Below, piece after piece: positions 1 to 35,844 of a DNA stretch of 35,844 nucleotides. Both the position numbers and the translations under genes were made by a program. This DNA comes from Clostridia bacterium (GTDB lineage Bacteria; Bacillota; Clostridia; Christensenellales; Aristaeellaceae). The DNA lies in contig JAFQOD010000027.1 in the NCBI GenBank assembly GCA_017395685.1, positions 1-35,844 on the forward strand, written 5' to 3'. Within the stretch, counting starts at the first letter, position 1. Every line of letters starts with the position of its first letter. Under the pieces are notes generated by a model that had not been told where the DNA came from, ran no database searches, and was given only the letters and a program-made list of their open reading frames with translations.

Positions 1-58
1 CATGCCTTTGTTCGATTAGGACTACCAATTCTTCTATCTTTGTGTACTCTCTTGACAT
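1..58 (-). CDS. IS3-family OrfA-like transposase, N-terminal fragment
   Basis: Nineteen codons are visible, reading MSREYTKIEELVVLIEQRH, before the window ends. The charged start followed by an amphipathic helix resembles the N-terminus of IS3-family OrfA proteins, which carry a helix-turn-helix for binding the element ends. An AGGAGG sits eight bases before the ATG. The fragment is too short to prove the family. It is similar in style, but not identical, to the fragment at the right edge. Confidence 0.5.
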   Translation of the reverse strand, partial: MSREYTKIEELVVLIEQRH

Positions 59-66
59 GTAAAACA

Positions 67-100
67 CCTCCTGGCGTAGTTTCCATTCTACAACAGGAGG
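67..100 (-). promoter_or_regulatory. Hairpin sequestering the transposase ribosome-binding site
   Basis: On the minus strand CCTCCTG (100-94) pairs with CAGGAGG (73-67), and GTAG (91-88) pairs with CTAC (79-76), around an eight-base loop. The 3' arm is the Shine-Dalgarno sequence of the OrfA-like gene. A transcript reading in from outside would therefore hide the ribosome site. This is a known way for insertion sequences such as IS10 and IS50 to limit expression from neighbouring promoters. Confidence 0.7.
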
Positions 101-171
101 CGTCTTTTTTCTATTGTCCGTTATTCAGGGAACAGTCCATTCCAACGCCGGGGTTTCTATTTTGGATTGGA

Positions 172-1086
172 TCAGCAGTATTTTTTGATAGTATCCCGGA
201 TTTCCTTGGCTACTGCTTGTACTTTTGGCAGATCGTCATCAGAAAGTCCAATCAGGGGGGCACGCACTCCGCCCAAAGCAAGGCCGGAATTAATACGAAC
301 AATTTCTTTGGCCACGGCATACATGTTAGCCTTGGTGCTGCACATACCGGTGATAATGGTGTTCACAGCATGTTGGATGGGCTGGGCATCTGTAACTTTT
401 CCTGCACGGAACAATTCATCCATTTTTAGGAAAAGCTCCGGCATGACGCCGTAGGTGCCGCCGATGCCGCCCTGGGCGCCGATGGCACGGCCTGCGATGA
501 ACTGTTCATCGGGCCCATTAAATACCACACAGTTTTCCCCGCCATGATAGAGGAAGTTCTGAATATCCTGGGTAGGCATGGAGGAATTCTTTACGCCGAC
601 TACTTTGGGATTTTTCCGCATTTCATTGAACAAGCTGGTGGTGAGAGCAACCCCTGCCAACTGCGGAATGTTATAAATGATAAAATCGGTGTTGGGGGCG
701 GCGGCAGAAATATCATTCCAGTATTTTGCAATTGCTGCCTCAGGAAGACGGAAATAGATAGGGGGAATGGAAGCGATAGCATCTACGCCCAGGCTTTCCG
801 CATGAGCTGCCAGTTGGCAGCTTTCCTGGGTGTTATTGCAGGCAACGTGAGCAATAATGGTGCATTCGCCCTTAACTTCTGCCATTACAGCTTCCAGCGT
901 AAGCATTCTTTCTTCTTTTTCCAGATAGATGCATTCGCCGGAGGAACCGCCAACATATAATCCTTTTACACCTTTATTGACCAGCAGCCGGGCATATGCG
1001 CGGGTGCGTTCCACACTTACGGAGCCATCGTCATTATAGCAAGCATAAAAGGCAGGAATAATTCCATGATACTTTTCAAGGCTCAT
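172..1086 (-). CDS. nanA: N-acetylneuraminate lyase
   Basis: A 304-residue class I aldolase of the DHDPS/NAL family. It splits N-acetylneuraminate into N-acetylmannosamine and pyruvate in the cytoplasm. The Schiff-base lysine is Lys166 in GVKNSS and the catalytic tyrosine is Tyr138 in IIYNIP, at almost the same positions as in E. coli NanA (165 and 137). The GGSSGE motif near residue 50 fits the carboxylate-binding loop of the family. I chose the ATG at 1086 because GAGG lies seven bases upstream; an in-frame ATG at 1116 has no good site. It is the last gene of the minus-strand sialic-acid arm, 90 bases after the second permease. The divergent nanE and nanK genes support the NanA assignment over DapA. 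No terminator is visible before the IS end. Confidence 0.93.
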   Translation of the reverse strand: MSLEKYHGIIPAFYACYNDDGSVSVERTRAYARLLVNKGVKGLYVGGSSGECIYLEKEERMLTLEAVMAEVKGECTIIAHVACNNTQESCQLAAHAESLGVDAIASIPPIYFRLPEAAIAKYWNDISAAAPNTDFIIYNIPQLAGVALTTSLFNEMRKNPKVVGVKNSSMPTQDIQNFLYHGGENCVVFNGPDEQFIAGRAIGAQGGIGGTYGVMPELFLKMDELFRAGKVTDAQPIQHAVNTIITGMCSTKANMYAVAKEIVRINSGLALGGVRAPLIGLSDDDLPKVQAVAKEIRDTIKKYC

Positions 1087-1176
1087 TAGTAATCCTCGCT
1101 TTCTCCTAAATGGCAATATCGATTATAATGGGAAAGGGGAACGATTGCAAGGGATAATGATATTTTGTATGCGATA

Positions 1177-2070
1177 TTATCCCTTAACGGCGCCCATGGT
1201 GATGCCCCGGGTAAAGAACTTCTGGAACACCAGGAAGATTGCAATGATGGGCACAGAACCAAGAGCAGCGCCGGCCATGATCAGGCCGTAATCGGTACTC
1301 ATTTCGCTCTGCAGTTTGGCGATGCCCAGTGATATAGAAAGAACCTTGGTATCATTGAGCATAATGAGCTGCAGGAAATAATCATTCCAGGTGGTGATAA
1401 AAGTAAAGATGGCCAGGGCGCCGATACCGGGCTTAATCATAGGGAAGACGATATTTGTAAAAGTGAGCACTTCCCCGGCGCCATCAATACGGGCCGCTTC
1501 CAGTAATTCACCGGGAATATTCTCGGAAAATTGTTTCATCAGGAATACGCCGAAGGGCCAGCCGACAGTGGGCAGAATTACGGCCCAGAGGGTATTGTGG
1601 AGGCGCAGGAAAGCCATTTCTTTGAGCAGGGGAATGAGGATAACCTGTTTGGGCAGGGCCATAGCACAAACGAACATGGAAAAGATCACGGCGCGACCGA
1701 TGAACTTTTTCTTCGCCAAGGCATAGCCGCCCATGGAAGCGGTGATGCATGTCAGCAGCATGGATAGACCGCAGATCAGAACAGTATTGCCAAGCCACTG
1801 GAAGGCAGGCCGTTGAAACAGCTTGCTATAATGAACGGTGGTCCATTGCAGGGGGAACCAAACAGGCACACGGGCATTTACGGCCTGAGGGGTTTTAAAG
1901 GATCCGGTGATGATCCAATAAAGAGGGAAAATGAACAGGATTGCAATGACAACAAGAACGATGACGGAAACAATGAAATAACCTTTTTTGCTTTGTACGG
2001 AATGATCCTGGCCGTGCTGGGGCTTGTTTTTCATCTTGCGAATGGGTTTTGTGTTAATGGTATTATCCAT
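1177..2070 (-). CDS. Sugar ABC transporter permease, MalG type (probable sialic acid importer)
   Basis: A 297-residue inner component of a CUT1-family importer. After a basic cytoplasmic tail of about 27 residues there are six predicted membrane segments. The cytoplasmic coupling loop carries the EAA motif (EAARIDGAGE...FP near residues 190-215), which docks on the ATPase. The ATG at 2070 is chosen because AGGAGG stands eight bases before it; the in-frame GTG at 2079 overlaps that site. It follows the first permease by 17 bases and precedes nanA. No ATPase gene is present in the locus, so a shared MsiK/UgpC-like ATPase elsewhere is inferred. The substrate is inferred from the nan genes, not from the permease itself. 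Confidence 0.9.
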   Translation of the reverse strand: MDNTINTKPIRKMKNKPQHGQDHSVQSKKGYFIVSVIVLVVIAILFIFPLYWIITGSFKTPQAVNARVPVWFPLQWTTVHYSKLFQRPAFQWLGNTVLICGLSMLLTCITASMGGYALAKKKFIGRAVIFSMFVCAMALPKQVILIPLLKEMAFLRLHNTLWAVILPTVGWPFGVFLMKQFSENIPGELLEAARIDGAGEVLTFTNIVFPMIKPGIGALAIFTFITTWNDYFLQLIMLNDTKVLSISLGIAKLQSEMSTDYGLIMAGAALGSVPIIAIFLVFQKFFTRGITMGAVKG

Positions 2071-2087
2071 ATTCTGCACCTCCTTTC

Positions 2088-3038
2088 TTAACCGTTATCA
2101 GTTTTGGCGAGCTTGAATTGAATGGCGCTGAACAGAGCAATGATGACGGCCAGAATGACACCCATAGCGCTACCATAGCCATAATCCTGCATTTTGAATA
2201 CATTATAGTAGATGTAATACATGATGGTTTGGGTAGAATTGACAGGGCCGCCGGATGTAAGCAGCTGGATCAGTGCGAAGCACTGGAAGGAATTAATGGT
2301 GGTGATGACTAGGATATACAGGGTGGTGGGCATGATCTGAGGCCATTTGATACGCCAGAAAACCTGCATATTTGTAGCGCCATCTACTTCAGCAGCTTCA
2401 ATCAAAGAATGATTTACGTTGCTCAGAGCCGATACATACAATACGATGGGCTGCCCTACAGAAGTAGTAAGCAGGATCATGATAATACATCCCAAGGCAG
2501 TGGCAGGATTACCAAGCCAATTCCAGTTGCCGGAGAATACCGTGCCCATGGTTTTTTCCATCAGACCGATATCCTGAAGCATACCGCCCATATTCTTCAT
2601 AATGAAGTTGAGCACGCCAGTATAGTTATTGAAGATCCATTTCCATACAACAGTTACCGCTACAGAACCGGTAACGACGGGAAGATAAAATACACAGCGA
2701 TAGAATGAAGTGCCAAAGTCGCGCATCTTATAGATGATAGTTGCAACCCACAGCGAGAATAGACATACAACGGGGACGCTGACAAGCACAATCACAATGG
2801 TATTGATCAGGGCGTGATTTGTGAAGATGGAATCGTTGAAGGCCCGTGCATAATTTTGGAAACCACTGAATGTGAAATCCGTCATGGTATAATCGAAGAA
2901 ACTGGTGAAAAGACACATGCCCATGGGAAAGATGACAAAGCCAAGGAAGAAAATCAGGCTGGGGGCCATATAGAGATAGCCGGCGATATTCTCGCGCCTG
3001 CGCTCGGCTTTCATGGATAGGCTTACGGTTTTTTGCAT
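2088..3038 (-). CDS. Sugar ABC transporter permease, MalF type (probable sialic acid importer)
   Basis: A 316-residue CUT1 permease with six predicted membrane segments. The first is near residues 20-42 (YLYMAPSLIFFLGFVIFP), a typical start for this family. The EAA loop reads EAAEVDGATNMQVFWRIKWP near residues 240-260. A GGAG lies eight bases before the ATG at 3038. It pairs with the MalG-type permease that follows 17 bases later. The gene is separated from its binding-protein gene by about 175 bases that hold two hairpins, so its expression is probably lower than that of the binding protein. Sialic acid as substrate is an inference from context. Confidence 0.9.
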   Translation of the reverse strand: MQKTVSLSMKAERRRENIAGYLYMAPSLIFFLGFVIFPMGMCLFTSFFDYTMTDFTFSGFQNYARAFNDSIFTNHALINTIVIVLVSVPVVCLFSLWVATIIYKMRDFGTSFYRCVFYLPVVTGSVAVTVVWKWIFNNYTGVLNFIMKNMGGMLQDIGLMEKTMGTVFSGNWNWLGNPATALGCIIMILLTTSVGQPIVLYVSALSNVNHSLIEAAEVDGATNMQVFWRIKWPQIMPTTLYILVITTINSFQCFALIQLLTSGGPVNSTQTIMYYIYYNVFKMQDYGYGSAMGVILAVIIALFSAIQFKLAKTDNG

Positions 3039-3060
3039 GAATGCTGCTCCTTTACTTTAG

Positions 3061-3114
3061 TTGTACGCTGTCCGCTGCCGGCCTGCCGTTTATCCGGCAA
3101 TGGGCAGCGTACAA
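3061..3114 (-). promoter_or_regulatory. Hairpin in the leader of the permease genes
   Basis: TTGTACGCTG (3061-3070) pairs with CAGCGTACAA (3105-3114), and an inner TGCCGG (3076-3081) pairs with CCGGCA (3094-3099). No U-run follows in either direction, so it is not a classic terminator. It lies just downstream of the terminator-like hairpin at 3148-3182 and about 20 bases before the permease ribosome site. A role in RNA processing or stability is inferred. Confidence 0.55.
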
Positions 3115-3147
3115 TCGCTGGATCGAATGTACCTGGCTTGATAGAAA

Positions 3148-3182
3148 ATCGGCCCCCGATCCCTCGGGGATAGGGGGCCGAT
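3148..3182 (-). terminator. Terminator-like hairpin between binding protein and permease genes
   Basis: ATCGGCCCCC (3148-3157) pairs with GGGGGCCGAT (3173-3182), and TCCC pairs with GGGA inside, around a three-base loop. On the minus strand only a weak ATTTTCTA run follows. A strong GC stem with a weak tail fits partial termination, or a 3'-end stabiliser for the binding-protein message. This arrangement is common where the binding protein must outnumber the permeases. Confidence 0.7.
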
Positions 3183-3214
3183 GCCATAATTGTCAATCTG
3201 ACAATTCTTGTGGA

Positions 3215-4483
3215 TTACTTAACATTCACGTTGGCAGCGTATACGTTTGCTTCAGTGGCTACATCGCCGCCGGCGAAGATACGCTGCAGCAAGTTCCACC
3301 ATTCGGTGCGCTGTACGGTCCAGTTGGGGGCAGTCTGATAGATGCCGCCGAAGTAGGGGGAGAACACGGCATAATCAGCATTGCCTTCCTTCTCGGTGCC
3401 GGTGTAGATGTCACCGAAGGAAGCCTTTACAGGGAAGTAGCCGGTAGCATAGGCACTCTTGGGGCCCTGCACGGCATCGTCGCAAACGAACTTGATGAAT
3501 TCCTTGGCAGCAGCCACCTTGGCTTCGTCGCCATTGTTGAACAGACCGAAGCCCCAAACACCGCCATCCAGCACGGGTACGCCGTCTTCAGAGGGGAAGG
3601 CCATGGCCAGGGGTTTAACACCGTCAGCCAGGGTCTGCTTGTTGGTTTCCAGCAGAGCGGCATTCCAGCAGAAGCTCATCTGGGTGGTGCCGTTGCAGAA
3701 GAGAGCAATGGCATCGCCGGCAACAATGCCAGGGTCGGATACCAACAGGCCGTCATTAACCCAATCAACCAGCTGCTGAAGAGACTTCACGCCAGCTTCG
3801 CTATTCATGGTGTATTCGGTCTTGGCATCGTTGGTGAAGGTGGCATTATACAGATTGTAGGCCAGAGCACGGGTGCCCTGGTCGCCGCCCTGTCCGCCGC
3901 AGTATACGATGCCGGGGATAGCATAGCCGGCGTTCACGAGAGCTTCGCAAGCCTTGGCAAACTGTTCGTTGGTCCAGGTGCGGGTTTCCAGGTTCACATA
4001 CTGCATTGCACCAGCGGCTTCGAAAGCGGCCTGGTCGATCACCATGCAGTGGGTAGTCATGCACAGGGGATAGAGATAAACCTTACCGTCAGCGCCGGTG
4101 CAGGTGGCCAGCATGGTGGGGCTGGCAGCGGCGATATCGGCAGCAGTTTCTTCGGTCCACAGATCGGAGATGTCCAGCATCTTGCCATTGGCGCCCCAGT
4201 TGGCAACCAGACGTTCGGGACCTTCGAAGATGATATCGGGAGTGGTCTTGGCTTCGATAGCGGAAGTGACCTGATCGTCACCAGACTGATAATCCAGATA
4301 CTGAACGTTTACTTTGATTTCAGGGTGTACTGCATTGAAATTTGCAATAATTTCGTTGACAGTGGATTCGTTGGCCCAGCTGCCGATGGGGTAGGTCCAG
4401 AGGGTAATGGTGACATCTTCTGCGGTGGCGGCAAAGGGCACAACCATCAGCAGGCACAGAACCAGGGCGAGCAGTTTCTTCAT
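3215..4483 (-). CDS. Extracellular solute-binding protein, family 1 (probable sialic acid importer)
   Basis: A 422-residue binding protein of a CUT1 importer. Residues 1-21 form a signal peptide ending in the signal-peptidase-I pattern ATA/ED. The only nearby cysteine (Cys10) is inside the hydrophobic core and is not a lipobox, which is unusual for a Gram-positive binding protein. The mature part begins VTITLWTYP and contains NEIIANFNAVHPEIKVNV, typical of the family. AGGAGG precedes the ATG at 4483. It is first in the operon, with a consensus promoter at 4548-4576. The gene contains no TTA, CTA or TCA codon, which fits high expression. Sialic acid as ligand is inferred from the adjacent nan genes. 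Confidence 0.9.
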   Translation of the reverse strand: MKKLLALVLCLLMVVPFAATAEDVTITLWTYPIGSWANESTVNEIIANFNAVHPEIKVNVQYLDYQSGDDQVTSAIEAKTTPDIIFEGPERLVANWGANGKMLDISDLWTEETAADIAAASPTMLATCTGADGKVYLYPLCMTTHCMVIDQAAFEAAGAMQYVNLETRTWTNEQFAKACEALVNAGYAIPGIVYCGGQGGDQGTRALAYNLYNATFTNDAKTEYTMNSEAGVKSLQQLVDWVNDGLLVSDPGIVAGDAIALFCNGTTQMSFCWNAALLETNKQTLADGVKPLAMAFPSEDGVPVLDGGVWGFGLFNNGDEAKVAAAKEFIKFVCDDAVQGPKSAYATGYFPVKASFGDIYTGTEKEGNADYAVFSPYFGGIYQTAPNWTVQRTEWWNLLQRIFAGGDVATEANVYAANVNVK

Positions 4484-4547
4484 GTGGGGATCCTCCTTTT
4501 ATTTTTGTTTTTTGTTTCTGATTTACCAGTGTCCCATTGACGCACTA

Positions 4548-4576
4548 AATATACTACAAACTACAAATGATGTCAA
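4548..4576 (-). promoter_or_regulatory. Promoter of the sialic-acid importer/nanA operon
   Basis: On the minus strand TTGACA (4576-4571) and TATATT (4553-4548) are separated by 17 bases. The binding-protein start codon is about 65 bases downstream. The spacer carries the direct repeat of CTACAAA, so a regulator bound there would block RNA polymerase. Confidence 0.8.
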
Positions 4577-4805
4577 TAGATTTTGGGAAAAAATTTTCCG
4601 AAAAAGACAGAGAGCGCATTGCTGAAAGACAATTTAATAAGAAGATTCTATATAAATCTATGATGGGCACTGGTTTACATTTGATTTTTACCCAGAATAT
4701 GAATGATGAAACAGGAAAATGAGGGACAAATAATAGAAAATTTTAAAATAATTCAAAAATTCGGGATCGAAAAAGAATTATTTTACTTTCAACAAGTTTA
4801 AATGA

Positions 4806-4834
4806 TTGACATACCGGAAAATACCATGTATAAT
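4806..4834 (+). promoter_or_regulatory. Promoter of the GntR-nanE-nanK operon
   Basis: A full consensus TTGACA (4806-4811) and TATAAT (4829-4834) with a 17-base spacer. It lies 36 bases before the regulator start codon. A consensus promoter this strong suggests that a repressor keeps it off, probably the GntR protein itself. Confidence 0.85.
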
Positions 4835-4870
4835 CACGAGTGAAATGTCATACAAATAAAGGAGAATGCC

Positions 4871-5566
4871 ATGAAAAATCTGAGACGTGATGAAAAATTA
4901 TATATCCAGGCTTTTCAAGAGATTCGCAGCTACATAATTAAAAATGAATTAAAGCCAGGCGATTTGCTGCCTACTGAACAGACCTTATGCCAGAACCTTG
5001 GCGTCAGCCGCAATGTGCTCAGAGAAGCCATTAAGAGCATGGAGCTCATGGGGATGATTCAATCCTGCCCTGGGCGCGGTACTCAATTAAAGGAATTCAG
5101 TATGGATTTCTTATTTCAAAATGTTTTATTTTTTCATGTTAGTGGAGAAGATAAACCGGTCAGGGAAATGTTTGGTATTCGCAAAATGCTGGAACTGGGA
5201 TATATGCGCCAGGCGTTTCATGCACTGAAGAAGGAAGATATTGCCCATATCAGGGAATGTGCTGATGAAATCAAAAGCCGTTGGGATAATGGGGAAATGT
5301 TTGTGGAAGCTGATCATGAATTCCATATGGCAATTTTCCGTCCGTTGGATAACGGTGTGCTTAATTCTCTTCTTGAGGCCATTTGGGCAGTGGATGATGG
5401 ATTTCAGCTGGAACAGAAAATGCCCTATCTTTCCAGTTCTGTCAATAAGCATGATGCCATTGTGGCTGCGCTTGAGAACTATGATTACATGGCATTTGCC
5501 AAGGCGATGGAAGCGCATTTTTCCTCCGGGAAGTATCTAACGTCCAATACCTACGAAGAATATTGA
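4871..5566 (+). CDS. GntR-family transcriptional regulator, FadR/FCD type
   Basis: A 231-residue regulator. Residues about 8-75 form the GntR winged helix (IRSYIIKNELKPGDLLPTEQ, then LGVSRNVLREAIKSME), and the rest is a helical FCD effector domain with the His residues expected for metal binding (for example DHEFHMAIF). AAAGGAG precedes the ATG. It opens the plus-strand arm, with nanE 12 bases downstream. E. coli NanR belongs to the same subfamily and senses sialic acid, so control of both divergent arms is likely. Many Bacillota use an RpiR-type regulator for nan genes, so this choice is notable. The ligand is inferred. Confidence 0.88.
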   Translation: MKNLRRDEKLYIQAFQEIRSYIIKNELKPGDLLPTEQTLCQNLGVSRNVLREAIKSMELMGMIQSCPGRGTQLKEFSMDFLFQNVLFFHVSGEDKPVREMFGIRKMLELGYMRQAFHALKKEDIAHIRECADEIKSRWDNGEMFVEADHEFHMAIFRPLDNGVLNSLLEAIWAVDDGFQLEQKMPYLSSSVNKHDAIVAALENYDYMAFAKAMEAHFSSGKYLTSNTYEEY

Positions 5567-5578
5567 GGAGGCTGTATC

Positions 5579-6274
5579 ATGACGAAGCAAGAATTGTTCG
5601 ATCTGGTAAAAGGAACGATCATCATTTCCTGTCAGGCAACGCCTGGTGAGCCGCTCTATGACAAGGAGCGTTCTTTGATGCCGTATATGGCCCGTGCCGC
5701 TAAACTGGCTGGAGCGAAGATGATACGCACAAGCTCTGCCAGGGATATTGCAGGTATCAAGGAAGAAACCGGATTGCCTGTTATTGGCTTGATCAAACGT
5801 GAATATCCGGGCTATACCGGCCGGATCACCATGACCATGCGTGAAGTGGATGAATGCATGGAAGCGCTCAGCGATATTGTATCTATCGATTGCACTGATT
5901 GTGAGCGTGGTGATGGGCTTACTGCACCTGAATTTCTCAAGCTGGTGAAAACCAAATATCCCAACATCATTATCATGGCTGATTGCGCCACCCTGGAAGA
6001 GGCGATTGCTGCATATGAAGCTGGCGCAGATTTGGTGGGCAGCACCATGAATGGTTATACCCCGCAGACAAAAGATTGCAAAGGAGATCCCAATTATGAG
6101 CTGGTTCGCCAGATGGTTGAGGCCCTTCCGTGTCCTGTGATTGCCGAGGGGAGGGTGCACACTCCTGAGCAGGCAAAAAGAATGCTGGAGATTGGCGCCT
6201 GGGCGGTGGTTGTAGGTGGTGCAATTACCCGACCTCTGGAAATTGCCAATCGTTTCATGGCGGCGGTGAGATAA
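5579..6274 (+). CDS. nanE: N-acetylmannosamine-6-phosphate 2-epimerase
   Basis: A 231-residue TIM-barrel protein of the NanE family. It converts N-acetylmannosamine-6-phosphate to N-acetylglucosamine-6-phosphate. The expected catalytic lysine is Lys73 in GLIKREYPG and the glutamate is Glu190 in VIAEGRVHTPEQA. The family's C-terminal phosphate loop VVVGGAITRP is present, and the length is normal. GAGGAGG lies upstream of the ATG. It is followed at once by nanK (the ATG begins one base after the nanE stop), so translation is probably coupled. Confidence 0.95.
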   Translation: MTKQELFDLVKGTIIISCQATPGEPLYDKERSLMPYMARAAKLAGAKMIRTSSARDIAGIKEETGLPVIGLIKREYPGYTGRITMTMREVDECMEALSDIVSIDCTDCERGDGLTAPEFLKLVKTKYPNIIIMADCATLEEAIAAYEAGADLVGSTMNGYTPQTKDCKGDPNYELVRQMVEALPCPVIAEGRVHTPEQAKRMLEIGAWAVVVGGAITRPLEIANRFMAAVR

Positions 6275-6275
6275 A

Positions 6276-7193
6276 ATGATTTTAGCCATCGATATTGGCG
6301 GAACGGCCGTTAAAATGTGCCTTTCAGACAGACTGGGAAATATTCATAGACGGCATGAAGCCAGCGTATGCTTTGACCAATATCAAACCCCCATTCTGGA
6401 AACTGTTCTGAAAGAGGCAGAAGCATTCTTAAAACGGGAAGGCGCTTCAATTGAAGCAGTAGGTGTATCCGCAACCGGTCAGGTTGATGACAGGGCAGGA
6501 GTGGTGATTGGAACAAATGGAAAGATTCCGCATTACGAGGGTAGCCGCATCAAGGAATCCTGTGAAAAAAGATTTTCCGTACCAGCGTTTGTTCTCAATG
6601 ATGCCAATGCGGCTGCGCTTGGCGAATGCTTTATCGGAAGAGGCAAAGGCTATGAGCATGTATTGATGGTTACCCTTGGAACCGGCGTTGGCGGCGGAAT
6701 CGTACTGAATGGGCATTTGTTTGGCGGTGCACGGGGAATCGCCGGAGAGATGGGCCATTTCACGCTCTATCAAGATGGTCTTCCCTGTACGTGCGGGAAA
6801 AAAGGGTGCTTCGAAAACTATGCTGCCACAACCGCTCTTGTGCGTCTGGCTGAAGAGACGACAGGAGAAAACGCTTTGAATGGCCGCATCATTTTTGAAC
6901 GTGCCAAAGACGGAGATAAAGAAATGCTTCAGGTACTTGATCACTGGATTGGTGACATTGCTGGCGGCATAACGGGGTTGATACATATTTTTAATCCACA
7001 ATTGGTGCTCATCGGTGGCGGCGTCAGCAGTCAGGAAGAATTGTTGATGATGCCTTTGCGCAAGCGTATCAAAGCAGGGGTTATGCCCAGGTTTTCCGAA
7101 TGTCTTCAGGTGGAAAGCGCAATACTTGGAAATGATGCAGGGATGATTGGTGCTGTGAAATTCTGCTTGGATCAAATGGAGGGATCGGTATGA
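6276..7193 (+). CDS. nanK: ROK-family kinase, probable N-acetylmannosamine kinase
   Basis: A 305-residue sugar kinase of the ROK family. The N-terminal phosphate loop is AIDIGGTAVKM (residues 4-14). The middle has DANAAALGE, LGTGVGGGIV and the zinc-binding CTCGKKGCFE, preceded by GEMGH, whose histidine is also a zinc ligand. It would phosphorylate N-acetylmannosamine made by NanA, giving the NanE substrate. Position between nanE and the nanQ-like gene supports the substrate; the sequence alone fits glucose or other hexose kinases too. It ends with an ATGA overlap onto the next gene. Confidence 0.88.
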   Translation: MILAIDIGGTAVKMCLSDRLGNIHRRHEASVCFDQYQTPILETVLKEAEAFLKREGASIEAVGVSATGQVDDRAGVVIGTNGKIPHYEGSRIKESCEKRFSVPAFVLNDANAAALGECFIGRGKGYEHVLMVTLGTGVGGGIVLNGHLFGGARGIAGEMGHFTLYQDGLPCTCGKKGCFENYAATTALVRLAEETTGENALNGRIIFERAKDGDKEMLQVLDHWIGDIAGGITGLIHIFNPQLVLIGGGVSSQEELLMMPLRKRIKAGVMPRFSECLQVESAILGNDAGMIGAVKFCLDQMEGSV

Positions 7194-7636
7194 TCATCGA
7201 CCATCTTTCTAATATTAAGAGATATGCATGTATGGGAATAAATTATGCCAAAGCAGCAGAATTTCTGGCTAATACCGATTTGAAAAACTTACCTTTTGGA
7301 AGAACAGACATAGACGGCGATAATGTATTTGCTAATCTGGCGGATAATTATCTTAATCGTGAGGAAATGGCCTGGGAAGCCCATCAGCGCTATACCGATA
7401 TACAATTGATTTTGCATGGGGAAGAACGATTTGGATGGGTGGATAAAGCGGAATATGGTCAACTAGATGGAGACTTCCAAGTTTGCTATCCGCAGACCGA
7501 ACCAGTTGTTTGTACATTAAAAGAAGGTCAATTTGTAATTTTTCTGCCAAATGAGCCGCATTCACCTGGAAATTATGTAAATATGCCAGGAAACTGCCTT
7601 AAGCTGGTAGTGAAAGTGCTGCATCAGGATCTATAA
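7190..7636 (+). CDS. nanQ: YhcH/YjgK/YiaL family protein, probable sialic acid anomerase
   Basis: A 148-residue cupin-like protein of the YhcH family (DUF386). The E. coli member NanQ speeds the change of sialic acid from the alpha to the beta anomer. Family features seen are EAHQRYTDIQLILHGEERFGW and the metal-site region FVIFLPNEPHSPG. The start overlaps the nanK stop by four bases (ATGA), and it is the last gene of the arm before a strong terminator. The symbol rests on family plus context; in other operons the same family is annotated as a beta-galactosidase subunit or a hypothetical sugar isomerase. Confidence 0.85.
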   Translation: MIIDHLSNIKRYACMGINYAKAAEFLANTDLKNLPFGRTDIDGDNVFANLADNYLNREEMAWEAHQRYTDIQLILHGEERFGWVDKAEYGQLDGDFQVCYPQTEPVVCTLKEGQFVIFLPNEPHSPGNYVNMPGNCLKLVVKVLHQDL

Positions 7637-7642
7637 AACAAA

Positions 7643-7680
7643 AAAAGCGGAATCTCTGTCTGAGTAGAGATTCCGCTTTT
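7643..7680. terminator. Bidirectional terminator between nanQ and the GH3 gene
   Basis: AAAAGCGGAATCTCT (7643-7657) pairs perfectly with AGAGATTCCGCTTTT (7666-7680) around an eight-base loop. A T-run follows on both strands, longer on the minus strand. It lies between two converging operons and should stop both. Confidence 0.92.
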
Positions 7681-7692
7681 GCATACTTTGGT

Positions 7693-10458
7693 TTATTTTC
7701 TTTTAAATATAAATTCAACGGGACGGAAACCGGCCTGCGCGAAGAACATTTTGATGTAATTATCCCCGGCATTCAGGAACCCTAATTCTTTTTCAATGAT
7801 TCTTTGGGATTTATCTAAACCATTGAATGTAAATGTATTTACAACGCGCCCGTTAACATAAATAGATACAGGGATTTGCGAAAGTTCCTTGGATTCAACA
7901 AAAAATTCGATGAGCATCTGATATTCACCGGGATCCTTCACCCGCAAGCCGTATGCAAGAAAAGCACCCTTGCCGGTATGGGCGTTCCGGGAATCGATCC
8001 TTAGTTCATCGTTCAGTTCCATCATTGGAAGATCGGCAAACATTTCCTTTTCCTCTGCCAGAAGCTGAGCGGCAGATTCTTCCTCTTCCTTGCCGAGCCT
8101 GCCAAGGAAATGCAGCATGGCTGGGGAACGGAGCAGTACTTTCAGGGTATTCCGCGCGCATTTCTGCAGCTGGCCGCGGGTAACGCTTCCTTCTTTTACA
8201 GCCTCTTCCAGATTATCATTATTGCCGTTTCCGGGGGAGTCGCTGGTAACCATATAAACATCGTTCTGCGCCCTTATCATTGCAGCAGTGTTCTGAATGG
8301 AGGGTTTTTCGCCTTCATCATTCAAAGCGGCCCACCAGTCGGTCATAGCAATGCCCTGGAAGCCCCATTCATTGCGCAGAATGGTGGTGACAAGATCATA
8401 ATGACTACCGGTCCATTGCCCGTTGAGTGCGCCGTAGGTGGTCATAATGGAATAGGCCCCTGCTTCCTTCACAGCAATCTCAAATCCCTTAAGATAGATT
8501 TCCCGCAGTGCGCGCTGGGAAATGACGGAATCCAGATGATGACGGCGATGCTCCTGATTATTGCCGCAGAAATGCTTGATAGTGCCGGTTACGCCATGAC
8601 GATGCATCCCCTTAAGCTGAGCTGCGGCGATTTTTCCGGAAACAAGGGGATCCTCAGAAAAATATTCGAAATTCCGCCCATTCAGGGGATGACGATGAAT
8701 ATTCATACCCGGGCCAAGCAGCGTATCGATATGATTCTTTCGTAATTCCATACCAAGGTATGAAAATAATTCTTCATTCAGTGCTTCATTGAAGGTGCAG
8801 GCCATGCACGTGCCGTTCGGCAAACTGAACGCAAAGGACCCACAGTCCATCCGGATACCGGAAGGCCCGTCTGAACAGCAGCCGCAAGGAATGCCAAAGC
8901 CCTTCAGGGCATCTGATACGCCGCCGAAGGCAGCGGCGGTGCCGGGAGTCACCTTGGGGGAACACATGCCCTCACCACGGGCAAGGCAGATCAGATCAAA
9001 ATCAGAAAGCTGGGCAATAAAATCATCCAGCTGCGCTTTTCCGTCAAAAACATCGGCAAGCTTGATGCCGCAATCTCCGGTATAAGGGATGGTTTCCGGC
9101 ATTTCATTATTGATCCGGGATTTAATATCAATGGTGCGCAGGGGGACAGGCTCGTATACAGGGATCCAATTTCCCTTATCATCTGCAGAGGGACGGATAC
9201 GATCAAAAGCGCGCACGGGGGCAGCGGCCTGGTTCAGTTGTTCCACAACTTCGCATTCTTTCAATTCAAAAGAATACACAGGATGTGCTTTCCGAACATC
9301 TCCGCCCATCCAGACCTCATATTTTCCTTCTTCCATGACATAACAGTGCGGATGACCTGTAATGCCGCTATCGTCAAAGGAAGTAAAACGATATTTGGGA
9401 ATGGAAAGGGAAAGCACTGCCTTTTTGCCGGGAGCAATTACATCGGTTTTGCCAAAACCAAGCAGTACGCGACTGGGTTTGCCCAGTTTCCCCTGGGGGG
9501 CCAGACCATAAACCTGCACAACTTCTTTTCCGGGAAAATCACCAATATTTACGACAGAGGCAGTTAACTCGAGGCCTTGATCGTTCCAGCTGCTTTCCTT
9601 GCAGGTGATTTGGAACTGAGAATAGGAAAGGCCAAAGCCAAAGGGATAGATTACTTTATCCGGGGCAAAGGTTTCAAACCAGCGATAACCAACATAAATA
9701 TCTTCCGCATAAAAAAGGCGGTTGTCATCGCCGAAGTTGGCATTAGATGGATAATCGCTGATGTTTTCTGCAATGGTATCGGTGAGTTTTCCGGAGGGGC
9801 TGACCCTGCCCATCAGCAGATCGGCAACACCGTTTCCGCCTTCCATGCCGCCCTGCCATACATACATGACGGCACTGGGGTTATATTCCCGTACCCATTT
9901 CATATCAATGATGTTGCCAACGTTGAGCAGAACCACCGTCTTTTTAAATGCCTTACATACCTTTGCAAGCATATCCTTTTCCAACGAAGTAAGCAGATAG
10001 CTGCCTTCATCTTCCGATGCATCCCGATCTTCACCTGCAGTACGGCCAATAATCATCACGGCAGTATCGGATACATTGGCAGCATTTTCTACGATTTCAT
10101 TGGTAAGGGGCATTTCCTCCTGACACCAGGGCTCAGTGCCCCAACCATTCCCTTCGTCGTAGGGATGATCCTTGATCCAGGTACGATAGATTTCTTCTAG
10201 TTCCGGATTGATCCAAAGGCCCTTTTCCTGCTTGAGGGCAGAAAGAATATCCATCACATACTTGGTATTAACCATGCCGCCGGAGCCGGTGCCGCTTTTA
10301 TAATAGGAAAACTGAATGCGGCCGAAGATAGAAATGCGGGCATTTGCAGCCAACGGCAGCGCACTGCAATCATTTTTTAAAAGAACAGCACCTTCTGCAG
10401 CTGCTGCTTTGGCGGTTTTAGCGTATTGGGACCAATTCAGGGTATGATTCACTTCCAT
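7693..10458 (-). CDS. GH3 beta-glucosidase with permuted domain order
   Basis: A 921-residue glycoside hydrolase family 3 enzyme whose halves are swapped. Residues about 10-260 are the alpha/beta sandwich domain (AAAEGAVLLKND, then FGFGLSYSQF), followed by a fibronectin-III-like part to about 400. The TIM barrel comes after this and contains GPGMNIHRHPLNGRNFEYFSEDP and the nucleophile Asp707 in AMTDWW. Residues from about 815 look like an extra beta-sandwich, possibly sugar-binding. Ruminococcus albus and Butyrivibrio beta-glucosidases show the same inverted order. There is no signal peptide, so it acts inside on imported glucosides. The ATG at 10458 is eight bases after AGGAGG; an upstream in-frame GTG overlaps that site. 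It is last in the GH5-lacI operon. Confidence 0.92.
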   Translation of the reverse strand: MEVNHTLNWSQYAKTAKAAAAEGAVLLKNDCSALPLAANARISIFGRIQFSYYKSGTGSGGMVNTKYVMDILSALKQEKGLWINPELEEIYRTWIKDHPYDEGNGWGTEPWCQEEMPLTNEIVENAANVSDTAVMIIGRTAGEDRDASEDEGSYLLTSLEKDMLAKVCKAFKKTVVLLNVGNIIDMKWVREYNPSAVMYVWQGGMEGGNGVADLLMGRVSPSGKLTDTIAENISDYPSNANFGDDNRLFYAEDIYVGYRWFETFAPDKVIYPFGFGLSYSQFQITCKESSWNDQGLELTASVVNIGDFPGKEVVQVYGLAPQGKLGKPSRVLLGFGKTDVIAPGKKAVLSLSIPKYRFTSFDDSGITGHPHCYVMEEGKYEVWMGGDVRKAHPVYSFELKECEVVEQLNQAAAPVRAFDRIRPSADDKGNWIPVYEPVPLRTIDIKSRINNEMPETIPYTGDCGIKLADVFDGKAQLDDFIAQLSDFDLICLARGEGMCSPKVTPGTAAAFGGVSDALKGFGIPCGCCSDGPSGIRMDCGSFAFSLPNGTCMACTFNEALNEELFSYLGMELRKNHIDTLLGPGMNIHRHPLNGRNFEYFSEDPLVSGKIAAAQLKGMHRHGVTGTIKHFCGNNQEHRRHHLDSVISQRALREIYLKGFEIAVKEAGAYSIMTTYGALNGQWTGSHYDLVTTILRNEWGFQGIAMTDWWAALNDEGEKPSIQNTAAMIRAQNDVYMVTSDSPGNGNNDNLEEAVKEGSVTRGQLQKCARNTLKVLLRSPAMLHFLGRLGKEEEESAAQLLAEEKEMFADLPMMELNDELRIDSRNAHTGKGAFLAYGLRVKDPGEYQMLIEFFVESKELSQIPVSIYVNGRVVNTFTFNGLDKSQRIIEKELGFLNAGDNYIKMFFAQAGFRPVEFIFKRK

Positions 10459-10500
10459 GGGGAACACCTCCTGAAATTTTCGAAAATAGAATTTGAAATA

Positions 10501-11505
10501 TCAAACAGATTTGCGGAAGGCAACCGATTGACGCACGATCATTTCGGTTTCCAGGGTCATCATCCGGCCGGCTTCCTCAGGATTCTGGATCAGTCGGACG
10601 GCTTCATCCACCGCCTTTCGTGCGAAAGTATGCAGGGAATAGCCGACAGTGGTCAGGGGCGGAGTGCAGGAATCAGCAATCAAATTATCAAAGCCTAATA
10701 CACTTACATCCTTCGGAACCTGATAGCTAAGATCTGTCAGTGCCTTAATACAACCAATAGCCATATCATCATTGGCACAAAGAATTGCATCCGGTAAAGC
10801 AGCACGTTGCGTACGCAGTAAGTAGTATAGACAATTATAGGCTACCTTTTCGGAAAATTGTCCCTCCATAATTAACGATTCATCCAGGGGCAGGGAATGT
10901 TCTTTCATGTATTTGCAAAAGGACTGAAGGCGTATATCACCGTCATAATTGTGTACGCCTCTCATGTAGGCAATGCGCTTATGCCCGGTATTTTTCAGAT
11001 AGGATACTTGCTGGGCGACAGCCTGATCATTATCCAGCAGAATACAACTTACACCGTTCTGAAAAATCTGCCGGTCCATAAAAACCATGGGCAGTTTACG
11101 GCTAACCAAAGTCGTAATCTCCTGATCCAGCAGATGATCATTCAGGATAATGGCGGCATCGATGTTACAGGAAAGGATGGTTGCGGCAGTTTTCTGACTG
11201 TTGCTTTCCTGGGCGACATGAGTAAATACGGCATAGCCGTGGGTAGAGCAGGCATGATAAACCTCCTGCATCAGCCGGGGATAAAAAGGACCGTCGATAT
11301 AGGGGAGGAAAAGGCCAATATTACCAGTATGCCGGGCTTTCAAAAGGCGGGCATTCATGTTGGGTACATATCCCAATTCCTTTACGGCATTCAGGACGGC
11401 CTGTTGCTTTGCAGGACTAACATGTTTACTTTCATTTAAGACATTGGAAACGGTGGATATGGATACGCCTGCCAGGCGGGCCACATCCTTGATTTTTACA
11501 TTCAT
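10501..11505 (-). CDS. LacI-family transcriptional regulator
   Basis: A 334-residue repressor-type protein. The N-terminal helix-turn-helix is IKDVARLAGVSISTVSNVLN (residues 5-24), followed by the hinge region GYVPNMNARLLKARHTGNIGLFLP and a periplasmic-binding-protein-like sensor domain. The ATG at 11505 follows AGGAG by five bases; an in-frame TTG at 11523 is less likely. It sits between the GH5 and GH3 genes with short gaps (18 and 42 bases), so the three are one transcript. Probable operators are the two AAAACGTTTT palindromes upstream of GH5 and GH30, which have the central CG typical of LacI-family sites. The effector is unknown, probably a gluco-oligosaccharide. Confidence 0.93.
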   Translation of the reverse strand: MNVKIKDVARLAGVSISTVSNVLNESKHVSPAKQQAVLNAVKELGYVPNMNARLLKARHTGNIGLFLPYIDGPFYPRLMQEVYHACSTHGYAVFTHVAQESNSQKTAATILSCNIDAAIILNDHLLDQEITTLVSRKLPMVFMDRQIFQNGVSCILLDNDQAVAQQVSYLKNTGHKRIAYMRGVHNYDGDIRLQSFCKYMKEHSLPLDESLIMEGQFSEKVAYNCLYYLLRTQRAALPDAILCANDDMAIGCIKALTDLSYQVPKDVSVLGFDNLIADSCTPPLTTVGYSLHTFARKAVDEAVRLIQNPEEAGRMMTLETEMIVRQSVAFRKSV

Positions 11506-11523
11506 ATTTGCTCCTGTAATCAA

Positions 11524-13170
11524 TTATTCGTCCATTGAACCGTTGCATAAGAAGAGTCTGTCAATCAGATAATCCCCTTTATTCCATTCGCCGATGCGGA
11601 TTTCGGAAAGATTTTTCAGGTCAATCTCACTGAACATAGATAGGGGAACATTGATGCGGGTCCATTCTCTGTGTACGGAAGGAATATCCACCCATTTGCT
11701 AACAGATTTCCCATACGCATCAATTAAAGTGACTTTGTGCGTATTGCTGCCTTGCAGATCATTGATAAAAAATGTCAGATAGTTATACGACGAAGTATCC
11801 TGAGTTTCCTGCAATTTGAAGCAAATTGCATTCATAAAATCCTGAGGATCAATGGATTTAAGGGTGGTCAGACGATGGCTGCTGCCCTCTTGACGGATTG
11901 CGGCTGTTTTGGTGGCAGAAACACTGGAAAAGGTAAGGGAGAAAATGGGGGAAGACGAGCGGGCGCTCGACTCCTCCGGCAATTCTACAGGATGACCTGC
12001 TAAAATGTCGGCTACTACCTGACAAAGCTGGGTGTTCCGGCGCATCTCTCCCTGTACTGTCCATTTGCGTTCAATTTCTTCGGCAGAATCTTTATAGATA
12101 TCGGCCTTTTCGCCATATACATTATACAGGCCCCATGTGCTGTTGCCTGTTACCTTATATGTCCAGATAGTCCAGGAAAGGCCGGCGTTGCTATACGCCT
12201 GCAGGGCATATTTCCAGGCGTCCATACTCTGGAAAAGGGTGAATTCACCAACAAAGGAGGGAACAGGATGATTGGTATGATTGATCTTATAAAGCTTTAC
12301 ATCTGTAAATAGCTTCTGGGCATTGTAATCGTTATCGGCATTCCATTTATAATAATGATATTGGTATACGACATTTTCCCAGCCATAGCGATCGGGAGGG
12401 GGTAACCCCTCCGGATCCCAGCAGCTTTCCATCATGATGATATGATCCGGATCAATGGTGCGGATTGCTTTATAAAGCCGATCAAAAAATTCCCATTGCA
12501 TTGCATTGGTGCTGTTTAGATCACCCCCGGGCTCATTGAGCAGATCATAAGCAGCAATTACAGGATTTCCTTTATAATGGGTGGCAATCTGTTCCCACAG
12601 ATAAACGGTGCGATCCTGATGTTCCTGGTTTTTCCAAAGGAAAGAGCCGGTAATGTCACCTGAATGATCATTACCATTCTGAGAACCGGGAGCGGCATGA
12701 AGATCCAGAACAACATACAAATTGCGTTCTTCACAGCAGGAAACAAACCAATCCAGCCTGTCAAAGGCATCGGAGCGGAGGACACCATTTTCATCCAGAA
12801 CATGCCACCAGGTAATGGGAAGACGGACCACATTCATACCCAGTGCTTTGATATTATCAAAATCAGATTCTTTCCAGTAATGATCTTCGTATACTTTAAA
12901 AAGGTGTTCTCTGGTTTCCCGTCCGAAGCGGGCATCAAGAACCGAAAATGCCTCCATCTGACTGGGGGCATTGGTCAGACACATCCAGCTTTCCTGTACC
13001 AGCCATCCGCCGGCGTTGACTCCGCGTAGCTGAACAATTTTTCCGTCTGCATTTACAATATTTTTGCCTTGGGATTGAAGCATGGTGAGTGAAGAGGGGG
13101 CGGCATGTCCCGTGGGTGCAGCGCTGGCGAGGATTGAAAAAATAAGTAAAAGGGAAAGCATACGATGCAT
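11524..13170 (-). CDS. Secreted GH5 glycosidase, exo-beta-1,3-glucanase-like
   Basis: A 548-residue secreted enzyme. Residues 1-23 are a signal peptide (ending GHAA). The GH5 barrel follows: LRGVNAGGWLVQESW near 40-55, MNVVRLPITWW near 110, the acid/base Glu213 in LLNEPGG and the nucleophile Glu309 in FVGEF. The pieces GGWLV and APGSQNGNDHSG recall the fungal exo-1,3-glucanase group (GH5_9) from memory. Residues about 415-548 form a beta-rich C-terminal module (FSEIDLKNLSEIRIGEW) that may bind carbohydrate. The ATG at 13170 is seven bases after AAAGGAG. It is first in the operon with lacI and GH3. It would cut beta-glucan outside the cell. Endo- or exo-action and linkage are not settled. Confidence 0.88.
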   Translation of the reverse strand: MHRMLSLLLIFSILASAAPTGHAAPSSLTMLQSQGKNIVNADGKIVQLRGVNAGGWLVQESWMCLTNAPSQMEAFSVLDARFGRETREHLFKVYEDHYWKESDFDNIKALGMNVVRLPITWWHVLDENGVLRSDAFDRLDWFVSCCEERNLYVVLDLHAAPGSQNGNDHSGDITGSFLWKNQEHQDRTVYLWEQIATHYKGNPVIAAYDLLNEPGGDLNSTNAMQWEFFDRLYKAIRTIDPDHIIMMESCWDPEGLPPPDRYGWENVVYQYHYYKWNADNDYNAQKLFTDVKLYKINHTNHPVPSFVGEFTLFQSMDAWKYALQAYSNAGLSWTIWTYKVTGNSTWGLYNVYGEKADIYKDSAEEIERKWTVQGEMRRNTQLCQVVADILAGHPVELPEESSARSSSPIFSLTFSSVSATKTAAIRQEGSSHRLTTLKSIDPQDFMNAICFKLQETQDTSSYNYLTFFINDLQGSNTHKVTLIDAYGKSVSKWVDIPSVHREWTRINVPLSMFSEIDLKNLSEIRIGEWNKGDYLIDRLFLCNGSMDE

Positions 13171-13183
13171 CAATATTCTCCTT

Positions 13184-13203
13184 TCAAAAAAACGTTTTTC
13201 TGA
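13184..13203 (-). promoter_or_regulatory. Probable LacI-family operator 1, in the GH5 leader
   Basis: A 20-base near-perfect palindrome with the core AAAAACGTTTTT centred on CG at 13193-13194; only one pair is mismatched. It lies between the GH5 promoter (-10 at 13236-13241) and the GH5 start, where a bound repressor would act as a roadblock. A second copy of the core is 116 bases away. Confidence 0.72.
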
Positions 13204-13235
13204 TATCATGTAATTAAACATATAAATCTTCGCAA

Positions 13236-13264
13236 ATTATATCATATATGGAAAATAAGGTCAA
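13236..13264 (-). promoter_or_regulatory. Promoter of the GH5-lacI-GH3 operon
   Basis: On the minus strand TTGACC (13264-13259) and TATAAT (13241-13236) are 17 bases apart. The start codon is about 65 bases downstream, leaving a leader that contains operator 1. Confidence 0.8.
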
Positions 13265-13300
13265 TATAAAACCAAAATATACGAAAATTTATCGATACTA

Positions 13301-13329
13301 TTGAAAAACGTTTTAATATGTGTTATATT
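13301..13329 (+). promoter_or_regulatory. Promoter of the GH30-ABC transporter operon
   Basis: TTGAAA (13301-13306) and TATATT (13324-13329) are separated by 17 bases. The GH30 start is about 80 bases downstream. Operator 2 overlaps the -35 box and the spacer. Confidence 0.8.
13305..13314 (+). promoter_or_regulatory. Probable LacI-family operator 2, over the GH30 -35 region
   Basis: The ten-base perfect palindrome AAAACGTTTT is the same core as in operator 1. It overlaps the end of the -35 box and the start of the spacer, so binding would exclude RNA polymerase. It is close to a CcpA cre site but has one base too many between the G and the central CG, so the local LacI protein is the better candidate. 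Confidence 0.7.
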
Positions 13330-13409
13330 ACTAAAGACATGAAGCTTAATAAAAGACTGTATGCTTTTTTGGCGTGATTATATGATAATTTGCTTGAAAG
13401 GTGAGATTT

Positions 13410-14738
13410 ATGAAAGCCGTCATTCATCAGATGACCCGCTCAGGCATGGAAAAAACTGAGATTCTTCTTCAAAAGCAGACTATCCGCGATGAATTTTATG
13501 TGGTCAATCTTTACGAAGAGGAAAAAGGAAGGGTTTTTGATGGCATTGGCGGTGCTGCAACGGAAGCAGCTGCTCATGTATTCTTTGCCATGCCGGCGGA
13601 CAAACAGGAGGAACTGCTGGATTATTACTTTGGGAGCGGCGCTGATTATCGCTATTTAAGGGTATCCATTGATAGCTGTGATTTTTCTGTAGGGCATTAT
13701 GAGGCGATGAGCGACCCGGATGACAAGGAATTTGCCTCCTTCAGTCTTGCTCGTGATGAAAAAGAAGTGATTCCTTTTATCAAACGGGCAGAAAAGAAGG
13801 CGGGGCGGAAGCTGCCCCTGCTGCTTTCTCCTTGGAGCCCGCCAGCTTTCATGAAAACCACCGGTCAAAGAAACCGCGGCGGTAAGTTGCTTCCCCAGTA
13901 TCGGGAAATGTGGGCGGAATATATTTGCCGCTATATTGAAGGCTATCTGGCTCACGGACTCATCGTCAAATATGTAACGGTGCAAAATGAACCCAATGCC
14001 ACCCAATCATGGGATTCCTGCATTTATACCGGGGAAGATGAGAGAGTGTTCGTTCGGGATTATCTGGCCCCAGCTTTGAAACGGCATGGTCTTTCAACTG
14101 GCATTTATATCTGGGATCACAATAAAGAACGGGTATATGCCCGCGCAAAAGAAACCATTCAGGATGATACGAAGGATTTGATCGAAGGAATTGCTTTTCA
14201 TTTTTACACGGGAGATCATTTCAAGGCTTTGGAATTGGTAGCTAAACGCTTCCCTGAAAAGAAGCTGATCTTTACTGAAGGATGCATGGAATACAGCCGT
14301 GCAGATCTTGGCAAGGATATTTATATGCACGGTTTGCGTTATGCACATGAATATATTGGGGATATTAATCACGGCGCCACAATTCTGCTGGACTGGAATC
14401 TGTATTTGGATCAGCAGGGCGGCCCCAATCATGTGCAGAATTTCTGCTCTGCGCCAGTAATGTGTGATATCAATGAGAAAAAAATCATGCCCAATCCTTC
14501 ATGGCAGGCTATTTCCCTGATAGGGCAGACGGCAAAACCTGGCGGCACGCAGATCGCGTCTTCTGCCTGGCATCCGGATATCGAAACGGCAGCATTTCTG
14601 TTGCCTGACGGAAAAGCATCTTTATTGATGCTTAATCGCGGAAAGGAAACGCTTCCTGTGAAACCTGTTTGGATGGGGCAGACGGCCAAATTTGATTTGC
14701 CGCCCGAATCCCTGACGGCTGTAATCTTTCAAGAATGA
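13410..14738 (+). CDS. GH30 glycosidase (beta-glucanase/glucosylceramidase type), cytoplasmic
   Basis: A 442-residue GH30 enzyme. FDGIGGAATEAAA near residue 45 is the family's N-terminal signature. The acid/base is Glu194 in VQNEPN and the nucleophile is Glu290 in IFTEGC. LLSPWSPPAFMKTT and ILLDWNLYLD also fit. Residues from about 375 make the usual beta-sandwich. No signal peptide is present, so it should act on imported oligosaccharides. GH30 members cut beta-1,6-glucan, beta-glucosides, xylan and others; the pairing with GH5, GH3 and a LacI regulator favours a beta-glucan. The ATG at 13410 follows AAGGTGAG; an in-frame GTG at 13401 lies inside that site. It opens the plus-strand operon. 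Confidence 0.88.
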   Translation: MKAVIHQMTRSGMEKTEILLQKQTIRDEFYVVNLYEEEKGRVFDGIGGAATEAAAHVFFAMPADKQEELLDYYFGSGADYRYLRVSIDSCDFSVGHYEAMSDPDDKEFASFSLARDEKEVIPFIKRAEKKAGRKLPLLLSPWSPPAFMKTTGQRNRGGKLLPQYREMWAEYICRYIEGYLAHGLIVKYVTVQNEPNATQSWDSCIYTGEDERVFVRDYLAPALKRHGLSTGIYIWDHNKERVYARAKETIQDDTKDLIEGIAFHFYTGDHFKALELVAKRFPEKKLIFTEGCMEYSRADLGKDIYMHGLRYAHEYIGDINHGATILLDWNLYLDQQGGPNHVQNFCSAPVMCDINEKKIMPNPSWQAISLIGQTAKPGGTQIASSAWHPDIETAAFLLPDGKASLLMLNRGKETLPVKPVWMGQTAKFDLPPESLTAVIFQE

Positions 14739-14752
14739 GGGGGCTGAATAAG

Positions 14753-16573
14753 ATGAGCACTGCGGTTGTGCAAATAAAAAAGAAATCCCGCTTGAGCAGG
14801 GTAGGCCGCCAGGCATGGTTGTGTCTGCTGGCTGCCTTTGTGCTCCTTGCTGGCTGTATTTTACTTCGAACCTTTGATGGCGGTGCGGGTACCGAATTAA
14901 GCGCCGCATCTGCTCAGGCAGCCGAACTTTCCAATGCGCTGGAACAACTTGAAACGCTGGAAACCCGTTATCAGAAGCGTGTAACACAGTTGGAAGAGGC
15001 AAAAGCAGCATTGGAGGCTTCTCCCGAGGATGCAAAACTGAAATCCAAACTTGATCGTGCACAGGGCGAATATGATAAGGCATTGAAAAACAGAGATAAG
15101 CAGCTGGGTGTAGTAAATGGTATGCCAACTATGGCCGAACTGAATGATCAGATGAATGATCTGAAGGAAAGCCGTGCTACCCGCATGCTGATATCCAATT
15201 TGCTCCTTACAATGGCTTTTAGTGCGTTTTCCGGCTTTATGGCGTTCATGGTACGCACGATTGACAGGAAAGTTCTGATCAGCATCGGTGGTCTGCTGCT
15301 GAGTTGTCTGCTGATTGTAATTGGCGTCCATCAGAACAATCTGATGCCTGTGCTGCAGCCTGGTGAAACCATGCCAGGTACTATGATTATCGCTGTCGGT
15401 CTCGGTCTTCTTGCCATTTTCCATATCATATACTGGTTGATGGTTACCGAGGATAAAACGATAGTAAAAATTATCATCAGCTCTCTTTTGATCCTGGCAG
15501 GCGCTACATTATGTATTATCGGCTTGTTTGTCAATAATCAGCCCGATTCTGCCAGTAAGTATATCAATTCTATGAGCCCCGGCTTCCCCTATATTTTTGT
15601 CGGAATCATTCTTCTGATCATCGGTACTTTTGTTATGGCGATGCCGCTGATGCGTCTTCGCTATGATCTTAGGAAGAATCCTGTTCTTCTGATCATGGTG
15701 CTGCCAAGTATTGTATACTTTCTCATCACTTCCTATCTGCCCATGGTAGGCGTTTATTTTTCCTTCACCAGTTATCAGTTTACCGGCAAATTCTTCTCCA
15801 CCCTTTTCGGAAGCAAATTTGTGGGTATGGATAACTTTGCTTATCTGTTTTCGTCCGGTCTTGCATGGCGGATGACCTTCAATACACTGGTCTACAATTT
15901 CATTTTCATCGTTGGCGGCACGATCCTGAAGGTAGCCGTTGCCATCATGTTCTCGGAGATCGCTGGAAAATATTTCAAGAAAACTGTTCAGACGGTAACA
16001 TTCCTGCCGCACTTCATCTCCATGGTTATGGTGGGAACCTTCGCTTACAATCTCCTCAACTATAACAGCGGTGTTATCAATTCACTGCTTACATCCCTGG
16101 GAATGGAGCGCGTGGATTTCTATTCTATTCCCGGCGCATGGTACATTATTATTCCGTTGGTTGATTTCTGGAAGGGCGTTGGCTACGGTTCCATCATCTA
16201 TGTATCTGCTATCACGGGAATCAGTGATGATCTGTATGAGGCGGCAGATTTGGACGGCGCCAATTTCATGCAGGAGATCCGGCATATTACCATTCCTTCC
16301 ATTCGCCCGACCATTGTCATTCTGACACTGATGAGCTTGGGCAGCATCATGAAGGGTAACTTCGATCTGTTCTATCAGCTGGTCGGTGAATCCGGACAAT
16401 TGATGGAAGCTACTGAAATTATTGACACCTATGTATGGCGCGCTCTGCGGCAGAATGTTCAGATCGGTATGGGCTCAGCGGCAGGTTTATATCAATCCTT
16501 TGTCGGCATGATTCTCGTTGTCCTGGTAAATACCATCGTCAAGAAGATCGAGCCGGATTACGCTATTTTCTAA
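14753..16573 (+). CDS. LplB-type ABC permease with a large N-terminal membrane/coiled-coil extension
   Basis: A 606-residue protein, twice the usual length of this family (about 300). Residues from about 305 are a normal LplB-type permease with six membrane segments and the EAA loop YEAADLDGANFMQEI (about 495-509). The N-terminal half has one membrane segment (22-39), an about 90-residue Lys/Glu/Ala/Leu-rich coiled coil (52-138), then five more segments (145-167, 173-192, 210-230, 238-259, 278-298). Positive charges (RTIDRK, RLRYDLRK) place the coiled coil outside. The reading frame is continuous, so this is a real fusion. I chose the ATG at 14753, nine bases after GAGGGGG; an ATG at 14735 overlaps the GH30 stop. 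The second permease starts 19 bases after the stop. The function of the extension is unknown; a dock for the binding protein or the cell wall is speculation. Confidence 0.9.
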   Translation: MSTAVVQIKKKSRLSRVGRQAWLCLLAAFVLLAGCILLRTFDGGAGTELSAASAQAAELSNALEQLETLETRYQKRVTQLEEAKAALEASPEDAKLKSKLDRAQGEYDKALKNRDKQLGVVNGMPTMAELNDQMNDLKESRATRMLISNLLLTMAFSAFSGFMAFMVRTIDRKVLISIGGLLLSCLLIVIGVHQNNLMPVLQPGETMPGTMIIAVGLGLLAIFHIIYWLMVTEDKTIVKIIISSLLILAGATLCIIGLFVNNQPDSASKYINSMSPGFPYIFVGIILLIIGTFVMAMPLMRLRYDLRKNPVLLIMVLPSIVYFLITSYLPMVGVYFSFTSYQFTGKFFSTLFGSKFVGMDNFAYLFSSGLAWRMTFNTLVYNFIFIVGGTILKVAVAIMFSEIAGKYFKKTVQTVTFLPHFISMVMVGTFAYNLLNYNSGVINSLLTSLGMERVDFYSIPGAWYIIIPLVDFWKGVGYGSIIYVSAITGISDDLYEAADLDGANFMQEIRHITIPSIRPTIVILTLMSLGSIMKGNFDLFYQLVGESGQLMEATEIIDTYVWRALRQNVQIGMGSAAGLYQSFVGMILVVLVNTIVKKIEPDYAIF

Positions 16574-16592
16574 GAAAGGGGGAAAGCGGATT

Positions 16593-17492
16593 ATGGAAAT
16601 GCGGAAAAAGTATAACAGAGGATACCGGATATTCAACATGATCAGCAAAGTGCTGTTGGGGCTTTTTGCACTGATCTGCCTCTTGCCATTCGTGCTGATG
16701 ATTGTTGGTTCCTTCACTGATAACGGCGAAGTTGTACGCGAAGGATATTCTCTTTTCCCCAAGAAATGGTCTACCGGCGCCTACGATATGCTGTTCTCTT
16801 ATCCGGACAATATTATCCGTGCATACCGTAATACCATTATCCAGACGGTGGTTGGCACTTTCATCAGCTTGTTCTGTATCTCTATGACGGGCTACGTTCT
16901 TTCCCGCCAGGATTTTCAGAGCCGCAATGTAATTGCATTCTTCTTCTACTTTACCATGCTCTTTGGCGGCGGCCTGATCCCCTGGTACATCGTGATGAAG
17001 CAGGTGCTGCATCTGTCAAATACGCTGTGGGCCATCATGGTGCCATCGTTCTTCAGTGCATATAACATATTCCTGATGCGCAATTTCATCAAGCAAGGCG
17101 TGCCAAATGAATTGATTGAAAGCTCCAAGCTGGATGGGGCAGGTGACATGCGTGTATTTCTTCAGATTGTGCTGCCTCTTTCCCTGCCGTCCCTTGCAAC
17201 GATTGGTCTGTTTGTTGCTCTGGGATTGTGGAATGACTGGTACCTGTGCATGCTGTTCATTTCAGATTCTGAATTGCAATCGTTGCAGTTTTATCTGTAC
17301 AGCATGCTGAACTCTGCCCGTGCGCTGCGCGAAATCCAGGCACGCAGCGGTATAGTGCTGGATATCAATCTTCCCAGCGAAACATCCAAGCTTGCCATGT
17401 CCATGGTGGCCACCGGCCCCATTCTGCTGGTATATCCCTTCATTCAGCGGTATTTCATCAAGGGCCTGACGGTTGGCGCCGTCAAGGGCTGA
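16593..17492 (+). CDS. Carbohydrate ABC transporter permease, LplC/YtcP type
   Basis: A 299-residue permease of normal length with six predicted membrane segments, the first near residues 20-42 (LLGLFALICLLPFVLMIVGS). The EAA loop is ESSKLDGAGDMRVFLQIVLP near residues 175-195. It ends with the common KGLTVGAVKG tail. It partners with the extended permease just upstream and with the binding protein downstream. This LplB/LplC class usually imports oligosaccharides. No ATPase gene follows. The ribosome site is a GGGGG about ten bases before the ATG, somewhat far. Confidence 0.92.
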   Translation: MEMRKKYNRGYRIFNMISKVLLGLFALICLLPFVLMIVGSFTDNGEVVREGYSLFPKKWSTGAYDMLFSYPDNIIRAYRNTIIQTVVGTFISLFCISMTGYVLSRQDFQSRNVIAFFFYFTMLFGGGLIPWYIVMKQVLHLSNTLWAIMVPSFFSAYNIFLMRNFIKQGVPNELIESSKLDGAGDMRVFLQIVLPLSLPSLATIGLFVALGLWNDWYLCMLFISDSELQSLQFYLYSMLNSARALREIQARSGIVLDINLPSETSKLAMSMVATGPILLVYPFIQRYFIKGLTVGAVKG

Positions 17493-17508
17493 TCTGAATA
17501 ATTGTTAC

Positions 17509-17526
17509 TAAGGCACGGTTGCCTTA
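17509..17526 (+). promoter_or_regulatory. Small hairpin before the binding-protein gene
   Basis: TAAGGCA (17509-17515) pairs with TGCCTTA (17520-17526) around a four-base loop, 22 bases upstream of the binding-protein start. It lacks a T-run. It could mark an RNA processing point or protect the 5' end of the abundant binding-protein message. The evidence is only the perfect stem. Confidence 0.4.
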
Positions 17527-17548
17527 AAAATAAAAAGGAGGTTTCCCC

Positions 17549-19069
17549 ATGAAAAAGATCCTGTCTCTCGTTCTGGTTCTCCTCATGCTTCTGGGTGTGG
17601 CCCCTCTGGCCAGTGCTCAGGAACCCCTGCCCGAAGTAATCGTTTACATGATGGGCGATAAGCCCGCCGATTGTGACATGGTTATGGAAAAGGTTAATGA
17701 AATCCTGGCCAAGGAAGTCGGCTGCACCATGTCCATGAATTTCATCGGCTGGGCCGATTGGGGCGTTGCTTATCAGACCAAACTCAGCGGCGGCGATCCG
17801 ATCGATCTGATTTACAATGCCAGCTGGGCTACCGATAAGGATTATGCCCGCCAGGGTTTCTTCCTGGATCTGACCGATAAGGTTGAAGAAGCTGCTCCCG
17901 AACTGTGGGATATGATCCCCATGGAAGCCTGGGATTTCGCTACCCTGCCCACTGACAAGGGCGACATCATCTATTGCATCCCCACTGCTTATGTCAACTA
18001 CACCAGCGGCGGCATCATCTATCGTCAGGATCTGTGCGAAAAGTACAACCTGCCCGCTCCTGATTCCATTGAAAATGCCTACCTGTATCAGAAGGGCATC
18101 AAGGAAAACTGTCCTGAAATGTACGCCAATATGGACGGCGGCACCCGCAGCTGGGAAATCATGAAGCTGGACAACATGTTCCTGCATTATGAAGAATCCA
18201 CCGGCATCATGATCGGCGCCGTAAAGGAAGAGGGCGAAACCCCCTCCTGGGCAAAGATTGAAAAGTACATTTCTCCCGACAACGAATGGTTCATTGAAGA
18301 ATTGAAGACCGCCAAGAAGTGGGCTGATGAAGGTTTCTGGGATCGCAACTTGTCCTCCAACCCTGTGGACGGCCATGACACTTATTTCAATGAAGGCATG
18401 CTGGGCATGTACTACAATGGCCTGAATATTGACAAGTACTCCGGCAATGTGGGTACCGTGGCCAAGGATCATCCCGATTGGAAGGTCGGCTTTGTGCCTT
18501 ATGGCCTGAAGCAGGGCTATGTGTACTACTCTTCTCCCACCCAGGATGCTACCGCCATTCCCAAGACTGCCCAGAATCCTGCCCTGGCCCTGAAGGTCAT
18601 GGAAGAAATCTATACCAATGAAGAACTGCATCATCTGTTCGCCTATGGTATCAAGGATTATCACTACACTGTAGACGAAAATGGCGCTTATGTCGCCACC
18701 GATGCCGCCTCCAACTTTGGCCAGTATGCCATGAATACCTGGGCCTGGAAGCGCACTGACTTCTTCCTGGAAGGCGCCAAGACCGAAGAAGGCGCCGTTG
18801 TAGATGCTATCAAGGAAAAGATGGCTGCTGCCACTCCTCTGATGCCCACCGGTTTCGCTTTTGACCGTGGCCCCGTAGAAGCCAAGGTTGCTGCTGTTGA
18901 ACAGGTTATCAGCCAGTATCTCACTCCTCTCCGCTACGGCCTGACCAACGATCTGGATGCTGATCTGAAGGTGTTCTTTGAAAAGGCCAATGCAGCCGGT
19001 TTGCAGGAAGTGCAGGATGAATACATCCGTCAGTACAAAGTATACTGCGAAGATAACGGCGTAAAGTAA
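17549..19069 (+). CDS. Extracellular solute-binding protein of the oligosaccharide importer (LplA/LipO type)
   Basis: A 506-residue binding protein that goes with the two permeases before it. Residues 1-23 form a signal peptide ending LASAQ/E, a signal-peptidase-I site with no lipobox cysteine. The mature protein starts LPEVIVYMMGDKPADCDMVM and contains VGCTMSMNFIGWADWGVAYQTKLSGGDPIDLIY, typical of the large binding proteins of the Lpl group. Aromatic residues are frequent, as expected for glycan binding. AAGGAGG precedes the ATG. The gene uses no TTA, CTA or TCA codon, a sign of strong codon selection. A terminator follows. The ligand is probably a beta-gluco-oligosaccharide, by context only. 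Confidence 0.9.
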   Translation: MKKILSLVLVLLMLLGVAPLASAQEPLPEVIVYMMGDKPADCDMVMEKVNEILAKEVGCTMSMNFIGWADWGVAYQTKLSGGDPIDLIYNASWATDKDYARQGFFLDLTDKVEEAAPELWDMIPMEAWDFATLPTDKGDIIYCIPTAYVNYTSGGIIYRQDLCEKYNLPAPDSIENAYLYQKGIKENCPEMYANMDGGTRSWEIMKLDNMFLHYEESTGIMIGAVKEEGETPSWAKIEKYISPDNEWFIEELKTAKKWADEGFWDRNLSSNPVDGHDTYFNEGMLGMYYNGLNIDKYSGNVGTVAKDHPDWKVGFVPYGLKQGYVYYSSPTQDATAIPKTAQNPALALKVMEEIYTNEELHHLFAYGIKDYHYTVDENGAYVATDAASNFGQYAMNTWAWKRTDFFLEGAKTEEGAVVDAIKEKMAAATPLMPTGFAFDRGPVEAKVAAVEQVISQYLTPLRYGLTNDLDADLKVFFEKANAAGLQEVQDEYIRQYKVYCEDNGVK

Positions 19070-19101
19070 TTTAAAAAGAAAAGCTATCGCAATCAAAAAT
19101 G

Positions 19102-19140
19102 CCGCTGCGGTTGCCTTCGGGCAACTGCAGCGGTTTTTTA
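19102..19140 (+). terminator. Terminator of the GH30-ABC transporter operon
   Basis: CCGCTGC-GGTTGCC pairs with GGCAAC-GCAGCGG (19102-19133) around a TTCG-type loop, with one unpaired base, followed by six T residues. It is 32 bases after the binding-protein stop. Confidence 0.92.
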
Positions 19141-19143
19141 TGC

Positions 19144-19180
19144 AAAAAAGAGCAGGCACCAGAGTGATGGTATCTGCTCT
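19144..19180 (-). terminator. Terminator of the deoB-punA operon
   Basis: On the minus strand AGAGCAG (19180-19174) pairs with CTGCTCT (19155-19149), with an inner CCA/TGG stem, and is followed by a T-run (19149-19144). It lies 13 bases after the punA stop, back to back with the previous terminator. Confidence 0.85.
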
Positions 19181-19192
19181 TTACAATGATGC

Positions 19193-20008
19193 TTACATTT
19201 TCCCGATTACGTCAGTGAGCAGAGCGGCAAAATCGCTCCGTACCCGGCGCCCGGTTTCCATTACTTCTTCATGATTGATGGGCTGATCCAATACGCCGGC
19301 AGCCATATTGGTGATGCAGCTGACGCCAAGCACTTCCATACCGGAATGAGCTGCAACAATGGTTTCAGGAACGGTAGACATACCAACAGCGTCTGCACCC
19401 AGTACGCGCACCATGCGGATTTCAGCAGGAGTCTCATAGCAGGGGCCGTTCATCCAGCAGTAAACTCCTTGCTTCAGATCAATACCAAGCTTGCTGGCGG
19501 ATTCAAGAGCAATCGCCTGGAGCGCGGGGGTATACGCCCGGCTGACATCGGGAAAGCGAGGGCCGAAAGCGGAAAGGTTTTCCCCGGTGAGCGGATTTTT
19601 GCCGGAAAGATTGATGTAATCGGTGATCATCATCAGGCAACCGGCAGAAAAATTGGTATTCACACCGCCGGCGGCGTTGGTAACGATCAATTTCTTCACA
19701 CCGAGTTGGGCCATCACGCGGATAGGCAAGGTGACATCCTGCATGGAGTGCCCTTCGTAGCTGTGGAAGCGACCGCTCATCATCATGACCTGCTTGCCGT
19801 TCAGCTTTCCGGAGATCATTTTGCCGGCATGGCCCTGAACTGTGGAAAGAGGGAAGCCAGGGATATCTGCATAGGAGATTTCTTTTGCTTCAGCAAGCTC
19901 GTTGCCAAAATCGCCCAGGCCGCTGCCCAGAATTACTGCAATTTCTGCCTTGCCGATGGCTTTTTCTACTGCTTCTGCGGCAGTGTGAATGCGCTGCATA
20001 TAATCCAT
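19193..20008 (-). CDS. punA: Purine nucleoside phosphorylase, trimeric type
   Basis: A 271-residue enzyme that splits purine nucleosides with phosphate into base and ribose-1-phosphate. It shows the trimeric PNP signatures: VILGSGLGDFG near residue 25, GHAGK, GRFHSYEG, VTNAAGG near 111, GPCYETPAE and GADAVGMSTVPE. The length is normal. Its ATG begins two bases after the deoB stop and the GGAGG lies within the end of deoB, so the two are translated together. DeoB then converts the ribose-1-phosphate product to ribose-5-phosphate. Confidence 0.95.
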   Translation of the reverse strand: MDYMQRIHTAAEAVEKAIGKAEIAVILGSGLGDFGNELAEAKEISYADIPGFPLSTVQGHAGKMISGKLNGKQVMMMSGRFHSYEGHSMQDVTLPIRVMAQLGVKKLIVTNAAGGVNTNFSAGCLMMITDYINLSGKNPLTGENLSAFGPRFPDVSRAYTPALQAIALESASKLGIDLKQGVYCWMNGPCYETPAEIRMVRVLGADAVGMSTVPETIVAAHSGMEVLGVSCITNMAAGVLDQPINHEEVMETGRRVRSDFAALLTDVIGKM

Positions 20009-20010
20009 TT

Positions 20011-21177
20011 TCAGCCCTCCAAAGAAACAAGATAAGATTTAGCGCCGAAACGCTGGGGGAGATCAAAATAATCACAGATGGTGGCAGCGATATCTGCATA
20101 TGTTTCCCGGGTACCGATAGTTTGGAGTGTGGTCATCCTTTTTTTCCAGCAAAGAATGGGGATGTATTCCCGGGTGTGATCTGTTCCGTGATGAGCGGGA
20201 TCACAGCCGTGATCGGCGGTAATGATAATCAGATCATCGTCGCTCATCAAATCATAAAACTCAGGCAGCCTGGAATCAAAATATTCCAGCGCCTTTCCAT
20301 AGCCCTCTACATCCCTGCGATGACCGTATACGGAATCAAAATCCACCAGATTAACGAATAAGAGCCCCTCAAAATCCTGCTTAAGATATTCCAGAGCAGC
20401 ATCGATGCAAGCGGGATTCCCAGCGGCATGATTGCTCCCGGTCAGCCCCTGCAGGGCAAAAATATCTTCGATCTTCCCGACACCCAGAACTTGCTTCCCG
20501 GCCTCTTTGAGGGCATCCAGCATGGTGGGGGCAATGGGAGGAAGGGAGAAGTCGCGGCGGCTGCCAGTACGCTTGAATTGGCCTTTGCAGGGCCCGACGA
20601 AGGGGCGGGCGATCACACGACCGACAGCATGCTGGCCAACCAACTGCTTGCGTGCAATTTCGCAAAGCTCATAAAGTTTTGGAACAGAGATCACATCTTC
20701 ATGGGCAGCGATCTGGAATACACTGTCGGCAGAAGTGTAAACGATGGGATAACCGGTTCGCATATGTTCTTCGCCCAGTTCATCCAGGATGGCAGTGCCG
20801 GATGCAGGCTTATTGCCAAGGGTTTTGGTGCAGATAGCATCCTCAAAGGCGGATATTACATCGGCAGGGAAGCCGTTTGGATATGTGGGGAAGGGATGGG
20901 GCAGTGTGATGCCAGCCATCTCCCAATGTCCGGTAGTGGTATCCTTGCCCATGGATTTTTCGGCAGCACGGCCATAAACGCCTACAGCTTTTTCATCAGC
21001 AGGAATATTCAGCCCGGGAAGATGGCCAAGCCCCAGGGCACGCATATGAGGAATATTCAGGGGCATACGTTCAGCGATATGGCCAAGGGTGTTGGCACCG
21101 GTATCGCCAAAAAGAGCAGCGTCCGGAAGTGCGCCGGCACCGACGCTGTCCAGAACGATCAGGATTACTCGTTTCAT
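20011..21177 (-). CDS. deoB: Phosphopentomutase
   Basis: A 388-residue enzyme of the alkaline-phosphatase superfamily that converts (deoxy)ribose-1-phosphate to the 5-phosphate. The N-terminus VILIVLDSVGAGALPDA carries a manganese ligand. KDTTTGHWEM (near residue 85) holds the threonine phosphorylated in the active enzyme. ITADHGCDP and GTDHTREYIP near the C-terminus carry further metal ligands. I favour the ATG at 21177; the GTG at 21189 overlaps the AAAGGAG site. A TATAAT sits about 30 bases upstream, but cotranscription from scpB is also possible. Confidence 0.95.
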   Translation of the reverse strand: MKRVILIVLDSVGAGALPDAALFGDTGANTLGHIAERMPLNIPHMRALGLGHLPGLNIPADEKAVGVYGRAAEKSMGKDTTTGHWEMAGITLPHPFPTYPNGFPADVISAFEDAICTKTLGNKPASGTAILDELGEEHMRTGYPIVYTSADSVFQIAAHEDVISVPKLYELCEIARKQLVGQHAVGRVIARPFVGPCKGQFKRTGSRRDFSLPPIAPTMLDALKEAGKQVLGVGKIEDIFALQGLTGSNHAAGNPACIDAALEYLKQDFEGLLFVNLVDFDSVYGHRRDVEGYGKALEYFDSRLPEFYDLMSDDDLIIITADHGCDPAHHGTDHTREYIPILCWKKRMTTLQTIGTRETYADIAATICDYFDLPQRFGAKSYLVSLEG

Positions 21178-21209
21178 AATGAAATGCACTCCTTTCTTAA
21201 TCTATAGTA

Positions 21210-21238
21210 ATTATACCCAGTTCATTTGATCGATAACA
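21210..21238 (-). promoter_or_regulatory. Possible promoter of deoB-punA
   Basis: On the minus strand a perfect TATAAT (21215-21210) is preceded at 17 bases by TGTTAT (21238-21233), a poor -35 match. It lies in the 79-base gap after scpB. No terminator separates scpB from deoB, so this may be an internal promoter. Confidence 0.4.
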
Positions 21239-21256
21239 GATGGAGAAGCACTGCGC

Positions 21257-21802
21257 TTAAGGCACCAGAGGATCGGATTCTTCCGTTTGAGTTGTATCCG
21301 GGGGTTTGGGAAGATCGGTAAGGGAAGAAAGGCCGAAGTGGGAAAGAAAAGTATCAGTGGTTCCGTAGAGAATGGGCCGCCCCAGGGTTTCTTTCCGCCC
21401 CACTTCCTCAATTAATCCTTTATTGACCAGGGATTGAACGGAATAATCGCATTTAACGCCACGAACAGCTTCAATCTCTAATTTAGTGACGGGCTGTCGG
21501 TAGGCAACGACGGCCAGGGTTTCCATAGCGGATTGAGAAAGGGACTGCTTTTGAATGGGCTGAAGCAAGCGCTCAACATAGGGTGCATATTCGGCACGGG
21601 TAGAAAGCTGAATATGATTGCCGAATTTCTTGAGGCAGATGCCCCGGCGATGGAAAGAATAATCGCTGTCCAAAGCATCGATAGCCTGTTGGGTTTCCAT
21701 TTCAGTTACTTCAAGGGCGCGCTGTAATTCCCGGATCTCCACAGGCTCGCCAGCGATAAAGAGGATAGCCTCAATCACGTGGGCCAGTTCATGTATATCC
21801 AT
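21257..21802 (-). CDS. scpB: Segregation and condensation protein B
   Basis: A 181-residue protein of the ScpB family with two winged-helix domains. HVIEAILFIAGEPVEIRELQRAL opens the first, and SQSAMETLAVVAYRQPVTKLEIEAVRG begins the second; RPILYGTTDTFLSHFGLSSLTDLP is the usual C-terminal signature. It binds ScpA as part of the SMC complex that organises the chromosome. Its start overlaps the end of scpA by 14 bases. The last 15 or so residues are an acidic tail of no known role. Confidence 0.95.
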   Translation of the reverse strand: MDIHELAHVIEAILFIAGEPVEIRELQRALEVTEMETQQAIDALDSDYSFHRRGICLKKFGNHIQLSTRAEYAPYVERLLQPIQKQSLSQSAMETLAVVAYRQPVTKLEIEAVRGVKCDYSVQSLVNKGLIEEVGRKETLGRPILYGTTDTFLSHFGLSSLTDLPKPPDTTQTEESDPLVP

Positions 21803-22547
21803 CTACTTCAATTTCTCCTTCAGTATTGCCGTCCGGCTGCCGGGGCTCAAGCATCATATCACCGAAAATTCCATCCTGGATTACGGCTGCTCTTCCGAGC
21901 CGCAGAAGCTCCAGAAGGGCAAGGAAAAGCGTTACAACTTCGTCCCGAGAAGGCTGCGGACTGAATAGATCATCAAATCTAACAGGCCCTTTTTTAAGCT
22001 TCTTCAGAATATGAGCGGTGCAGCGGGGCACGGTATATTCATCGCGGACGATGCGGCGTGCCACCTGAATAGGCTCTTCTTCATCGGTCTGGATACGCGC
22101 CATCACCCTTGCAAAGGCTGAAAGAAGGCCATCCAAAGTAAGCCCGGTCAATTCCAGGGTGGGTGGGGGAAGCGGATATTCTTCCGGAAGTTTTTGATAC
22201 ATCAGTGCTGCCGCTTTTTCAAAACCCTGCATATCCTGAGCAATTTGCTTGAAGCGCTGATATTCTTCCAACTGACGGATCAAAGCCTGCTCAGGATCTT
22301 CTTCTTCCGCTTCTTCCTGGCGCGGGAGCAAGGAACGGCTCTTGATTTCCAGAAGGGTAGCCGCCATGGCAATGAATGCACTGGCATCATCCATATCCAG
22401 ATCAGGAGCGTTCTGAACAGATTGAATATATTGATCAGTGACCTGTGATACGAAAATATCACGGATATTGATTTTTGCTTTACCAATCAGAAAGATGAGC
22501 ATATCAAGAGGCCCGTCAAACTGACTTAAATGTAATGTGAGTGCCAT
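21789..22547 (-). CDS. scpA: Segregation and condensation protein A (kleisin)
   Basis: A 252-residue kleisin that bridges the SMC heads with ScpB. The N-terminal part LSQFDGPLDMLIFLIGKAKINIRDI is diagnostic, followed by FIAMAATLLEIKSRSLLP. The C-terminal winged helix is near residues 165-225 (RCTAHILKKLKKGPVRFDDLF, then VVTLFLALLELLRLGRAAV). It begins three bases after the protease stop and overlaps scpB, so the three form one operon. Confidence 0.95.
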   Translation of the reverse strand: MALTLHLSQFDGPLDMLIFLIGKAKINIRDIFVSQVTDQYIQSVQNAPDLDMDDASAFIAMAATLLEIKSRSLLPRQEEAEEEDPEQALIRQLEEYQRFKQIAQDMQGFEKAAALMYQKLPEEYPLPPPTLELTGLTLDGLLSAFARVMARIQTDEEEPIQVARRIVRDEYTVPRCTAHILKKLKKGPVRFDDLFSPQPSRDEVVTLFLALLELLRLGRAAVIQDGIFGDMMLEPRQPDGNTEGEIEVDGYT

Positions 22548-22550
22548 AAA

Positions 22551-23390
22551 TTACCCCAATCCAAAGATCAAAAGGATGCCATTCAGCACCCCGCTCTGAA
22601 CAAAATGAATCACATAACCAAGCAATTTTGAAATAATGTCAGTAAAAAACATGACAGCCATCAAAGCGATCATAATGCCGTTCATTACCCTGGCTGGAAT
22701 ATGCAGCTTACCGCGGAGGAAAATATCATTCATCACATGGTAACCATCTAATGGGGGAATGGGCAGCAGATTGAAAATACAAAGCCCCAGATTGATCATG
22801 GCGAAATTCATGAGAAAGCGCTGAACATAGAGAAGCCAGGGGGTTTTCAGATACGCTTCGAACATTCCGGGAATATAGGATAGCATTTCACCGCTTTCAC
22901 GGATAAAAAGAAGATTCTGGCCGGTAAAAACAGAATAGAAATTAAAGCCGTCAAATGAAAGAAAATCTTTATGTGTGAGAAGTGGCTGTTCCAGTTCCCA
23001 CAATTCAGGCTTCCAGATCAGAAGATTAAGAAGCGTCATGAGGATCATTGTCAAAAAGAAGAGAATAAAATTTAATACGACGCCTGCAATGGATACCAAC
23101 AAATCATCACGACGGTAATTCTTGAAATTACGGGAATTGACAGGAACCGGCCGTGCCCAGCCAAATCCGAAGAGCAGCATAAACAGCGCACCGATAGGAT
23201 CCAGGTGGCGTATAGGATTAAAGGAAAGACGACCAAGCATTTTTGCTGTTGGATCGCCGCATTTCAAAGCGACATATCCATGGGCCAGTTCATGTAGGGT
23301 CAGGGCAATTAAAACAGCTGGAATGCGATATAAAATTGCGATTAAAGCAGTTAAAGGCTCATCGCTTTGAAGCAGGGATAAAATGCTCAA
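22551..23390 (-). CDS. Site-2 protease family (M50) membrane metalloprotease
   Basis: A 279-residue polytopic membrane protein of the S2P/M50 group often found next to scpA. The zinc motif is HELAH (His33, Glu34, His37) in the first conserved segment, and [12 protein letters not shown] near residue 220 gives the third ligand, so it looks active. About five or six membrane segments are predicted. Residues about 120-185 form a long loop between segments. The start is TTG at 23390, with AAGGAG about 11 bases upstream; this is a weak start and the exact residue is uncertain. It is first in the M50-scpA-scpB operon. The substrate is unknown. Confidence 0.88.
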
Positions 23391-23425
23391 TTCAGATCTT
23401 TCTCCTTACAAAAATTCACTATTAT

Positions 23426-23454
23426 ATTATACTGCAAAATATATGAAAACACAA
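23426..23454 (-). promoter_or_regulatory. Promoter of the M50-scpA-scpB operon
   Basis: On the minus strand TTGTGT (23454-23449) and TATAAT (23431-23426) are 17 bases apart, about 36 bases before the TTG start. Confidence 0.65.
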
Positions 23455-23534
23455 GAGCATCAATATGGAGCAAAACGATCGATCTTAGATGAATGAATAA
23501 AATGCGCAATATATCGATGATACAAAACCCATAC

Positions 23535-23563
23535 TTTACAATTGCCGAAAAATCCGTTATGAT
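23535..23563 (+). promoter_or_regulatory. Promoter of the DeoR-family regulator gene
   Basis: TTTACA (23535-23540) and TATGAT (23558-23563) are separated by 17 bases, 37 bases before the start codon. It is divergent from the M50 promoter about 80 bases away. Confidence 0.7.
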
Positions 23564-23599
23564 GAAAAATATAAGAATGACTTACGGAGGGGAGTAAGT

Positions 23600-24379
23600 A
23601 TGGAACGCACCGCCTATATTCCTGCAGAAAGACAAAAGAAAATTATTGAATATATAGAAGACAATACCAGTGCCCAAATCCATGAATTGGCAGAAAAATT
23701 CCGCGTCTCTGAAGCAACTGTCCGCCGGGATCTGGATGATCTGGATCGGCAAGGTGCTATTCGCCGTACACACGGCGGAGCGATCAAAATGGACCGCAGT
23801 ACTTCGTATGAACACATGTATGCAGAGAAAATCGATCTGATGACGGATGAAAAGCAGCGGATTGCCGAAAGGGCTGTGCTTCTTGTGCATCCCGGGGATA
23901 CGATTATCATTGATTCTGGTACGACCACATTCTATATTGCTCAGGCGCTCTCAAGGCTCGAAAATCTGACGCTGATCACCAACGATTTGTTCATCGCCAG
24001 CCAAACCCCTATTCATCCCTCCAGCACGATGATTGTTACCGGCGGCATGCGGCGGCAAGGAAGACAAGAATTGGTAGGCACGCTGACCGAAAATTTTCTT
24101 CGGGACACCCATGTCGATATTGCATTTATCGGCGCCGATGGATTGGATGTTCATGCCGGCATCACAAATGCTAATTTCTCTGAAATTGGCATCAAACGCC
24201 TGATGCTGAAATCTGCTTTGCGGAGCATTCTGGTAGCCGATCACAGTAAATTCGGGCGGATTGCGCTGGCGAGGATATGCGATATGCAGGAACCGGATTT
24301 GATTCTGACAGACAGTGGACTGGACGAAGAAACGATCAATAAGATTAAAAAGTTACAATTGGAAATTGAAATGGCATAA
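23600..24379 (+). CDS. DeoR-family transcriptional regulator
   Basis: A 259-residue regulator of the DeoR/GlpR type. The winged helix is at residues about 8-62 (RQKKIIEYIEDNTSAQIHELAEKFRVSEATVRRDLDDLD, then GAIRRTHGGA). The sensor domain has DSGTTTFYIAQAL, VTGGMRRQGRQELVGT, IGADGLD and LVADHSKFGR, the sugar-phosphate-binding features of the family. GGAGGGGAG precedes the ATG. It stands alone between the M50 operon and nrdR; no sugar kinase or transporter is adjacent, so its target is not shown by context. Terminators flank its 3' end. Confidence 0.92.
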   Translation: MERTAYIPAERQKKIIEYIEDNTSAQIHELAEKFRVSEATVRRDLDDLDRQGAIRRTHGGAIKMDRSTSYEHMYAEKIDLMTDEKQRIAERAVLLVHPGDTIIIDSGTTTFYIAQALSRLENLTLITNDLFIASQTPIHPSSTMIVTGGMRRQGRQELVGTLTENFLRDTHVDIAFIGADGLDVHAGITNANFSEIGIKRLMLKSALRSILVADHSKFGRIALARICDMQEPDLILTDSGLDEETINKIKKLQLEIEMA

Positions 24380-24380
24380 A

Positions 24381-24413
24381 AAAGCGGGCCGCCGGAAAGG
24401 CAGGCCCGTTTTT
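24381..24413. terminator. Bidirectional terminator between the DeoR gene and nrdR
   Basis: CGGGCC (24385-24390) pairs with GGCCCG (24403-24408), with an inner GCC/GGC stem. It is followed by five T residues on the plus strand and by a T-run on the minus strand. It serves two converging genes. Confidence 0.9.
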
Positions 24414-24423
24414 GTGAGGCGAC

Positions 24424-24888
24424 TTATTTATCATCCCGATCGCTGATCAGGGATTTCAGCTCATGCATAAAAGTAGGAATATCAGTAAAGGAACGATAAA
24501 CAGAGGCAAAACGGATATACGCTACTTCGTCCAGTGAGCGAAGAGAATCCATGATCATTTCGCCGATCTGGCGGGTGGTGATTTCTTCCTGCAGGGTGTT
24601 ATACGCCACCTGCTCAATGGAATTGACGATTTTTTCGATTTCTGCGGCGGAAACCGGGCGCTTGTGGCAGGCAGCGATGATACCGCTGCGAACCTTATTA
24701 GCATCGAATAATTCGCGGGAATTATCCTTCTTGATGACCAGAAGCTGCTGTACTTCTACCTTTTCATAGGTGGTGAAACGGCGGCCGCAGTTGATACATT
24801 CTCTGCGGCGACGGATAGAATTGCCATCATCAGTGGGCCTGGAATCAACAACGCGGCTATCAGCGCAGTTACAGAATTGACATTTCAT
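24424..24888 (-). CDS. nrdR: Transcriptional repressor NrdR
   Basis: A 154-residue repressor of ribonucleotide reductase genes. The N-terminal zinc ribbon uses Cys3, Cys6, Cys31 and Cys34, with RRRECINCGRRFTTYE as the family signature. The ATP-cone follows at residues about 48-138 (VIKKDNSRELFDANKVRSGI). It senses ATP and dATP. No NrdR boxes or nrd genes are in this window, so its targets lie elsewhere. It has its own promoter at 24939-24967. GAGGGTG precedes the ATG. Confidence 0.97.
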   Translation of the reverse strand: MKCQFCNCADSRVVDSRPTDDGNSIRRRRECINCGRRFTTYEKVEVQQLLVIKKDNSRELFDANKVRSGIIAACHKRPVSAAEIEKIVNSIEQVAYNTLQEEITTRQIGEMIMDSLRSLDEVAYIRFASVYRSFTDIPTFMHELKSLISDRDDK

Positions 24889-24938
24889 TTGTATTACACC
24901 CTCTTCAATATTCAGTGCTCAGTTAAAGTGATGGCTAT

Positions 24939-24967
24939 ATCATACCATGGTTCTTATTATTTGTCCA
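24939..24967 (-). promoter_or_regulatory. Promoter of nrdR
   Basis: On the minus strand TGGACA (24967-24962) and TATGAT (24944-24939) are 17 bases apart, about 50 bases before the nrdR start. Confidence 0.65.
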
Positions 24968-24998
24968 TCCATATTGGAAATACTGGAGAAAGGATGGA

Positions 24999-25253
24999 TC
25001 ATTCTTCGCAAAGATCGAAAGGCTCCAGCTGAACCAGGATTACATTCTCGCCAATTTTGCAGATCCGCTGCCAGGGAATAACAATCCCTGATTTTTCGCC
25101 TTTGAATACGTTGCTCACCTTGAATTCGCCGGGAACCACCAGCGCCTCAATGCATCCGGTAGCGGCATCAAATTCAAGATCCATTACCTTGCCAAGACGT
25201 TTGCCATCCAAAGTATTGATTACATCCTTGGTGCGCAATTCAGAAAGGCTCAT
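24999..25253 (-). CDS. YlmC/YmxH family PRC-barrel protein
   Basis: An 84-residue protein with a single PRC-barrel domain (LRTKDVINTLDGKRLGKVMDL, then IPWQRICKIGENVILV). The family is widespread in spore-forming Bacillota and is often labelled a sporulation protein, but the molecular role is not known. The ATG at 25253 is eight bases after AAGGGAG; in-frame ATG codons at 25259 and 25256 sit too close. It follows the family-5 binding protein by 41 bases and may be the last gene of the polA operon. Confidence 0.85.
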   Translation of the reverse strand: MSLSELRTKDVINTLDGKRLGKVMDLEFDAATGCIEALVVPGEFKVSNVFKGEKSGIVIPWQRICKIGENVILVQLEPFDLCEE

Positions 25254-25294
25254 GATCATCACTCCCTTGAGGCATTCTATGCCTTACAAAGGGA

Positions 25295-26851
25295 TTATTT
25301 GCCTATGGATTCGATGCCGCGCAAAATTTCAGGTTCACGCACATCGCGGACGGTGGTAAATACCTTGCGGGTGAGCAATGCGCCGGAACGATAATGCATG
25401 CAGATAAAAGGACAATCTTCATAGAAAAGCTGCTGGATCTGGAATAAAAGCTGCTGATACTGGAATTCATCCTGCTCTTTTCTCAGGTCTTTAAACAGAT
25501 TGTCCATCGCTTTTGAGGAATATCCGCAGTAGTTTCCGGTATTGCCCGCCATCAGCAAAAAACCGGGATCGGGAATAACATCCATCTGGAAGGCGGCGAT
25601 GCAGATATCGAAATTTCGTTTTTGGAGTCTGTTGGAAATGCTGGCAAAGGTTTCGATCTCTACGTGCGTTTCAATCCCTACCGCAGCAAGATAACTGGCG
25701 ATATGATTGGCAACCTGCACGCGGACAGAATTGGTCTGCTCTTCATAGACATAGATACCAAGTCGTAGACGTTTCATCTGCCCATCGACAACTTTGTCCA
25801 GAATATCGTCGTCGTCCAGGCTTTCTACCCATCCTGCTTCTGCGAGAAGTGCCCGGGCTTTATCCGGATTATATTCGTGTTGAATGCTGTCATTGTAAAG
25901 CCACATACCGGATGGGAGAGGGGTATCGGTCCGCTGGGCCATCCCCATATAAACAGAATTGACAATGGAATCCAGGTCAATAGCATAGCGAATGGCTTTT
26001 CTTACCCTGTCATCATCCAGCGGGAATGCAATCTTATGATCGTTCATAAGGATAACTTCAAGCTGGCGGGTGCGATACGTAATATTCAGATTGGTAAGGC
26101 CTGTACGATACTGCCCGGCAGAAGCAGAGCGGGTAATGGCGGCATCCAGCATATTGAATTCATAATCAGTGATCAGTTCTTTATTGGTTTCGCTGAAAAG
26201 AACGTTAATATTTTTTACAGTCGGGGCGCCATTCCACCAGTTTTCATTGGCAGAGAGATAGAGATAATCCTTGGGAACGAAATAATCCAGTTTAAAGGGA
26301 CCGGTGCCAACAGGATTTTGGGCAGCTATCTGATCCTTGGGAAGGATAGGGAAGGTAAAGGCATATAGGGAACCATAATAGGATCTTTTCAGAGAAAATT
26401 CGATGATTTCTGCGTTGCTTACTTTTACGGAAGAAATAATATATTTCAGCTGCGCATATTGCCCCTGATTTTCATTGGCAAGACGGAGAATCTCATTGAC
26501 GGTGGCCTCTACGTCGTATGCTGTGCAGGGCCTGCCATCGTGAAAAGTGACGTCTTTGCGCATTTTGAAGGTAAGCAGTTTTCCTCCATCAGAGGATATA
26601 CAATCTGATACAAGATTTTTGACGGGTTTGTAATTGTCGTCAATTCTCATCAGGCCTTCGTACATCAGGGCGGTAATGGATTGAATCTCTCTCTCCTCGG
26701 CAACCAGGGGATTCAGAAACTGGGTTTTTACAGAAATCATGCCCAAGGTGAGGGTGTGATCCATCGTGGTTGCAAATGCAGAAAAAGGAAGCATGCCAAT
26801 GGCAAAAAGCACAGCCAGGCATTTAATAGTAATATTGCTGATAGATCGCAT
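25295..26851 (-). CDS. Orphan ABC transporter substrate-binding protein, family 5 (OppA-like)
   Basis: A 518-residue binding protein of the peptide/nickel family. Residues 1-28 are a signal peptide ending AFA/T, with no lipobox. The family core is visible: NPLVAEEREIQSITALMYEGLMRID near 45, LTFKMRKDVTFHDGRPCTAYDVEATV near 100, and ARALLAEAGW near 330. No permease or ATPase gene is nearby. The start lies inside the end of the lytic transglycosylase gene (29-base overlap), which implies coupled translation. A link to cell-wall peptides is an inference, by analogy to MppA. Ligand unknown. Confidence 0.88.
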   Translation of the reverse strand: MRSISNITIKCLAVLFAIGMLPFSAFATTMDHTLTLGMISVKTQFLNPLVAEEREIQSITALMYEGLMRIDDNYKPVKNLVSDCISSDGGKLLTFKMRKDVTFHDGRPCTAYDVEATVNEILRLANENQGQYAQLKYIISSVKVSNAEIIEFSLKRSYYGSLYAFTFPILPKDQIAAQNPVGTGPFKLDYFVPKDYLYLSANENWWNGAPTVKNINVLFSETNKELITDYEFNMLDAAITRSASAGQYRTGLTNLNITYRTRQLEVILMNDHKIAFPLDDDRVRKAIRYAIDLDSIVNSVYMGMAQRTDTPLPSGMWLYNDSIQHEYNPDKARALLAEAGWVESLDDDDILDKVVDGQMKRLRLGIYVYEEQTNSVRVQVANHIASYLAAVGIETHVEIETFASISNRLQKRNFDICIAAFQMDVIPDPGFLLMAGNTGNYCGYSSKAMDNLFKDLRKEQDEFQYQQLLFQIQQLFYEDCPFICMHYRSGALLTRKVFTTVRDVREPEILRGIESIGK

Positions 26852-27584
26852 AAGAATTCAACACCTTTCCGGCATAGTTTCTGGTATTATCATAGGGAAT
26901 CTGGGAGAGCGTAAGTGTTTTCCCGTCGGAAGAATAGTTCTTGATCCACCCCTGCACATTGCCCCAGCCGGCATGATAGGCACAGGCAGTGAGAATGGGA
27001 TCGCCGTCAAATTGCTTGGTGATGTAGTTGAGCAGATAGCAGCCCATTTTGATGGCAGTTTCCGGATCATTCAATGCTTCCAGATCGTCGCTTTTTACGC
27101 CAAATTTGGGGCCAACCCATTCCAATGTGTCTGGCATAAACTGCATCAAGCCACGGGCGTTTTTGTTGCTGACGGCAGTGGGCAGATAATCGCTTTCGGT
27201 TTTGATGATGGCTGCAACAAAGGCAGGATCCAAATTATAAACCGCAGAATAATAGCGGATCCATTCTTCATATTCTACCTGATGCCGGCGCACCTGATTT
27301 TGATATTCCTGCTGAACACGATCATATTCCCGCTTTTCATTCAGATGCTGATTTTTCAGCATGGCCGTTTCGTTGCTCCCCTGAATCCAGGAAAAGCAGC
27401 AGATGAGGATGCCAAGAGACAGAGTGCTCAAAACGGCAATCTGGGGGATTGAGAAGCCCTTTTTCTTCCGCTTCTTTTCCTTGGTACGCTGAGAACGACG
27501 CTGAGGAGAAGGGGAGGAAGGCATAATCGACTGCTGAGAAGCAGAGGCGGTAGGATAATCAGCGGGAGAGGGAAATTGATTCAC
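26823..27584 (-). CDS. Membrane-anchored lytic transglycosylase (SLT domain)
   Basis: A 253-residue protein with a proline/serine- and lysine/arginine-rich cytoplasmic tail (1-45), one membrane segment (about 46-66), a short charged helical linker (70-102) and an SLT domain to the end. The catalytic residue is Glu130 in IIKTESDY, followed by NARGLMQFMP, YLLNYI and ACAYHAGWGNVQGW, all normal for Slt-type enzymes that cut peptidoglycan with formation of an anhydro-sugar. The start is GTG at 27584, which overlaps the coaE stop as GTGA and has AAAGGAG seven bases before it. The polA-coaE-slt order is one I recall from other Clostridia. Confidence 0.92.
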   Translation of the reverse strand: MNQFPSPADYPTASASQQSIMPSSPSPQRRSQRTKEKKRKKKGFSIPQIAVLSTLSLGILICCFSWIQGSNETAMLKNQHLNEKREYDRVQQEYQNQVRRHQVEYEEWIRYYSAVYNLDPAFVAAIIKTESDYLPTAVSNKNARGLMQFMPDTLEWVGPKFGVKSDDLEALNDPETAIKMGCYLLNYITKQFDGDPILTACAYHAGWGNVQGWIKNYSSDGKTLTLSQIPYDNTRNYAGKVLNSYAIYQQYYY

Positions 27585-28195
27585 AGCTTGTCTCCTTTAT
27601 TTTCAGGAAGTCTTTTTAGTACATTGGCCCACAGGGATAAAACGATGGCTGCGCTTTCTTCCTTGCTACCGGATGTGCGGATTACATGGTGAGATTTTCT
27701 GGCTTTTTCAAGGGTTGGTATCTGAGCATGAATGCGTTGCATGGCTTCGCTTCTGCTTAGATGATCCCGGCCCATCAGGCGCTGAATTTGCTCTTTTTGG
27801 GGAATATATGCACACCATATTTCATCACACCACTGATCAATGCCAGTTTCAAAGAGCAGCGGTACATCCAGAACAACAGGCCCGGAATGGCGATCCATTT
27901 CTGATTTCATTTTCCGGAAGATCAGAGGATGTGTGATGGCATTCAAGCTGGTTAAAGCATTGGGGTCGGAGAATACAAGGCTTCCAAGGGCGCGGCGGTT
28001 AAGATTCTCTCCGTCAAATACAGCCTCGCCAAAGGCTTTGCGGATTGCGGGCAGCGCTTCACCGCCGGGAGCGGTCAAAGAACGGGAAATTGAATCAGCA
28101 TCAATGACAGGAGCGCCTGCATTCCTCAGTGCATCAGAAAGATTGGTTTTGCCGCATGCAATGCCGCCAGTCAGACCAATTACATAGCTGCTCAT
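27581..28195 (-). CDS. coaE: Dephospho-CoA kinase
   Basis: A 204-residue kinase for the last step of coenzyme A synthesis. The P-loop is GLTGGIACGKT (residues 7-17); VIDADSISR and LDVPLLFETG are the usual substrate and lid motifs. The ATG overlaps the polA stop by four bases (ATGA) and the gene overlaps the following transglycosylase by four bases, so translation is chained. Length is normal. Confidence 0.96.
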   Translation of the reverse strand: MSSYVIGLTGGIACGKTNLSDALRNAGAPVIDADSISRSLTAPGGEALPAIRKAFGEAVFDGENLNRRALGSLVFSDPNALTSLNAITHPLIFRKMKSEMDRHSGPVVLDVPLLFETGIDQWCDEIWCAYIPQKEQIQRLMGRDHLSRSEAMQRIHAQIPTLEKARKSHHVIRTSGSKEESAAIVLSLWANVLKRLPENKGDKL

Positions 28196-30732
28196 TTGGT
28201 TTCATACCAACTTTCACCGGATTTAACCTCGGCTACCAGCGGAACGACAAGCTCAATTACGCTTTCCATGCACTGACGAAGGATTTCTATAACCCTTTCC
28301 TCTTCTTCCTTAGGGGCTTCAATCATCAATTCGTCGTGTACCTGCAGGATCAGCTTGGCCTTCAGGTTTTCGTTTTTCAGAGCCTGATGAACACGAACCA
28401 TGGCCAGTTTGATGATATCGGCGGCTGTGCCCTGTACCGGGGTATTCATGGCAGCACGCTCGCCGAAATTACGGGTATTGGCATTGCTGGCTTTGAGTTC
28501 CGGAAGCTGCCTGCGTCGTCCCATCAGCGTGGAGGCATAACCATCTTCATATCCTTTTTTGACTGCATCGTCCATAAACTTTTTTACGCCGGGATACCGG
28601 GCAAAATAGCGGGCGATAAAATCCGCGGCAGCTTTTCGTGAGATACCGATGTTCCGGGCCAAACCGAAATCACTGATGCCATAAACCAAGCCGAAGTTTA
28701 CTGCTTTTGCACTGGAACGCATGGCAGGGGTCACTTCTTCCATGGGGATGCCATCTACTTCGGCAGCGGTACGTGTATGGATATCCTGGCCTTTCTGGAA
28801 AGCATCCACCATGGCGGCGTCGCCGGAAAAATGGGCCAGCACACGCAGTTCAATCTGGCTGTAGTCGGCATCTGCCAGGATATAACCGGGGCGTGAGATG
28901 AATGCCTTCCGGATTTCCCGGCCCATTTCGGTACGGACGGGGATGTTCTGAAGATTGGGTTCACTGGAGGAAATACGCCCGGTAGCAGTGCCGGTCTGAT
29001 CGAAAGTGGTATGCACCCGGCCGGTTGCATCCATTTTCCTCAGCAATGCATCGATATAGGTGCTGTTCAGCTTTACAACCTGCCGGTATTGCAGGATGGG
29101 GGCGATACAGGGATGCAGATCCACCAGCTTTTCTAGAGTATCTGCATCTGTGGAATAACCACGCGTAGTTTTTTTGCCGGCGGGGAGTCCCAGCGTCTCA
29201 AATAATACTTTGCCCAGCTGTTGGGGGCTATTCAGGTTAAAGCCGCGCACCCCAGAAAGCGCATATACCTGTTCCTTCAGTTCTTCAGCATTTTTTGTAA
29301 ACTGGGCTCCAAGGGTGGATAGTACCTGTCCATCAACCTGGAAGCCGGCTTGTTCCATATCGAAAAGCGCATAAAGAAGGGGCATTTCCACATCCAGCAT
29401 CAGGGAAAGCATGCCTTCTTCCCGCAGCATCTTTTCTTGTTTTTTGGCAAGGTTGAGAACGCCCATGGCATCTTCCTGAGCAAAATGATTGAGTGCATAG
29501 GATTTTTCCTGGGGATTGTGCAGATATGCGCCCAACATGGTATCCCAGGCAAATTCAGGCATGGGAAGAGATAAATTGCTCAGCAAATGTAAAAGCGATT
29601 TGCCGTCATGAACATATAATTTCCGGCTCAGAAGAGGACGCAGGGCTTCCCATGCTTCCTCAGGCATCAGACCGGTTGAAAGCATATCCTGCTGCAGAAT
29701 CACTTCATATAGTTTTCCGGGAACAGCTAGCGTGAGATGGGTGGGGGTAACATGAATCGCAGTGGGCAGGGTATCAGTTTCAGCAAGAAAAGATGCAATC
29801 TCTTCTTGGCAGGAGAGAGAAAAGGTAAGAATTTCTTCCTGGATATTATCCTCATCGAGCGGCGATTCGGCTTCCATTCCCAGCTTTTCCATACGGCTGG
29901 CAATGCCGTTCAGCTGATATTTCTTCAGTACAGGCATGCCTTGGGCCATCCCGGAGACATCAAATGCAGTCAGATTAAAATCAATGGGTGCAGTGGGGCG
30001 GATAGTAGCCAAATCCTTTGAGAATATGGCTAATTCGGCATGATCACGGATTTTTTCGCCCAGCTTTCCTTTGATTTCCGCAGCGTGGGCAAGCACATTT
30101 TCCAAGGTATGATATTCATTCAAAAGTTTCAATGCTGTTTTTTCACCGACACCGGGAATGCCGGGAATATTATCACTGGCATCGCCCATCAGGCCCTTCC
30201 AATCGGTTACCTGTTCGGGAGTCACCCCAAAGTATTCCTTAACCCCGGCGGAATCAAAAAGGGTGCTCTCGGTAATGCCTTTGCGGGTAAAAAGCACTTT
30301 TGTTCCATTTCCGATCAGCTGCAAAGCATCCCGGTCGCCGGTAAGCAATACGCAATCAAGATTTTGCTGTTGACAATGTACAGAAAGCGTGCCAAGAATA
30401 TCATCGGCTTCATATCCGGTTACAGATAAAACGCCCAGATGCATGGCAGAAAGGATTTCTTTGATAATGACAAACTGAGGACGAAGCTCTTCCGGTGTTG
30501 CCCGGCGGCCTGCCTTATAATCAGCATATGCAGTATGGCGGAAGGTGGGTGCGTGTTCATCAAACGCAACAGCAATATAGCGGGGAGATAAATCCTGCAT
30601 GGCTTTTAAAAGCATGGATAAAAAACCGTGCACGGCATTGGTATAGATCCCATTACTGTCCATTAGGGGCAGGGCGTGGAAGGCACGATGCATCAGGCTA
30701 TTGCCATCTACGGCCAGAAGGGTTTCACGCAT
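28192..30732 (-). CDS. polA: DNA polymerase I
   Basis: An 846-residue family A polymerase. Residues 1-290 are the 5'-3' flap nuclease (AVDGNSLMHRAFHALP, VAFDEHAPTFRH, YEADDILGT, GDASDNIPGIPGVGEKTA). Residues about 300-460 hold the 3'-5' exonuclease fold but lack its acidic metal residues, so proofreading is probably absent, as in many Bacillota. The polymerase domain has motif A DADYSQIELRVLA (near 620), motif B RSSAKAVNFGLVYG and motif C QVHDEL (near 800). It fills gaps in repair and lagging-strand processing. It heads the polA-coaE-slt operon and is divergent from the nuclease-SNF2 gene across 161 bases. Confidence 0.97.
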   Translation of the reverse strand: MRETLLAVDGNSLMHRAFHALPLMDSNGIYTNAVHGFLSMLLKAMQDLSPRYIAVAFDEHAPTFRHTAYADYKAGRRATPEELRPQFVIIKEILSAMHLGVLSVTGYEADDILGTLSVHCQQQNLDCVLLTGDRDALQLIGNGTKVLFTRKGITESTLFDSAGVKEYFGVTPEQVTDWKGLMGDASDNIPGIPGVGEKTALKLLNEYHTLENVLAHAAEIKGKLGEKIRDHAELAIFSKDLATIRPTAPIDFNLTAFDVSGMAQGMPVLKKYQLNGIASRMEKLGMEAESPLDEDNIQEEILTFSLSCQEEIASFLAETDTLPTAIHVTPTHLTLAVPGKLYEVILQQDMLSTGLMPEEAWEALRPLLSRKLYVHDGKSLLHLLSNLSLPMPEFAWDTMLGAYLHNPQEKSYALNHFAQEDAMGVLNLAKKQEKMLREEGMLSLMLDVEMPLLYALFDMEQAGFQVDGQVLSTLGAQFTKNAEELKEQVYALSGVRGFNLNSPQQLGKVLFETLGLPAGKKTTRGYSTDADTLEKLVDLHPCIAPILQYRQVVKLNSTYIDALLRKMDATGRVHTTFDQTGTATGRISSSEPNLQNIPVRTEMGREIRKAFISRPGYILADADYSQIELRVLAHFSGDAAMVDAFQKGQDIHTRTAAEVDGIPMEEVTPAMRSSAKAVNFGLVYGISDFGLARNIGISRKAAADFIARYFARYPGVKKFMDDAVKKGYEDGYASTLMGRRRQLPELKASNANTRNFGERAAMNTPVQGTAADIIKLAMVRVHQALKNENLKAKLILQVHDELMIEAPKEEEERVIEILRQCMESVIELVVPLVAEVKSGESWYETK

Positions 30733-30750
30733 AAAATCACCTCATTTTAT

Positions 30751-30778
30751 AGTATATCACAGATTTAATAGAATTGAA
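30751..30778 (-). promoter_or_regulatory. Promoter of the polA operon
   Basis: On the minus strand TTCAAT (30778-30773) and TATACT (30756-30751) are 16 bases apart, about 20 bases before the start codon; a GAGGTGA ribosome site lies between. The short leader is tight but possible. Confidence 0.5.
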
Positions 30779-30839
30779 ATAAATCCTCGAAGAAATAACA
30801 AAAAAATTGCATTGCACGAGGAAAATTTCAAGCCTGTAC

Positions 30840-30867
30840 TTGCGAAAAGATGGAATGATCGTATAAT
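30840..30867 (+). promoter_or_regulatory. Promoter of the nuclease-SNF2 gene
   Basis: TTGCGA (30840-30845) and a perfect TATAAT (30862-30867) are separated by 16 bases, 27 bases before the start codon. The short leader contains AAGGAGG. Confidence 0.65.
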
Positions 30868-30893
30868 GAAAGAGAAGAGCAAGGAGGGTTTCC

Positions 30894-33161
30894 ATGACAG
30901 CGGAAATCATTTTACAGGCAATCTCCCGGATCAGAGCTCCAAAGACGCAGGATGAATACGATTTGCATGGAATGGTGGCCCAGGCGCTGCAAGAGGCTGA
31001 ACTTCCTTTCCAGCATGAAGCACCACTGGCTTCCCGATGCCGCATTGATTTTCTCTGCGGTCGTATTGGTATTGAAATCAAACGGGGGAAAATGAATATA
31101 GAGGCTGTAAAACGACAATTGAACCGCTATGCTGCATCTGGGAAAGTAGATGCACTGATTTTGATTGCAGAGAAAGTACGGGGTGCTCCGGCCTATGCAG
31201 AAAAGATACCGGTATATCCGGTCAGTCTGAATAAACTGTGGGGAATTTCAATAGATATTGGCGCTGATGAAGTATCATACATGGAAATGAAAACCGATTG
31301 GCAAGAAGGGGAAGATACCGCATCGCAGCATCAAGTGGAAACCGAATCAGTGGATTATGTGCAGGAATATAGCACGGGGGAAGAAGTGCCAGAGTTTTCT
31401 TTCGATACGGCAATTGAGGATACAGTTCTTCACCAGCTTGCACAAGAAGATATTCCGGCATACCTGAGGACGCAGGAACCAGCCAATTATTATTATGGCA
31501 CCCTGTCCTATAATGCACGCAGAAAATGCTGGCAAATCAAGGGCGATCCCGGCGTCACTGAATTGGCGAAAAGATTGTTCCCGGGAAGTGATTCCAAGCG
31601 GGGAGAAGCAAGATTTACTGCTCATAGCCGTACCATCGGTGATGTCAATTGGCTGATGATGCGATATCCTCTGCAAGTGGCCCAAAGGGATCGGGAACGA
31701 TGGAAAAGGGCCCTGGAAAGCGCACGGGAGGATCACCGCCGCAGGCAGGCAGCCCGTATTGCAGTCCCTGCACCGCAGCTGTCTAAAGCCCTGTTTCAGG
31801 GTGAATTGAGGCCCTTCCAGCAGATAGGATTATCCTGGCTGCTTCTTACCCCAAGGGCATTGTTGGCAGATGAAATGGGCCTTGGGAAAACAGTACAGGC
31901 ATTGGCTTGCGCTGCACAGGAGGGGATTTTTCCTCTTCTGATTGTACCGCCGCCCCACCTTACCCGTAACTGGTTAGCAGAGACAGGGCGTTTCCTCCGG
32001 ATTCAGGGGAGAGAACCCAGAATTCATATTATCAAGGGCCTGAAACCTTATAATTTACCAGAAGCGGATGTGTATATCCTGCATTATTTACTGCTTCGGG
32101 GATGGAAGCAGGTGCTTCCAAAGATGAATTTCCATACCGTTATCTTTGATGAAGTGCAGGAACTGCGGCGAACAGGAACAGAAAAATACAGTGCTGCCAG
32201 CCTACTTTCCGAATCTTGCGAGCGAGTGATCGGCCTGTCCGGGACTCCGATTTACAATTATGGCGGAGAAATCTGGAATGTGGTGAACATACTGGATTAT
32301 CACTTCCTAGGGGATTGGGAATCGTTTACCAGGGAATGGTGCGCAGGATATGGCAATCGAATCGTTCTGAAGCCTCAGCTGCTTGGGGATCATTTGCGCA
32401 GGGAAGGGCTGATGCTCCGCCGTACAAAGCAGGAAGTTTTGCCGGAATTACCGGAAAAGCGACGTCTGGTACAGGAGATTGATGCAGATGATGCCATCTA
32501 TCAGCAATTGATGGGTGGTATACGTGAAAAATTGTATCAATGGCGGCATAGTCTGGAGTTGACACCTTCTGAAAGAGCTTTGCTTGAGGATCAGATTTCC
32601 CAGGAAGAGAGGCAGGCAACGGGCCTTGCAAAGGCCGGCTATGTATGCCAGTTTGTTAAAGCGCTTCTGAATTCCGAAGAGAAGGTTCTCCTTTTTGCTC
32701 ATCATCATGCAGTAATGGATGTGTATCGCCAGGAATTAAAGCAGGAGCATCCGGTCTTCATTACCGGTCGTGAATCAATGGCAAAAAAGGAAGAGGCAGT
32801 AGAGCGTTTTATGGAAGGGAAAACAAATCTATGCTGCATATCCCTCCGGGCAGCCAGCGGGCTTAATCTGCAGCGGGCGACATGCGTAGTATTTGGTGAA
32901 CTGGATTGGTCGCCTGCGGTACATTCCCAGGCTGAAGATCGGGCACACCGAATGGGGCAACGAGATTCTCTTCTTTGTTATTATCTGGTTTCTCCCCATG
33001 GCAGCGATCAGGAAATGCAGGAAGCTCTTGGGTTGAAGGTGAGTCAGTTCACCATGCTGATGGGGGATGCGCCGCAAACAGAAGAACAAACGGCGGCTGG
33101 GGCCAATTATGCCAGGATGCATGTTGAAAAACTAATCCGGAAAATGAGGATAGATGCATAA
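30894..33161 (+). CDS. PD-(D/E)XK nuclease fused to an SNF2-family helicase
   Basis: A 755-residue protein not recognised as a named family. Residues about 20-95 look like a PD-(D/E)XK nuclease: Asp52 in RIDFLCG, Glu61 and Lys63 in GIEIKRGK, and Gln75 with Tyr79 in QLNRY. Residues 135-195 are acidic and probably flexible. Residues 198-265 form a small domain (YYYGTLSYNARRKCWQIKG) that I cannot name. The SNF2 motor follows from about 300: DEMGLGKT (326-333), DEVQ (419-422) in place of the usual DExH, SGTP (449-452) and QAEDRAHRMGQ (679-689), all intact. The compact motor recalls SMARCAL1/ZRANB3 annealing helicases. AAGGAGG lies six bases before the ATG. It is divergent from polA, so DNA repair or restriction of foreign DNA is possible; no methylase or partner gene is adjacent. 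Confidence 0.85.
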   Translation: MTAEIILQAISRIRAPKTQDEYDLHGMVAQALQEAELPFQHEAPLASRCRIDFLCGRIGIEIKRGKMNIEAVKRQLNRYAASGKVDALILIAEKVRGAPAYAEKIPVYPVSLNKLWGISIDIGADEVSYMEMKTDWQEGEDTASQHQVETESVDYVQEYSTGEEVPEFSFDTAIEDTVLHQLAQEDIPAYLRTQEPANYYYGTLSYNARRKCWQIKGDPGVTELAKRLFPGSDSKRGEARFTAHSRTIGDVNWLMMRYPLQVAQRDRERWKRALESAREDHRRRQAARIAVPAPQLSKALFQGELRPFQQIGLSWLLLTPRALLADEMGLGKTVQALACAAQEGIFPLLIVPPPHLTRNWLAETGRFLRIQGREPRIHIIKGLKPYNLPEADVYILHYLLLRGWKQVLPKMNFHTVIFDEVQELRRTGTEKYSAASLLSESCERVIGLSGTPIYNYGGEIWNVVNILDYHFLGDWESFTREWCAGYGNRIVLKPQLLGDHLRREGLMLRRTKQEVLPELPEKRRLVQEIDADDAIYQQLMGGIREKLYQWRHSLELTPSERALLEDQISQEERQATGLAKAGYVCQFVKALLNSEEKVLLFAHHHAVMDVYRQELKQEHPVFITGRESMAKKEEAVERFMEGKTNLCCISLRAASGLNLQRATCVVFGELDWSPAVHSQAEDRAHRMGQRDSLLCYYLVSPHGSDQEMQEALGLKVSQFTMLMGDAPQTEEQTAAGANYARMHVEKLIRKMRIDA

Positions 33162-33201
33162 AAGATCAAACGATATGCTCAATGACATCCGGTCGATTCC
33201 C

Positions 33202-33230
33202 TTGCTAAAACTGGAATATTATGCTATGAT
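33202..33230 (+). promoter_or_regulatory. Promoter of the GH94 phosphorylase gene
   Basis: TTGCTA (33202-33207) and TATGAT (33225-33230) are 17 bases apart, about 65 bases before the start codon. No AAAACGTTTT operator is present, so the local LacI protein probably does not control it. Confidence 0.65.
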
Positions 33231-33295
33231 AAAAGCATCTGGGATAAGAAAATACATGCCATTCATGTTTTTTAAAAAGGAGGAGGAAACAAGGT

Positions 33296-35683
33296 ATGCA
33301 ATACGGATATTTTGATGATGTAAAACGGGAATATGTGATTACAAATCCTAACACTCCCGCTCCTTGGGCCAATTATCTTGGTTCTCCGGATTACGGTGCT
33401 ATCATTACGGTCAATGCTGGCGGCTACAGCTTTGTAAAATCTGGTGCTGCAGGCCGCATTCTGCGCTATATTTTCAATCAGTTTGATGAACCTGGCCGCT
33501 ATATCTATCTGCGTGATGAAGAAAACGGGGATTTCTGGTCTGCTTCCTGGAAGCCTGTTGGAAAACCTCTGAATCAGTATAAATCCGAATGCCATCACGG
33601 TACATCCTATACAGAATTTGTAAGTAATTACGATGATATTGAAAGCCGTACGCTTTATTATGTTCCCATGGATGCTACTCACGAAGTATGGCGTCTGACC
33701 CTGAAGAATAAGGGAAATAAACCGCGTACGATCAGTGCTTTCGGTTATTGTGAATTCACCTGCGAAAGCTTCTATACGCAGGATCTGGTGAATATGCAGT
33801 ATACCCAGTTCATTACCCGCACTGATTTCAAGGAGGATTTTATTCTTCAGCACATCAATGAATATTGCCATGTGAATCAGGATGGAAGTAATGGCTCTGA
33901 GCGATTCTTCGGTGTTGCCGGTGCCCCTGTTGTCAGCTATACCGGTCAGCGTGAAGCGTTCCTTGGTCGTAATCGCTTCACCAATCCTCAGGCAGTTGAA
34001 GATGGAAAATGCGATAACAGCCTGAATTACAACAGCAATCCCTGCGGTGCCCTGCAGGTCAGCATTACTCTTCAGCCCGGTGAAAAGAAATCCATTGCTT
34101 TTATGCTGGGCCAGAAGAATGAATTCCAGGCCCGGGAAATCCTGGATCGTTACCAGGATGTGGATAGCACCGTTCAGGATGAATTGGAAAAGCTGATTTC
34201 CCATTGGCATGGGGAACTGGATCATCTTAAGATCAATACCCCCGATGCCCGGTTTAATTCCATGGTAAATACCTGGAATGCATTCCAGTGTTTTACTACC
34301 TTCGTTTGGAGCCGCGCAGCTTCGCTGATTTATTGCGGCGAACGCAATGGCTATGGCTATCGGGATACCGTGCAGGATATCCAGGGGATTATTCATCTTG
34401 ATCCCGAACTGGCGAAAAAACAGATAAGCTTTATGCTTTCTGCCCAGGTACATCACGGCGCCGGCCTGCCCTTGGTAAAATTTACCCATAATGCAGGCCA
34501 TGAGGATAAGCCGGAAGATGAAAGCTACGTCCGTGAAACCGGCCATCCCCATTATCGGGCAGACGATGCCATGTGGCTGTTCCCCACGGTATTTAAGTAT
34601 ATCGCAGAAACCGGCAATATCGGTTATCTGGATGAAGTAATTCCCTTCTCCGATTTTGATGAGGGCACCGTTCGTGAGCATCTGAAGCGTGCTATCAACT
34701 TTACCATGAATCATTTGGGTGTACACGGCATGCCTGCCGGTCTTCATGCGGACTGGAACGATTGCCTGCGCCTTGGCGCTACCGGTGAAAGTACCTTTGT
34801 GGCTTTCCAGTTCTATTATGCACTGCGGATTATGCAAATCTTCTGCAAGGATGAACCGGAATATGTGACTTATCTGAAGGAAATTGCAGATGAACTGCTC
34901 AAAACACTCAATGAATTTTGCTTTGAAGAGGATCGCTTTATCCGCGGCTTCACAGAAGCCGGCGCCATCATCGGCAGTAAGGAACATAATGAAGCGTCCA
35001 TGTGGCTCAATCCCCAGTCCTGGGCTGTTATCAGCGGTGCAGCTACCCCTGAACAGGCAGATATCATTCTGGATACGGCCAACAAACTGCTTAATACCCC
35101 CTATGGTATGCAGGTAATGTATCCGCCCTATCGCTATGAAGCTTTTGATGGCGCAAATATGCTGCTTTTCAATCCTGGCACAAAGGAGAATGGCGCCGTA
35201 TTCTGTCAGCCCCAGGGATGGATTATTCTGGCTGAAGCGCTCCGCGGGCATGGCAATCGTGCTTTCCAGTATTTTGCTGAATCCAGCCCTGCCTCTTTCA
35301 ATGATCAGGCTGATTTGCGTGTGATTGAACCTTATGTGCATGGACAGTTCATTGAGGGCAAGGATAGCCCCTTTGCAGGCCGCTCTCACGTCCATTGGCT
35401 GACCGGTACTGCTTCCACCGTAATGGTGGGCTGTGTAGAAGGTATCCTGGGCCTTCGTCCCACCCTGGATGGCATCGTGATCGCTCCTGCATTCCCTGCT
35501 GAATGGGATGGCTTCACCATGGAAAAAGTATTCCGTGGTAAGAAGCTGAATATTAGAGTGGATAATGTCGCACATAAAGAGGGCAATCCTGAAAAGTATA
35601 TTCTCAATGGAAAAGAACATCCCGCTGGTGTCATCCTTGAAAGCGAATTGCTGGATGAAAATCAGATCGTAGTTGTCATGTAA
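33296..35683 (+). CDS. GH94 glycoside phosphorylase (cellobiose/chitobiose phosphorylase group)
   Basis: A 795-residue cytoplasmic enzyme that would split a beta-linked disaccharide with phosphate to a sugar-1-phosphate and a free sugar, saving ATP. The N-terminus YGYFDDVKREYVITNPNTPAPWANYLG is typical of GH94. The general acid lies in HADWNDCL (Asp486-Asp489), and TGTASTVMVGCVEGILGLRP near the C-terminus is also conserved. From memory, NAGGYSF and the segment around PGRYIYLRDEENGDFW resemble chitobiose phosphorylase at least as much as cellobiose phosphorylase, so the substrate is left open. A strong AAGGAGGAGG precedes the ATG. There is no TTA, CTA or TCA codon in the whole gene, a sign of high expression. 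It is a single-gene unit, and no terminator is visible before the IS end. Confidence 0.9.
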   Translation: MQYGYFDDVKREYVITNPNTPAPWANYLGSPDYGAIITVNAGGYSFVKSGAAGRILRYIFNQFDEPGRYIYLRDEENGDFWSASWKPVGKPLNQYKSECHHGTSYTEFVSNYDDIESRTLYYVPMDATHEVWRLTLKNKGNKPRTISAFGYCEFTCESFYTQDLVNMQYTQFITRTDFKEDFILQHINEYCHVNQDGSNGSERFFGVAGAPVVSYTGQREAFLGRNRFTNPQAVEDGKCDNSLNYNSNPCGALQVSITLQPGEKKSIAFMLGQKNEFQAREILDRYQDVDSTVQDELEKLISHWHGELDHLKINTPDARFNSMVNTWNAFQCFTTFVWSRAASLIYCGERNGYGYRDTVQDIQGIIHLDPELAKKQISFMLSAQVHHGAGLPLVKFTHNAGHEDKPEDESYVRETGHPHYRADDAMWLFPTVFKYIAETGNIGYLDEVIPFSDFDEGTVREHLKRAINFTMNHLGVHGMPAGLHADWNDCLRLGATGESTFVAFQFYYALRIMQIFCKDEPEYVTYLKEIADELLKTLNEFCFEEDRFIRGFTEAGAIIGSKEHNEASMWLNPQSWAVISGAATPEQADIILDTANKLLNTPYGMQVMYPPYRYEAFDGANMLLFNPGTKENGAVFCQPQGWIILAEALRGHGNRAFQYFAESSPASFNDQADLRVIEPYVHGQFIEGKDSPFAGRSHVHWLTGTASTVMVGCVEGILGLRPTLDGIVIAPAFPAEWDGFTMEKVFRGKKLNIRVDNVAHKEGNPEKYILNGKEHPAGVILESELLDENQIVVVM

Positions 35684-35741
35684 AACAAAGTAAGCCCCGG
35701 CATTTGAACAGAACCAGTAAAAACGAACAATAGACAAAAAG

Positions 35742-35777
35742 CCCCCTGAAGTAGGATAATAGAACTACGTCAGGGGG
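35742..35777 (+). promoter_or_regulatory. Hairpin sequestering the transposase ribosome-binding site
   Basis: CCCCCTG (35742-35748) pairs with CAGGGGG (35771-35777), and GTAG (35751-35754) pairs with CTAC (35765-35768) around a ten-base loop. The 3' arm is the ribosome site for the ATG at 35785. Compared with the left-edge hairpin, the third pair has changed on both sides (T-A to C-G), which keeps the stem. Confidence 0.72.
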
Positions 35778-35784
35778 TAACTTT

Positions 35785-35844
35785 ATGGAGAAACGAAAAT
35801 GGACAGATATCTCAAAGTATAGCGAAGTTATAGAGCAGTTGCGC
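35785..35844 (+). CDS. IS3-family OrfA-like transposase, N-terminal fragment
   Basis: Twenty codons are visible (MEKRKWTDISKYSEVIEQLR) before the window ends. KRKWTDIS followed by a charged helix is the style of IS3-family OrfA proteins that begin with a helix-turn-helix. GGGGG lies in the hairpin arm upstream. The family call is provisional because of the length. Confidence 0.55.
   Translation, partial: MEKRKWTDISKYSEVIEQLR

Follow-up and report, generated by a model that had tools for sequence, protein, structure and literature searches.

The question raised by this locus is what a single protein that joins a candidate nuclease to an SNF2 motor does on a Clostridia chromosome, and whether it is better understood as a repair enzyme, a defence system or a passenger from mobile elements. 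The gene was studied in the window (the whole analysed stretch of DNA, 35,844 nucleotides), and its features are collected in Table 1. From N to C terminus, the product contains a domain that looks like a PD-(D/E)XK-type nuclease, a variable linker, a middle domain that is strongly conserved but unnamed, and an SNF2 motor that is complete. Pfam placed SNF2-rel_dom and Helicase_C, the two domains by which the SNF2 family is recognized, above cut-off, and returned nothing above cut-off for residues 1-145 and 146-299. An earlier note on this DNA had proposed a nuclease and a complete SNF2 motor in one chain. The open reading frame, Pfam, the alignments and a predicted fold all agree with this core, and both motor lobes score above cut-off. 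The placement in that note of Asp52, Glu61-x-Lys63, Gln75/Tyr79, the Walker A residue Lys332 and DEVQ (419-422) is confirmed.

Table 1. Features of the gene and its neighbor in the window.
Feature	Residues	Coordinates	Strand	Remarks
polA, divergent neighbor (then coaE and a lytic-transglycosylase-like gene)		28192..30732	-	names from protein sequences, without family search
Shine-Dalgarno-like AAGGAGG		30881..30887	+	6 bases before the ATG (sequence)
Whole gene		30894..33161	+	one open reading frame, 755 aa, stop included, ATG start
PD-(D/E)XK-type nuclease domain (by residues and predicted fold)	1-119	30894..31250	+	Glu21, Asp52, Glu61, Lys63, Gln75, Tyr79
Linker	120-195	31251..31478	+	variable in length and sequence (alignment)
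Middle domain	196-290	31479..31763	+	beta-beta-alpha-beta-alpha, then a long helix
SNF2 lobe 1	309-532	31818..32489	+	Pfam PF00176, 82.4 bits (cut-off 24.9)
SNF2 lobe 2	585-688	32646..32957	+	Pfam PF00271, 48.5 bits (cut-off 23.5)

Two other genes of the window were recorded in passing. One (7693-10467, minus strand) encodes a glycoside hydrolase of family 3 with swapped domain order, the C-terminal domain at residues 28-282 preceding an Fn3-like domain (315-390) and the N-terminal barrel (525-773). The other (14735-16573, plus strand) encodes a 612-aa protein with a transport permease domain at residues 402-602 only, its approximately 400 N-terminal residues being without assignment.

Our alignments and modelling support the assignment of the N-terminal domain. 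Its six listed residues were invariant in all 24 rows of the genus alignment (A1, window included) and in 67/67 rows of a wider alignment (A4), which leaves out four of the 64 loci described below: L050, which a contig edge truncates, and the three loci L063, L069 and L091, where the nuclease was not found. Because of this invariance in both alignments, the pattern is not a product of chance. It includes the catalytic Asp and Glu-x-Lys of the PD-(D/E)XK superfamily, present as Asp52, Glu61 and Lys63 in all 67 rows. A model of residues 1-124 (pLDDT 86.8) has a core of helix, three strands, helix and strand that aligns to restriction-type nucleases. By its residues and predicted fold, this part looks like a PD-(D/E)XK-type nuclease and would be expected to cleave. 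The earlier note had said that its nuclease claim would fall if the fold were not a PD-(D/E)XK core or if homologues lacked Asp52, Glu61 and Lys63; the predicted fold resembles such a core, and the homologues retain all three.

Among the named nuclease families, VRR-NUC (PF08774) had no match to E 0.1 in the 67 nuclease rows and none in the window's own genome, with three of 14 control genomes matched. NucS/EndoMS (PF01939) matched four of the 67 rows at E up to 0.1, and the window protein scored 13.2 bits, under the Pfam cut-off of 24. NucS is not known to carry a motor. Among PADLOC models, including Hachiman and the other PADLOC nucleases, no family matched residues 1-145 up to E 1. The nuclease does match PHROG 5928 (E 1.3e-15, 124 positions), a family whose function PHROGs does not give.

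The middle domain was modelled well (AF2 pLDDT 89.7 for residues 175-299), and profile matches show it to be common to motors of Thaumarchaeota, phages and plasmids. No Pfam family fitted it and fold comparison gave no confident match; the searches returned neither a family name nor a solved relative. HARP (PF07443) had no match to E 1 in 57 middle-domain rows and none in the window's own genome, in a test that is weak for bacteria, as just one of 14 controls matched and that one below cut-off. The proposal of an unnamed middle domain is borne out: it is one conserved domain without a Pfam family. Selection was assessed from the eight closest of 253 sequence pairs, which share sequences, and dN/dS was 0.04-0.13 for the nuclease part, 0.01-0.07 for the middle domain and 0.01-0.13 across nuclease, middle domain and motor. 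The gene is under strong purifying selection, and the middle domain is as constrained as the motor. The linker, with dN/dS of 0.19-0.68, sits where the nuclease stop codon falls in split relatives (junctions).

The motor carries Walker A Lys332 and DEVQ in its first lobe and RAHRMGQ at residues 683-689. DEVQ had been regarded as an unusual box, but an ordinary SNF2 protein of a congener (L026, one example) reads DEAQ. DExQ is frequent in bacterial SNF2 proteins, and DEVQ looks ordinary for a motor of this kind. Residues 241-727 match PHROG 62, a phage DNA helicase (E 3e-89). Motor and nuclease thus both match phage families; in the phages that we fetched they are two genes, whereas here they form one fused chromosomal gene.

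This difference proved to be the main point. In a set of 64 loci (L033-L095 and L025), the two parts were fused in 19 and split in 42, where a co-directional nuclease gene immediately precedes the motor gene; in three, no nuclease was found. The separate nuclease gene (42/64 loci) ends near LWGIAL(P). Of the 42 split loci, 27 offer a possible motor start (ATG, GTG or TTG) that shares 4 bp with the nuclease stop, two offer one that shares 1 bp, and 13 offer neither; in four of the 42, both genes lie in one frame behind a stop. To judge from sequence, the nuclease and motor genes may be translationally coupled. For two of the three loci without a nuclease, L069 and L091, the sequence starts at a contig edge or close to one. 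The third, L063, holds a chromosomal motor of the split group (L063:4059-5975) with 4 kb of upstream DNA and no nuclease there, a possible natural separation.

A motor tree of 68 rows, rooted on three archaeal rows, gathered the fused rows into one clade (SH-aLRT 97) nested among split rows; it omits the partial rows L069, L088, L091, L093 and L095 and five loci from genus-set genomes, and represents the genus set by seven rows beside the window. The fused rows also formed one clade (bootstrap 100, SH-aLRT 97) in a tree of 51 rows, from which long and near-identical rows had been dropped and which was rooted on four split rows. From the nesting in the first tree, we read a single fusion of a two-gene unit. 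Fusion is the exception and the derived state, and the nuclease is usually a separate adjacent gene. The earlier description of the gene as standing alone missed this, and it missed the occurrence of the pair on phages and plasmids.

Nuclease and motor belong together. Run against 248 genomes of the order, the nuclease and middle-domain profiles each matched 26, and by their listed positions these were the same 26 genomes, with the two parts adjacent and in one copy each (a count uncorrected for kinship). Judged by open-frame lengths, six of these are fused and 20 split; the remaining 222 genomes lack the module. Within the window's genus, a homologue at approximately 70-80% identity was found in 23 of 24 genomes. 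The middle domain is rare in two phylum samples (2/398 and 2/299 genomes, own genome included), the second genome carrying the same orphan motor in both. Motors that share this middle domain (34-40% identity) are encoded at 17 thaumarchaeal loci (L096-L112). A wider profile found the domain in 16; in the exception (L102), a contig edge cuts into the motor. At these loci, no nuclease gene was present in the available flanking DNA, which is short for some.

The chromosomal surroundings of the gene recur by clade. It is near polA in nine of 24 genus loci (flanks of at most 1.5 kb) and in five of 11 genus loci with longer flanks, one of them about 2 kb away; the two sets overlap. The link to polA in the earlier note therefore stands for the window and part of the genus, but not as a constant linkage. 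In ten loci of the sister fused clade, the gene lies directly before co-directional ruvC and ruvA, and in nine of them ruvB follows too; L050 ends before the ruvB position. The products in L046 are named RuvC, RuvA and RuvB by NCBIfam equivalogs. Outside the window's clade, nine of the 11 fused loci (L040-L042, L044-L047, L049, L050, L056 and L088) have this linkage, the exceptions being L056, which is without it, and L088, which ends inside the motor; the tenth linked locus is L069, cut upstream. In the order sample, ruvC-ruvA-ruvB accompanied the gene in all four fused loci outside the genus (where G550 is the genome of L046) and ruv genes were seen in none of the 19 split loci within the fetched flanks. 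No ruv genes lie beside the gene in the window's genus. Since both these 19 split loci and the genus lack it, ruv linkage belongs to one clade.

Split loci have neighborhoods of their own. In seven of them (L043, L055, L061, L062, L065, L067 and L093), the pair closely follows the end of a co-directional penicillin-binding protein gene, again a neighborhood specific to a clade, and in split locus L073, queA and ruvB lie 2.4-5.8 kb downstream on the other strand. Recurrent neighbors overall include RuvCAB, QueA, penicillin-binding protein, a tRNA synthetase and a pseudouridine synthase. The window's genome has its own RuvC, MutS1 and a RecG match whose 657.8 bits fall slightly short of the cut-off (659.4); the module therefore fills no obvious gap.

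Similar pairs were found on mobile elements. With tBLASTn, Arthrobacter, Ruegeria and Tunturiibacter phages were found to carry the pair, and Pseudomonas phages to carry the motor; on plasmids, the pair was detected, among the best 20 of 646 records, in Thermobacillus, Pseudomonas, Burkholderia, Amycolatopsis and Mycobacterium. In 11 of 11 fetched phage and plasmid loci (L113-L123), a nuclease gene lay directly upstream of the motor (profile E 2e-36 to 4e-14), a figure that is not an unbiased rate because the loci were hand-picked, several for a nuclease match already visible. They were chosen from three lists, namely 37 phage records covered to 80% or more, the 24 records of a second nuclease search and the best 20 of 646 plasmid records; for L115, L119, L120, L122 and L123, the leading match covered the motor only. 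The annotated genes overlap by 4 bp in seven of the 11. In phages the pair lies among replication genes. The Arthrobacter phage copies are annotated as DNA helicase and Cas4 family exonuclease or endonuclease, and in one Arthrobacter phage, RusA and SSB follow within a few kb of the pair. A pair in Anaerospora lies in a phage-like block, where seven of ten scanned neighbors match PHROGs. In a Pseudomonas aeruginosa plasmid (pNY5530-NR1, L123), an annotated DprA gene was observed downstream of the pair, with two small genes between.

Based upon these observations, we consider that the gene probably, though by no means certainly, encodes a nuclease-motor machine for branched DNA with a role in chromosomal repair. 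The SNF2 motor would track along double-stranded DNA, the middle domain would probably hold it at a junction, branch or distorted site, and the attached PD-(D/E)XK nuclease would cut the strand exposed there. Such an enzyme could work alongside RuvABC and RecG in the repair of stalled forks or of recombination junctions. Support for this is anatomical and contextual. Against it weigh the lack of the module in 222 of the 248 genomes, the motors at L063 and in Thaumarchaeota for which no nuclease was found, the confinement of the ruv link to one clade, the RuvC, RecG match and MutS1 of the window's genome, and the frequency of similar plans in defence. Two coupled genes travelling on phages and plasmids would have become residents of some Clostridia chromosomes, and nuclease and motor would have fused once, in an ancestor of the window's clade. 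The archaeal helicase-nuclease XPB-Bax1, as described in passages of PMC7293015, is among the closest known systems; its mark is a damage-recognition fold, resembling MutS domain I, ahead of the motor. A more specific form of our reading is possible but clearly more tentative. It supposes an XPB-Bax1-like resolver of branched DNA built from SNF2 parts, in which a sensor of the MutS-I/XPB-DRD type would steer a translocase that feeds a NucS-like nuclease; derived from phages or plasmids, it would have entered the RuvABC pathway of some Clostridia and been fused once, while Thaumarchaeota would have the sensor and motor without the nuclease.

Nuclease-SNF2 pairs and fusions are already known, and the present one is unnamed. 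In the literature listings and passages retrieved, neither the nuclease family nor its middle domain was described, and nor were the chromosomal pair, the fusion or the ruvCAB linkage. VRR-NUC with SNF2, known from Ca. Heliusviridae (PMC9226167), likewise combines a small nuclease of the PD-(D/E)XK superfamily with an SNF2-like helicase, but no VRR_NUC match was obtained here; passages of PMC3319617 place that combination in Liberibacter as well, and PMC4103454 treats VRR-NUC biochemistry.

The strongest rival is a defence system, because defence systems commonly combine a nuclease with a helicase, as a pair or as a fusion, according to the literature passages. The motor would scan DNA and, as in ZorD, Hachiman or the BREX-related type 1 proteins, would license the nuclease to destroy DNA that has invaded. 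In passages of PMC11890865 and PMC12839542, respectively, ZorD of type I Zorya and BREX-related type 1 helicases unite an SNF2-type motor with a PD-(D/E)XK or Mrr-like nuclease in one protein, and one paper's title reports an SNF2-nuclease fusion in Halomonas defence. The motor's best PADLOC matches are the ZorD and DpdE models, and the pair occurs on phages and plasmids. However, the NCBIfam ZorD model (NF041790) scored 62.1 bits against a cut-off of 1500 and covered motor residues, while the nuclease part had no PADLOC match at E up to 1. Membership in BREX-related type 1 was considered and rejected: as defined in the available text of PMC12839542, those proteins have an active C-terminal nuclease and an N-terminal TUDOR domain, whereas here the nuclease is N-terminal and the middle domain is the protein's own. 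Around the loci, 83 flanking ORF products from 23 genomes (some possibly antisense, and products of at least 900 aa left out) gave few PADLOC matches at E up to 1e-15, namely mad3 (three members), mad2 (two), dCTPase (one) and REase_II (one), and it is housekeeping neighbors, including the ruv operon, that recur. Presence in 23 of 24 congeners, in single copy, together with purifying selection therefore favours repair over defence, which we judge unlikely. The earlier note had left a one-gene defence system and a fork-repair enzyme side by side; its repair suggestion gains support, while defence is disfavoured by near-fixation in the genus and by ruvCAB linkage in the sister clade.

Equally improbable, in our judgement, is that the pair is a replication or recombination module of mobile elements whose Clostridia copies are mainly integrated remnants without a host role. 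Its place among phage replication genes and in the Anaerospora block would fit, as would passages of PMC9226167 that list VRR-NUC and SNF2 as core genes of Ca. Heliusviridae. Against it stand the clade-recurrent housekeeping neighbors (polA, ruvCAB and, in seven loci, penicillin-binding protein), the single copy per genome and strong purifying selection. A purely selfish role fits phages and plasmids, and fits the chromosomal copies less. It is very hard to credit that the protein is an enzyme like SMARCAL1/ZRANB3, which anneals DNA or remodels forks, with a secondary nuclease. A small domain does lie directly before the SNF2 motor, as HARP does in SMARCAL1, and Thaumarchaeota retain middle domain and motor with no nuclease found, but HARP has no match and purifying selection acts on the nuclease as it does on the other domains. 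The earlier note had seen a bacterial counterpart of ZRANB3 with a different nuclease; kinship is not supported, as HARP has no match and Pfam finds no HNH family in the window protein. ZRANB3 does share the plan of an SNF2 motor and a nuclease in one chain, but that nuclease is HNH according to PMC5481773, and here it is of PD-(D/E)XK type.

In conclusion, we return to a nuclease-motor machine for repair of branched DNA as the preferred reading. This unnamed pair of genes is a link between phages, plasmids and chromosomes, and it illustrates how a single resident enzyme can arise from a nuclease-helicase module. If the linkage to ruvCAB is functional, the module would add a motor-driven nuclease to bacterial junction processing, and its fused and split forms, with and without the nuclease, would offer a test bed for bacterial SNF2 motors.
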